From Bacteroidota bacterium (GTDB lineage: Bacteria; Bacteroidota; Bacteroidia; JABEUT01), in NCBI GenBank assembly GCA_013289165.1, contig JABDAL010000012.1:1-48883 (forward strand): a DNA stretch of 48,883 bases, written 5' to 3'. Below are positions 1 to 48,883 of the stretch, in pieces (within the stretch, counting starts at the first letter, position 1; each line of letters opens with the position of its first letter). The notes below the pieces were generated by a model, which was not told where the DNA came from, ran no database searches, and was given only the letters and a program-made list of their open reading frames with translations. Position numbers and translations under genes: made by a program.

Positions 1-158
1 TAAAATGTTTGAGAATAGCCGTATTAGTTGACCGTAACCATACCTTGTTTCCAATTAAAGCTGATTATATAGGTTTATCTGTTGCTACTACCTTGCAGGA
101 ACATATCCAGGTAAGCATGCAAACAAAAGGAAAGGAATCGGTAATACTGAAGGATTAG
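1..158 (+). CDS. pyrR: PyrR C-terminus (partial)
   Basis: This is the 3' end of a gene that enters from outside the window. It is too short for the ORF track but open in the frame that stops at TAG 156-158. The translation contains RIAVLVDRNHTLFPIKADYI followed by GLSVATTLQEHIQV, which matches the C-terminal part of PyrR (LVDR..., then 'PI.ADY.G'). PyrR is a PRTase-fold protein that acts as pyr-operon regulator and/or uracil phosphoribosyltransferase. The call rests on about 51 residues. The UMP/PRPP site lies upstream, outside the window, so activity cannot be judged. The next gene starts only 8 bases after the stop, so the two may be co-transcribed. Confidence 0.72.
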   Translation, partial: KCLRIAVLVDRNHTLFPIKADYIGLSVATTLQEHIQVSMQTKGKESVILKD

Positions 159-166
159 TTTGTTTT

Positions 167-1297
167 ATGCAGTTGGTAGAAGTAAAAGATAAAAAGACAA
201 TAAACGATTTTCATCAGCTCCCTTTTAAAATTTATAAAGGAGATGCTAATTGGATACCTCATTTAAAGCAGGAAGTAGAGACCGTATTTAATAAAAAAAC
301 AAACTCCTACTTTTCGTATGGTGAAGCAATACGATGGGTATTATATAACAATAAAAATGAGCCTATAGGAAGAGTTGCAGCTTTTATTAATAAAAGAACG
401 GCTTTTACCTTTGAACAACCTACGGGAGGCATGGGTTTTTTTGAATGTATAGATGACCGGACTGCAGCATTTCTGATGTTCGATGCCTGCAAAAAATGGC
501 TTGCGGAGAGAGATATGAAGGCTATGGATGGCCCTATCAATTTTGGGGAGAAGGACCGTTATTGGGGCTTGCTTTCAGAAGGTGCGGATAAGCCCGCCAT
601 TTACGCTATGAACCATAATCCCGATTACTATAACCGGTTTTTTGAAGAATATGGTTTCATCAAACTGTATGAGCAAATAATTTACTACCGCAGTGCAATT
701 GATCCACCACATCCACGCCTCAATGCAGTGGCAGAAAGGGTAACAAGAAATAAAGAATATCGTTTTGAGCGATTTCGTAAAAGTGAGGGAGCTAAATATG
801 CCGAAGATTTCCGCACCATCTATAACAAAGCCTGGAAAGCCGAGAGAAGCGATTTTGAAGAAGTGACGAGTGCCCGTGCCCAGAAAATAATGAAGAAAAT
901 GCGGCCAATTATTGATGAAGATACTTGTTGGTATGTTTATCATAATAACGAGCCGGTGGGCGTATATATTTCTATTCCGGAATTAAATGAGGTGTTTAAA
1001 TATGTTCATGGAAACCTGGGCATATTCGGAAAGCTTAAATTCCTGTGGTATATGAAAACAAAGCCTCCACGTACTACTATGGGTATTGTTTTTGGCATTG
1101 TGCCCGAATATCAGGGCAAGGGTTTGGAAGCCGGATTATTTACCGAACTAGGTAGAGTAATTCAGCCAAAGAAAACGTACGATCATATTTTAGTAAACTG
1201 GATAGGCGATTTTAATGATAAAATGATTCATCTTTTGGTTGCACTTTTGCAAGTTGTACCTTATAAAAAATTTATCACCTACCGAAAGATATTCTAA
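167..1297 (+). CDS. GNAT-like N-acetyltransferase family protein
   Basis: A 376-residue soluble protein with no signal peptide or membrane segment. Near the C-terminus, GIVPEYQGKGLEAGLF resembles the acetyl-CoA pyrophosphate-binding motif of GNAT enzymes (Q-x-x-G-x-G/A), preceded by a beta-strand-rich stretch (TTMGIVFGIV). Proteins of this length with a GNAT-like C-terminal half are common in Bacteroidota as conserved hypotheticals. The substrate cannot be told from sequence. It lies between pyrR (8-base gap) and valS (9-base gap), all on the same strand, so a polycistronic unit is likely. The start ATG at 167 is the first in frame after the pyrR stop. The fold is fairly sure and the function unknown. 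Confidence 0.7.
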   Translation: MQLVEVKDKKTINDFHQLPFKIYKGDANWIPHLKQEVETVFNKKTNSYFSYGEAIRWVLYNNKNEPIGRVAAFINKRTAFTFEQPTGGMGFFECIDDRTAAFLMFDACKKWLAERDMKAMDGPINFGEKDRYWGLLSEGADKPAIYAMNHNPDYYNRFFEEYGFIKLYEQIIYYRSAIDPPHPRLNAVAERVTRNKEYRFERFRKSEGAKYAEDFRTIYNKAWKAERSDFEEVTSARAQKIMKKMRPIIDEDTCWYVYHNNEPVGVYISIPELNEVFKYVHGNLGIFGKLKFLWYMKTKPPRTTMGIVFGIVPEYQGKGLEAGLFTELGRVIQPKKTYDHILVNWIGDFNDKMIHLLVALLQVVPYKKFITYRKIF

Positions 1298-1306
1298 CTA
1301 TAATAC

Positions 1307-3925
1307 ATGAACGAGATTTCAAAAATATACGAGCCTCAAAAGTGTGAAGAGAAGTGGTATTCCTATTGGCTGGAAAAGGGTTATTTTCATTCTGAGCCGG
1401 ATGAGCGCGAGCCATACACTATGGTTATTCCTCCGCCTAATGTAACTGGTATGCTTCACATGGGCCATGTGTTGAATAACACTATACAGGATGTGCTTGT
1501 ACGCAGGGCAAGGATGAAAGGTAAAAATACCTGCTGGGTTCCGGGCACAGACCATGCATCTATTGCGACCGAAGCAAAGGTAGTGGGAATGTTGAAAGAA
1601 AAGGGTATTAAGAAAAGTGATTTAACCCGCGAGGAGTTTCTTAAATATGCCTGGGAATGGAAAGAAAAATATGGAGGAATAATAGTAGAGCAAGTAAAAA
1701 AATTAGGGTGTTCGTGCGACTGGGACAGGCTACGTTTCACTATGGAGAAGGATTTGAACGATGCCGTAATTCATGTGTTTGTAGACTTATATAAAAAAGG
1801 ATGTATATACCGGGGCGTACGGATGATAAACTGGGACCCGAAAGGGCTTACTGCCGTTTCGGATGAAGAGGTTAACTATAAAGAGGTGGATTCAAAATTA
1901 TATTATGTAAAATATAAAGTTGAAAACACTGCCGATGAATGGATAACCATTGCCACTACCCGTCCTGAAACCATACTGGGCGATACGGCAGTTTGTGTTC
2001 ATCCCAATGATGCACGCTACAAGAATCTAGTTGGGAAACATGCTATCATTCCTATAGTAAATCGTTCTGTGCCTATTATTGCGGATGAATATATAACTAT
2101 GGAGTTTGGCACTGGCGCGCTCAAAGTAACTCCTGCCCACGACATCAATGACTATAATCTTGGATTAAAACACAATCTTCCCATTATAGATACTATTAAT
2201 CCGGATGGAACAATGAGTAAGGAAGCCGGATTTTATATAGGTGAGGATCGTTTTGTAGTGAGAGAAAAAATTGCAAAGGACCTTGCTGCAATGGGGCAGG
2301 TAGTAAAGGTTGAAAATATCCACAACAAAGTCGGTTTTTCAGAACGTACGGATGCTGTAATTGAGCCAAAGCTATCACTGCAGTGGTTCTTAAAAATGGA
2401 TAAGCTTTCCAGGCCAGCATTAGAAAATGTGCTTAACGGGACCATAAAACTTATTCCCGATAAGTTTTTAAATACCTACCGCCATTGGATGGAGAACGTT
2501 CATGACTGGTGTATATCACGACAACTTTGGTGGGGACAACAAATACCTGCATGGTATTGCAAGGATGCGAAGAAGCCCGAATGCCGCGAAACTATAGTTT
2601 CAGAAATGGCTCCAACCAGCTGCCCTCATTGTGGTTCTAAAAATCTGGTGCAGGATGAAGATGTTTTAGATACATGGTTCTCATCCTGGTTATGGCCTAT
2701 AAGTGTTTTTGATGGTTTTAAATATCCCAATAATAAAGACATAAGTTATTACTATCCTACCAACGATTTAGTAACTGCCCCTGAAATACTTTTCTTTTGG
2801 GTAGCACGGATGATTATTGCGGGATATGAATACATGGGTAGGGAACCATTCACGAACGTATACCTAACAGGTATTGTGCGCGATAAAATAGGCAGGAAAA
2901 TGAGCAAGTCGCTGGGCAATTCCCCTGACCCGATTGACCTTTTTGCCCAATATGGTGCTGATGGAGTTCGGGTGGGAATTTTGCTTTGCTCACCTGCCGG
3001 AAATGACTTAACTTTTGATGAATCACTGTGTGAACAAGGAAGAAATTTTGCCAATAAACTATGGAATTCATTCCGGCTTATAAGTACATGGAATCCTGCG
3101 GAAATTAAACCCACTGAAGATGCTTTGCAAAATATAGTTTGGTTTAAAAATAAATTGGACGAAGAGATAGAAATCATTGAACAGGATTTTTCATCCTACC
3201 GTATTTCAGAAGCATTTATGGCAACCTATAAATTAATATGGGATGATTTTTGCTCGGATTACCTGGAAAGAATTAAGATCTCTTGCAGGGATGGAGTGCC
3301 TCAACAAATTTATGATGTTACTGTTAGTTATCTCGAAGCACTTTTAAAATTGACTCATCCGTTTATGCCTTTCATTACAGAAGAAATATGGGATAATATA
3401 AAAGCGAGAACCGATAAAGAAAGGATCATTATTGCTTCTTACCCCGTAGCTGAAATACATGATAAAATTCTATTGGGTCATTTTGAAGACATACGAAAAT
3501 CATTTGTAAGAAATGGTCGCAGCTTGCACCAACAAATAAATGTGCCACTTAAGAACAGGCTCATTTTAGTGTCTCCCAATCCTTCTGCCGTTGGGTTGGC
3601 AAGTTCAGATTTGGAATTGGCCGGTGTGGAATACAATCCCAATTTTAAAAATACAACAACTGATAAACTAAGCTTTGTATTGAAAGATTTTGAATTTTCG
3701 TTTTATCTCCCTGAAGGTGTGGTTTTAAATAAAGATGAGGAAAAGGAAAAATTAAAAAAGGAGTTAGAATATTATCAAGGTTTTCTAAAATCAGTTGAAA
3801 CTAAGCTTGCTAACCAGAAGTTTGTCAATAATGCAAAGCCGGAGATAATTCAGAATGAAAGAAACAAAAAGGCTGATGCAGAATCAAAAATCGCCGCTTT
3901 GCAAAAACAATTGGGAAGTTTCTAA
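1307..3925 (+). CDS. valS: valine--tRNA ligase
   Basis: Class Ia aminoacyl-tRNA synthetase, cytoplasmic, charging tRNA-Val. The 872 residues fit a standard ValRS. The HIGH-type signature is HMGH at residues 51-54 inside PPPNVTGMLHMGH. The KMSKS loop is at residues 531-535, in KIGRKMSKSLGNSPDP. The editing (CP1) domain is visible between them, with TIATTRPETILGDTAVCVHP. A CPHCG zinc-type motif lies before the DVLDTWFSSWLWP block. The C-terminus is a Lys/Glu-rich coiled coil (KDEEKEKLKKELEYYQGFL), the typical ValRS tRNA-binding arm. The start ATG at 1307 gives a 9-base gap to the GNAT-like gene. The stop lies four bases from the stop of the convergent TamB-like gene. Confidence 0.97.
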   Translation: MNEISKIYEPQKCEEKWYSYWLEKGYFHSEPDEREPYTMVIPPPNVTGMLHMGHVLNNTIQDVLVRRARMKGKNTCWVPGTDHASIATEAKVVGMLKEKGIKKSDLTREEFLKYAWEWKEKYGGIIVEQVKKLGCSCDWDRLRFTMEKDLNDAVIHVFVDLYKKGCIYRGVRMINWDPKGLTAVSDEEVNYKEVDSKLYYVKYKVENTADEWITIATTRPETILGDTAVCVHPNDARYKNLVGKHAIIPIVNRSVPIIADEYITMEFGTGALKVTPAHDINDYNLGLKHNLPIIDTINPDGTMSKEAGFYIGEDRFVVREKIAKDLAAMGQVVKVENIHNKVGFSERTDAVIEPKLSLQWFLKMDKLSRPALENVLNGTIKLIPDKFLNTYRHWMENVHDWCISRQLWWGQQIPAWYCKDAKKPECRETIVSEMAPTSCPHCGSKNLVQDEDVLDTWFSSWLWPISVFDGFKYPNNKDISYYYPTNDLVTAPEILFFWVARMIIAGYEYMGREPFTNVYLTGIVRDKIGRKMSKSLGNSPDPIDLFAQYGADGVRVGILLCSPAGNDLTFDESLCEQGRNFANKLWNSFRLISTWNPAEIKPTEDALQNIVWFKNKLDEEIEIIEQDFSSYRISEAFMATYKLIWDDFCSDYLERIKISCRDGVPQQIYDVTVSYLEALLKLTHPFMPFITEEIWDNIKARTDKERIIIASYPVAEIHDKILLGHFEDIRKSFVRNGRSLHQQINVPLKNRLILVSPNPSAVGLASSDLELAGVEYNPNFKNTTTDKLSFVLKDFEFSFYLPEGVVLNKDEEKEKLKKELEYYQGFLKSVETKLANQKFVNNAKPEIIQNERNKKADAESKIAALQKQLGSF

Positions 3926-3929
3926 TAGA

Positions 3930-6900
3930 TTATTTAGAACTGCTGGTGGTTTGACTGGCCTTTGGTTTCCCGCCAAAAATTTTGTGCCATATTTCAGTCC
4001 ATGAATTGAAGCTTTCCTTATAGGAAAGTCCTGCACCTTGTGTGTAGGGAGCATTCAGAGCATTGAGTGTAGTATTGTCATTAGCTTTATTAAAAACTTT
4101 TAACTGTAATTTGCCGCTTTTGTTTAATCTGTATTCAGCATCAAGTTCCCCAATAAGGTTAGTGTTTGTGTTAGTAGTTTGTGTATTTGAAGGTATTCCG
4201 CTTGTTGTGCCAACATCGGTTGTAACATTAAGCCTTCCATTAAAAAGAGCTGTTGACAGGGCCACTTTATATTCGGCAGGTGTAATTCCGGTGCTGGGAT
4301 TGTAATCCACGGCAATATTAAAAGACTTGTTAAGATTGTTAAATAGATTTGTTAATTGGCTGGAAAGTATGGCTGCTGAATTGGCACTTCCTATCTGTCC
4401 CCCTCCAATCGCACTTCCCAAACCCGACCCTGCAGAAACTGACATAAAGTTGTTTATAATAAGCAGCGTAAATACTTGGGTTGTCAATTCGCCGGGATCA
4501 CTTAAATAGCTTTCCACAACCTGCTTTGTATCATTATCAGAATTCGGAAGATCTATTTTAAAACTAATATCAGGCGAGGTTAATTTTCCAGAAAGGTCAA
4601 GGTCACAATCAACAGGAACCCGCTTGTTATAAACACCCGTAATATCGTATGGGAAGAAGGCCTCTAAAGATGCCCGTGTTTCATATTGGGTAGTTAGATT
4701 AATGTCTGCATTATATGGGTCTCCATTCCAAGCTATTGTTCCGCCCGGCTGCAGAATAAATTTTTTATTGATAATGTTTTGCAATACAAAATTGTAACTT
4801 CCTCCGGTAACCACATACTTGCCATCCATATAGATGTCTCCAATATTGTCCATAGAAAATTGTATTGTTCCCGAACCTTTTCCTGAAAGCACTTCCCCTT
4901 TGTTGGAGAATAAAATGTTGGCTGTAGCATCAGGTGTAACATGAACGATAAAATATAATTGCAAGCCACTAAGGTTAACCTTGTAGCCCGGTGTCTTTTG
5001 TTTGCTTTTTCCCTTACTGGTGAATTGAATGTAGTCAACCTGGTCAATCTCTGAAGTGCCTTCTAAAGGAATATTGAACACTGTATTTTTATCAGTAGTT
5101 ATATTGGCATCAATGTGAAGGGCATCTAAAAGCCCATAAATCCTCAGATTTCCGGTTACGTATGCCTTTCCGAAATAGGAACTATTTTGCATTTCATTCG
5201 TATTAAGGCATAAAAATTTATTTGCATCTAAATAAAAGTCCATATGCAAATCCTTAAAATTATGATGTGTGAAAGTACCTGTATACTTTGCTGTATCCCC
5301 CTTTTCATCCAGCAAAACAGATGGCAGAATTTGGAATGTATCGGGGAGGATTTTAATATTTATTCCGGGGGAATGACAGGATATATTCAAATAATCAAAT
5401 TTCATTTTTGTTAAAGCTGCTGTAACGTTCCCGTAGATGAGTGGTTTGGCAGGAGTGCCTGATATGTGAACTTGGCCCATCAGAGAACCATCAAGAACTG
5501 AACAGACATCTTTGAGGTAAGGCTGGAATAATGCGCTCGGAAAATTTACCAGGTAAGCATCTATGTTTAAATTGTTGGTGCTTAATCCAGGCGTGTATTT
5601 TCCTGTAATCGAAAGTACCGGTGTACCATGATATAAATAGTGGCCATCTAATGAAATAGATTGCGAAGTGGTATCCCAACTACTGTTTATAGTTCCGCTA
5701 CCCAGGTATTCTTTGTTAAAGACAAGCCCTGAAAAGGAAAGAGCGCTCGTAAAAAATGGACGTCCAAACAAGTTGGAGATGGAGGCTGTACCATTGATCT
5801 CGCCTTCCAATTGTGAACTTCCAAGATTCAGGCTGGCAAGGTTTATATCATGCAGGGCAATATCGAGTTTGTCTACGTACTTGCTTCCTGCTATCCCTTG
5901 CAGGGAGATGGAGGAGTGTTTACTATTAGAAATAATAAATGATTTTACTTCCCACCGGGAAGAATCGTAAACAATAAGGTTTTCATCATTTATTTTCCAT
6001 GCGGAATCAACAATACTTATCACCGGGTGCAAGAACTTAAACACGATTTTAGATTTATCAGGAAATCCCACATATCCGGGTATACTGGCATAGTTGGCAG
6101 AATCATTACTCCATTTGATGGCATAATGTATAGTGTCTTTAGCTATGTTTCCATTCAGAGTAAAAGCCGCCGTGTAGAGACTATCGCTAACATATAAAGT
6201 ATCGCATCGGGAAGTAAAAACTAAGGATGACTTATTGCTGGTCGCATGTATGTTCCAGTTTTTTAATTTTTTTGAAGCAATATCTATCTCGTTAGATTTT
6301 CCATCCAGGACAAAATTATCCGAGGCTTCATTATAGGAACCTTTTAATGTAGTTCCCGTAGCAATTTTTAATCCGGGAATAAACAGGTTAGTGAGTGAGG
6401 TGTTTTCATTAAATTGTAGAGCGAGAGCATAATCTTGTGGGTTTCTTTCATCTCTTGATTGTTTTTCTTTGGAAAAAACAGAAGGCAAGTATGCAGACAT
6501 AAGATTTTGCAGGCACTCTGGTGCATCTGAAAGACGAAAATGCCCGGAAAGTTCACCATTGGCATAATCAGACGTAAGGTTAATTTTATGGTAGTCTCCC
6601 CTGGCGGAAGAAGTAAGCATAAGATGGTCTATATGGTAAGCTTCTTTTCGTATGGCAAATGAGGTACTGTCAATATACAAACTTCCCTGCATATCATCCA
6701 TATTATCGCCGGTTGCATTTACCTTTATATGGCCTGAAAGCATACCATAAGCCGCACTATCCTTAATAATATGCAAGGCCGTTAAATTGGCTTTAGCAAT
6801 GTGCGATTCAAACTGAAAAACACTATTTTCGGAAGAGAGATTGATTTTCCCATTGAAATCCATAAGCAGGTGCGGGTCAATAACCTTAACATAGCCTGAA

Positions 6901-8303
6901 AAAAATCCTTTCTTTAGCTCTCCTTTTACGGCTGTATTCTGGTAGGTATATTTTCGATAGGTGATATTTTGAATAGTTCCGGAAAGGCTGGCATCTGCAT
7001 TTTCTTTTTTCAATCCAATTCCACTTATTGAAACGGAGGAAGTAACATTACCCAATCCTTCCACCTGCCAGTAATAGCCTAGGTTGAAGTTTTTTGTTTG
7101 CAGCATTCCTGTGTAGTATGCTTCATGGCTGCCTGGCAGTTCCCATAGATGCAAATTGGCCGATATATCACCAATATCGGTTGAAACAGAGCCGCCGGCT
7201 TTAAATGATCTGATAGCACCTTCGAAAAAGCCGTTAAAATGTATGGTATTTAATTTGCTTATGTTGTCCGGTAAGCGGATATGATTTTCCTTATCAAAAG
7301 GAGGAGCGGGCAAACCCTCAATTTCAGACTTTGAAGTGGTAAGATTGGTGATAGTTACTTTTATAAATGCCGAATCAAGGTTCGTAATATTATCTAACTG
7401 GGCTTCTCCTTCCAGGTTGGAGAATTTACCCCAACCTATGTTCATATTATGCGCTTTTAGGTGATTTACAGTACCCTTGTATTCCCCAGACAAGGTGAAG
7501 CAGTTGTGTACTGCTTTCAATGCATGAGCGAAATATCCAATATCGTCGAAGCAAACCTTGCTTTTGTGAAAAATAGCTTTCATATCTACTTTGTTGGTAA
7601 AGTCGCCGAAATCAGAAAATCCATTGTATTTAAAAACCAAGTCAGTGGAGATATCAGAGTTTAAGGTTTGTATTTTTAGAGCATCCAATTCCATTCCGCG
7701 AGGGCACAGGCTTACGTAACATGAAAGTTTATTTAATACGAAACCGCTTTGTTCTTTAGCTGAAAGTTTATCTATAGTCGCTCGTACCGTATCGCCCATA
7801 AATTGAATAGTATTTATAGTACCATATATTTCATGTACATGAAGATTAGAAGTGTTTATTCCATAATCATCTGTAACAGTATCGTGCTGGTTCTGCAAGC
7901 TGAAATCAAGATTATTTAAAGTGAGCTTTCCCAGCGCAAATTTCCAGGGGGAGCCTGTGCTTTTGGTAGTATCACGGGACGCAAATGCATCAATCAAAAA
8001 TTGCAGGTTAAGGCTATGCTCATTCTTATAAGTAATAAGATGTAATTTTGCTTTATCAACGGAAGTATTGCTTAAAAATACTTCATGATTTTTAAAACTT
8101 ACTTGTCCTATATCAAGTTTTAAATCATTAGCATAAAACAATGTATCGGCATGTAAGTCTTGTATGAAAACATCCCGTAATACAAGTTTTTTAAAAAATT
8201 CAAAGTCCACTTTCCCAATATGTACTTTTACATGAAATTTTCTCGAATAGTAGTTTGCCACAGTATGTGTAAGTACAGTTTGCACAAAGGGAAAATTGAG
8301 CAC
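3930..8303 (-). CDS. TamB-like translocation/assembly module protein
   Basis: A 1457-residue (or longer) AsmA/TamB-family protein, expected to be anchored in the inner membrane and to span the periplasm as a long beta-groove for lipid transport or outer-membrane protein assembly. Evidence is the size, the endless short beta-strand pattern, and a C-terminal DUF490/TamB region (DCDLDLSGKLTSPDISFKIDLP, then VVESYLSDPGELTTQVFTLLIINNF). The track start at 8303 is a GTG. Reading upstream in frame gives KKLRKILSIFLTVIASLLLLLNLVL, an obvious N-terminal membrane anchor, open back to a TAA at 8391-8393. That extension has no ATG, GTG or TTG, so translation probably starts at an ATT near 8378 or 8375 (see findings). 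Tail-to-tail with valS and divergent from tsaD. Confidence 0.88.
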   Translation of the reverse strand: MLNFPFVQTVLTHTVANYYSRKFHVKVHIGKVDFEFFKKLVLRDVFIQDLHADTLFYANDLKLDIGQVSFKNHEVFLSNTSVDKAKLHLITYKNEHSLNLQFLIDAFASRDTTKSTGSPWKFALGKLTLNNLDFSLQNQHDTVTDDYGINTSNLHVHEIYGTINTIQFMGDTVRATIDKLSAKEQSGFVLNKLSCYVSLCPRGMELDALKIQTLNSDISTDLVFKYNGFSDFGDFTNKVDMKAIFHKSKVCFDDIGYFAHALKAVHNCFTLSGEYKGTVNHLKAHNMNIGWGKFSNLEGEAQLDNITNLDSAFIKVTITNLTTSKSEIEGLPAPPFDKENHIRLPDNISKLNTIHFNGFFEGAIRSFKAGGSVSTDIGDISANLHLWELPGSHEAYYTGMLQTKNFNLGYYWQVEGLGNVTSSVSISGIGLKKENADASLSGTIQNITYRKYTYQNTAVKGELKKGFFSGYVKVIDPHLLMDFNGKINLSSENSVFQFESHIAKANLTALHIIKDSAAYGMLSGHIKVNATGDNMDDMQGSLYIDSTSFAIRKEAYHIDHLMLTSSARGDYHKINLTSDYANGELSGHFRLSDAPECLQNLMSAYLPSVFSKEKQSRDERNPQDYALALQFNENTSLTNLFIPGLKIATGTTLKGSYNEASDNFVLDGKSNEIDIASKKLKNWNIHATSNKSSLVFTSRCDTLYVSDSLYTAAFTLNGNIAKDTIHYAIKWSNDSANYASIPGYVGFPDKSKIVFKFLHPVISIVDSAWKINDENLIVYDSSRWEVKSFIISNSKHSSISLQGIAGSKYVDKLDIALHDINLASLNLGSSQLEGEINGTASISNLFGRPFFTSALSFSGLVFNKEYLGSGTINSSWDTTSQSISLDGHYLYHGTPVLSITGKYTPGLSTNNLNIDAYLVNFPSALFQPYLKDVCSVLDGSLMGQVHISGTPAKPLIYGNVTAALTKMKFDYLNISCHSPGINIKILPDTFQILPSVLLDEKGDTAKYTGTFTHHNFKDLHMDFYLDANKFLCLNTNEMQNSSYFGKAYVTGNLRIYGLLDALHIDANITTDKNTVFNIPLEGTSEIDQVDYIQFTSKGKSKQKTPGYKVNLSGLQLYFIVHVTPDATANILFSNKGEVLSGKGSGTIQFSMDNIGDIYMDGKYVVTGGSYNFVLQNIINKKFILQPGGTIAWNGDPYNADINLTTQYETRASLEAFFPYDITGVYNKRVPVDCDLDLSGKLTSPDISFKIDLPNSDNDTKQVVESYLSDPGELTTQVFTLLIINNFMSVSAGSGLGSAIGGGQIGSANSAAILSSQLTNLFNNLNKSFNIAVDYNPSTGITPAEYKVALSTALFNGRLNVTTDVGTTSGIPSNTQTTNTNTNLIGELDAEYRLNKSGKLQLKVFNKANDNTTLNALNAPYTQGAGLSYKESFNSWTEIWHKIFGGKPKASQTTSSSK

Positions 8304-8398
8304 AAGATTGAGAAGAAGTAGTAGGGATGCTATTACTGTCAGGAATATAGATAATATTTTCCGCAGTTTTTTAATAATTTCGACCTTTGATTAACTTA

Positions 8399-8406
8399 CA
8401 AAAATA
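8399..8406 (-). promoter_or_regulatory. -7 element of the TamB-like gene
   Basis: Reading leftward, the sequence is TATTTTTG, a perfect match to TAnnTTTG. It would start transcription near 8392, just upstream of the ATT codons at 8378/8375 that precede the membrane-anchor codons. It therefore supports a non-AUG start rather than the GTG at 8303. No convincing -33 element was seen. The site lies within 7 bases of the divergent tsaD start codon. Confidence 0.45.
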
Positions 8407-8412
8407 GAAATA

Positions 8413-9450
8413 ATGGATGAGCGCGAGGTGAAGATTTTAGGAATAGAGTCCTCTTGTGATGATACTTGTGCCGCTGTATTGTCAGGCAATGCCCTACTTT
8501 CAAACATAGTGGCGGGCCAACAGGTACATTACGAATATGGGGGAGTGGTGCCGGAACTGGCTTCACGGGCTCACCAGCAAAATATAGTACCCGTTGTGGA
8601 TACGGCCCTAAAAAAGGCAGGAATAGAAAAAGAAGAAATAGATGCTATTGCACTCACCAGGGGGCCCGGACTTATGGGTTCTTTACTTGTAGGTGTTTCT
8701 TTTGCTAAGTCTCTGAGCTTAGGTTTGAATAAGCCACTAATTGAGGTTAACCACATGCAGGCTCACATACTTGCTCATTTCATTCAAACTCCCGGCAAAC
8801 AATATGCCCCTCCTGCTTTTCCATTTCTGTGTCTTACTGTTTCGGGCGGGCATACCCAAATTGTGTTGGTGAAAGACTATTTCGATATGGAAGTTTTAGG
8901 CCAAACCCTTGATGATGCTGCGGGTGAGGCATTTGATAAGGCGGCAAAAATTATGAATCTTCCCTACCCCGGCGGACCGCTAGTTGATAAATTTGCAACA
9001 CAAGGAAATCCTGAGGCATTTTCTTTTCCTGTTCCTAATATTCCTGCCTTAGATTTTAGTTTTAGCGGTTTAAAAACATCTTTTCTCTATCTTGTTCGGG
9101 ATGGAAAAGCAAGCAGCCCTGATTTTGTAGAGGAACATAAAAATGACCTTTGTGCCTCATTTCAACATAGAGTCGTTTCGGTATTGATAGATAAAATTGC
9201 AAAAGCATCCCTGCAAACAGGGGTGAAAGAAATTGCTATTGCAGGTGGAGTTGCTGCTAACTCTGGCTTGCGAAAAGCGCTTGAACAGGAGGCAGCAAAG
9301 TATAGCTGGAAGACGCATATACCCCTTATGCAATATTGTACCGACAATGCTGCAATGATTGCGATTACGGGATATTATAAATTTCTTCGTAAAGAATTTG
9401 CAGAATACGATTTGATACCTAAAGCTAGGTTTGGATTTGCGAAACAGTAA
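8413..9450 (+). CDS. tsaD: tRNA N6-adenosine threonylcarbamoyltransferase
   Basis: TsaD (Gcp/Kae1/Qri7 family) transfers threonylcarbamoyl from TC-AMP to A37 of ANN-decoding tRNAs, together with TsaB and TsaE. The 345 residues are full length. The ASKHA ATPase start GIESSCDDTCAAV is at residues 10-22. The metal-binding histidines are H114 and H118 in NHMQAH. The phosphate-binding loop SGGHTQIVLV and the C-terminal IAIAGGVAANSGLR and CTDNAAMIA motifs are all present. The ATG at 8413 puts the ESSCDD motif at its normal position. It is monocistronic here: a 128-base gap follows, and the gene upstream is divergent. Confidence 0.97.
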   Translation: MDEREVKILGIESSCDDTCAAVLSGNALLSNIVAGQQVHYEYGGVVPELASRAHQQNIVPVVDTALKKAGIEKEEIDAIALTRGPGLMGSLLVGVSFAKSLSLGLNKPLIEVNHMQAHILAHFIQTPGKQYAPPAFPFLCLTVSGGHTQIVLVKDYFDMEVLGQTLDDAAGEAFDKAAKIMNLPYPGGPLVDKFATQGNPEAFSFPVPNIPALDFSFSGLKTSFLYLVRDGKASSPDFVEEHKNDLCASFQHRVVSVLIDKIAKASLQTGVKEIAIAGGVAANSGLRKALEQEAAKYSWKTHIPLMQYCTDNAAMIAITGYYKFLRKEFAEYDLIPKARFGFAKQ

Positions 9451-9467
9451 GTGTATTCAATAATGTC

Positions 9468-9475
9468 TATATTTG
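9468..9475 (+). promoter_or_regulatory. candidate -7 element before adhesin-like gene
   Basis: TATATTTG matches TAnnTTTG exactly, about 100 bases upstream of the ATG at 9579. There is no -33 element at the ideal distance; TTTG at 9436-9439 is somewhat too far. It is a candidate only. Confidence 0.35.
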
Positions 9476-9578
9476 TGAAGGAATAGTCAAAATATTCACT
9501 TATAGAATAACACAAATACTTCTTACCCGTTCTTTATACCCCTGAGAAAAATAGGTTTGATTTTAAAACCCTTTTTGT

Positions 9579-12500
9579 ATGAGAAAATTACAATTAGCTT
9601 TTTTGGTTTTATTAAGTAACCTTTTCTTAAATACTCCTTCGAGGGGGCAATCTATTAATACTAATCAGGGCAAAGACTTTTGGTTTGGATATACTCTGAC
9701 GAGCGATGGGGTAAATGCTGCTTATGTGGTATATATGAATACCTTTAAAACTACTAGCGGAACTATCTCAATTCCCGGAGCTGCATGGTCCCAAACCTTT
9801 ACGGTGGTGGCAGGGGTGAGTACCCGTATTGTTCTGCCTTCTGTGGATGTGGTAGTTGCATCATTTAATGCACCTACAAGCCAGGCAGTGCACGTTGTTG
9901 CTGATAGTAATATTTTTGTATTTGCAGCTATAGAAAATTCGGCACGTTGCGATAATACCTGTGTATTGCCTGTTCCGCTCTTGGGGAATCAATACTATAT
10001 AATGGACTATGATTTATGCCAGAGTTTTTCCGAATTTATGATTGCTGCCCAGGATTGTAAAGACAGTGTCGAAATAATACCTACACACAGTATTACCGTG
10101 GGTGGAAATCATCTGGGCGGAGTTCCCTATACAGAAGTATTGCAACCCGGCCAAGTATTTGTAGTGCAATGCGATAGTGACCTTACAGGGAGCATGGTAA
10201 TGTCACTTAATCATGCTGAAACCGGGGTATTTGCCGGTGCAAATTGGAATTGTGTTTATTGTAGTGGTACTTCGAATCCTTTTTATGAAGAGATGTTACC
10301 TATAAATACCTGGGGAACGGATTATGTTTTTCTTCCTACCTGGCAGGCACAGGACCAATGCCGGGTTCTGTCTGAACAGAATGGAACAGTAGTAACTTTT
10401 CATACAGGGCTAGGTTTAAATATCCAGACTCTTAATGCCGGACAATTTTATGATACGACGGTTCTCTATGCAACCCCTGTCTACATTAGCGCAACCAACC
10501 CCATTTCTGTCGGCAGGTATATGAGAACAGATGCCTGTAATAACTATTATGTCAATAATCCGGGTGGTATAGGAGACCCCGCAGAGGTGATATTAAATTC
10601 TAATAGCCAGATGTATTTGGATTCTATTGCTTTTTATGTTAGCCACACACCAGATATAGATAGTACATATATAGGAATTGTAACCCGTACTGCCGACAGA
10701 AATGCTATTTACCTTGATGGGGTTGATGTTGGAGCTTTGTTTAATGTATTGGGTCCTAACCCTACTTATGCATACGCTTCGTTTAATGTTTTGCAGGGGT
10801 CACACAAAATAACCAGTACCGGGCAGGGTTTTCTTGCATATAGCTGTGGTTTGGGTCAGATAGACGCCACTGCTTGCGATGCAGGCGTTTTTCTGCAGGA
10901 AATTAATATTAATGTAACTTCTACGGTGCCAAGTAGTTGCGGAGCAAGTGATGCCACTGCAACGGCTTTTCCTACAGGAATATCACCCTTTAAGTATTTA
11001 TGGAGTAATGGACAGACTGCTCAAACAGCCACGGGGCTTAAAGCAGGTATTTATTCTGTAACTGTGTCCGATTCGGATTGTGTACCGCATAAAGCTACCG
11101 CTACGGTAAATATAACCAGTAAGGTTGGATACACTGCTTCGGTGGTTGATACAAACCCCAGTTGCCGGGCAAGAGGCAGTAGTATGGCTAATCCCAGCGG
11201 AGGAACTTCTCCTTATACCTATAGCTGGAGCAATGGAGCCACTAGCCAAAAGGATACAGGGCTTATTCCAGGGACCTATACATGTGTGATAACCGATCAT
11301 GTGGGATGTAAATACTTTTTTACTACCACTATTTCCAATACACCACCTCCTACGTTGGGTTTCTTCCCTTCTCACGACAGTATATGTCAGGGGAATACAA
11401 CCGTATTGCATGTTTACGGAGTAAATGCAAATAAATACAGTTGGACTCCGAATAAGGGCTTAAGTTGCTATAATTGTGATGAACCTACTGCCGGGCCTAA
11501 CAGTACAACTACTTATACTGTTTCGGGAATTGATTCTGATGGGTGCAGTGCATCTGCAAGTATTACTATATTTATTTATCCTTCCCCTAAACCGATAATA
11601 ACCGGTAAAGATTCCATCTGCCCGGGATATCCGGATACATTAAATGTTAAGGGGGCTTCAACTTATTCCTGGTCGAATGCTGCTACTACCACTACTATAA
11701 TTGTATCTCCTGCAAATATGGAAACATTTACGGTTACAGGCTCTGACGCTGACCAATGCCCTTCTCATGACACCACTTTTACCATTTCTGTTATTCCTCC
11801 TGCATTTGCAAAAATTAATCCTCTTTCAGATTCTCTATGCAAAGGCGATAGTGTACAACTTATAGCAAGTGGGGGACTCTCGTATAAATGGGATAATGGC
11901 AAAACTACGGCCGGTATATGGGTTCTGCCTGATACAACACTAGTTTATACAGTACATGCTTTTTCCGGTGCCTGCTCCGATTCCACGAGTGCAACCGTTT
12001 ATGTGAGGCCACGGGCAACAGTTTCTCTATATGCCTTGCACGATAGCATTTGTCCGCACGATACCACTACACTTATTGCAAAAGGTGCCGGTGGGCAGTT
12101 AACCTATAAATGGAATACGGGTGCCACTACTTCCTCCATACAGGTAAACGATACTACAAATACTACATATACAGCAACTGTTTATGGAAAATGTAATACG
12201 GCACAAAATAGTATTGGTGTGACCGTAATTCCACTCCCAAAACCTCTAATTACGGGAGATTCACAAAGATGCCATGGAAATAAGGATACGTTAATAGTGA
12301 GCGGAGGCACCTCATATAAATGGAATAACGGACAAACAGGGTCTACATATATAACCGGTAAAATCAATGCCGACTCCATTGTATATGTGAATGTTAAAAA
12401 CAGTATAGGTTGTGCTGTTAAGGATAGTTTTGAAATTAATATTAAAGCCCCGCCTGTTGATAGCGTTACCCCTCCTAATTTGGCTTGTGTAGGTACCTCC

Positions 12501-13193
12501 GTCATGATAAAAGCAACTGGAAAAGGTAATGGGCCTTTTACTTATCGCTGGTCCCCCGGCGGACAGACAAGTGACAGTATAATGGTAATAGATACAACTT
12601 CAACCTATACCGTTAGTATTTCTAACGGCTGTGTTACAATTAAAACTATTGCGGTAACACCCGATAATCCCTTTATGCTTGCCTGTTGCAATACCGTTAT
12701 TTTTAAAGGGGACGATACAACTATTGTAGTTAATGGAACCGGTATAGTGAAGTATAAATGGAGGGACTCGAATGAGGTGGTTTGTCTGAACCCACCTTGT
12801 GATTCAGTAAAAGTTACACCAACGGTAACAACTACCTATACTGTGATTGGTACAGATGCGTTAGGGTGTGAGACGGAACAAATAGTTACGATAGTGGTTG
12901 ATTTACCTTGTCTTGATTTTTCGGTACCTAACGTATTTACACCCAATTATGCCGGGCCGTACGGAACAGATAATATATTTTACATCAATGCTCCGAACGT
13001 GGTTCTATGGTCTATTGTAATATATGACCGGTGGGGCAAGGAAATGTTTTCTTCAACTAATCCCTTGCAACACTGGGATGGTAATACCGAGGGGGGCAGC
13101 AAAGCTCCGGATGGAGTATATTACTATATCATAACAGGCTCCTGCCTTAATAAAACATACAAGAAGGAAGGATTCGTGCAGCTTATCCGCTAA
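9579..13193 (+). CDS. secreted adhesin-like protein with IgGFc-binding-like N-domain, SprB-type repeats and CHU_C terminus
   Basis: 1204 residues. The signal peptide MRKLQLAFLVLLSNLFLNTPSRG is followed by a large N-terminal domain (INTNQGKDFWFGYTLTSDGV...) resembling the IgGFc-binding N-terminal family seen in many Bacteroidota surface proteins. Next come SprB-type repeats (e.g. TGISPFKYLWSNGQTAQTAT and NPSGGTSPYTYSWSNGATSQ). A run of Ig-like/PKD-like modules follows, each starting near 'DSICPG.' or 'D..C.G' and ending TYTV.... The C-terminus (VPNVFTPNYAGPYGTDN... IYDRWGKEMFSS...W.G...G..APDGVYYYII) is the gliding-motility-associated CHU_C domain, a T9SS type B signal. A cell-surface or secreted location is therefore likely. 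The ligand is unknown, and the IgGFc family name does not prove IgG binding. Confidence 0.88.
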   Translation: MRKLQLAFLVLLSNLFLNTPSRGQSINTNQGKDFWFGYTLTSDGVNAAYVVYMNTFKTTSGTISIPGAAWSQTFTVVAGVSTRIVLPSVDVVVASFNAPTSQAVHVVADSNIFVFAAIENSARCDNTCVLPVPLLGNQYYIMDYDLCQSFSEFMIAAQDCKDSVEIIPTHSITVGGNHLGGVPYTEVLQPGQVFVVQCDSDLTGSMVMSLNHAETGVFAGANWNCVYCSGTSNPFYEEMLPINTWGTDYVFLPTWQAQDQCRVLSEQNGTVVTFHTGLGLNIQTLNAGQFYDTTVLYATPVYISATNPISVGRYMRTDACNNYYVNNPGGIGDPAEVILNSNSQMYLDSIAFYVSHTPDIDSTYIGIVTRTADRNAIYLDGVDVGALFNVLGPNPTYAYASFNVLQGSHKITSTGQGFLAYSCGLGQIDATACDAGVFLQEININVTSTVPSSCGASDATATAFPTGISPFKYLWSNGQTAQTATGLKAGIYSVTVSDSDCVPHKATATVNITSKVGYTASVVDTNPSCRARGSSMANPSGGTSPYTYSWSNGATSQKDTGLIPGTYTCVITDHVGCKYFFTTTISNTPPPTLGFFPSHDSICQGNTTVLHVYGVNANKYSWTPNKGLSCYNCDEPTAGPNSTTTYTVSGIDSDGCSASASITIFIYPSPKPIITGKDSICPGYPDTLNVKGASTYSWSNAATTTTIIVSPANMETFTVTGSDADQCPSHDTTFTISVIPPAFAKINPLSDSLCKGDSVQLIASGGLSYKWDNGKTTAGIWVLPDTTLVYTVHAFSGACSDSTSATVYVRPRATVSLYALHDSICPHDTTTLIAKGAGGQLTYKWNTGATTSSIQVNDTTNTTYTATVYGKCNTAQNSIGVTVIPLPKPLITGDSQRCHGNKDTLIVSGGTSYKWNNGQTGSTYITGKINADSIVYVNVKNSIGCAVKDSFEINIKAPPVDSVTPPNLACVGTSVMIKATGKGNGPFTYRWSPGGQTSDSIMVIDTTSTYTVSISNGCVTIKTIAVTPDNPFMLACCNTVIFKGDDTTIVVNGTGIVKYKWRDSNEVVCLNPPCDSVKVTPTVTTTYTVIGTDALGCETEQIVTIVVDLPCLDFSVPNVFTPNYAGPYGTDNIFYINAPNVVLWSIVIYDRWGKEMFSSTNPLQHWDGNTEGGSKAPDGVYYYIITGSCLNKTYKKEGFVQLIR

Positions 13194-13201
13194 ATAAAGC
13201 C

Positions 13202-15505
13202 CTATTCTATTATCAGCCTGCCGGTGGATACGGCCGAACCGGCTTCGGAGAATATTCTGTAAATATAAACTCCCTTTGGTTGAGCTTCCAGGTTGATTGA
13301 TAACTGGGAGTTTACAATAGCCGGATGTGAGGAATATATTTTTTCTCCCAGAACATTAAAAATCTCAATATCTACTTCATTGTTCAATGCCCATTGTCCA
13401 CCAAAAATGAAGTTGAATTCTCCATTGTTTGGATTAGGATATACTTTAACAGAAGAGGCTGAAGAAATGTTTTGAATGTCGGTGGCTTGCTTAGGAGGGC
13501 CTGGAATGTTAATATTATCAATATAAAGCGGGGAGCCATTACCGGAACGGTTTTCAAATGAAAACATCACGCTGGAAACTCCTGCAATTGCCGGAATATG
13601 AATGGTGTCAGTTCTCCAGTTATTCTTTAACGGAAGAAAACATCCCGATTTATTAGTGTCTGCTCCATTTGTAACATAAGTACCGGCAGTCCCAAGGGTT
13701 AGTCCTCCTTTTGAATAAATTAGCTGGAAAGTTGCTCCACAATCTGTCGAATAATAGATATTTAGTGTATCGCTAAATGTTGTACTATAAGGAGCATAAG
13801 CCACATCAAAATAAATCTCCGGTTTAGTTACAGCAGTAAAATTGTATTCAGGAGTATATATCTGTTGTCTCTGTCCAATTATATCTAATCCGGCTTTACC
13901 GGGAGGGGCATAGTCATCGTAGCCCTGGCAGTTATTAAAATACATGGACTGGGTGCTATTTCCAAAGCCTCCTACGGCTGTATTCAACTGCCAAACATAA
14001 CTGGAATTATTCGGATTATTAATCACCCATCCCTTGGTAGGAAAAGTGTCTGATTGAAAACCTTGCGCAAGGGGCAAAGTTGCAACTGATGTTACGGATA
14101 TATATGCCTGCCGTGTAAGAGTGTCTGTACCCTTGGAATCGCTTATTATTTCGCTAACATTATAAGTTCCGGGGGTACTATATTTAACGCTGGGGTTAGT
14201 ATCCGTAGAAGTAGATGGATTACCACCCGGGAATAACCATTTACGCGAAGTAATAGGTAAATTAGAAACAGTAATGCTTCTATCCGTAAATTGTACCGTC
14301 ATACCACTGCATCCAAAAGTAGGTGTAGCAGTAAAATAAGGAGATGCAGCCGGAGGTTCTATTCCAAGCAGGACTTCGTCCCACCAGTTGAATTGATATC
14401 CTCCTCCATTTAAAGCGGTAAGGGAATAGTATCCATTATCAGCTCCACCCCAACCCCAGTTCATATCAAATTGCGCACTTGCATTATATCCGTCGCACAC
14501 CCAGGTATGGCCCGAAGAACTATTAGGGGAAATGGAGTCCCATCCTACATATTGAACCGGGCGCCCATTATTTAATTCATTTTGTATAAGGGACTGCCAG
14601 TTTGCAAGAGTATATTTTGAGTTATATAATCCTTGAATAGTAGATGGATTATATCCAAAATATTTTACATAAGATATTTGGGAACATACAGGATAGTCGC
14701 CTGTAATTACCCACGCTCCGCTTTCAAACGGGCTGTAATCCATATCTACGCTTATCCCGCAATCGTACATTAGTTTTGCTACCTGGCTGTTGTTTGAACT
14801 TAGGTTAGTAGGCATGGCCGACCATATATATTTTGCAGTATCATAATTTGCCTTCAGGTAACCAAAATTTTGTTGATATCCGTACGGTGCAGAATCCCAA
14901 TAAGAGCTGCTTCCATGTCCATGTGGAGGATATGCCCAATATTTCATAATTTGTGCCATAGCTGTAGCTACACATCCGGTAACAGAGCTACCCGGACACA
15001 TAGCATTATAATAAGGAGACTGGTCCCAGGTAGTTTGCAACAAAGGGCTTACTGCCTGAATGGCGGCTGGAGCATGGCTTTCCAAAGTTGTGTTATTAAT
15101 ATAGGCTGTCCATTCGTTAGTAATATCAGAGGTTGCTAACATGTTATTAGTTCTTGCATAGGCTATTTCCTGCTTGCGGCAATTCATCCACCAGGCAACA
15201 TTGTTATTATCCTTCGGAATAACATAAGGCCCTTTATTCGAATACCCAAGAATAGGGTGAGCAGCATCTTCGGCAGATACGATAACAAAGCCCTCGCTTG
15301 TATTTACATTAAATACATAATAAGCAGGCTGCCCGTTACCGGTAAGCTCTGTATAGGCAAGGGTAAGGGTGGGATTTACGGAATGGAGGGTACGGCTATA
15401 AAAATTAGTAGCAACGGTTTGTGCAATTTCTTTACTAACTGGTTTTGCATTTACAACTCCTGTAAAAAGAAATAAAGCAATAGTAATGTAACTGATTCTT
15501 TTCAT
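13202..15505 (-). CDS. C10-family (streptopain-like) cysteine peptidase with PKD and T9SS sorting domain
   Basis: Secreted papain-fold peptidase of family C10. The start at MKRISYITIALFLFTGVVNA gives a clean signal peptide; the track start at 15526 adds seven residues. A Spi-type propeptide (PVSKEIAQTVATNFYSR, then YYVFNVNTSEGFVIVSAEDAAHPILGYS) precedes the catalytic domain. In track numbering the nucleophile is C185 in SVTGCVATAMAQ and the histidine is H340 in SSGHTW. The Trp/Gly-rich DMNWGWGG block follows. After it come a PKD-like domain (VQFTDRS...KWLFPGGNPSTSTDTNPSVKY), a beta-sandwich module, and a T9SS type A tail (VKVYPNPNNGEFNF...IFNVLGEKIY...PKGVYIYRI). It probably degrades extracellular protein. 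The stop is 8 bases from the convergent adhesin-like gene. Confidence 0.9.
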   Translation of the reverse strand: MKRISYITIALFLFTGVVNAKPVSKEIAQTVATNFYSRTLHSVNPTLTLAYTELTGNGQPAYYVFNVNTSEGFVIVSAEDAAHPILGYSNKGPYVIPKDNNNVAWWMNCRKQEIAYARTNNMLATSDITNEWTAYINNTTLESHAPAAIQAVSPLLQTTWDQSPYYNAMCPGSSVTGCVATAMAQIMKYWAYPPHGHGSSSYWDSAPYGYQQNFGYLKANYDTAKYIWSAMPTNLSSNNSQVAKLMYDCGISVDMDYSPFESGAWVITGDYPVCSQISYVKYFGYNPSTIQGLYNSKYTLANWQSLIQNELNNGRPVQYVGWDSISPNSSSGHTWVCDGYNASAQFDMNWGWGGADNGYYSLTALNGGGYQFNWWDEVLLGIEPPAASPYFTATPTFGCSGMTVQFTDRSITVSNLPITSRKWLFPGGNPSTSTDTNPSVKYSTPGTYNVSEIISDSKGTDTLTRQAYISVTSVATLPLAQGFQSDTFPTKGWVINNPNNSSYVWQLNTAVGGFGNSTQSMYFNNCQGYDDYAPPGKAGLDIIGQRQQIYTPEYNFTAVTKPEIYFDVAYAPYSTTFSDTLNIYYSTDCGATFQLIYSKGGLTLGTAGTYVTNGADTNKSGCFLPLKNNWRTDTIHIPAIAGVSSVMFSFENRSGNGSPLYIDNINIPGPPKQATDIQNISSASSVKVYPNPNNGEFNFIFGGQWALNNEVDIEIFNVLGEKIYSSHPAIVNSQLSINLEAQPKGVYIYRIFSEAGSAVSTGRLIIE

Positions 15506-15540
15506 GCTGCTATATACGGAATACATTTAACACTAAGATG

Positions 15541-15548
15541 CAAATATA
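15541..15548 (-). promoter_or_regulatory. -7 element of the C10 peptidase gene
   Basis: On the minus strand the sequence is TATATTTG, a perfect TAnnTTTG. It lies about 36 bases upstream of the MKRISY start codon and 15 upstream of the longer track start, so the expected transcript start is near 15,534. The -33 region holds only a weak TTC-type match. Confidence 0.45.
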
Positions 15549-15646
15549 CGAAAAAGGAGGGGAATATCCGGAAGAATTTGTAATAGAGTTAAGTATATAT
15601 TAAGTGTATGACATATAAAATAGCGGCGCTTTTACAAGGTATTTTA

Positions 15647-15654
15647 TATTTTTG
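15647..15654 (+). promoter_or_regulatory. -7 element of the cytochrome c gene
   Basis: TATTTTTG matches TAnnTTTG. A T-rich stretch (CTTTTAC around 15,629-15,634) lies upstream, slightly too close to be an ideal -33 element. The predicted transcript start near 15,660 excludes the TTG start at 15,652 used by the ORF track and supports the ATG at 15,682. Confidence 0.5.
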
Positions 15655-15681
15655 CATTTGAATAATTTAACTTATCAGTTT

Positions 15682-16152
15682 ATGAAAAAATGGTATTTTC
15701 TGGCAATACTTGCAGTTGCAACAATAGCTACCCTCGGAGCATTTTCAAACCCATCTGCTAATGATAAGAAACAGGGAGGCGGGTATACCAACCTAAAGAT
15801 TTTACCTAAAGATATTAGCGATGAGGCACTGCACTCCATAATGAGAGAGTTTAGCATTTCATTGGGCGTGAGGTGTGGTTTCTGCCATGCCCGTTACACT
15901 GATACTACCAAAAGAGGGCTCGATTTTGCCAGTGATGCAAAAGATGAAAAGAATATTGCCCGTAAAATGTACCAGATGACGGCCTATCTTAATGCCAATT
16001 ACTTTAACTGGAATAAGTCCACAAGGCCTGATACTATTCATTATGTGGTTTGCTATACCTGCCACCGGGGTACTCATGAACCCGATGCAAAAGTATTCTT
16101 GGCACGAATTGACTCTATTGCAGCTGCCGCGCAAAAGAATCGTGGCAAATAG
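15682..16152 (+). CDS. secreted di-heme c-type cytochrome (photosynthetic-reaction-centre cytochrome-like)
   Basis: 156 residues from ATG 15,682 (MKKWYFLAILAVATIATLGAF, a Sec signal or anchor). The track start ten codons upstream is a TTG inside the promoter. Two CxxCH heme c motifs are present: CGFCH within LGVRCGFCHARYTDTT and CYTCH within HYVVCYTCHRG. The layout, with the first motif after a 'SLGVRC.FCH' lead and the second near the C-terminus, is typical of the small Bacteroidota 'CytoC_RC' family proteins. The family name does not imply photosynthesis. An electron-transfer role on the outer side of the cytoplasmic membrane is inferred. No redox partner gene lies next to it. Confidence 0.85.
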   Translation: MKKWYFLAILAVATIATLGAFSNPSANDKKQGGGYTNLKILPKDISDEALHSIMREFSISLGVRCGFCHARYTDTTKRGLDFASDAKDEKNIARKMYQMTAYLNANYFNWNKSTRPDTIHYVVCYTCHRGTHEPDAKVFLARIDSIAAAAQKNRGK

Positions 16153-16176
16153 ATTTTCTGCTGAAAAGTAATTTAG

Positions 16177-16184
16177 TATTTTCG
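16177..16184 (+). promoter_or_regulatory. candidate -7 element of the membrane protein gene at 16,240
   Basis: TATTTTCG differs from TAnnTTTG at one base. A TTTTCTG stretch ends about 20 bases upstream and could serve as the -33 region. The start codon is 55 bases downstream. Confidence 0.3.
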
Positions 16185-16239
16185 TTCTTTATAATTTCTT
16201 GCAAACCTTAAACGTAGTTTTATTTAAGGGCACTTTTGT

Positions 16240-18330
16240 ATGAGTTTTATCAACCGGAAATATCTGTTACTTGTTCTTCTTCCTGCAATTTATTTACTAT
16301 ATTCAGGAGTATTTTTTGTACCTTGGAAACCATTTTACAGGATAGGTCCTGACCCGGTATATATTTATTTATTGAATGGGACAACCCTTGCAAGTGGAAA
16401 CATAGCGATTGCCTATGTGGATAATCCGGGTGTTCCCGTACAATGCTTTTCAGCCGTTGTTATTTATATCAAACACCTTTTCAATTATAACGTTCCGCTA
16501 TACCATGATGTTCTATTGCATCCCGAAAGTTACCTGTATGCTATTTGTACGACAATTAGTGTGCTTTTCTCATTAATAGTAGTATACACCGGGTATTATG
16601 TTTTTAAAAAAACCTCTAACCTCGCTATGGCATTGCTGTTTCAGCTCACGCCCTTAATAGGTAAGGAGTTCTTAATAGGTTTTGCCCCGTCGCCTGAAGC
16701 ATTTATTGTAATGTTCGGGATGTCCTTCATAGCATATATTTACTGTAATTCTATTTTTATAAACACACAATTCCCCCACAAAATATCTTTCCGGAATATT
16801 TTAATATATGCGGTATATATGGGTTTTCTTGTCAGTTGTAAATACACTTGTTTCCCATTATTGTTTTTGATTTTATTTTTATTGCCTACGTTCCGGTCAA
16901 GGATTATATATATTAGGTTATTTATTCTGTTTTTTATTTGTTTTATTTTTCCTGCTCTCCCCGCGTGGAGGCGTATGGTACAATGGATTTCAGGTATAGC
17001 AACGCATACGGGAGCTTATGGTCAGGGAGATGCCGGCTTTGTCCATACATCAGAATTTGTTGCAAATCTGATAAATATCTTTCATGAAGATATTTATTTT
17101 ACATCGCTCTATATTGCGATGTGCATTTTTTTGCTCATTGCATTTATAAGACGTAAGCAAATGCAACAGAAAAATAGAATTTATTTACGTCTTTTGGCTG
17201 GTATATGGGTTTTGTCATTCGTACTGATCATTTTAGTGGCAAAACATTATTCATTTCATTACCTTGAACCCATTCGGCTTTGTTTCCCATTGATAATCGT
17301 GGGGTCTTATAGTGTATTTAAAGATGCTATTAAAATACAACTACCTAAATATAAGCATATTGTACTTATTTTATTTTACATATTTCTTTCTCTTCGTGCA
17401 TTTACCTGTTTGGAACTATTTTTTGCTTATCCTTCCCGTCGCCCGTCTCATAAAACTTCTGACTTTCTCGATAAATATCATAATACACCTTTAATTATAA
17501 CTTCCGATTACAAGAGTTCGAGAATAGAATCTTCCTTATATTTTGGAGTTGCATATACCGGAGATTTTCGCAATCAATATTTGGGATTTTTAAAAAGAAC
17601 TTATCCCAATTCATATTTATACAAGCAGTCGCAGAATATGATTTTTCAATGGGACCGGGTTCTTTATCCCTTGGAAATATATTCAAAATTCCCCAAAACG
17701 GTAGTGTATTTTAATGATAAAGATTCGAATCAAAGAAAGTCTATTATATCGCATCTTTCCATGTGGGGAAAGGATACAATAGCGCAGTGCAAGCTTGTAT
17801 ATCGCCTGAATGAATACGATGAATATGTATACGAACTGGAAGGAAAGGAGGAGCTTGCAAAGGCATGGATGGCAAAACACTCTGATGTGAATTTTGATTT
17901 TGAAAAGACTATACCCGGCAAGTCAAAGTTTATCTCCATAAAAGGCAAAGACACTATTAAAGGAACGGATGCCTTAAGTAATAAGGAATACCATTCGGGT
18001 AATAATTCTATTTTATTAACCCCATATCACCAGTATGCCATTAATTACCCCATACGGGCCTTCCCCGGGAATATAATAGAAGTAAGTATCTGGAGAAAAT
18101 CAGATGACGGAAAAGCTGATATTGTGCTTTCTTCTAAAAGTTCCGCTGACTTTTATCTATCAGGGAATGTGGTTATAGATTCCGGTGCGGATGGATGGCA
18201 ACAAATAGAAAATAAATGCCTGGTGCCTCCTTCTGTAAAGGATAGTACAATTATAGTCTATCTCTATTATTATGGACATGGATATGCCTATTTTGACGAC
18301 CTGTCAATAAAGGTTTATCCTATGAAATAG
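16240..18330 (+). CDS. polytopic membrane protein, GT-C glycosyltransferase-like, with C-terminal carbohydrate-binding-like domain
   Basis: 696 residues. The N-terminal two thirds carries about ten hydrophobic segments (e.g. YLLLVLLPAIYLLYSGVFFV at the start, then LFLILFLLPTF and LFILFFICFIFPALPAW). The first loop holds the acidic/Gly-rich RIGPDPVYIYLLNG and YVDNPGVPVQ, the layout seen in GT-C-type membrane glycosyltransferases that use lipid-linked sugars. The last ~150 residues are soluble and look like a beta-sandwich sugar-binding module (FPGNIIEVSIWRKSDDGKADIVLSS ... GYAYFDDLSIKVY). The family is not one I can name. A role in surface glycosylation is inference from fold and context (LpxR-like neighbour 36 bases downstream on the same strand). 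Confidence 0.6.
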   Translation: MSFINRKYLLLVLLPAIYLLYSGVFFVPWKPFYRIGPDPVYIYLLNGTTLASGNIAIAYVDNPGVPVQCFSAVVIYIKHLFNYNVPLYHDVLLHPESYLYAICTTISVLFSLIVVYTGYYVFKKTSNLAMALLFQLTPLIGKEFLIGFAPSPEAFIVMFGMSFIAYIYCNSIFINTQFPHKISFRNILIYAVYMGFLVSCKYTCFPLLFLILFLLPTFRSRIIYIRLFILFFICFIFPALPAWRRMVQWISGIATHTGAYGQGDAGFVHTSEFVANLINIFHEDIYFTSLYIAMCIFLLIAFIRRKQMQQKNRIYLRLLAGIWVLSFVLIILVAKHYSFHYLEPIRLCFPLIIVGSYSVFKDAIKIQLPKYKHIVLILFYIFLSLRAFTCLELFFAYPSRRPSHKTSDFLDKYHNTPLIITSDYKSSRIESSLYFGVAYTGDFRNQYLGFLKRTYPNSYLYKQSQNMIFQWDRVLYPLEIYSKFPKTVVYFNDKDSNQRKSIISHLSMWGKDTIAQCKLVYRLNEYDEYVYELEGKEELAKAWMAKHSDVNFDFEKTIPGKSKFISIKGKDTIKGTDALSNKEYHSGNNSILLTPYHQYAINYPIRAFPGNIIEVSIWRKSDDGKADIVLSSKSSADFYLSGNVVIDSGADGWQQIENKCLVPPSVKDSTIIVYLYYYGHGYAYFDDLSIKVYPMK

Positions 18331-18366
18331 GCAAGCCTAAACTTATAAAACTGCGTATATGGCTTA

Positions 18367-19314
18367 ATGAAACATATAACGATACCTCTATTTTTTAACG
18401 TTTTATTTGCAATTTCTGCTTCAGGACAAAAGGACAGTTTGAAAATAAAAACAAGCAGTAATAGTTTCGTTCGTATAAACTATGAAAACGATTACTTCAC
18501 CCAAACGGATATTTACTATACCCAGGGTATAAAGCTTGAGAGTGTCAGTCCTGTATTTAGGTATTCACCTGTTATGTTATTGCTCCCAAGCTTGAATCAT
18601 TCTATGGTACAGTATGGATTATCAGCAGTGCAAGATTGTTTTACACCAACCAATATCTCAAGCAATGTAATATTGCAAGGTGACCGTCCCTACGCGGGAT
18701 ATATTTACCTGGGGCATTATAAAACCTCATCCGACGATTACAAAAAAAGATTACTTACTTCCGAACTGGATGTAGGCGAAATAGGTTCATGTTCTGAGTG
18801 TGAACAGGAACAGAAGGCAATTCACCGTTGGACAGATAATACCCAGCCCGGTGGATGGCAATATCAAATTGGCTCGGGTATAATGGTAAATTATAAACTC
18901 CGTTATGAAAAAGCCCTCTATTCTGATACCGCTATTGATGTGGATGCTGTCGGACAAGTTAATTTGGGAACTGTCTATGATAATGCATTGGCAGGCTTTA
19001 CCCTGCATTTAGGGAAAATGCAATCGTACTTTAGAGCCAACCATACCTCAATGTTTCAGCTTTATGGAATTATTCAAGGCTGGGTGGAAGGGGTAGGGTA
19101 TAATGGCACTATGCAAGGTGATTTATTTACCAATAATAGTGTGTATACTCTTACGTATAAAGAAATTGAGCCTGTTGTTTTTGGAGATTCTTATGGGATA
19201 TGCCTTTCATGGCATAAAGTTTCCCTTACTTATTCAGTAACCCACATTACCAATGAAATAATCACCGGGACCTATCACGGTTGGGGCCACATTGATATCA
19301 CGATATATTTTTAG
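18367..19314 (+). CDS. LpxR-like outer-membrane lipid A deacylase
   Basis: 315 residues with signal peptide MKHITIPLFFNVLFAISASG. The N-terminal ENDYFTQTDIYYTQG block is the hallmark of the LpxR family (Asn-Asp, then Thr-Asp and Y-T-x-G), and GDRPYAGYIYLG is its second conserved strand. QKAIHRW supplies the expected catalytic histidine. The product should be an outer-membrane beta-barrel that removes the 3'-acyloxyacyl group of lipid A. The C-terminus HGWGHIDITIYF ends in an aromatic residue, as barrels do. It sits 36 bases after the GT-C-like gene and is probably co-transcribed. The family call is good; the lipid A substrate in this organism is inferred. Confidence 0.82.
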   Translation: MKHITIPLFFNVLFAISASGQKDSLKIKTSSNSFVRINYENDYFTQTDIYYTQGIKLESVSPVFRYSPVMLLLPSLNHSMVQYGLSAVQDCFTPTNISSNVILQGDRPYAGYIYLGHYKTSSDDYKKRLLTSELDVGEIGSCSECEQEQKAIHRWTDNTQPGGWQYQIGSGIMVNYKLRYEKALYSDTAIDVDAVGQVNLGTVYDNALAGFTLHLGKMQSYFRANHTSMFQLYGIIQGWVEGVGYNGTMQGDLFTNNSVYTLTYKEIEPVVFGDSYGICLSWHKVSLTYSVTHITNEIITGTYHGWGHIDITIYF

Positions 19315-19323
19315 AAAGCCCTA

Positions 19324-19788
19324 TTATTTAGAAGACCGTGACTCATAAGAATAGTCAGGGGAGAAACGGATGAGCCACTGTTTGTTAATATAGTCCATAT
19401 AAAATCCAAAGCCCTTTCTATAGTTATTGTTATATTTAAACCACGCTTTAATATAATATTTGCTAAAATCATAGTGGGGGTCAATATGTTCAACAGTATC
19501 GCATTCCACCTCATCAAACTTCATGTTTTTTGCCAATGCAGTATCGAAAAATTCCTTGAAGCCCAAAAAATTAAGTTCCACTTGTTTCGCATCAAATGAT
19601 TCTGCATGGTAGGGCCACTGCTTATTATCAATAATCCATAATTTAACAAAACCGAGAGTGTCAGAAGTTTTAACACAATTCCAAGCCTTTTCCAGTATCT
19701 GGCGTGCTTCTTTTTTACTAAGTTTCTGTCCGTAAGTAATAACTGTTAAGGATAGGCAAATGCCCAATAATAAGGTTGATTTTTTCAT
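19324..19788 (-). CDS. small secreted protein of unknown function
   Basis: 154 residues from ATG at 19,788 (MKKSTLLLGICLSLTVITYG, a Sec signal peptide); the track start twelve codons upstream would spoil the signal. The mature part starts QKLSKKEARQILEKAWNCVKTSD and is mixed alpha/beta, ending in KGFGFYMDYINKQWLIRFSPDYSYESRSSK. The aromatic-rich C-terminal strands and overall size suggest an NTF2-like/DUF4878-type fold, but I do not recognise the family. The stop lies 9 bases from the stop of the convergent LpxR-like gene. Confidence 0.65.
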   Translation of the reverse strand: MKKSTLLLGICLSLTVITYGQKLSKKEARQILEKAWNCVKTSDTLGFVKLWIIDNKQWPYHAESFDAKQVELNFLGFKEFFDTALAKNMKFDEVECDTVEHIDPHYDFSKYYIKAWFKYNNNYRKGFGFYMDYINKQWLIRFSPDYSYESRSSK

Positions 19789-19913
19789 GTATTTGATATT
19801 TATAGAAAAGGAATTTCCAAACAAATATATAAAATCAAAAGAAAACAGATAAAGAATACTCCTCTCTTCATAAAAACTCTATTTTAATCTATTATTCTAT
19901 TTTTACATCTTTC

Positions 19914-22826
19914 ATGTCCCTCGGAATGATAAAAAAATACTTTCTATTCGGTTTGCTAACCCTGTTTTGCGGCGTTGCATGGGGGACGAATAATAATGAG
20001 TTTCCTTATGATACTGTGCCGGGAGACCCTTTACATGGGCGTGTTTATCATCTTGCCAATGGGCTTACGGTATTTATAAGCGTTAATAACGCTGAACCGA
20101 AGATACAGACTCTTATAGCGGTAAAAGCAGGTAGTAAATATGACCCGTCCGATGCTACGGGGCTTGCCCATTATTTGGAGCATATGCTTTTTAAAGGAAC
20201 GACACACTATGGCACTTCTGATTATGCAAAAGAAAAACCTCTTTTAGATAAAATAGAAAATCTCTTTGAACTATACCGGCATACTACCGATGAGCATAAA
20301 AGGGAACGTATTTATAGGCAAATTGATAGCGTATCATATGCCGCATCAACATATGCCATACCCAATGAATATAATAAGATGATGAACTTTATCGGTTCAG
20401 AAGGCACTAATGCCGAAACCTCGGAAGATAAAACTATTTTCCAGGAAAATATTCCGTCGAATGAGTTAGATGCCTGGCTGCAAATTGAATCTGACCGTTT
20501 TAAAAATCCTGTAATGCGCTTGTTTCATACGGAATTGGAGGTAGTGTATGAAGAAAAAAATATGCGCATGGATAATGGTTCCGACCTCACATACGAAGCT
20601 CTTATGAATGGTTTGTTCCCCGGGCATCCGTATGGTACACATACTACCATTGGCACGATACATGATTTAAAGAATCCGTCTTTGAAAGATATTATCAGCT
20701 ATTTCCACAAATATTATGTTCCTAACAATATGGTAATTACCTTATGCGGGGATGTTGACCCTGATGAAGCTATTCAAAAAGTAAATGCATGGTTTGGCAG
20801 CTACCTGTCCCATGCCGTCCCCTCTTTCATCTGTCCGAGGGAAGATTCCATTACAAAGCCGGTTGTTAAAACAGTTGTTGACCAACATACCCGGTCAGTG
20901 GAAATTGGGTATGGCTTTGGAGGTGCTGTTACAGAGGAAACAGATATGGTAAGATTAATTCAAAAACTATTATACAATGGAAAAACAGGTTTGCTGGAAC
21001 AGGATATGGCGGGCAAGCTTGATGATGCAAGAGCAAATGTGAAAATTCTGAAAGACCACTCGGTTCTGTTTTTATCTGCAAACCCTAAAGACGATCAAAC
21101 TCTTGAGCAAGTGAAAGACAGCCTTCTTAAAGAGATTCAAAAACTTACTACAGGTAATTTTCCCCAGTGGCTGGTAGAGGGCGCCGTGAATAATATGAGA
21201 GTGGATGAGATGAATGATTTTCATTCGAACATGGAAAGGGGAAAAAGATTTGTTGAAGCTTTTGCAACGGATGAAAGTTGGAGCAGTTCGATAAATAGGA
21301 TAAACCGCATTTCAAAAATTACGAAAGATGATATAATAAAATTTGCAAAAAATAACTTTAAAAATAATTATGTAATTGTTTATAAAAAGAGAGGGCCGGA
21401 AGAACAGGTAGAGAGGATAAAAAAACCACCTATTACCCCGGTGCAGATAAATACCAATTCCGAATCGGATTTTCTGAAAAAAATTGAGGATGAAAAACCA
21501 CAACCCCTGCAACCTGTTTTTGCAGACTATGCCCATAAGGTCAAGCAATATGAGCTTCAACAGGGCATTGACCTGTACTGTGTTAAGAATACGGAGGATA
21601 GCATTTTTGACCTGTCGTATATTTTTGATTTAGGGAACAGTAATAATCGTAATATCAAATATGCATTACAATACTTTTATTATGGCTCTACGTCCTATTT
21701 CAGCTCCTATCAAATTAAGCAGGAGTTTTTCCGCATGGGATGCAGTTTAACTTACCGGGTTGATTATACAACAACAACGGTGGAGTTAAAAGGACTGTCT
21801 AAAAACTTTATCCAGGCTTTTAACCTAATGGAATCTATGTTTAACGATATTATGGTTGGTAAGCAGGGCTGGGACAAGGTAACTAAAAGCATGGTGGAAG
21901 GAAGAGATTATTCAAAAAAGGATTGGAACAGCATATTTTATTCTTTTACCATGTATGCACTTTACGGGGCATCTTCTCCATTTACCTATGTACTGTCCGA
22001 TGAGCAAATTAAAGGATTGGAGCCGGGAAGAATTCAGAATATTATCCGCAAAATCCGCACACGTCCTCACACCATAACCTACTATGGGCCTATGGACGGC
22101 CCCCACTTGATTGCCAGTTTGCAGCAATATCACAGGTTGCCGCCAGATATTATACAACCTGCCAAGCCGGCTACATTTAAAAGCTGGCCGGTAACTAATA
22201 ATGTATACATATATAATACAGACATACGCCAGGCACAGGTACTTATTTATCAGCCTGGAATAAAGTATAGCCTTAAGATGCAACCCGTAATTTCCCTTTA
22301 TAACCAATACTTCAGCGGGTCATTAGAATCTCCTTTTTGGCAAACTTTAAGAGAATCTAAGGCTCTTGCATATTCTGTGAGTTCTACTTATATACAACCT
22401 ACGGAATCTAGTGATACCGGGTATAATTATACAATGTTCTATACACAGGCGGATAAACTGCCTTCTGCTATTAATGTTGCCATGCAATTGCTAAATGATA
22501 CCCTTACGTATAATCCTCAATTGTTGCTTGCAAGCAAAGATGCAGTAATGAAAAGTATATGTTCCGAACGTGTAAACCGTGGAGACTTTTTAACCGGTTA
22601 TTTGAAAGCAGGCAAACTGGGAATAGAGTATGATATCAATAAAGATGTTTTCGAAACAGTCCCAAATTTGACATTTGATGACATAAAGGACTTTCATACT
22701 AAATATATTGCCGGCCAGCTATGCAACATTGTAATAGTGGGTAATGCCCAACTTATGGATTTGAGTATTCTGCGGAAATATGGAAAAATCATTTATCTGA
22801 AACAGGAAGACCTTTTTGGCTTCTGA
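19914..22826 (+). CDS. M16 family zinc metallopeptidase, two-domain
   Basis: 970 residues, secreted, with signal peptide MIKKYFLFGLLTLFCGVAWG starting at a second ATG (19,926). Which of the two ATGs is used is uncertain. The inverted zinc motif HxxEH is H86-Y-L-E89-H90 in GLAHYLEHMLFKG. The third ligand is a glutamate of the EE pair near residues 213-214 (EVVYEEKNMRMD), displaced by an insertion rich in charged residues (residues ~105-140). The second, inactive M16 half spans roughly residues 530-960. Periplasmic two-domain M16 enzymes degrade peptides; the substrate is unknown here. A TATTTTTA at 19,898-19,905 is a weak -7 candidate. Confidence 0.9.
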   Translation: MSLGMIKKYFLFGLLTLFCGVAWGTNNNEFPYDTVPGDPLHGRVYHLANGLTVFISVNNAEPKIQTLIAVKAGSKYDPSDATGLAHYLEHMLFKGTTHYGTSDYAKEKPLLDKIENLFELYRHTTDEHKRERIYRQIDSVSYAASTYAIPNEYNKMMNFIGSEGTNAETSEDKTIFQENIPSNELDAWLQIESDRFKNPVMRLFHTELEVVYEEKNMRMDNGSDLTYEALMNGLFPGHPYGTHTTIGTIHDLKNPSLKDIISYFHKYYVPNNMVITLCGDVDPDEAIQKVNAWFGSYLSHAVPSFICPREDSITKPVVKTVVDQHTRSVEIGYGFGGAVTEETDMVRLIQKLLYNGKTGLLEQDMAGKLDDARANVKILKDHSVLFLSANPKDDQTLEQVKDSLLKEIQKLTTGNFPQWLVEGAVNNMRVDEMNDFHSNMERGKRFVEAFATDESWSSSINRINRISKITKDDIIKFAKNNFKNNYVIVYKKRGPEEQVERIKKPPITPVQINTNSESDFLKKIEDEKPQPLQPVFADYAHKVKQYELQQGIDLYCVKNTEDSIFDLSYIFDLGNSNNRNIKYALQYFYYGSTSYFSSYQIKQEFFRMGCSLTYRVDYTTTTVELKGLSKNFIQAFNLMESMFNDIMVGKQGWDKVTKSMVEGRDYSKKDWNSIFYSFTMYALYGASSPFTYVLSDEQIKGLEPGRIQNIIRKIRTRPHTITYYGPMDGPHLIASLQQYHRLPPDIIQPAKPATFKSWPVTNNVYIYNTDIRQAQVLIYQPGIKYSLKMQPVISLYNQYFSGSLESPFWQTLRESKALAYSVSSTYIQPTESSDTGYNYTMFYTQADKLPSAINVAMQLLNDTLTYNPQLLLASKDAVMKSICSERVNRGDFLTGYLKAGKLGIEYDINKDVFETVPNLTFDDIKDFHTKYIAGQLCNIVIVGNAQLMDLSILRKYGKIIYLKQEDLFGF

Positions 22827-22856
22827 AATGGGAGGATATTAATACGCAAGACAATA

Positions 22857-22890
22857 TTTTGTGGTTATTTCTAAAGAATATTTACATTTG
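22857..22890 (+). promoter_or_regulatory. Bacteroidota-type promoter for lipoprotein operon
   Basis: The -33 element TTTTG (22,857-22,861), a 21-base spacer and the -7 element TACATTTG (22,883-22,890) fit the family consensus very well. The expected transcript start is near 22,897. This rules out the TTG start at 22,899 listed in the track and favours ATG 22,914 or 22,920. It probably drives the three genes up to 25,587. Confidence 0.65.
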
Positions 22891-22913
22891 TCGGGTCATT
22901 GTATGTATTACTT

Positions 22914-23444
22914 ATGTCAATGAGTACTTTTTTAAAACATTTCCCCTTTATTACTCTGGCAAGTATTTTTGGCTTGGTTCTTTTTTATTCATGCCAAAAA
23001 GCAGACCCGGCTCCATACAGCACGCCTCCATCCGGCATAACACATGTAACAACTGTTACGACTGCCCCTGACACCACTTCCACTTTTTCAGCGAGAGTAA
23101 ACAATAGTCAAACTGCAACCTCGTTTACACCCGGTAAAAGTACATCTGGCAGCAATACAACTCTTACAGGGGTTTCTAAATACTATACAATTACTATAAC
23201 TTTTCCGAGTTCAAGCGGCCCCGGAGATTATACACTTGGCACTTCCTTTGATCCGGATTATACCGCTACTTTGGTTAATGGTTCATCTACTTACGTCGTA
23301 AATAAAAGGTGGGGGTTGGGAGATTTAAGAATCGACTCCATTTCAGCGAAGGGTAAATATTTCGGGACATTTAGTTTAAGTGCCGAGGATACAACAACTA
23401 ATAATGATATGCAGGCTAACCAGGGCTCTTTTACTTATCTATAG
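22914..23444 (+). CDS. lipoprotein of unknown function (DUF6252-like layout)
   Basis: 176 residues from ATG 22,914 (MSMSTFLKHFPF...); a second ATG lies two codons on. The N-terminus ends in the lipobox LVLFYSC, so residue Cys is the likely lipidation site and the protein should be surface- or periplasm-anchored. The mature part is Ser/Thr-rich, then a small beta-sandwich: TFSARVNNSQTATSFTPGKSTSGSNTTLTG, YYTITITFPSSSGPGDYTLG, and GTFSLSAEDTTTNNDMQANQGSFTYL. This layout recalls the DUF6252-type lipoproteins of Bacteroidota. Function is unknown. It is first of a three-gene unit with gaps of 10 and 15 bases. Confidence 0.68.
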   Translation: MSMSTFLKHFPFITLASIFGLVLFYSCQKADPAPYSTPPSGITHVTTVTTAPDTTSTFSARVNNSQTATSFTPGKSTSGSNTTLTGVSKYYTITITFPSSSGPGDYTLGTSFDPDYTATLVNGSSTYVVNKRWGLGDLRIDSISAKGKYFGTFSLSAEDTTTNNDMQANQGSFTYL

Positions 23445-23454
23445 CTTTTAAACT

Positions 23455-24738
23455 ATGATAATCCTGAAAATAAAAAGAACCTTTAAAATACTCACCCCTA
23501 ATCACCGGGCATGGGCCGCTGTCTTTTTTCTTTTTGTTTTGCCCCTTTATACCTCTGCCCAAAATGATACTACTGCTGATAACCGTATTTATATGCTGGT
23601 TCCCCAGATGCCTACTTTTCCGGGCAACTTGGACAATTATATAAGAGACCATATTAAGCAACCTAAAGCTGCAGTTGATAATACTGTTCAGGGTACTGTT
23701 AATGTTACCTTTGTAATTACCCGGGTTGGCGAAATAAAAGATGTGTCAGTGTTGTCCGGAATTTCTCCTGGTGTGGATAGTGAAGCTGTTCGTATGGTAA
23801 GAGCTATGCCACCCTGGAATCCCGGAATGAAAAATGGGAAAGCTGTTAATGTACAATATAATCTTCCGGTTCATTTTGGATCAAATAATGGAAAGAATGG
23901 ACAATTTCAATTACTCCAAAGTCCACCTAAACCTCTCGATACGATATTCGTCTTGCGAAATGGATTATATGTGGACCCCTATCTTGGATTTGGAGAGGGT
24001 GGACCTCATTCTTCCACTTCCCTTCCGCTTAATATGAGCAGTAATTTTAAATTTGGGGTAGGACTAACTTATATGTTTGCCTCTGGTATTGGCATTTCCG
24101 CCGGATTGCAGATTCAGCAGTATAAATTCGGGTATACGTATTCTAATGTTGTAGCCAGCTATGCTTATAATGATATTATTACCAAAAGTCGTCCCACAGC
24201 GAACGATACCGTAGTTACTGCAGGATATAATGCTACCGTAAATTATTCATTTACCTATGCACAAATTCCATTGTTGTGCCGGTATATTAGCAGCCAGGAA
24301 AATAGGTTGGGATTTTACGCTGAAGCGGGATTAATAATAAATTATTTAATGAGTTCTCAAATTTCGGGCACTGTTGCCCAAACGCAATATGACCTTACAC
24401 AAATGCCCAACACATTTTGGTACACATATAACTCCACTAATTTAAACTCAACAGCAGTAAATGCCACACCCCAAAATCCGGCCAAATTAACGATGGCGAT
24501 ACATGGAGGTGCCGGAATATTAATTCCATTTACAAATAAACTATCGCTTATTGTGGAAGCGTCTTCCGATGTTGGAATTGCCAATGCGGGTGAAGGCTCA
24601 AAAGATGTGGTAAGTTTTGGAACGTCAAAATTTTACCTCTATGGTAATGGAAACTATGGAAGTTTTAACTCCTATCTTTTGGAAGCCAAATTTTTGATAA
24701 AGATGTCCAAAGCTTCAAAGACTATCCATATTAATTAA
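23455..24738 (+). CDS. TonB C-terminal domain fused to outer-membrane beta-barrel
   Basis: 427 residues. The N-terminal hydrophobic segment AAVFFLFVLPLYTSAQ acts as signal peptide. Residues ~50-140 are a TonB_C domain (PGNLDNYIRDHIKQPKAAVDNTVQGTVNVTFVITRVGEIKDVSVLSGISPGVDSEAVRMVRAMPPWNPGMKNGKAVNVQYNLPVHF). The rest is a PorT-like/OMP_b-brl barrel (LGFGEGGPHSS..., FKFGVGLTYMFASGIGISAGLQIQQYKFGYTY, RLGFYAEAGLIINYL). In normal TonB the C-domain follows a Pro-rich spacer and an inner-membrane anchor. Here it precedes a barrel with no TM anchor and no spacer. It may be a secreted adaptor or a periplasmic plug domain. Confidence 0.8.
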   Translation: MIILKIKRTFKILTPNHRAWAAVFFLFVLPLYTSAQNDTTADNRIYMLVPQMPTFPGNLDNYIRDHIKQPKAAVDNTVQGTVNVTFVITRVGEIKDVSVLSGISPGVDSEAVRMVRAMPPWNPGMKNGKAVNVQYNLPVHFGSNNGKNGQFQLLQSPPKPLDTIFVLRNGLYVDPYLGFGEGGPHSSTSLPLNMSSNFKFGVGLTYMFASGIGISAGLQIQQYKFGYTYSNVVASYAYNDIITKSRPTANDTVVTAGYNATVNYSFTYAQIPLLCRYISSQENRLGFYAEAGLIINYLMSSQISGTVAQTQYDLTQMPNTFWYTYNSTNLNSTAVNATPQNPAKLTMAIHGGAGILIPFTNKLSLIVEASSDVGIANAGEGSKDVVSFGTSKFYLYGNGNYGSFNSYLLEAKFLIKMSKASKTIHIN

Positions 24739-24753
24739 ACGAATAAGATACTC

Positions 24754-25587
24754 ATGAAAAAGGTATTCTGTGCACTGTTTCTCTTTTGCTGTTCATCCTA
24801 TGCCTTTTCTCAAACAGTATATGACACCATTTATTCCAATGACGAGCACTTTGCATGTACCATTAAAGAGATTACTCCGGATGCAGTACAGTTTTCATAT
24901 CCCAATGAAGACCTGCTTAATTCTGTTTATAAAACCACTATTCAAAAAATAGTTTTTAAATCGGGCCGCGTGCAGATTTTTGCAGAGGCAACTTCTTATA
25001 AAACTATAAATAGTGCAGACGACTATGAAGATGTTTCATTATCGCAGGTAGAATCGGAAGTTCAGGGGCTTTATAAAATTGGTGATGTGGGAGCCAAAGC
25101 CAGGGGGACTACTATTTATGCCAATATGGAAAAAGTAAGGGAGAGAGGGGTTCTTAAAATGAAAATACAGGCGGCAATGATGGGTGCTAATGTAGTTTAT
25201 ATTACCCAGGAAGCAACTTCAACTAATTTCTACGGCTCGGCAACGGCTACTAATATGTCGGGAGTAGCTTACTCAAACAGATTGCCAAGTTTCGATGGCT
25301 TTACGGCACTGATGAATAATAAAATGAAATATAAACTGATGAAATACGATGTGGATAGATTATCGACAGATGATTATGACCTTGTAAAAATAGCTGATAC
25401 AGGGCAGGTTATTATAAACAGGGTATATAACAGTAATGGGTTTATTATGATGGACGCCCATGTTGACAGCTTTGACAATTCTACCTTCAAGGTAGTGTAT
25501 TATTCAAATGATGGTTTTATTCTCGAATGCACGGATAATTCTGATATATTCGAAAATACAATATACAACATCCGCGTTAAGTTTTAA
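24754..25587 (+). CDS. secreted protein of unknown function
   Basis: 277 residues with signal peptide MKKVFCALFLFCCSSYAFS. The first ~60 mature residues (TVYDTIYSNDEHFACTIKEITPDAVQFSYPNEDLLNSVYKTTIQKIVFKSGRVQIF) form the small beta-rich 'D.I......I.C.I..I....I.Y......' motif often found in Bacteroidota secreted hypotheticals. A middle helical part with GAKARGTTIYANMEKVRERGVLKMKIQAAMMGANVVYIT resembles the YhcN/YjfY- or DUF4156-like 'A...GAN.V' pattern. It closes the operon that begins at 22,914 and is followed by a terminator. I cannot assign a function. Confidence 0.65.
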   Translation: MKKVFCALFLFCCSSYAFSQTVYDTIYSNDEHFACTIKEITPDAVQFSYPNEDLLNSVYKTTIQKIVFKSGRVQIFAEATSYKTINSADDYEDVSLSQVESEVQGLYKIGDVGAKARGTTIYANMEKVRERGVLKMKIQAAMMGANVVYITQEATSTNFYGSATATNMSGVAYSNRLPSFDGFTALMNNKMKYKLMKYDVDRLSTDDYDLVKIADTGQVIINRVYNSNGFIMMDAHVDSFDNSTFKVVYYSNDGFILECTDNSDIFENTIYNIRVKF

Positions 25588-25594
25588 AAAAATA

Positions 25595-25625
25595 AATGCC
25601 CCAATCCAGTTTTGATTGAGGCATT
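25595..25625. terminator. bidirectional hairpin between convergent genes
   Basis: AATGCCCCAATC and GATTGAGGCATT pair as a 12-bp stem with one mismatch around a 7-base loop. An A-run precedes it on the plus strand, giving a T-run for minus-strand transcripts. It lies between the stop of the plus-strand operon (25,587) and the stop of the GloVer gene (25,649). Confidence 0.65.
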
Positions 25626-25648
25626 GAAATATATACCGGGAATTTAAT

Positions 25649-27586
25649 TTAGTTGGTCTTTACCAGTTTCTTTTCTCCTACTATGGTTCCACTCTTGTTT
25701 AGTATTCTTAGTAAGTATATCCCACTTGATTGGGTTGATATATCAACCTGGGTTACCGTTTTTGTGGCATTAATGCTCATCACTTTTTCCCCCATATAAT
25801 TGTAAAGTTCTATCACTTGCCCCGGGGTTGCACCTGCAACTGTAAAATGACCCTGGTTCGGGTCAGGATAAATTTGGATAGAGGAAGAATTATTTATATT
25901 TTGTATTTCCGTAACTACAAATGCGCAGTTATTATTTTGGCAGCCATTTTTATCAGTTACCGTACAGCAATAATTTCCATCGCAAAGGCCTTTTATAGTG
26001 CTTGTCGTTTGTCCTCCCGGGCTCCAGGAATAATTATAAGGAGATGTTCCTCCATTGGGCTTTGCTGAAAGGACCCAGTTGCAGCTATCCACATTTTTAT
26101 TAGTAGTTACGGTATCAATGGTAACAACTATAGCCGCCGCCTGGGTAATGGTTGCAGAGGCTGTTACAGTACATCCGTTTGCATCATGTACAGTCACTGT
26201 GTAGCTTCCTGCAGATAATCCATTGCCGGGGTTGTTTGTCGAAGCAGTGCTTGTGCCATTTGACCAGGAGTAAGTAAAGGGAGATACTCCGCCCGTAACA
26301 CTTGCCTGTGCACTTCCTGTGCTGGTGCCATAGCAAAGTACCTCTTGAGTAGTGGTTGCAGAAGCAGCTGTTAGGCTACAGGGAACATGAAGCAAAAGAT
26401 CCCCATTAGGCACCTGTCCATCTTTTCCGCTTCCCAAATTCCATACTACACTTTCTGTATTGTTTGATGGGTTTAATGTAATAATGGTCCCATCGCTGCT
26501 GCTACCACCGCCGGAAGTCATTCCATAGAACAGCCCATTAGTTGCATCGAAAATAAGGTTTCCATCAGGATATTTCCCATCTGTTCCACTTCCCAAATTC
26601 CACACCACACTTTCTGCATTATTAACAGGATTAAGACTAATAATAGTCCCCGAACTATGAGTGCCTCCACCGGCGGTCATTCCGTAAAACAATCCTTTGC
26701 CTGTGTAATAAGTAAGAGAGCCACGGGGAGACTGTCCATCTGTTCCGGTTCCTAAGTTCCACACTACACTGTCCTTATTAGTTATTGGATTGAATTTAAT
26801 AATAGCACCATCGCCCTGGGTTCCCCCGGCACTGGTCATTCCATAGAACAGCCCATTAGTTGCATCATAAACAAGATAACCTTGCGGATTTTGTCCATCC
26901 TTGCCTCTTCCAAAGCTCCAAACAGTATCTTCGGTATTATTGGTAGGATTGAATTTGATAATAGCTCCAGCAAAATTAACCCCGCCATTTGCAGTCAACC
27001 CGTAAAATGATCCGTTAGCAGCAAAATAAACAAGTGGGCCCTGGGGGTTCTGCCCATCTTTTCCTCTTCCAAAGCTCCAAACGGTATCTTCCGTATTATT
27101 GGCAGGATTGAATTTGATAATGGTTCCATGCCCTAAACTTCCACCGGCTGATGTCATTCCATAAAACAACCCGTTATTAGCATCATAAACAAGGCTTCCA
27201 GTGGGAAACTGTCCATCTTTGCCTCTTCCAAAACTCCAAACAGTATCTTCTGTATTCGTAAGAGGATTAAACGCAATAATGGCTCCCACACTTTTACTGC
27301 CACCGTCCGTTGTCATTCCATAAAACAACCCATTGTTAGGATTGGGAACAAGGTTTCCCTGGGGGTTCTGCCCATCTTTTCCTCTTCCAAAACTCCATAC
27401 AGTATCTTCCGTATTATTAAATGTGTTAAAGCTGATAATGGCTCCGTGCCCGCTACTGCCACCATTTTGTGTCATCCCGTACAGAACAGGGCTTTGAGCA
27501 TAACTATTACATATAAAGGAGAAACTAAGAATACTCGCTAACGAGACAATAAATGCCGGTTTTGAGTAAAGGTTTAAAAAATTCAT
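25649..27586 (-). CDS. T9SS-exported GloVer-repeat protein with SprB-like modules
   Basis: About 645 residues; the start at MNFLNLYSKPAFIVSLASILSFSFICNSYA gives the better signal peptide. The mature N-terminal ~400 residues are about eight tandem units of the Gloeo_Verruco ('GloVer', TIGR03803) type, each roughly 53 residues (e.g. VWSFGRGKDGQNPQG, GLFYGMTSAGG, GAIIKFNPTNNTED), predicted to fold as a beta-propeller. Two SprB-like modules follow (GGVSPFTYSWSNGTST and NGGTSPYNYSWSPGGQ). The C-terminus (IQIYPDPNQGHFTV...IELYNYMGEKVMSI...SSGIYLLRI...KKLVKTN) is a T9SS type A sorting domain. Surface or secreted location is likely; ligand and activity are unknown. Two further GloVer paralogs lie at the right end of the window. 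Confidence 0.85.
   Translation of the reverse strand: MNFLNLYSKPAFIVSLASILSFSFICNSYAQSPVLYGMTQNGGSSGHGAIISFNTFNNTEDTVWSFGRGKDGQNPQGNLVPNPNNGLFYGMTTDGGSKSVGAIIAFNPLTNTEDTVWSFGRGKDGQFPTGSLVYDANNGLFYGMTSAGGSLGHGTIIKFNPANNTEDTVWSFGRGKDGQNPQGPLVYFAANGSFYGLTANGGVNFAGAIIKFNPTNNTEDTVWSFGRGKDGQNPQGYLVYDATNGLFYGMTSAGGTQGDGAIIKFNPITNKDSVVWNLGTGTDGQSPRGSLTYYTGKGLFYGMTAGGGTHSSGTIISLNPVNNAESVVWNLGSGTDGKYPDGNLIFDATNGLFYGMTSGGGSSSDGTIITLNPSNNTESVVWNLGSGKDGQVPNGDLLLHVPCSLTAASATTTQEVLCYGTSTGSAQASVTGGVSPFTYSWSNGTSTASTNNPGNGLSAGSYTVTVHDANGCTVTASATITQAAAIVVTIDTVTTNKNVDSCNWVLSAKPNGGTSPYNYSWSPGGQTTSTIKGLCDGNYCCTVTDKNGCQNNNCAFVVTEIQNINNSSSIQIYPDPNQGHFTVAGATPGQVIELYNYMGEKVMSINATKTVTQVDISTQSSGIYLLRILNKSGTIVGEKKLVKTN
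26390..27480 (-). repeat. tandem 159-bp repeats encoding GloVer units
   Basis: The phrases for 'TVWSFGRGKDGQ.PQG' and 'YDATNGLFYGMTSAGG' recur about every 159 bases with long identical nucleotide stretches. An example is the plus-strand CTTTTCCTCTTCCAAA followed by CTCCA(A/T)AC, seen several times between 26,900 and 27,400. Adjacent units are more alike than distant ones, and the two rightmost C-terminal units carry the 'VVWNLG.G.DG' variant. Confidence 0.75.
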
Positions 27587-27818
27587 AGATATCAAAATGG
27601 TTTAATGGTTAGTATTTCAATGTTATATACCGCAAAATAGCCGAAAATTACACACAAAGCTATAGAAATAAAATAAATAGTGGAGTATTCCCCCTTATTT
27701 GTGTAATAAATTCATTGAAAATGAGTAGTTTCTAATATGTATTATTAATGTAAGCTGGTTGCCCGAGAACCAGCAAATAAAGCAGGTAGAATAAATAATA
27801 TTACCCGGATAAATAAAG

Positions 27819-27847
27819 TTTACTTACTATTTAAATTTATATATTTG
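27819..27847 (+). promoter_or_regulatory. promoter of small membrane-protein gene
   Basis: A GTTTA -33-like element at 27,818-27,822, a spacer of about 18 bases, and a perfect -7 TATATTTG at 27,840-27,847 lie upstream of ATG 27,871. The spacing and the short leader fit a real transcription unit for a gene that the ORF track misses. Confidence 0.55.
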
Positions 27848-27870
27848 GGAAAAATTAAACTTAATAAACT

Positions 27871-28044
27871 ATGAAAACATTTATACGAATTCTTTATGTT
27901 TTGCCAATTATTGGGGCAATAGTTGGTGGGTGTATAGTAATGCAGCATCCTGAATTCCGGATGGAAAAAGCTGTACTTGCTGTGGCAATGACGGTTATTC
28001 CATTTTGTGCTGTAAGGGCCCTGAAGGAATTAGTAGGGGAATAG
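27871..28044 (+). CDS. small two-helix membrane protein (57 aa)
   Basis: Below the ORF-track length limit. The frame reads MKTFIRILYVLPIIGAIVGG, then CIVMQHPEFRMEKAVLAVAM, and ends AVRALKELVGE. Two hydrophobic stretches (residues ~6-22 and ~35-50) flank a short polar loop, and positive residues follow both. A good TAnnTTTG promoter sits 24 bases upstream. An AGGGGT/ACCCCT inverted repeat with a 12-base loop follows at 28,078-28,101. Bacteroidota have many such tiny membrane proteins, often next to respiratory or stress genes. Function unknown. Confidence 0.55.
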   Translation: MKTFIRILYVLPIIGAIVGGCIVMQHPEFRMEKAVLAVAMTVIPFCAVRALKELVGE

Positions 28045-28164
28045 ACACATTCACTTACAGTAGTATCATTTTATAGTAGGGGTTAAATCCCTTGCACCCC
28101 TGAGTTCTACTTTGTGGGTAATTATCCTTTTAAGCTTTGCTTAATAAGTAAAAATTATTTTTTT

Positions 28165-28250
28165 GTCACCTCCGAAGCCCGCCCGGCTGAACCGTTCGGA
28201 CAGGTGCAGCTTCGCGGTTACGGGTCCCACAAGCCCCGCGAGTCCCAAAT
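28165..28250. other. GC-rich structured intergenic segment
   Basis: Within the 260-base gap between the small membrane protein and the MBL hydrolase, about 80 bases are strikingly GC-rich in an AT-rich genome (CCTCCGAAGCCCGCCCGGCTG and onward). TCGCGG (28,212-28,217) pairs with CCGCGA (28,236-28,241) around an inner GGG/CCC pair. A short ORF in the opposite direction is only a shadow. No tRNA- or riboswitch-like consensus was recognised. Confidence 0.4.
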
Positions 28251-28304
28251 TTATTAAAATAGTTCTATCAAATCCCCGTCCTATTAATTTATACTGAGTT
28301 AAAT

Positions 28305-29342
28305 ATGGGGATAATAAAAGCAATGGGTAAAAACCCAAGGGGAGAAAGATTACGAAAGATTGAAAAATCTTTTAATTATAGAGAAGGAATTTTTCAAAAT
28401 ATAAGTCCCAGCCCCGTGATGGTTGAAAAAGGAGATTTCTTAAAAACATTCAAAAAATTTCTAAAGAAGCCTAAAAATACATTACCTCCCGGCCCGCTAC
28501 CATCCATAAAAACAGATTTGAAAAACTTGCCTGGCGGAAACCCTGTGCTGGTTTGGTTCGGGCATTCATCCTATATTTTAAAAATAGAAGGAAAACATAT
28601 CCTGGTTGATCCGGTATTTAGCGGATATGCTGCTCCGTTTAAATTCAAGTCGGCAAAAAGCTTTGATGGAACCAATGTGTACACGGTAGATGATATGCCA
28701 CCGATAGATATTCTCCTTATCACACACGACCATTATGACCACTTAGACTATAAAACAGTTTCAAAATTAAATCCAAAATATATTGTAACCTCGCTGGGTG
28801 TGGCTTCGCATCTTGAGTACTGGGGCCTTAATATGGATAAGGTTACTGAGCTTGATTGGAATGATAAGACAGAGATAATACCAGGAATAACATTTATTTC
28901 AAAAACAGCCAGGCACTTTTCAGGACGTGGATTTAAACGTGCAAAAACATTATGGGCTTCATTCATACTTAAAACCAAAAATCATTCCATCTACATAGGC
29001 GCTGATAGCGGATATGACAAACATTTTAAAGAAATAGGCGAACAATATGGCGCGTTTGACCTTGCCATCCTGGAATCAGGGCAATATAATGAGGCGTGGA
29101 AAAATATCCACATGATGCCGGAAGAAACCGTTCAGGCTGGCATAGATTTAAAAGCAAGGGTACTGTTGCCTGTGCACTGGGGCAAGTTCTCCTTAGCTCT
29201 GCATCCGTGGAACGAGCCCATTGAACGTGTGATTAAGAAAGCGGAAGAACTTAAAGTAAATATGACTACACCCATGCTTGGCGAACCTGTGATAATAGGT
29301 AAGGACTACCCAACAAACAAATGGTGGAGAGAAGTTATATGA
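28305..29342 (+). CDS. MBL-fold metallo-hydrolase (UlaG/NAPE-PLD-like)
   Basis: 345 residues, no signal peptide. The metallo-beta-lactamase motif HxHxDH is THDHYDHLDYKT. An upstream strand holds NPVLVWFGHSSYILKIEGKHILVDPVF, the N-terminal pattern of the lactonase-like 'L-ascorbate-6-phosphate lactonase/NAPE-PLD' branch. Further metal ligands are in TARHFSGRGF, SIYIGADSGY (aspartate bridge) and LLPVHWGKFSLALHPWNEP. The substrate cannot be derived from sequence; relatives hydrolyse lactones or phospholipids. Starts at ATG 28,305 and 28,323 are both possible. It is 56 bases upstream of the TetX-like gene on the same strand. Confidence 0.87.
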   Translation: MGIIKAMGKNPRGERLRKIEKSFNYREGIFQNISPSPVMVEKGDFLKTFKKFLKKPKNTLPPGPLPSIKTDLKNLPGGNPVLVWFGHSSYILKIEGKHILVDPVFSGYAAPFKFKSAKSFDGTNVYTVDDMPPIDILLITHDHYDHLDYKTVSKLNPKYIVTSLGVASHLEYWGLNMDKVTELDWNDKTEIIPGITFISKTARHFSGRGFKRAKTLWASFILKTKNHSIYIGADSGYDKHFKEIGEQYGAFDLAILESGQYNEAWKNIHMMPEETVQAGIDLKARVLLPVHWGKFSLALHPWNEPIERVIKKAEELKVNMTTPMLGEPVIIGKDYPTNKWWREVI

Positions 29343-29398
29343 TTTTATTTGGTTCTAGCAGTATCCATAACCACCCTATCATGAGATAAACAGCAGCA

Positions 29399-30535
29399 AT
29401 GAATACAATAAATAATAAAAAAATAGCTATTGTAGGTGGAGGGCCGGGTGGCTTAACTCTTGCACGGCTTTTACAAATGAAAGGCGCAAATGTAAAAGTG
29501 TATGAACGAGATTTTAATAAAGATGCACGGGTGCAGGGCACAACACTTGACTTGCATGAAGAGTCCGGCTTGAAGGCATTGCGCCAGGCACATTTGTTAG
29601 ATGAGTTTAAAAAGAAGTATCGTCCGGGTGCAGATAAACTGATTATTGTTAATGAAAAGGCAGAAATATTTTTTTCTGACCATGAAGAAAAGCCGGAAGA
29701 AGATTTTGGGAGCGAACATTTCCGCCCCGAAATTGACAGAGGCCCGCTAAGGAAAATGCTGCTCGAATCGTTGCAACCCAATACGGTTATGTGGGATAGC
29801 CAATTTGTTTCAATGGAGAAAGAAGGCGGTGGCTGGCTGTTGCATTTTAAAAACAAAGCTTCGGCTTATGCAGATATTGTTATCGGTGCTGATGGAGCTA
29901 ATTCTAAAATTCGTCCGTACATTACAGGTATAAAACCTTTTTATTCGGGCGTGTCCGGTGTATTGAGCGTAGAAGGGGTATATAATTCTGAAACAACAGT
30001 TCCAAAAATTCATAACCTTTTGAAAGGTGGAAAAATAATGGCTTTTGGTGGCGGAAAATGTTTTACCGTAGCCGCCAAAGGCGATGGAGATTTGGCTTTT
30101 TACGTCTCCTATAAAGTAGATGAAAGTCGGCTGAGAAATGTAGATTTTTCTGATAAAGAACAAGTGCTTGCGTGGTTTAGAAGCGATTTTGCAGAATGGG
30201 ACAATATGTGGCTCGAGCTGTTTGAAAATGCCGAAACCACTTTTATTCCCATCCCGATTTATAGCATGCCCTTAGACCAAACATGGCAGGCTTTGCCCAA
30301 CCTTACCATGCTGGGCGATGCGGCGCATCTAATGCCACCCTTTGCAGGCGAGGGTGTAAATATGGCGATGCTCGATGCATTAGAATTAAGCGATTGTTTG
30401 TACAACGAAAATTTCAGTGATATACAAACTGCTATTGCTTCTTTCGAAAACCAAATGCGAAAAAGAGCTGCAGAGGCAGCACAAGGGTCTTTAGAAAATG
30501 GAGATAAGATGCATAGTGTAACATTGGTAAGATAA
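29399..30535 (+). CDS. FAD-dependent monooxygenase, TetX-like
   Basis: 378 residues of the class A flavoprotein monooxygenase family. The dinucleotide-binding motif is IAIVGGGPGGLTLARLLQMKG at residues ~8-28, followed by YERD. The region VQGTTLDLHEESGLKALRQA is very like TetX (G-TLDLH...G..A). The second FAD motif is GDAAHLMPPFAGEGVNMAMLDALEL. TetX enzymes hydroxylate tetracycline at C11a; many relatives act on other aromatic substrates. The C-terminus stops at QGSLENGDKMHSVTLVR, a little short of the usual bridging helix of TetX, just before a repeat that looks like a mobile-element end. Resistance activity is a possibility, not a conclusion. Confidence 0.82.
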   Translation: MNTINNKKIAIVGGGPGGLTLARLLQMKGANVKVYERDFNKDARVQGTTLDLHEESGLKALRQAHLLDEFKKKYRPGADKLIIVNEKAEIFFSDHEEKPEEDFGSEHFRPEIDRGPLRKMLLESLQPNTVMWDSQFVSMEKEGGGWLLHFKNKASAYADIVIGADGANSKIRPYITGIKPFYSGVSGVLSVEGVYNSETTVPKIHNLLKGGKIMAFGGGKCFTVAAKGDGDLAFYVSYKVDESRLRNVDFSDKEQVLAWFRSDFAEWDNMWLELFENAETTFIPIPIYSMPLDQTWQALPNLTMLGDAAHLMPPFAGEGVNMAMLDALELSDCLYNENFSDIQTAIASFENQMRKRAAEAAQGSLENGDKMHSVTLVR

Positions 30536-30595
30536 TTCTGATTGACTATCGGAAACTTTGTACCAAATAAGAGCTAATTTTCCATGGTGACTACG

Positions 30596-30637
30596 CAGTT
30601 GAGACACGTCGGCAGTTTTGTTTCAGTTGAGCCACGT
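30596..30637. repeat. 14-bp direct repeat pair, possible relic of a transposon end
   Basis: CAGTTGAGACACGT (30,596-30,609) and CAGTTGAGCCACGT (30,624-30,637) differ at one base and start 28 bases apart. Short tandem-spaced repeats near a terminus are typical of IS21-type ends. No transposase is present. It lies between the TetX-like gene and the RES gene. Confidence 0.35.
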
Positions 30638-30666
30638 GCTTAAATGGAAAAATTTCAATATAGAAC

Positions 30667-31575
30667 TTACCCGTTTTTAGCTTTTTGTTGAGCTATATGA
30701 TTTTGAACCAATTTGTGAAACTCCGCACTATTATCATAGATAATCTTGTTATTGGGTATATCAAAATTCGTAATCGGGTCATACAGGTCCTGCACGTTTA
30801 AAATGCCGACGTTTGCTGGCGGAGGTTTACCATACAACGTTTCAATAACAGTAGTTGCTCTTACTGAGATTAAATCAAAACGGTCTAATACTATTGAATT
30901 TACTATTGCTATGTTAGTAACTTCATATTTATTTTGTACACTTGGATACATGATAGCCTCTATTCTTTGCCCTTCTGGACTTTTTGATTTTAAAAGTACT
31001 GACGAAAAATGGGCACTAAACAAGTATTCTCTCGGTTTATCCTTTTGCACAGGTTTTATATATTCTTCAGTTAGGAATTTAAGTATCGAATCGACAATTT
31101 GGGCTAGTATTGGGTCGGTTTTTTCCATCTCAAGTAGATAACCGTCATATGCTTCTTTGGATTCCTTATTAGCGCTTACAACATCTGGATGATGGAAAAT
31201 GCAAGTTCCAAGTAATGATTTGCCAGGTTTTAAATGCCATTCTGTAAGAGTTATAAAATCGTTTTTTACAGGTTTTGTTTCCAAGATTGCTGTTTTAATA
31301 AATAATGAACTATAAAAGACACTTTCTCCTGGGAAGTTACATCTTCCATATGTTGATTTATTTTCAGGTGGACCAAGTAAATCAGAAATTTTTTCTAACC
31401 TGCCATCTCCTTTTTGAGTTGGAATGAATTTATTAAATGATATTCTAAAAAGTTTTGTCGGTTCAATGGGTCTAAAATAGCGGAGACATTCAAAATATCT
31501 AACCAAGTCATCAACGATTTTAAGAGAATAGTAGAATTGACTTACCCTGGATAAAAAGGCTATGTAAGGTAACAA
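30667..31575 (-). CDS. RES-domain protein
   Basis: About 300 residues. The central block LFRISFNKF...ISDLLGPPENKSTYGRCNFPGESVFYSS followed by IKTAILETKP matches the RES family pattern (R-I..., GR.N..G...FY.S....TA..E). RES toxins are ARTase-fold enzymes that hydrolyse NAD+, but the family also has longer, poorly studied members such as this. There is no ATG near the start; the track's TTG at 31,596 lies in foreign sequence. The codon TTG at 31,575-31,573 (then LPYIAFLSRVSQFYYS) is shared with a second partial copy at 34.9 kb and is the best candidate start. No Xre-type antitoxin is adjacent. The gene may be 5' damaged. Confidence 0.6.
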   Translation of the reverse strand: MLPYIAFLSRVSQFYYSLKIVDDLVRYFECLRYFRPIEPTKLFRISFNKFIPTQKGDGRLEKISDLLGPPENKSTYGRCNFPGESVFYSSLFIKTAILETKPVKNDFITLTEWHLKPGKSLLGTCIFHHPDVVSANKESKEAYDGYLLEMEKTDPILAQIVDSILKFLTEEYIKPVQKDKPREYLFSAHFSSVLLKSKSPEGQRIEAIMYPSVQNKYEVTNIAIVNSIVLDRFDLISVRATTVIETLYGKPPPANVGILNVQDLYDPITNFDIPNNKIIYDNSAEFHKLVQNHIAQQKAKNG

Positions 31576-31583
31576 ATTTCTTA
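31478..31583. repeat. 106-bp direct repeat, copy 1
   Basis: Starts TAGCGGAGACATTCAAAATA and ends AACAAATTTCTTA. It matches 34,876-34,981 at 105 of 106 positions (one A/G difference in CCCTGGATAA versus CCCTGGGTAA). It covers the 5' end of the RES coding region. Confidence 0.95.
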
Positions 31584-31889
31584 CTCTACTATACAAAGCG
31601 ATGGCAGCAGTGTTTGGGTACAGGGTGTAACCACTTCAACTGATTTCCCAACACTTAAGCCCACATGCGGATTTTTTCAAGACACATTAGGCGCCGGGGG
31701 ACGGATGTATTTATTTTACAATTCGATACAACAGGGGTGCGCAAATGGGCTACCTATTATGGCGTTGATATTGAGAATGACGGTAGCTATGCCTGGAGCG
31801 ATGGAAAAAACTTATTTGTGGCGGGAGATGCCAGAGATCAGAGATACCCATTAATGAACCCGGGAGGAGGTGTCTATTACTTAGACTAG
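31584..31889 (+). pseudogene. SBBP beta-propeller repeat fragment, frameshifted
   Basis: Immediately after repeat copy 1 the plus strand encodes STIQSDGSSVWVQGVTTSTD, then FPTLKPTCGFFQDTLGAG. A shift at GGGGGACGG (near 31,695) moves the reading into the track ORF, TDVFILQFDTTGVRKWATYY, ending PLMNPGGGVYYLD. Together these are one and a half units of the SBBP repeat family of secreted Bacteroidota proteins. There is no start codon, signal peptide or C-terminal domain, so it is a broken piece of a much larger gene. Confidence 0.72.
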
Positions 31890-32041
31890 GTAAAATAAAT
31901 AAAATATATTTACTTATGAAAAAGATTATATTTTTTATAATAATTAACTAATTGTTCCAAGAGCGTCCCGACCAACTTTAGTCAGGTAGCCCTCAACCCC
32001 ATATACATGAATACTAACCTTCTTTATTAATACTTAATTTT

Positions 32042-32205
32042 ATGATAATCAAAAAAATTGAGATACAAAAATTTAGAGGTTTCAAAAATGTTGAATTTAA
32101 TCTTGGGATAAACAAACAATTATACAGCCAGCTGAGTTATTAGAAAAAGATGCAACCGAAGCAATTCAAGTAATGTTTCTACTGGCTAAATATAAATTTG
32201 GCTAA
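32042..32205 (+). pseudogene. AAA ATPase remnant with internal deletion
   Basis: ATG 32,042 begins MIIKKIEIQKFRGFKNVEFN, the classic first strands of RecF/OLD-like or SMC-like ATPases, but the Walker A loop that should follow is gone. After NLGINKQL the frame hits a stop (TAG in GAGTTATTAG). In the next frame an end-like sequence, QPAELLEKDATEAIQVMFLL then AKYKFG, runs to TAA at 32,205. This looks like the first and last few dozen codons of one gene joined by a deletion. No function is left. Nothing else is recognisable from 32,206 to 32,379. Confidence 0.6.
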
Positions 32206-32379
32206 AACTTATCTTGTATGGAATTTTTACCTTTGGGTTTGCCAAATACATAATTACCATAATTAATTTATTCTTTTGTAGTATTACCTTTTCTCCCTTC
32301 TTCCAACAAATACAAATAATTGACATATTGTGCCAATAAATGCATCTTTTTGTGTAACTGTTAGTTTACATTTTATCAG

Positions 32380-32387
32380 TATGTTTG
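32380..32387 (+). promoter_or_regulatory. -7 element of the beta-helix protein gene
   Basis: TATGTTTG is a perfect TAnnTTTG, 45 bases upstream of ATG 32,433. No clear -33 element was found at the ideal distance. Confidence 0.4.
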
Positions 32388-32432
32388 TACGTAATTTATA
32401 TTAGAATAACACCAATAAATTTTAAGTGAATC

Positions 32433-34436
32433 ATGAATAAATTTTTACAATTCTTTAAAAATTACACATATTCAATTATGTTACTGTTTAGTTGTGTTCT
32501 GTTAGCGCCTGAAGCAGCAGACTGCCAGACCATATTATATGTTACCCCAACAGGTAAAAAAACGAATACGGGGCAAAATTCATGGTCTAACGCGACTACA
32601 TTAACCCAAGCACTTCTTAATGCTCCAGGAATTGGCCCTAATGTTCAAATATGGGTTGCAACAGGCGGAGCAGCAGGAGCTATTTATACGCCAACATCAA
32701 ATGCGGCTTTGGGTTATACCACATTTTCTATTCCGAGCGGAGTAAAATTGTACGGTGGCTTTTCCGGTAATGAAAAATCTATAGCAGGCAGAAAATGCTC
32801 AGGCAATACTTTTGCCTGCACCACAACACTTAGTGCTTCCAATGCTCGCGGGTCTAATATTATTACTATTCAAGGGGAGGGTAATGTTATTAATGGTTTT
32901 ACCCTGCAAGGTCAAAAAAATACTAATACAAGCAGTGCAACGTCAAATACAACATCAGGTGCAATGGTTATAGCTTCGCCCAACAATGTTATTGAGAAAA
33001 ATGATACCGTGGAGAATTGTATTTTCGAAAATAATAATGTATCCTCCAATGCGATTACAGGTGCTAATGCAGGAAGTGCTATTTTATATCTTGTATATGT
33101 TAACGGAGGTGCTATTTATATAGGCCCGTCTATGACTGCTGTTATACTAAATTCAGTTTTTGAAAATAATAAGGCAACACTCGGAGGAGCTATTTATTGT
33201 AAAGGTAATATGAAAGACAGCGGGTGTTATTTCATTCAAGATACCGGTGTTTCCATTCCCAACACTCTATTGTGTCCAGCGGGTCTTACCTACCCTAAAG
33301 GCTTATATGAATCTATCCCCGGCAACGGTGCTGCCATTTATATTAGTGCAGGTTCTACCAAACACCAATTTGTAAATTGTGCTTTTATCCTCAATTCAAG
33401 TACTATTGCAAACAATGTAACTCCCAATACTGAAGGGGGCGCAATTTATTTCAGCGGTGCTACAAATGCCGGAGATTCAATAGTAAATTGTATTTTCTGC
33501 GGTAATCAAGCGCAAACAGGGGGGGCTATTGGTAATGCGGGCTCTAATTTGAATATCTATAATTGTACCTTTTATGCTAACGAAGCTTTATCCAATACTT
33601 TTGCAGGAGGTGCAATATCTATAGCAAATAAGCAAACTGTAAATATTGTCAATAATACATTTTATGATAATGAAAATGGTATTACTACACCCGATGATAT
33701 ATATCCCAATCCTTCCAATCCAACCATTCCGCCCATTCAAAATACAGGCACGTGTAATCTATATAATAATATTTTAGAGTATACAATTAAGCCCTTTCCC
33801 AATGGTAATTTATCTGGCGGGGCTGATTATCTTAATCAGATTTTTGCGAACGCTCCTTTAAACCCAATTTCCTACCCAGCTACTGCTATTCAAAATCTCG
33901 CAGGTTCCACCAATAACTGGGGTGCTCCTGATAATTGTATTTCACTGATGCCCGGTTGCAGCTCGCCGGCCATAGGCGCCGGTACCACCACCACGCCCAC
34001 TTTTACCAATAAGACAGGAGCCACTGTTCCTGTTACAAACGCTATTTCACCCCCATCCATAGATTTTTCAGGAAACAGCCGCAACGGGAGAAATGACATT
34101 GGTGCATTTCAAGATACCATAGCCTGGCACGTTCGTTTAGAAATGTTTACTACACTTCCAGGAAAGCTATCACGAAACTTAACATATACATTTACCGCTT
34201 ATTACAGCACTCCGGGAGCTACAGTAACAAATTTTACGATAGACGGAAAAAAACCTACAATCCCTTGTACTGTTAATACTATATCACCATCCGAGGTTCA
34301 ATACGGTTATTCCCTATCATACCCAGTGTCCCTTCCGTCGGGTCTTCATACCATAACATTTACTCTGACAAGCAACGCCAACTGTGTTAATCCGAAAAAT
34401 TTCAGTAAATCCATAACGGAAAATATTTATTATTAG
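32433..34436 (+). CDS. secreted right-handed beta-helix protein (choice-of-anchor Q type)
   Basis: 667 residues. The signal segment (YSIMLLFSCVLLAPEAADCQ) is followed by TILYVTPTGKKTNTGQNSWSNATTLTQALLNAP, the standard opening of polymorphic-outer-membrane-type and choice-of-anchor Q proteins. Repeated turns such as GGAIYIGPSMTAVILNSVFENNKATLGGAIYC, EGGAIYFSGATNAGDSIVNCIFCGNQAQTGGAIGN and GGAISIANKQTVNIVNNTFYDN build a parallel beta-helix. The last ~100 residues form a separate beta domain ending NFSKSITENIYY. I see no T9SS sorting signature, unlike most surface proteins here. It lies inside the segment enclosed by the 106-bp repeats and is the only complete large gene in it. Confidence 0.78.
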   Translation: MNKFLQFFKNYTYSIMLLFSCVLLAPEAADCQTILYVTPTGKKTNTGQNSWSNATTLTQALLNAPGIGPNVQIWVATGGAAGAIYTPTSNAALGYTTFSIPSGVKLYGGFSGNEKSIAGRKCSGNTFACTTTLSASNARGSNIITIQGEGNVINGFTLQGQKNTNTSSATSNTTSGAMVIASPNNVIEKNDTVENCIFENNNVSSNAITGANAGSAILYLVYVNGGAIYIGPSMTAVILNSVFENNKATLGGAIYCKGNMKDSGCYFIQDTGVSIPNTLLCPAGLTYPKGLYESIPGNGAAIYISAGSTKHQFVNCAFILNSSTIANNVTPNTEGGAIYFSGATNAGDSIVNCIFCGNQAQTGGAIGNAGSNLNIYNCTFYANEALSNTFAGGAISIANKQTVNIVNNTFYDNENGITTPDDIYPNPSNPTIPPIQNTGTCNLYNNILEYTIKPFPNGNLSGGADYLNQIFANAPLNPISYPATAIQNLAGSTNNWGAPDNCISLMPGCSSPAIGAGTTTTPTFTNKTGATVPVTNAISPPSIDFSGNSRNGRNDIGAFQDTIAWHVRLEMFTTLPGKLSRNLTYTFTAYYSTPGATVTNFTIDGKKPTIPCTVNTISPSEVQYGYSLSYPVSLPSGLHTITFTLTSNANCVNPKNFSKSITENIYY

Positions 34437-34643
34437 CCTTTTTATATACACAAACAAGAGACAGCCGGGGGGAAATATGCCTAACACTACACAGATAGCG
34501 ACATTACAAGGCATAGCTGATGAATTATACAAACGAGCTTTATCATATCAAGGACAATAACCGGTAGTGTTCCAAAGTATCACCTGAGGGGAAATTAAAA
34601 TGGGTAAGTCTGAAAGACACATGAAAACTATAAAATACTAAGT
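34437..34643. other. intergenic, no supported gene
   Basis: A 28-codon frame starting ATG 34,477 (MPNTTQIATLQGIADELYKR...) exists, but there is no family match I recognise. It may be a leftover of a longer gene. Nothing else is visible. Confidence 0.4.
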
Positions 34644-34829
34644 ATGAAACTTCAAAAATCCAAACAAACAAGCACTGTAATTACATTGCTATTTTTAGTT
34701 GCATTTTACATCCGTGCAAATGCCCAGGTGTATTATTACTATGATGATAATGGGAACCGCATTGCATCTTCCGAAACTCCTCCTGAACATGCCCCCAAGC
34801 TAAGCGTGAAACCCTTTTTTAGTCATTGA
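34644..34829 (+). CDS. short secreted protein with RHS-type 'YDDNGNR' start, probably truncated
   Basis: 61 residues. The signal peptide (STVITLLFLVAFYIRANA) is followed by QVYYYYDDNGNRIASSETPPEHAP. Bacteroidota often have secreted proteins of 150-250 residues that start in this way (signal peptide, then 'Y.YD..GNR') and end in a T9SS sorting domain. Here the sequence stops after KPFFSH, 46 bases before the second 106-bp repeat, so it is likely the front part of such a gene. Function unknown. Confidence 0.5.
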   Translation: MKLQKSKQTSTVITLLFLVAFYIRANAQVYYYYDDNGNRIASSETPPEHAPKLSVKPFFSH

Positions 34830-34875
34830 ATTTGTCAATATAATAGTATAAGTAATTGAATACCATTACTATTTG

Positions 34876-34981
34876 TAGCGGAGACATTCAAAATATCTAA
34901 CCAAGTCATCAACGATTTTAAGAGAATAGTAGAATTGACTTACCCTGGGTAAAAAGGCTATGTAAGGTAACAAATTTCTTA
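34876..34981. repeat. 106-bp direct repeat, copy 2
   Basis: Second copy of 31,478-31,583 in the same orientation. On the minus strand it encodes only the first ~35 codons of the RES protein, with unrelated sequence on its 3' coding side. Upstream, in the RES frame, a TGA occurs five codons before the TTG, so the native start cannot be further out. Confidence 0.95.
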
Positions 34982-35019
34982 ATCTTCAGAAAGCCTTGTC
35001 AATAAATATATGGTGTTAG

Positions 35020-35511
35020 TTAAAGATTATTCAGAGAAAGTTTCATCCCCGATAATTTTTGCGCACCCACCCCTTTTTGTTGGATAAGAACTTTTAATTT
35101 ATTTCCCATATCCCTCATAAAGGTATTCATAAAAAATACTTTTTCATGTTTGCTCAGCTTACCGGGGGTGCTTTCTTCCATGTTTCTTAAATATTCATTG
35201 AGTCCGAGGGAAAGCAAAAAATGAACCTGGTTTGTAAATCCGCAATAGTCCAATCCGTATTTCATACCCCAATGATAAATAGCTGAAAAATTCACATGAG
35301 ATGTAATATCCTGTTTACCTATATTGTAATATGGGATATCATTTACAGTATGTTTATTATAACATACCAATGTACCATTCCTTCTATTCTGACTATATAA
35401 TTCCCCGGAACTGTATCCATAATCAATTGTAAGAACAAAAGCTTTTGATATACTTGTAGCAATTTCTTTCATCCATTCCAATACTTTAAGGTTTACTTCT
35501 GTACACTTCAC
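35020..35511 (-). pseudogene. MidA-like SAM methyltransferase, C-terminal fragment
   Basis: 163 residues that match the C-terminal part of the MidA/NDUFAF7 (DUF185) methyltransferase family. Visible blocks are EVNLKVLEWMKEIATSISKA, then FVLTIDYGYSSGELYSQNRR, GTLVCYNKHTVNDIPYYNIG, QDITSHVNFSAI and LLSLGLNEYLR. MidA proteins are about 360-400 residues; the N-terminal half with the SAM-binding GxGxG motif is missing. The start MKCT is at the break, directly next to the EamA fragment that runs the other way. It is not expected to be functional. MidA homologs methylate arginine in respiratory complex I assembly. Confidence 0.75.
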
Positions 35512-35516
35512 TCACA

Positions 35517-35750
35517 AAATACAGCATAATATTTATTTGCCTTTCAGGCATTGCAACAGGATTATCCTGGATATTTTATTTTAGAGCATTACAAGTAGGA
35601 AAAGTTTCGCAAGTCGCCCCGGTAGATAAGTTAAGTGTCGCACTCGCTATTATCCTGTCAGTTTTATTTCTAAAGGAGGTGCTGACAATTAAAACCGCTG
35701 TTGGAGCCCTATTGATTATTAGCGGAACAATTGTATTGATCCTTAATTGA
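35517..35750 (+). pseudogene. EamA/DMT-family transporter, C-terminal fragment
   Basis: Open frame without a start codon: KYSIIFICLSGIATGLSWIF, then YFRALQVGKVSQVAPVDKLS, VALAIILSVLFLKEVLTIKT and AVGALLIISGTIVLILN, ending at TGA 35,748-35,750. This is the last ~75 residues of an EamA transporter (the 'G...LSW..Y.RALQ.G..S.VAP.DK' signature followed by two membrane helices). The N-terminal helices are absent. It starts six bases from the broken end of the divergent MidA fragment. Confidence 0.75.
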
Positions 35751-35854
35751 GTATGGCTATTATCTTGCATTTGAATGAAGGATAATCTATTATTATCCAT
35801 TATTCTGTGGGCATTAACCTTTATCAACTTTGACCAAGGACTAATGCTTTAACG

Positions 35855-35883
35855 TTATCCTACTATCCTTATTAACTTCTCCA
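35855..35883. repeat. 29-bp imperfect direct repeat, left copy
   Basis: TTATCCTACTATCCTTATTA continuing ACTTCTCCA. It matches 40,505-40,533 at 26 of 29 positions in the same orientation. It lies just before the promoter of the WYL regulator. Confidence 0.75.
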
Positions 35884-35908
35884 ATAATGGAGGATGCAAT
35901 AAAGTACA

Positions 35909-35916
35909 TATTTTTG
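35909..35916 (+). promoter_or_regulatory. -7 element of WYL regulator gene
   Basis: TATTTTTG is a perfect TAnnTTTG whose last base is the first base of the GTG start in the ORF track. Transcription would begin near 35,922, so ATG 35,931 is the likely real start. Confidence 0.55.
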
Positions 35917-35930
35917 TGAAATACTGCAAG

Positions 35931-36647
35931 ATGAAAGATAACGACATAAAGAGAATTTCACGGCTGGTCGCAATTTTAACTGAATTGCAAACCAAAAGGA
36001 TTTTGACATCCACATTTCTTGCAGAAAAGTTTGGTGTAAGTGTCAGGACTATTTACAGGGATGTTAAGGCATTAGAGCAAGCGGGAGTTCCTATATTAAG
36101 TGAAGACGGGAAAGGATACTCACTAATGGAAGGATACAGGATTCCTCCTGTAATGTTTACTGAAAGTGAAGCAAATGCTTTAGTTACTGCTGAGCAATTG
36201 GTATTGAAAAACAGGGACAGTTCTCTCGTTAAAGAATATGCAATGGCAATAAATAAAATAAAGGCCGTATTGTTGTATTCAACAAAAGAGAAAGTCGAAC
36301 TATTATCAAATAGAATAGGTATCAGTCCGGACCTGCAGAATATAAACACGAGTAGTTCAGTTACTTTACTCCAGAAAGCGCTGACCACTTTTAAAGTGTT
36401 GCGTATTACTTATCATTCTATGAACAAAGACGAAAAGACGGAGCGGGATATAGAACCTTTTGCATTGTATTATAGCATGAAAGAAAGCTGGACACTTATT
36501 GCATATTGCAGGTTAAGAAAAGACTTTAGGATGTTCCGCTTAGACAGAATACAAAAAATTACCCAACTTGAACAAAGCTTTGCGCCACATAAAATGACTT
36601 TGGAAGAATACTTGGATATGAGGCGAAAAGAATTTCAGCACCCCTGA
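35931..36647 (+). CDS. YafY/DeoR-like transcriptional regulator with WYL domain
   Basis: 238 residues from ATG 35,931. The N-terminal winged helix-turn-helix (HTH_11) is KRISRLVAILTELQTKRILTSTFLAEKFGVSVRTIYRDVKALEQAGVPILSEDGKGYSLM. The WYL ligand-binding domain covers residues ~130-225, including LRITYHSMNKDEKTERDIEPFALYYSMKESWTLIAYCRLRKDFRMFRLDRIQKI, with a 'W-T-L-I-A-Y' variant of the WYL motif. WYL regulators often sense nucleic-acid or small-molecule ligands. The inverted repeat TGACA-N6-TGTCA overlaps its own stop codon and sits in the promoter of the next gene, a plausible operator. It heads the block of small enzymes to 40.4 kb. Confidence 0.88.
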   Translation: MKDNDIKRISRLVAILTELQTKRILTSTFLAEKFGVSVRTIYRDVKALEQAGVPILSEDGKGYSLMEGYRIPPVMFTESEANALVTAEQLVLKNRDSSLVKEYAMAINKIKAVLLYSTKEKVELLSNRIGISPDLQNINTSSSVTLLQKALTTFKVLRITYHSMNKDEKTERDIEPFALYYSMKESWTLIAYCRLRKDFRMFRLDRIQKITQLEQSFAPHKMTLEEYLDMRRKEFQHP

Positions 36648-36660
36648 CATACTGCTGTCA
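36645..36660. promoter_or_regulatory. TGACA-N6-TGTCA inverted repeat, candidate operator
   Basis: TGACATACTGCTGTCA has perfect 5-bp arms and a 6-base spacer. It ends 12 bases upstream of the -7 element of the VOC gene, the position of an activator or repressor site. The WYL regulator directly upstream is the obvious candidate protein, by inference. Confidence 0.45.
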
Positions 36661-36671
36661 TAATACCATTT

Positions 36672-36679
36672 TACTTTTG
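36672..36679 (+). promoter_or_regulatory. -7 element of VOC gene
   Basis: TACTTTTG is a perfect TAnnTTTG, 27 bases upstream of ATG 36,707. No good -33 TTG is present; the inverted repeat at 36,645-36,660 lies where it would be, which suits a regulator-dependent promoter. Confidence 0.55.
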
Positions 36680-36706
36680 TATTGTTAAACATAAACACAT
36701 AACAAT

Positions 36707-37102
36707 ATGAAAGCAGTATCAGTAAGAATTATCACCGATGACATCAAACGTTTAGTTCAATTTCACGAAAAGTCTACGGGTTTTCCGGCTAAGTGGTCTA
36801 CGGAGGATTTTGCAGAGATTGTTGTGAGTTCCTTTACTTTGGCGATAGGGAGCACTCGAACATTAGCCTTCTTTGGAGAAGGGGTTGCGCAGCCAGCTAA
36901 TAACAAAAGCGTGATTATAGAATTTATAGTCGAGAATGTAGACAAGGACTATGAAAGGATTAAAGAGTTAACCAGCGAGATTGTTCAAAAGCCGACAACG
37001 ATGCCCTGGGGGAATCGTTCATTACTATTTCGTGACCCGGACGGTAATTTAATTAACTTCTTTACACCGGTAAGCCCCGAGGCTATCAAGAAATTTTCTT
37101 AA
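36707..37102 (+). CDS. VOC (glyoxalase/bleomycin-resistance) family protein
   Basis: 131 residues, a single VOC domain made of two beta-alpha-beta-beta-beta units: AVSVRIITDDIKRLVQFHEKSTGFPAKW and SVIIEFIVENVDKDYERIKELTS. The end SLLFRDPDGNLINFFTPV is the usual VOC signature with the last metal ligand position. Such proteins bind or detoxify small electrophiles or antibiotics; the substrate is unknown. The stop overlaps the next possible start (TAATG), so the gene downstream is probably translated from the same mRNA. Confidence 0.85.
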   Translation: MKAVSVRIITDDIKRLVQFHEKSTGFPAKWSTEDFAEIVVSSFTLAIGSTRTLAFFGEGVAQPANNKSVIIEFIVENVDKDYERIKELTSEIVQKPTTMPWGNRSLLFRDPDGNLINFFTPVSPEAIKKFS

Positions 37103-37149
37103 TGAAAACCCAGGAATATTATTTAATCATCAACACAAAACAGACAATT

Positions 37150-37515
37150 ATGACAACACAAGAAGTAGCCAATCGCTATTATGAATTGATAAAGCAAAAT
37201 AAAAGAGCTGAAATTCAAGAAGAACTATATGGGAAGGATATTGTAAACAGAGAACCTGAACATGCGGCTTCAATGGGTATTCCAATAGTTACCATAGGGC
37301 TTGATGCGGTAAAGGCGAAAGGTAAAGCACGCATGGAAATGATAGAAGCAGTTCACAGTGATTATTGCAGCGAGCCGGTAGTAGGCGGTAACTTCTTTAG
37401 CGTAGCATTTGGCCGTGATATTACTTTGAAGGGGAAACCAAGAATGAAGCTGGAAGAAATAGCTGTTTTCGGAGTAAAGGATGGTAAGATTGTTTCAGAA
37501 CAGTTTTTCTATTAA
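37150..37515 (+). CDS. SnoaL/NTF2-like protein
   Basis: 121 residues from ATG 37,150 (MTTQEVANRYYELIKQNKRAEIQEELYGKD). The track start at 37,102 overlaps the VOC stop and adds 16 residues with no family support. The fold pattern, an N-terminal helix pair, then GNFFSVAFGRDITLKGKPRMKLEEIAVFGVKDGKIVSEQFFY, is that of SnoaL-like NTF2-family proteins. These act as small cyclases, isomerases or binding proteins. Its partner is likely the VOC protein encoded just upstream. Confidence 0.75.
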   Translation: MTTQEVANRYYELIKQNKRAEIQEELYGKDIVNREPEHAASMGIPIVTIGLDAVKAKGKARMEMIEAVHSDYCSEPVVGGNFFSVAFGRDITLKGKPRMKLEEIAVFGVKDGKIVSEQFFY

Positions 37516-37566
37516 CCGGTACGTCTTATAATCGGCCATAATTAGTAAGGTTTGCATTTTAATTCC

Positions 37567-37929
37567 TTATGTACGGAAGTGTTTGTTGTTTTTTAGTCCC
37601 CAGGTTGCCATAGAATCCAATGCGGGTATAATCTCTTTACCCGGTTTGGTCAATTTATATTCTACATGTGGCGGCATAATAGCCTTAACTTTACGGCTTA
37701 TCAGGTTATCAGCTTCTAATTGCTTTAAATGCTGAATCAGCATTTTCTCCGTTATAGTAGGAATGTCTTTTTTTAGTTCACTGTATCTTTTCTCGCCTTC
37801 CCGCAAATACCATAAAATTAAAGGCTTCCAACGTCCGCCAATTTTATCGAGCGTGTAGTATATAGGGCACTGCTCCATTATTTCCCTTCTATTCTGATTA
37901 TTTGTCGATGCTTCTTTAATTTTTCTCAT
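37567..37929 (-). CDS. HxlR-family winged-helix regulator
   Basis: 120 residues from ATG 37,929 (MRKIKEASTNNQNRREIMEQCPIYYTLDKIGGRWKPLILWYLREGEKRYSELKKDIPTITEKMLIQHLKQLEADNLISRK). This is the complete HxlR domain: a 'CP...L..IGG.W...IL..L..G..R..EL...I..I..KML...L..L' winged helix. The cysteine in EQCPIYY is the conserved redox/quinone-sensing position of HxlR members such as HypR and QorR. The track start at 37,992 runs into the promoter region. It is divergent from the NmrA-like gene and most likely represses it. Confidence 0.9.
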   Translation of the reverse strand: MRKIKEASTNNQNRREIMEQCPIYYTLDKIGGRWKPLILWYLREGEKRYSELKKDIPTITEKMLIQHLKQLEADNLISRKVKAIMPPHVEYKLTKPGKEIIPALDSMATWGLKNNKHFRT

Positions 37930-37951
37930 GGTACATACTTTTTGGTAAGTG

Positions 37952-37983
37952 CTTGTATAAAAGTAAGTACAAAGATACCTTTG
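37952..37983 (+). promoter_or_regulatory. promoter of the NmrA-like gene
   Basis: A -33 CTTG (37,952-37,955), a 20-base spacer and a -7 TACCTTTG (37,976-37,983) fit the consensus closely. The spacer contains GTAAGTAC, the second of two GTAAGT direct repeats (37,945-37,950 and 37,963-37,968, 18 bp apart) that could be the HxlR binding site. ATG 38,011 follows 27 bases downstream. Confidence 0.62.
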
Positions 37984-38002
37984 TCGCCACAATAACCAAA
38001 AA
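37970..38002 (-). promoter_or_regulatory. promoter of the HxlR gene, overlapping the divergent promoter
   Basis: On the minus strand, -33 TTTTTG (38,002-37,997), a 19-base spacer and -7 TATCTTTG (37,977-37,970). The -7 elements of the two divergent promoters share two base pairs (37,976-37,977), so the two polymerases cannot bind at once. Confidence 0.6.
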
Positions 38003-38010
38003 TAAATCTT

Positions 38011-38901
38011 ATGAAAATTACATTAACAGGTTCCCTCGGGAACATAAGTAAACCCCTCGCAGAAATACTGATACGTGCCGGGCATGACGTTACTATTATC
38101 ACGAGTGATGCCGGCAAGAAAACCGCAATTGAGGCGTTGGGTGCAAGAGCGGCCATAGGTTCTCTTACAGACATACCCTTTCTTACTAATTCATTTAAGG
38201 GGACTGATATTGTTTATACTATGGTACCATACAATTTTGGGGCTACCGATTACAGGAAATATGTCTCTGGAATTGGCGGCAATTATGCAGCAGCAATCAA
38301 AGCATCTAAGGTTAAACGAGTAGTGAACCTAAGCAGCATCGGTGCCCATCTTGAAAATGGTACCGGCCCAATTGCAGGACTGCATGATGTAGAGCAAATT
38401 CTAAATCAACTGGATGTTGCAGTGAAACATCTTCGCGCTGCAATGTTCTATATCAATTTTTTCTTTGACATTCCATTGATAAAGGGGCAGAATATCATGG
38501 GTAATAATTACGGTAAAGAAGCAAGACTGGTAATGGTGCATCCCAGGGACATCGCAGAAGTGGCAGCTTATGAATTGCAACAATCCTTTACCGGCAAAAG
38601 TTATCGTTACGTGGCAAGTGAGGAACGGTCCGTATCAGGTATTGTAAAGATATTGGGCAGTGCTGTTGGAAAATCAGAATTGCCATGGGTGCAATTTACT
38701 AATGAACAAACTTTTGCCGGAATGACAGTGTCAGGTATTATGCCTCCTGCTATTGCAAACCTATACGTTGAATTAGGTGCGGCTGTGGATAACGGCATCT
38801 TGTGGGAAGACTATGACAGGAATAAACCTGAAATATTAGGCAAGACTAAATTGGCTGATTTTGCGAAAGAGGCGTTCGCTCCGCTTTATCATTCCCGATA
38901 A
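38011..38901 (+). CDS. NmrA-like NAD(P)-binding oxidoreductase
   Basis: 296 residues of the atypical short-chain dehydrogenase family (NmrA/QorB-like). The N-terminal Rossmann motif is KITLTGSLGNISKPLAEILIRAGHDVTIIT, a variant of GxxGxxG. SDAGKKTAIEALGARAAIGSL is the typical next helix. There is no YxxxK catalytic pair in the usual position, as in many NmrA-like members. The pairing with an HxlR repressor resembles QorR/QorB- and YtfG-type quinone-stress units, so a quinone or aldehyde reductase role is likely by context. Two small NTF2-like/hydrolase genes follow on the same strand. Confidence 0.82.
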   Translation: MKITLTGSLGNISKPLAEILIRAGHDVTIITSDAGKKTAIEALGARAAIGSLTDIPFLTNSFKGTDIVYTMVPYNFGATDYRKYVSGIGGNYAAAIKASKVKRVVNLSSIGAHLENGTGPIAGLHDVEQILNQLDVAVKHLRAAMFYINFFFDIPLIKGQNIMGNNYGKEARLVMVHPRDIAEVAAYELQQSFTGKSYRYVASEERSVSGIVKILGSAVGKSELPWVQFTNEQTFAGMTVSGIMPPAIANLYVELGAAVDNGILWEDYDRNKPEILGKTKLADFAKEAFAPLYHSR

Positions 38902-38926
38902 TTTTAATCTCTCTAAATAATTTGAA

Positions 38927-39352
38927 ATGAAAAAAAATCATCCAGCATTTAATAAGAATGCCGAGCCATTTTATAGCATCATTATGGAAGGGCTGAAAGG
39001 TGAAGTAGACGGAAAGCATTTCTGGGATGCCGTAGCAGAAAATGCAATTTTTGAGTTTCTATATAACTTTCCAGGGTTCACCAATAAAATTGAAGGGCGC
39101 AAAGCATATATGGATTGGTTTGGAGGTTATACCAACATTCTTCATTCAGCCGATAATCTGCGTGTGTACAAATCAATACGCCCAAATAATGTTATCATCT
39201 TAGAATATGAGGTTCATGGTATAGTTCCCCATACCGGGAAAGCTTATGACAACCGCTTTTGTTCCATAATTACAATTGAAGACCGTAAGATAATTCATTG
39301 GCGTGATTACATGGATTCACTTGCAGTAATGCTTTCAAATAATCCTGATTAG
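38927..39352 (+). CDS. NTF2-like (SnoaL) protein
   Basis: 141 residues. FWDAVAENAIFEFLYNFPGFTNKIEGRKAYMDWFGGYTNILHS and VIILEYEVHGIVPHTGKAYDNRFCSIITIEDRKIIHWRDYMDSL are the cone-shaped NTF2 fold of the SnoaL family ('W.DYMD' near the end). Relatives include polyketide cyclases and ketosteroid isomerase-like proteins. It sits 25 bases after the NmrA-like gene and is likely co-transcribed. Confidence 0.82.
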   Translation: MKKNHPAFNKNAEPFYSIIMEGLKGEVDGKHFWDAVAENAIFEFLYNFPGFTNKIEGRKAYMDWFGGYTNILHSADNLRVYKSIRPNNVIILEYEVHGIVPHTGKAYDNRFCSIITIEDRKIIHWRDYMDSLAVMLSNNPD

Positions 39353-39408
39353 TTTTCCGCCTCTAAGTAACAAAAAAACAATAATCTTTGTGGTTTTAAA
39401 ATAGTCCA

Positions 39409-40414
39409 ATGAATATACCAATCAAATTAATTGTTATGAGCACTTTATTGATTAACTCGATTGCTAAAGCACAACAACCCTCTATGAAACCTCTTGATGC
39501 TGACCTGACTGAATACCAATATCCTTACCCGGTGCATTTTATCACACTGACTATTCAGGGTGAAGTTTTAAAAATGGCTTATATGGATGTGAAGCCCGTT
39601 AATCCAAATGGGCATGTAATAATGCTTTTGCATGGAAAAAATTTCAATGGTTTCTATTGGGGAGAAACTGCAAAGGTTTTATCTGATAGTGGCTACAGGG
39701 TTATTATTCCTGATCAGATTGGTTTTGGAAAGTCATCCAAGCCCGAACATATTCAGTACTCGTTTCAGTTGTTGAGTGAAAATACAAAAGCAATATTAGA
39801 TTCGCTGGGTATTAAAAAAGGTTTGCATGTTGGGGCATTCTATGGGTGGCATGGTTGCAACCCGGTTTACATTGATGTACCCCGAAATGGTAGAGAAATT
39901 CATTTTGGAAAACCCTATTGGTCTGGAAGACTGGAAAGTAAAAGTACCTTACCTGTCCGTTGATAAATGGTATCAAATAGAATTAAAAGAGGATTATAAT
40001 TCTTTTAAAAAATATGAACTTGAAAGTTATTTTCATGGTACGTGGAGAGCCGATTATGATAAATTGCTGGAAATTCCGGTAGGATGGACTCTAAGCAAAG
40101 ATTATCCCCGTATTGCATGGAATTCTGCTCTTACGTATGAAATGATTTTTACACAACCAGTGTGCTATGAATTTGAAAATATCAAGGCACCTACATTGTT
40201 AATCATTGGACAGTTAGACAGAACAGCAATGGGTAAGAATCTGGTGAGTGAAGAAGTAGCAAAAAAATCGGGCAATTACCCTGCATTAGGGAAATTGACT
40301 CATGAAAAGATAAAAGGATCAAAGCTTGTTGAACTTGACGGAATAGGCCATGTGCCACACATCGAAGCCTTTGACAGATTTATTCAGCCATTATTGGAGT
40401 TTCTGAAATCATAA
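39409..40414 (+). pseudogene. alpha/beta hydrolase, frameshifted
   Basis: Two track ORFs (39,409-39,963 and 39,827-40,414) are the two halves of one ~335-residue secreted hydrolase. The first half has a signal peptide (MNIPIKLIVMSTLLINSIAKA), HVIMLLHGKNFNGFYWGETA and VIIPDQIGFGKSSKP. The second supplies the nucleophile elbow GHSMGGMVATRF, LLIIGQLDRTAMGK (Asp) and GIGHVPHIEAFDRF (His). The frame breaks in the A6 tract at 39,814-39,819: with five A's the protein reads IKKVCMLGHSMGG without interruption. The triad is otherwise intact. It may be a recent mutation, a sequencing error or a slippage site. Confidence 0.8.
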
Positions 40415-40467
40415 TTAGAAGAATCATTAATTTTGTGTCTTAAAGTAATTAGGTGGACCCCAGCCGA

Positions 40468-40493
40468 AAAAGCCCTGCAATTGCAGGGCTTTT
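40468..40493. terminator. perfect palindromic terminator
   Basis: AAAAGCCCTGCA, then its exact complement TGCAGGGCTTTT, is a 26-bp perfect palindrome followed by CTTTTTG. It works as a terminator in both directions. It closes the hydrolase block and stands just left of the 29-bp repeat copy. Confidence 0.8.
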
Positions 40494-40504
40494 CTTTTTG
40501 TACT

Positions 40505-40533
40505 TTAACCTACTATCTTTTTTAACTTCTCCA
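40505..40533. repeat. 29-bp imperfect direct repeat, right copy
   Basis: TTAACCTACTATCTTTTTTA continuing ACTTCTCCA. Same orientation as 35,855-35,883, with 3 mismatches. It adjoins the integrase remnant. Confidence 0.75.
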
Positions 40534-40538
40534 GGTAC

Positions 40539-40670
40539 GAGAGCAATAACCAATCTGAGGTTTCCTTGGTTTATCTCATGGAAATATTTTCGCACTCAAG
40601 TATTGCTACCACAAAACGTTATATAGGTATCACTGAGAAACAGATTGCGGATGTGTATATGAATTTGTAA
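40539..40670 (+). pseudogene. tyrosine recombinase/integrase, C-terminal remnant
   Basis: Too short for the ORF track. The frame ending at TAA 40,668-40,670 reads ESNNQSEVSLVYLMEIFSHS, then SIATTKRYIGITEKQIADVY and MNL. This is the C-terminus of a phage-type integrase: the '...H-S-S-I-x-T-T-x-x-Y' pattern with the catalytic tyrosine in KRYIGI, in the usual place. The Arg-containing box and the N-terminal DNA-binding domain are gone. It lies immediately upstream of the McrC/McrB pair (which runs toward it). Confidence 0.72.
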
Positions 40671-40695
40671 TTTATTGAATAATCCTATGCTGTTC

Positions 40696-42093
40696 TTAAT
40701 TACTATTTAAGACTGATGCAATCCTACTTAGGAATGCCTGCTCATTTTTTATCAATTCTTTCATAGAATGTGCTTCTGAAACATAAATGCCATCAACGAT
40801 AAAATTGACCTCATTTTCATTGTTTCCGTAAATGGATTTTGAATGAGCCTTAACTACTTCATTAGGTCTTGATAATGGATAAATCAAACCACTTGCTATT
40901 AAATTATTGCGGTAATATCCCGAATAGGAATGTATTTGATGCAAATCAGACCTGTCCACATCGCCATTTTTCATCTCCATTTTTTTAAATTTGGCATCAA
41001 AAACAACGACCTTACCATTTGCTCTGTGCCTCATTACTATGTCAGGAAACATGCAACGATTATAAAATTGCTGTTGATAAATCCTTATTTCTTCCTGACC
41101 ATTAACAAGCCATTCTGGAAAGCCTCTGCTCAGCAATTTCTCAATATACAATTCATACAGTTCGGCTATATCAAAGAGGTAACCATTAGTTGCCAATCGT
41201 TCACTTTCATTATCTGGTATCAGACCTTTATCCAGTAAAATTATTTCAGCGTAGTCTAATACTTTTTTAAACCCACTGTACATTGGATTATTTATTGATT
41301 GGTGAACTTTTGCTTTCTGAATAGTTTCATAACTTACATAACGACCAGAATAATGCTGTTTAAGCAATTGATTCAACCCCAACAAACGGCTATGAATTTC
41401 CCTGCCGAAAAGTATTTCAAGTTTTCGCAAAGACAAATAGAGCACATCAACAATTTCCTGCACATACAATCGCTCCCTAAAATTGCTCGTTAGTTTTCCC
41501 TTAAACGGAATATCTCTTTTTAGATATTCATTAAAATCAATATTACCCCTTACTTTATGGCTTCTTTCCTGATGCTTTTTGTATTGTTGTGGCAATCCTA
41601 AAACAGCCGCCTTTTCAAGTGACTGAATAAACAAATAAGCAATGATGAATAAAAACTGGTTTTCGGTCTCGTCTCTTTTAGCTTTTATTTGTTCGTTATC
41701 AACATAAATATCATTTACAAAATTGAGCATACGCTTTAGAAACGCATCCCCGTATTTGGTGGTGATATTGATTTTACAGCCTTTATAAAACAAAACACCA
41801 GCATACAAACCTGTTTGAACGAAGTACTCTTTCTCCTTTTCGAGTATTTCGGTTGAATACAATTTTAAAATGAGCCGTTCTTCGTTTTCTTCAAAGCGTC
41901 TACGTTTGAAGTTGAATATTCGTATTTTTTTTAGTTGTTTAGCGCCAAGTTTAAGTTCATAAACCGATGAAAACAATTGTTGTAATTGCTTCTTATCTCC
42001 TGCCTTTTTTACCCCAAAAGATTCGGCCAAATCCGACTCCCGGATAGGTGCTTCTGCGTAAAAATTGTGATTGACAGGTATACTTATTCTCAT
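40696..42093 (-). CDS. mcrC: McrC-family restriction endonuclease subunit
   Basis: 465 residues. The N-terminal part matches the McrC OB-like/'DUF2357-type' region. The C-terminal half contains the PD-(D/E)xK nuclease core: CMFPDIVMRHRANGKVVVFDAKFKKM (Asp, then D-A-K). Together with McrB this forms a GTP-dependent nuclease that cuts DNA carrying modified bases. It starts one base after the mcrB stop (TAA-A-ATG), so translation is coupled. It is the last gene of a minus-strand operon. Confidence 0.88.
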   Translation of the reverse strand: MRISIPVNHNFYAEAPIRESDLAESFGVKKAGDKKQLQQLFSSVYELKLGAKQLKKIRIFNFKRRRFEENEERLILKLYSTEILEKEKEYFVQTGLYAGVLFYKGCKINITTKYGDAFLKRMLNFVNDIYVDNEQIKAKRDETENQFLFIIAYLFIQSLEKAAVLGLPQQYKKHQERSHKVRGNIDFNEYLKRDIPFKGKLTSNFRERLYVQEIVDVLYLSLRKLEILFGREIHSRLLGLNQLLKQHYSGRYVSYETIQKAKVHQSINNPMYSGFKKVLDYAEIILLDKGLIPDNESERLATNGYLFDIAELYELYIEKLLSRGFPEWLVNGQEEIRIYQQQFYNRCMFPDIVMRHRANGKVVVFDAKFKKMEMKNGDVDRSDLHQIHSYSGYYRNNLIASGLIYPLSRPNEVVKAHSKSIYGNNENEVNFIVDGIYVSEAHSMKELIKNEQAFLSRIASVLNSN

Positions 42094-42094
42094 T

Positions 42095-44212
42095 TTATTG
42101 CATAGGTCTCTTAAATCGGTTCAAAGCTTCATCCAATTTGCTGTCAAGTTTACTTTCAGCAAATACGGCCCTTAAATACTCTTTCAACGTTGGGCGTAGA
42201 TACAAGTTGAACAATGCTTCCAGATTATGTTGACTAATCTCTTTGCGTTTGGCAATGTCACTCATCTTCATGAAAAAGGAATGGCCAAACTCGTAAGATT
42301 TACCTAGCCCCAATTCGTTAGAAATGTAGTTGTTCAGTTTTTCACAAGCCTTTACATATTGCCCCATATTGGTAAACTCCTCTCGTTTTTTAAATCGGGT
42401 TTCTTCTTCTATCACATCATAATCACAATCTTTTCGAATCCATTTGAAACGTCTTCGGAGTGCCAAATCAAACGCATCAATACTTTTATCCACATCGTTC
42501 ATCATACCTATAAAAAACACATTATCGGGCACACCAAATTTTACTTCACCATTGTCAATGATATAGGCAAGGGTTTTGTGTTTTTCATCTTCTTTGATTA
42601 AATCTTCAATGAGTGTAGAATATTGAGTTCTAATCAAATTTTTGCTGCTTTTACTAACGTGGCGATAATCTTTTTCCAACATTGATAAAGTTTCTCCAAA
42701 TACTGTGGACAGATTGGCCCGGTTAATTTCATCTACAACAAAATAAAACTGCTTACCGGGATTGTTTTTTGCCTTGATACAGAAGTTCTTGAAAACTCCA
42801 TTTACCAATTCAAAGCGAATGTTTCCGTCTTTTGAAACACCTTTTGGTTTTATGCCCTCAATAAAATCTTCGTAGGTAAATGATGGGTGAAATTGCAATA
42901 TTTCGTAACGAGAACTATCACCCTGGCAGACAAAATCCAGGCTGTTTATAACCGAATATGTTTTGCCAGTACCTGGAGGACCGTACAAAATAACATTGGG
43001 GCTGCTTGCATCAGCTATGGTTCTTGCATTCACATAACTCCATAAAAAACGCGAAAGCAAAATAAGTTCGCCCTTATCTTGTTCGTTTACTTTTAAAAGC
43101 TTCTTGGCAACTAAACAAACGTGATGGTTTTTCGTAAAGATGCCCTCTGCATCACCATCAATGAAATCGTTGTACAATTCTTCGAGCCATTGTGTAGAGT
43201 AGATATAAAGAAAATCGGCTAAATTGTCTAAAACAGCAATTTTCATCAAAATCTGTTTAGCACTATATGTCGCCTCTTCCACCAGTTGTATTTTCACCAA
43301 AGGATCGGTTTCTGATACAATACTTCTCAATAAACCTTTGATGTTGTCTTTGAAATAGCTCTCTGCTTCTGACTTTGAGGCATTTTGATTGTTTTGTTTT
43401 AAGATGTAATACGTAGCATTATCATTATTCAACTTTACTTCAAAATTAAAAGCCGTTCCCGGTTTGGAAGAACCCAAAACGGTGCGAGTAGTTCGCTCCA
43501 GAAAGTTGCATAAGTACCCACCGGGCATAGTGGCTGTTTTACTGCCAAATATATTGGTATAATCATCCAAAGCCAGCGTGTCGTTAATAATTTTATCCTT
43601 GTATTGCACCCATTGCGTAAGGACGTTTTTAATTTCGCTGTCATTGAAGTTTTTATCTTCCTGTTTGGTTTCGCTTTTGAATTTTTCCCAAAGGACTTTG
43701 ATTTGGTTTTGTCTTTCGGTTGGAAGCTTTATATTATCCATAAGTTTCTTGTAATTAGCTAATTTATACCATTCAACAATAAAATCATTAGTTGCATTGC
43801 TACCATTGCAATAGGTTAATGTGCCCGGAGCCTGAATATGATTTGTACCATAATCACTCAAAATATGATTTAGAAGGATTTTCTCCTCATCACCATAAAA
43901 TCCCAGTACTTCAATTTCCCTTCGCAAAGGAAACCAGTCAAAATCATCATCTATATTCGACTCGACATAAGCTTTATCAATTACTTTTACCAATGCCACC
44001 GGGGTACTCCCATCTCTAACCATCACCACGTCTCTAATTTTCATATCGTCTCTGAACCACTTGGGATCATCGACGGGATTTCCATTTTTGTCATTCCACG
44101 ATTCATCCATGCCGATGACCCGCTTTTCAATCAAAATTGCTTTAATTGTATCAATATCTAACCGCTCATCCGGATGTAACTGTATATGCCAGTAATTTAG
44201 TTTCTGCTGCAT
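42095..44212 (-). CDS. mcrB: McrB-family AAA+ GTPase with an N-terminal recognition domain
   Basis: 705 residues from ATG 44,212 (MQQKLNYWHIQLHPDERLD). The AAA_5-type P-loop GPPGTGKTYSV is at ~411-421, and Walker B is FYFVVDEINRANLSTVFGETL. Both match McrB, including the EDFIEGIKP block. The first ~110 residues (NYWHIQLHPDERLDIDT..., DMKIRDVVMVRDGSTPVALVKVID) look like an EVE/PUA-type modified-base reader, by pattern only. The middle ~250 residues are family-specific. The track start is 25 codons too long. The upstream leader carries TATCTTCG, a near-match -7 element. Specificity for methylated or other modified bases cannot be read off. Confidence 0.85.
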   Translation of the reverse strand: MQQKLNYWHIQLHPDERLDIDTIKAILIEKRVIGMDESWNDKNGNPVDDPKWFRDDMKIRDVVMVRDGSTPVALVKVIDKAYVESNIDDDFDWFPLRREIEVLGFYGDEEKILLNHILSDYGTNHIQAPGTLTYCNGSNATNDFIVEWYKLANYKKLMDNIKLPTERQNQIKVLWEKFKSETKQEDKNFNDSEIKNVLTQWVQYKDKIINDTLALDDYTNIFGSKTATMPGGYLCNFLERTTRTVLGSSKPGTAFNFEVKLNNDNATYYILKQNNQNASKSEAESYFKDNIKGLLRSIVSETDPLVKIQLVEEATYSAKQILMKIAVLDNLADFLYIYSTQWLEELYNDFIDGDAEGIFTKNHHVCLVAKKLLKVNEQDKGELILLSRFLWSYVNARTIADASSPNVILYGPPGTGKTYSVINSLDFVCQGDSSRYEILQFHPSFTYEDFIEGIKPKGVSKDGNIRFELVNGVFKNFCIKAKNNPGKQFYFVVDEINRANLSTVFGETLSMLEKDYRHVSKSSKNLIRTQYSTLIEDLIKEDEKHKTLAYIIDNGEVKFGVPDNVFFIGMMNDVDKSIDAFDLALRRRFKWIRKDCDYDVIEEETRFKKREEFTNMGQYVKACEKLNNYISNELGLGKSYEFGHSFFMKMSDIAKRKEISQHNLEALFNLYLRPTLKEYLRAVFAESKLDSKLDEALNRFKRPMQ

Positions 44213-44352
44213 GTAGCGAAGATAGGAATAAAAACTTGATGAAGCTGGGGATAAGCAACTTCCATACTGACTATACGGCCATATCAACCACTATTACACA
44301 GAAATATATTAAAAAAAGCCGGTTGTTTTCAGATGTTTATTTAAGTCTGTTA

Positions 44353-44934
44353 TCAGATTAAAGGAGTAGTAAATCTTATGTGGTCGTCGTTTGTGGTAAA
44401 GAACCGTGTTCCCGTACCTGTTCCCTCATAAGGAAATGTAAGTTTATTCATTGTTGCGGAATATAAGTCTATTTTCTCCCGGACTTCATTCTTATAGTCC
44501 TTCCAAAAACGCATTACGAAACCAGAAATCAAATCCGCAATCTGAAGGTAGATATTTGATTGGGAGTCTTGGAAGTATAAATTATTTGCCTCGTTTATGC
44601 TGTATGTTTCATATTTCAATGAGATAATATCGCCTACTAACTCATCAGTATTAAGTTTTTTCATTCTTTCAAAAGCCGACCGATAAATAATGCCATTGTG
44701 TTCCTCCATATCATGAACTATATTGAATTGTCCTGATAGGAAATCGTTACTGTATTTTTGCGCTCTTGCAAGAATGCCTGTAAATGCACTGAAGCCAGTT
44801 AGGAAATGAATAGATTTATTATGAGGATTCTGGTCGGGCAACGGTAGGTAGTTTTTTAGCACACTCTCGCCCCCTTTTGATAGATCTGCTACTAAATCAG
44901 TCTTTGTGTGGATCACATGGTTTTTTAATTCCAC
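44353..44934 (-). CDS. DUF3800-like protein, 5'-truncated
   Basis: 193 residues. The C-terminal part (DSQSNIYLQIADLISGFVMRFWKDYKNEV) resembles the DUF3800 family end ('D.....LQ.ADLI.G...R....'). An upstream block FNIVHDMEEHNG...ERMKKL also fits. DUF3800 proteins normally begin with a 'DESG' strand that carries acidic residues; this is missing. The only normal start is a GTG at 44,934, with a TGA 11 codons upstream. DUF3800 proteins often accompany restriction and toxin genes, and this one lies 140 bases upstream of mcrB. It may have lost its front end when the element decayed. Confidence 0.5.
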   Translation of the reverse strand: MELKNHVIHTKTDLVADLSKGGESVLKNYLPLPDQNPHNKSIHFLTGFSAFTGILARAQKYSNDFLSGQFNIVHDMEEHNGIIYRSAFERMKKLNTDELVGDIISLKYETYSINEANNLYFQDSQSNIYLQIADLISGFVMRFWKDYKNEVREKIDLYSATMNKLTFPYEGTGTGTRFFTTNDDHIRFTTPLI

Positions 44935-45005
44935 GTCATTTTGTAATGTGAAATATTCAAATAATCAATAAAATACGTATAAGGTCACATTTCCACAAAA
45001 AGAAA

Positions 45006-45046
45006 CTGCCAAAACATTTTTAAGCTGCCAAAACACTGCCAAAACA
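45006..45046. repeat. three copies of CTGCCAAAACA
   Basis: CTGCCAAAACA at 45,006-45,016, 45,025-45,035 and 45,036-45,046 (the last two directly tandem). It could be recombinase or regulator binding DNA. The rest of 44,935-45,270 has no gene. Confidence 0.6.
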
Positions 45047-45145
45047 AAAGTGAGCGGATGTGAGTAGGTGTGAATCCATGTTAGAAGCCCAGTATTTACA
45101 GGTGCAGCCGTGGCTTATTATGAAGCGATATGAACCCCAAAGTGA

Positions 45146-45166
45146 GGTCCCGGGCGGATTTGAACC
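45146..45166 (-). other. tRNA 3'-end-like sequence, possible attachment-site relic
   Basis: The minus strand reads GGTTCAAATCCGCCCGGGAC, then C: a T-loop TTCAAAT with its 3' stem and an acceptor-like CGGGACC. The 5' acceptor GGTCCCG and the anticodon arm are absent upstream, so it is not a tRNA gene. It could be an att site left by integration into a tRNA. Confidence 0.35.
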
Positions 45167-45269
45167 ACTGTACATGTTGAATCCGCACCTATCCTTTTAA
45201 TGGTAGAGGAATCAATTGTACTGGGAAATTATGGAGGAGTGAGAATTTTATATCCAGCAACTTAACCCA

Positions 45270-45341
45270 CTATAATATATACTGGGAGTAAGAGAGCGAA
45301 AAAATGAAAATGAAAAATGAAAACAGGAATAACTTCTTCAT
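45270..45341 (-). pseudogene. 5' remnant of a third GloVer paralog
   Basis: ATG 45,341 begins MKKLFLFSFFIFIFSLSYSQ, then YIL, and hits TAG at 45,272-45,270. This is the signal peptide of the neighbouring GloVer paralogs (MKKLSLFLFFIFSFSFSYSQYILYG). The upstream sequence to about 45,390, including the TAnnTTTA element, also matches the intergenic DNA before the next paralog. Homology stops at the codon for Tyr, so the rest of the gene was lost at this exact point. Confidence 0.82.
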
Positions 45342-45392
45342 TTAAGAGCAGTTTCGATGTGTAAATATAGTAATAAAAAAGAGGCGGAAAAC

Positions 45393-46850
45393 CTAACGTT
45401 CCACTCCAAGTTTGCCCTCCCCAGCAAGGCTACCCTCTTGGGTAAGCACCCTGTAAAAATATACCCCTGCCGGTTGATTGCTTAAATTTATTTCTGTAGT
45501 TGTGGAATTTACACTACCCGCATACACCTTTTCCCCAAGCACATCGTATATTTCTATTATGTTTCTGGTTCCCGGTTCGTAATTGCTAATTTGAAGTGTA
45601 AATACCCCCCTGCCCGGGTTGGGGTATGCCTTTACACTGCCTTGTGGAGCATGTATACTATTAACCCCTAAATGAATAGCCGTATCTACCAACGTTAAGC
45701 TACCTACGGGATAAGCTCCATTGGGGCCTGTAAAGTCAAGTAATTTGGTGTAGATATTGGTAGTTATATCATAGCTGAAAAGTACTCCATATCCGGCACT
45801 ACCTCCATTGGAGGTAGTACCATACAGCAACCCGTTATCCGGGTCTTGGACAAGAGAACCATAGGAATTACTGCCATCCGTACCATTAAAGGTTACTAAT
45901 ACTTTTTCGGTATTGTTTGCAGGGTTGAAGCTAAAAAGTACCCCGTCTCTCGCTGCATCTCCTCCTCCATAGGTCATACCATAAAGTAGGCCATTGGATA
46001 ATTGAAGCAATTCATTCGTGTTCGGATAGGCTCCATACTTTCCGCCAAACGAGTAAACCACGTTTACACTACCTGTTTGAGTATTGAACGTATAAATAGC
46101 TCCCGAATCGGCTTTTCCACCTGCTTGGGATGTTCCGTAAAGCAAGCCATTGTTTGCCTTAATAAGCCCGCTGGTTGGTTCATTAGGACTATTATTAAAA
46201 CTAACGTATACACTGTCCTTATTGGTTTTAGGATTAAAGCCATATAGTACTCCGTTCCCAAACTTACCTCCGCCTTCGGTTACTCCATATAGGATACCAC
46301 TTGCCGTATCCTCCCATAATTCCATAAAGCTCCCCCAACCTGTAACTGTATCTACTAAATTATACTGTACACTGTCTTTCCCGGTATGGATGTCATAATT
46401 ATAGATTACCCCTCCACCATATTTTCCACCCTGCCATGATGTTCCATAAATCAGCCCATTTTTAGCCTGCATAAGCTGATTATCGCCATCGTTGGTATAA
46501 CCATTTGTACTGTCGTAGTTAATTACCACATTTTCGGTGTTGGTTTTTAAATTAAAACTGAACACAGTTCCCATACCATTAACTCCTCCTTGAGCTGTCG
46601 TTCCATATACTAGGCTATCCGGAACATAGAGTAATTTTGATACAGGTCCAAATCCATTAGTCCCGTTAAAACTAAAAAGTATGGTTTGTTTTTTGGTTAA
46701 GGGGTTATAGCTGAATATGGTGCCATACTTAGCGGGCTCATTGGGGTCATAATATGCTCCCCCTCCTCCCGTTACTCCATATAATATATACTGGGAGTAA
46801 GAAAATGAAAAGCTGAAAATGAAAAATAAAAATAGTGATAACTTCTTCAT
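45393..46850 (-). CDS. T9SS-exported GloVer-repeat protein
   Basis: 485 residues with signal peptide MKKLSLFLFFIFSFSFSYSQ. The mature part consists of about seven GloVer repeats of ~55 residues (e.g. FGPVSKLLYVPDSLVYGTTAQGGVNGMGTVFSFNLKTNTEN, NGLIYGTSWQGGKYGGGVIYNYDIHTGKD), likely a beta-propeller. The T9SS type A sorting tail is VKAYPNPGRGVFTLQISNYEPGTRNIIEIYDVLGEKVYAG, followed by NLSNQPAGVYFYRVLTQEGSLAGEGKLGVER. It is 75-80% identical by eye to the gene at 46,901-48,366, so the two are a recent tandem duplication. Ligand or activity unknown. Confidence 0.87.
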   Translation of the reverse strand: MKKLSLFLFFIFSFSFSYSQYILYGVTGGGGAYYDPNEPAKYGTIFSYNPLTKKQTILFSFNGTNGFGPVSKLLYVPDSLVYGTTAQGGVNGMGTVFSFNLKTNTENVVINYDSTNGYTNDGDNQLMQAKNGLIYGTSWQGGKYGGGVIYNYDIHTGKDSVQYNLVDTVTGWGSFMELWEDTASGILYGVTEGGGKFGNGVLYGFNPKTNKDSVYVSFNNSPNEPTSGLIKANNGLLYGTSQAGGKADSGAIYTFNTQTGSVNVVYSFGGKYGAYPNTNELLQLSNGLLYGMTYGGGDAARDGVLFSFNPANNTEKVLVTFNGTDGSNSYGSLVQDPDNGLLYGTTSNGGSAGYGVLFSYDITTNIYTKLLDFTGPNGAYPVGSLTLVDTAIHLGVNSIHAPQGSVKAYPNPGRGVFTLQISNYEPGTRNIIEIYDVLGEKVYAGSVNSTTTEINLSNQPAGVYFYRVLTQEGSLAGEGKLGVER

Positions 46851-46870
46851 TTAAGCACAGTTTCAATATG

Positions 46871-46878
46871 TAAATATA
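46871..46878 (-). promoter_or_regulatory. candidate -7 element of GloVer gene
   Basis: Reads TATATTTA on the minus strand (TAnnTTTG with one mismatch), about 21 bases upstream of ATG 46,850. The same element recurs at 48,388-48,395 for the next paralog and at 45,362-45,369 before the truncated one, so it was duplicated with the genes. Confidence 0.4.
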
Positions 46879-46900
46879 GGAAATAAAAACGGGCGGAAAC

Positions 46901-48366
46901 TTACCGTTCCACTACAAGTTTGCCCTCTCCAATAAGGCTACCCTCTAGGGTAAGCACCCTGTAAAGATATATCCCATTCGGTTGATTGCTTAAATTTATT
47001 TCTGTAGTTGTAGAATTTACACTGCCCGCATACACTTTCTCCCCAAGCACATCGTATATTTCTATTACATTCTTAGCTTCAGCTCCGTAATTATTGATTT
47101 GAAGTGTAAACACCCCCCTGCCAGGATTAGGGTATACCTTTACACTGCCTTGTGGAACATTTATACTATTAACCCCTGTATGAATAGCCGTATCTACCAA
47201 AGCTAAGCCTATAGGATAAGTTCCATTGGAGCCTGTAAAGTCAAGTAATTTGGTGTAGGTATTGGTAGTTATATCATAGCTGAAAAGAACTCCATATCCG
47301 GCACTCCCTCCATAGGTTGTAGTTCCATATATTAAGCCATTATCAGGGTCCTGAACAAGATTGCCTTGCGGGATTCTGCCATCCGTGCCATTAAAGGTTA
47401 CTAATACTTTTTCGGTATTGTTTGAAGGGTTGAAGCTAAAAAGTACCCCGTCTCCTGCTGCATCCCCTCCTCCCCAAGTCGCACCATAAAGTAAGCCATT
47501 GGATAATTGAAGTAATTCATTCGCATTTGGGTAGCCCCCGTGCATTCCGCTAAACTGGTAAACCATGTTCATAGCACCCGAATGGGTGTTAAACGTATAA
47601 ATAGTTCCTGAATCGGGTTTTCCGCCCGCGTCGGACATCCCGTAAAGCAAGCCATTGCTTGCCCGGATAAGCCCGCCTCTTGGTTGATAAGGCCCATTAT
47701 TAGGAGATAATTTAAAATCAACATATACACTGTCCCGGTTCGTTTTAGGATTAAATCCATACAGCACGCCCTGACCAGCCCCCCCGTCCTCTGTCGTTCC
47801 ATAAAGTATGCCGCTCACCGTATCCTCCCATAATTCCATATAGCATCCCGAACCTGTAACTGTATCTAATAAATTATAACGTACACTGTCTTTCCCGGTA
47901 TGAATATCGTAACTATAGATTACCCCTGCACCATATTTTCCGCCCATCCAGGATGTTCCATAAATTAGCCCGTTTTTTGCCTGCATCAGTTGATTAACGC
48001 CAAGGTTTGTATAACCATTTGCGCTGTCATAATTAATTACCACATTTTCGGTGTTGGTTTTTAAATTAAAACTGAACACAGTTCCCATACTATTAGCTCC
48101 CCCTTGATTAGTGGTTCCATAAACTAAGCTATCCGGAACATACAGTAATCTGCACAAAGGTTCAAATCCATCCGTCCCGTTAAAACTAAAAAGTGTGGTT
48201 TGTTTTTTGGTTAGGGGGTTATAGTTGAATATAGTGCCATACTTAGTGGGATCATTGGGATCATAATATGCTCCCCCCCCCCTGCCGCTACTCCATATAA
48301 TATGTACTGGGAGTAACAAAATGAAAAACTGAAAACGAAAAGTAATAAGATAGTTAGCTTTTTCAT
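46901..48366 (-). pseudogene. GloVer-repeat T9SS protein, out of frame at a G10 tract
   Basis: The track ORF starts at 48,319 without a signal peptide. The real start is ATG 48,366 (MKKLTILLLFVFSFSFCYSQ, then YILYGVAAGGG). The two frames meet at a run of ten C on the plus strand (48,273-48,282, G10 in the coding sense). Eight or eleven G's would keep the frame, but ten do not. The remainder is seven GloVer units and an intact T9SS sorting tail (VKVYPNPGRGVFTLQINNYGAEAKNVIEIYDVLGEKVYAG...), so apart from the tract the gene looks healthy. It may be phase-variable, mutated or mis-sequenced. Confidence 0.8.
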
Positions 48367-48387
48367 TTATAGGAATATATTAATATG

Positions 48388-48395
48388 TAAATATA
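48388..48395 (-). promoter_or_regulatory. candidate -7 element of the frameshifted GloVer gene
   Basis: TATATTTA on the minus strand, about 22 bases upstream of ATG 48,366, the same arrangement as for the paralog at 46,850. Confidence 0.35.
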
Positions 48396-48402
48396 GGAAA
48401 TA

Positions 48403-48433
48403 AAAACGGGCGGAAAAGACTTACGCCCGTTTT
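48403..48433 (-). terminator. intrinsic terminator of the gene at the window end
   Basis: AAAACGGGCG and CGCCCGTTTT form a perfect 10-bp stem around an 11-base loop, followed on the minus strand by T-rich DNA (TTTTTATTTCC). It lies 4 bases after the stop of the 48,437 gene, right before the GloVer promoter. Confidence 0.75.
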
Positions 48434-48436
48434 ACC

Positions 48437-48883
48437 TTATCTTTCTATTAATAAATTATCCGTTTTTACAGGTTTTTGGTTATTGTCTATAATCCGATAA
48501 TGGTAGACACCTTGTGCCAATGAACCTACCGGTATAGTGGTCAGGTTACTTGTCAACGAATAAGTGAGGGTTAACTGGCCTAACCCGTTATATAAATATA
48601 TCGTTCCTGTCATTTCCTGCCCAATAAATTCGACATTAAGCAAGGTATTGGCAGGGTTAGGATATACTTTAACTGTCAGGTTCTTATTATCAGGTACAGT
48701 GCTTTGCGTACTTGCCGGTTTCTTTACAGGCCGGTGCGCGTATGCACGCCCATTGCCATATATCTCCTCGCAAGCACTGTAGTAATCGGTGGAGTCTATA
48801 GGGGCTAACAGGGCCCTGGCTAAATACACCCCTGTACCATATTGATAAGGGCATAGTGGTGCATATTGCTGGAGTATGGATTT
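48437..48883 (-). CDS. C-terminal part of a T9SS-sorted surface protein (partial)
   Basis: The frame is open to the window edge (149 codons); the track start GTG at 48,829 is internal. The visible part begins SILQQYAPLCPYQYGTGVYL, then ARALLAPIDSTDYYSACEEI, a Cys-containing segment often seen in large Bacteroidota surface proteins before the sorting domain. A Pro/Thr linker (KKPASTQSTVPDNKN) leads to a T9SS type A tail: VKVYPNPANTLLNVEFIGQ..., YNGLGQLTLTYSL, LAQGVYHYRIIDNNQKPVKTDNLLIER. The N-terminal part and function lie outside the window. Confidence 0.78.
   Translation of the reverse strand, partial: KSILQQYAPLCPYQYGTGVYLARALLAPIDSTDYYSACEEIYGNGRAYAHRPVKKPASTQSTVPDNKNLTVKVYPNPANTLLNVEFIGQEMTGTIYLYNGLGQLTLTYSLTSNLTTIPVGSLAQGVYHYRIIDNNQKPVKTDNLLIER

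What the first reader, a model, noticed from the sequence alone, without database searches (positions are those of the whole stretch)
40505..45341. Decayed mobile segment carrying McrC/McrB and a DUF3800-like gene, with mapped edges
On the left a tyrosine-integrase C-terminus survives (40,539-40,670). On the right, DNA that resembles a tRNA 3' end (45,146-45,166) is followed at 45,270 by the point where a GloVer paralog is cut after its signal peptide. Between them lie mcrC, mcrB and a shortened DUF3800-like gene. The simplest reading is an integrated defence island that has lost part of its integrase and carries a 5'-truncated accessory gene. McrBC family functions are established knowledge; the DUF3800 pairing and the island boundaries are inference from sequence.
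Basis: partly seen in the sequence, partly recalled or inferred. Interest (0 to 1): 0.72.

Follow-up and report, generated by a model that had tools for sequence, protein, structure and literature searches.

The report
Intact McrBC in decayed defence island
A complete two-gene bacterial restriction system that probably cuts foreign DNA carrying modified bases sits in the debris of a broken mobile element that once used a tRNA gene as its docking site; the type of system is known, but its relatives show that the part that reads the modified base has been exchanged many times between them.

Summary
mcrB and mcrC are full length with intact motifs. They form a canonical NxxD type IV restriction system with an EVE/YTH-like reading head. 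The debris around them is real. On the left are the last 44 of about 195 residues of a short tyrosine recombinase. On the right is a tRNA-Cys 3' end, 19/19 identical to the genome's own tRNA-Cys on another contig, followed by a TTTTGGCA repeat arm that recurs beside that tRNA-Cys and in a sister genome. The true right border is about 45,143-45,176, not the GloVer stub: the genome's second GloVer array ends in a similar stub without any island. The DUF3800 gene has lost its N-terminal half with the YIDESG motif and adjoins mcrB in none of 31 close relatives. No second tRNA core and no empty site were found, so the island is a remnant, not a mapped unit. Unexpected: among 24 McrB relatives the reading head changed type at least 10 times on one core. 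Known kind of system; modest interest.

The parts
40536..40670 (+). C-terminal 44 residues of a ~195-aa tyrosine recombinase (5' three quarters missing)
   Evidence: 73-77% identity to residues 152-195 of complete relatives in G009 and G108; homology starts at 40,539
40696..42093 (-). mcrC, intact, 465 aa, PD-(D/E)xK nuclease subunit
   Evidence: PF10117 E=7e-33; 42-83% identical to McrC beside mcrB in 29 relatives; FPD-x14-DAK motif at residue 349
42095..44212 (-). mcrB, intact, AAA+ GTPase subunit (probable ATG at 44,212)
   Evidence: AAA_5 E=6e-16; Walker A GPPGTGKT, Walker B YFVVDE, MNDVDKS (NxxD) signature; 50-85% identity to about 30 McrBs
43733..44212 (-). McrB N-terminal reading head, EVE/YTH-like (type A)
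   Evidence: AlphaFold2 pLDDT 89, pTM 0.86; best PDB match VcaM4I EVE-HNH, then EVE and YTH proteins; no Pfam family
44353..44934 (-). 5'-truncated DUF3800 gene (C-terminal half, 193 codons)
   Evidence: PF12686 64-148/149; full relatives are 363-387 aa, about 195 N-terminal residues with YIDESGNTGDL missing
45001..45142 (-). Putative attachment arm with three TTTTGGCA repeats (45,007; 45,026; 45,037)
   Evidence: 79-80% identical to G009:C17 including core, E=1e-34; homologous to the second core in own contig C10
45143..45176 (-). tRNA-Cys 3'-end core (attachment-site remnant; best right border)
   Evidence: 19/19 with own intact tRNA-Cys, similarity over about 35 nt
45177..45270 (.). Unassigned 94 bp between the core and the GloVer stub
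   Evidence: no match in any locus fetched; not recognisably tRNA
45271..45342 (-). GloVer N-terminal stub (MKKLFLF...SQYIL), flank rather than island
   Evidence: alignment with five other array copies

Best explanation
The segment 40,536-45,176 is the relic of a defence island. What still works, most likely, is a canonical McrBC type IV restriction system. McrB hexamers would dock on DNA through an EVE/YTH-like head that recognises a modified base, use GTP to move, and recruit or activate McrC to cut (inferred from established McrBC biochemistry; motifs and fold shown here). The cargo arrived with a mobile element whose ~195-aa tyrosine recombinase belongs to a family found beside defence genes in the same genus, and whose attachment arm abuts the 3' end of tRNA-Cys. 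Deletions then removed most of the recombinase, the 5' half of a DUF3800 gene and the matching left attachment site. The tRNA core no longer adjoins a tRNA, so the element cannot leave as it stands. Shown: gene content, intact motifs, truncations, tRNA-Cys origin of the core, recurrence of the arm, and absence of mcrBC from the sister genomes searched. Inferred: that integrase tail, arm and mcrBC came from one element, the order of deletions, and restriction activity.
For: Intact McrB/McrC with conserved motifs and about 30 close relatives in Bacteroidota, Acinetobacter, Vibrio and Pseudodesulfovibrio. Reading head folds like VcaM4I EVE and YTH domains. mcrB not found in any of ten sister-genus genomes. 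Complete homologues of the integrase tail neighbour CBASS cyclases, a SLATT effector, MzaC, C5-methylases and a restriction enzyme. The tRNA-Cys core plus arm recurs at own tRNA-Cys on C10 and in sister genome G009 contig C17, which also carries that integrase and R-M/CBASS cargo. A small gene (KLPRFNSF type) lies beside the integrases of L196/L197 and inside the arm-flanked 2-kb remnant of L094, linking arm and integrase to one element family.
Against: No second core and no empty site. The integrase tail and the att arm are not contiguous, so they might come from two elements. The recombinase lacks the usual N-terminal arm-binding domain and might be a resolvase rather than the integrase that used the TTTTGGCA arm. 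Several sister genomes are incomplete (52-99%), so absence of mcrBC is weak in some. The window lies in a 70%-complete MAG.
Confidence: 0.72

Rival explanations
1. Composite scar: the integrase tail belongs to one element, the tRNA-Cys core and arm to another, and mcrBC came in by a separate event; their adjacency is hot-spot accretion.
For: No contiguous integrase and arm in the window; own C10 has a core-arm relic without integrase; G009 C17 shows nested or tandem remnants with two cores.
Against: Integrase family and arm share a contig in G009 (C17: 14.0 kb and 37.4 kb) and a marker gene; mcrC ends 26 bp from the integrase stop, as cargo adjoins the integrase 3' end in L196 and L198.
Confidence: 0.2
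2. One reading: insertion cut a full GloVer gene, and the ends at 40.5 and 45.3 kb are a matched pair.
For: The GloVer copy is cut and an integrase tail and tRNA core lie inside.
Against: The C43 array of the same genome also ends in a GloVer stub with another breakpoint and no island; 94 bp of other DNA separate core and stub; no repeat joins the two edges.
Confidence: 0.05
3. A functional three-gene DUF3800-McrB-McrC system in which an RNase H-like DUF3800 protein assists restriction.
For: DUF3800 is immediately upstream on the same strand; DUF3800 has an RNase H-like fold and occurs with Cas12a2 (PMC10910872).
Against: N-terminal half and YIDESG motif missing; 140-bp gap to mcrB; only 4 of 31 mcrBC relatives have any DUF3800 and none beside mcrB.
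Confidence: 0.02
4. Assembly chimera in a metagenome bin joins unrelated DNA at 40.5 and 45.2 kb.
For: MAG, 116 contigs, 70% complete.
Against: Left flank (G003, 86% aa), core and arm (own C10, G009), integrase tail (G009) and GloVer (own C43) all have best or near-best kin in the same genus or genome.
Confidence: 0.03

Closest known systems
EVE/YTH-headed McrBC type IV restriction systems (EVE-McrB; Bell et al. 2020 PMC7641849, Bell et al. 2024 PMC11090510)
   Same: N-terminal modified-base reader of the EVE/YTH superfamily fused to an NxxD McrB GTPase, PD-(D/E)xK McrC next door, frequent type I R-M neighbours in relatives
   Different: Here without an R-M neighbour, on a decayed tRNA-Cys element; the head has no Pfam family; heads of near relatives belong to four types
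E. coli K-12 McrBC (PDB 6ut6, 7vsr, 6hz4)
   Same: GTPase and nuclease domains, gene order, signature motifs
   Different: K-12 head is DUF3578, here EVE/YTH-like; not at the immigration control region
tRNA-targeted integrative elements and genomic islands
   Same: tRNA 3'-end core, repeat-bearing arm, tyrosine recombinase, defence cargo
   Different: Recombinase truncated, core present once, arm no longer beside a tRNA; not an intact element
VcaM4I EVE-HNH endonuclease (PDB 6yex)
   Same: Best fold match of the reading head
   Different: VcaM4I is a single-chain EVE-HNH enzyme without GTPase

Membership tests
McrBC type IV restriction system (canonical NxxD branch) | McrB AAA+ GTPase with Walker A/B and NxxD signature | tested here: met
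   GPPGTGKT, YFVVDE, MNDVDKS; profile hits E. coli McrB at E=1e-53 to 3e-54
McrBC type IV restriction system (canonical NxxD branch) | McrC with PD-(D/E)xK nuclease next to mcrB | tested here: met
   PF10117 E=7e-33, FPD-x14-DAK, adjacent on the same strand
McrBC type IV restriction system (canonical NxxD branch) | modified-base reading head on McrB | tested here: met
   EVE/YTH-like fold by AlphaFold2 and Foldseek; ligand not tested
McrBC type IV restriction system (canonical NxxD branch) | GTP-dependent cleavage of modified DNA | not testable with these tools
   needs biochemistry
CoCoNuT (NxD branch) | NxD GTPase motif | tested here: not met
   window has NDVD = NxxD (criterion from PMC11090510)
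tRNA-targeted integrative element | core identical to a tRNA 3' end | tested here: met
   19/19 with tRNA-Cys
tRNA-targeted integrative element | core repeated at both ends | tested here: not met
   one copy in the window at up to 2 mismatches
tRNA-targeted integrative element | complete integrase gene | tested here: not met
   44 of about 195 residues left
tRNA-targeted integrative element | empty site in a relative | tested here: inconclusive
   left flank not syntenic in any sister genome looked at
DUF3800-McrBC association | DUF3800 gene beside mcrB in relatives | tested here: not met
   0 of 31 genomes with close mcrBC

The most novel reading that the evidence does not exclude
This McrB lineage evolves specificity by wholesale exchange of EVE/YTH-type reading heads at a fixed joint (about residue 160) on a conserved GTPase core while moving between phyla, comparable to target-domain shuffling in type I HsdS. 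The window's McrB would be one such recombinant: its core is sister to a Parafilimonas McrB (84%) with a type C head, while its own type A head is closest (72-74%) to Acinetobacter and Bacteroidales heads.
Probability: 0.75. Interest if true: 0.5.

Novelty: new member of a known kind. Interest (0 to 1): 0.32.

Why it matters
As a defence island it is ordinary. It adds an EVE/YTH-headed McrBC in an uncultured Bacteroidota genus, a recombinase family that marks defence cargo there, and a tRNA-Cys docking arm that can be searched for. The more useful result is the head-swapping series: near-identical McrB cores with unrelated reading heads are natural chimaeras, so which modified base each head reads could be compared on one chassis.

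Tried and rejected
Empty site in sister genomes via the NmrA, hydrolase and GloVer neighbours: hydrolase 86% in G003 but no shared neighbours, NmrA orthologues 44-50% in unrelated surroundings. Inverted match of the core to a GloVer coding segment (I6): wrong orientation and short, taken as chance. tRNA body in the 94 bp beside the core: local alignment no better than shuffles, P=0.75; only the 14 nt next to the core are suggestive, P=0.011. Rfam: nothing at gathering threshold; weak hits over the left flank are far below their cut-offs, so no DUF3800-type RNA. Plasmid relatives of McrB: distant only. Viral contigs with this recombinase: 29-36% identity only; phages have 34-39% relatives such as Bacteroides phage BS-TP1 and Cellulophaga phage phi46:1, so a phage origin of the element stays open. 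A GloVer fragment near the end of G005 C139 was not used because the contig ends just beyond it. Profile comparison of heads A and B is partly inflated by the shared linker at the end.

Full report
Observation. The window is a whole contig (C12) of a 2.2-Mb, 116-contig, 70%-complete MAG. McrC (465 aa, PF10117 E=7e-33) and McrB (AAA_5 E=6e-16) are adjacent on the minus strand. McrB probably starts at the ATG at 44,212 rather than the upstream TTG, because its relatives begin at the same MNYW segment. The DUF3800 fragment matches only positions 64-148 of 149 of PF12686.

McrBC is not decayed. McrB has GPPGTGKT, YFVVDE and MNDVDKS, i.e. the NxxD signature of canonical McrB GTPases and not the NxD of CoCoNuTs. 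McrC has FPD-x14-DAK. A scan of one genome per species gave about 30 McrB relatives at 50-85% identity, mainly Bacteroidota but also Acinetobacter, Vibrio and Pseudodesulfovibrio. An adjacent McrC at 42-83% identity follows wherever the contig continues. None of the ten sister-genus genomes has this McrB (completeness 52-99%).

Reading head. Residues 1-160 match no Pfam family, but AlphaFold2 gives a confident model (pLDDT 89, pTM 0.86) whose best PDB matches are the EVE-HNH enzyme VcaM4I, EVE proteins and YTH m6A readers. EVE-McrB is the commonest EVE defence fusion (PMC7641849). By established McrBC knowledge the head should find a modified base, McrB should hydrolyse GTP, and McrC should cut. 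The base is unknown.

DUF3800. Plasmid relatives at 24-30% identity are 363-387 aa. The window ORF aligns only with their C-terminal half and lacks about 195 residues with the YIDESGNTGDL motif. Of 31 genomes with close mcrBC, four have any DUF3800 gene and none has it beside mcrB. A DESG-motif search of 20 more distant McrB loci also found none. The proposed pairing is rejected.

Left side. The 44 residues from 40,539 are 73-77% identical to the ends of complete ~195-aa tyrosine recombinases in sister genome G009 and in G108 (PHROG 216). These lie beside SMODS cyclases and a SLATT effector (CBASS), with MzaC, C5-methylases and a restriction enzyme further along the G009 contig. In L196 and L198 cargo genes follow the recombinase 3' end directly, as mcrC ends 26 bp from the recombinase stop in the window. 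Homology begins abruptly at 40,539, so three quarters of the gene are gone.

Right side. 45,146-45,164 equals the 3' end of the genome's own tRNA-Cys(GCA) on contig C10 in 19/19 bases, with weaker similarity to about 45,176. Next to it, leftwards, is a segment with three TTTTGGCA repeats in 40 bp. This core-plus-arm unit recurs 80% identical in G009 contig C17 (E=1e-34). A shortened version starts within about 80 bp downstream of the intact tRNA-Cys on C10; among 395 genomes searched only these carry the arm over such length. In G009 a second core 2 kb on has its arm on the other side and a terminator beyond it, the layout of the two ends of an element. The remnant between them holds a small gene that elsewhere lies beside the recombinases. 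That gene and the shared G009 contig tie arm and recombinase to one element family; this link is inference.

Borders. Because the arm points left, the element lies left of 45,143-45,176 and that is its right border. The GloVer stub is 94 bp further out and is not diagnostic: the second GloVer array on C43, without an island, also ends in a stub, broken at another base. No second tRNA core lies in the window. Sister genomes are not syntenic on the left, so no empty site could be read. The hydrolase to the left is frameshifted, while its G003 homologue is an intact 332-aa gene.

Head swapping. Aligned McrBs agree from about residue 160 onward, but the heads before it fall into four types by sequence. 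Identity between core-sisters jumps from about 10-40% to 60-100% within one or two 20-residue blocks. A maximum-likelihood tree of 24 cores needs at least 10 changes of head type where 3 is the minimum, nearly as many as with shuffled labels (mean 12.1; 22 of 200 shuffles as low). The window core pairs with Parafilimonas (84%; bootstrap 94, SH-aLRT 91) although that McrB has a type C head. Type C, modelled at pLDDT 72, again matches YTH domains and the N-terminal domain of Thermococcus gammatolerans McrB. The variety of McrB heads is known (PMC7641849, PMC11090510). I found no report of exchange within one close lineage, but the library is incomplete. Four typed heads and 24 sequences are a small sample.

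Verdict. A new member of a known kind: an intact EVE/YTH-headed McrBC in the remains of a tRNA-Cys-associated mobile element.

Noticed in passing
L115-L143, McrB residues 1-160: Four types of reading head are scattered over one McrB core tree, at least 10 changes among 24 proteins, with a sharp joint at about residue 160.
   Followed up: partly
L126, L133, L135, L137, L139, L143 and others: Relatives of this mcrBC are often nested in type I R-M operons, HsdM/HsdS upstream and HsdR downstream; the association is known from PMC11090510.
   Followed up: partly
L116: 7186-8001: In Acinetobacter pittii the mcrBC copy starts 456 bp downstream of the tmRNA gene, a common island site.
   Followed up: no
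L033: 4266-4468 (own contig C10): The intact tRNA-Cys is followed within about 80 bp by a second copy of its 3' end and a shortened TTTTGGCA arm, a relic of an earlier insertion.
   Followed up: partly
window 39409-40414 (+): Alpha/beta hydrolase gene split by a frameshift near 39,830; G003 has an intact 332-aa homologue, 86% identical.
   Followed up: partly
window 45271-48829 and L059: 10962-14602: The GloVer tandem array and the T9SS protein beside it are duplicated on contig C43 at 82-88% DNA identity, each array ending in a truncated third copy.
   Followed up: partly
L059: 16645-19617: A 990-aa ORF that looks like a RecB-family nuclease domain fused to an IS66-type transposase, judged by eye from the translation.
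   Followed up: no
L094 and L196 (G009 contig C17): A large defence cluster in a sister genome: three SMODS cyclases, SLATT, MzaC, two C5-methylases and a restriction enzyme between the recombinase and a tRNA-core relic.
   Followed up: partly
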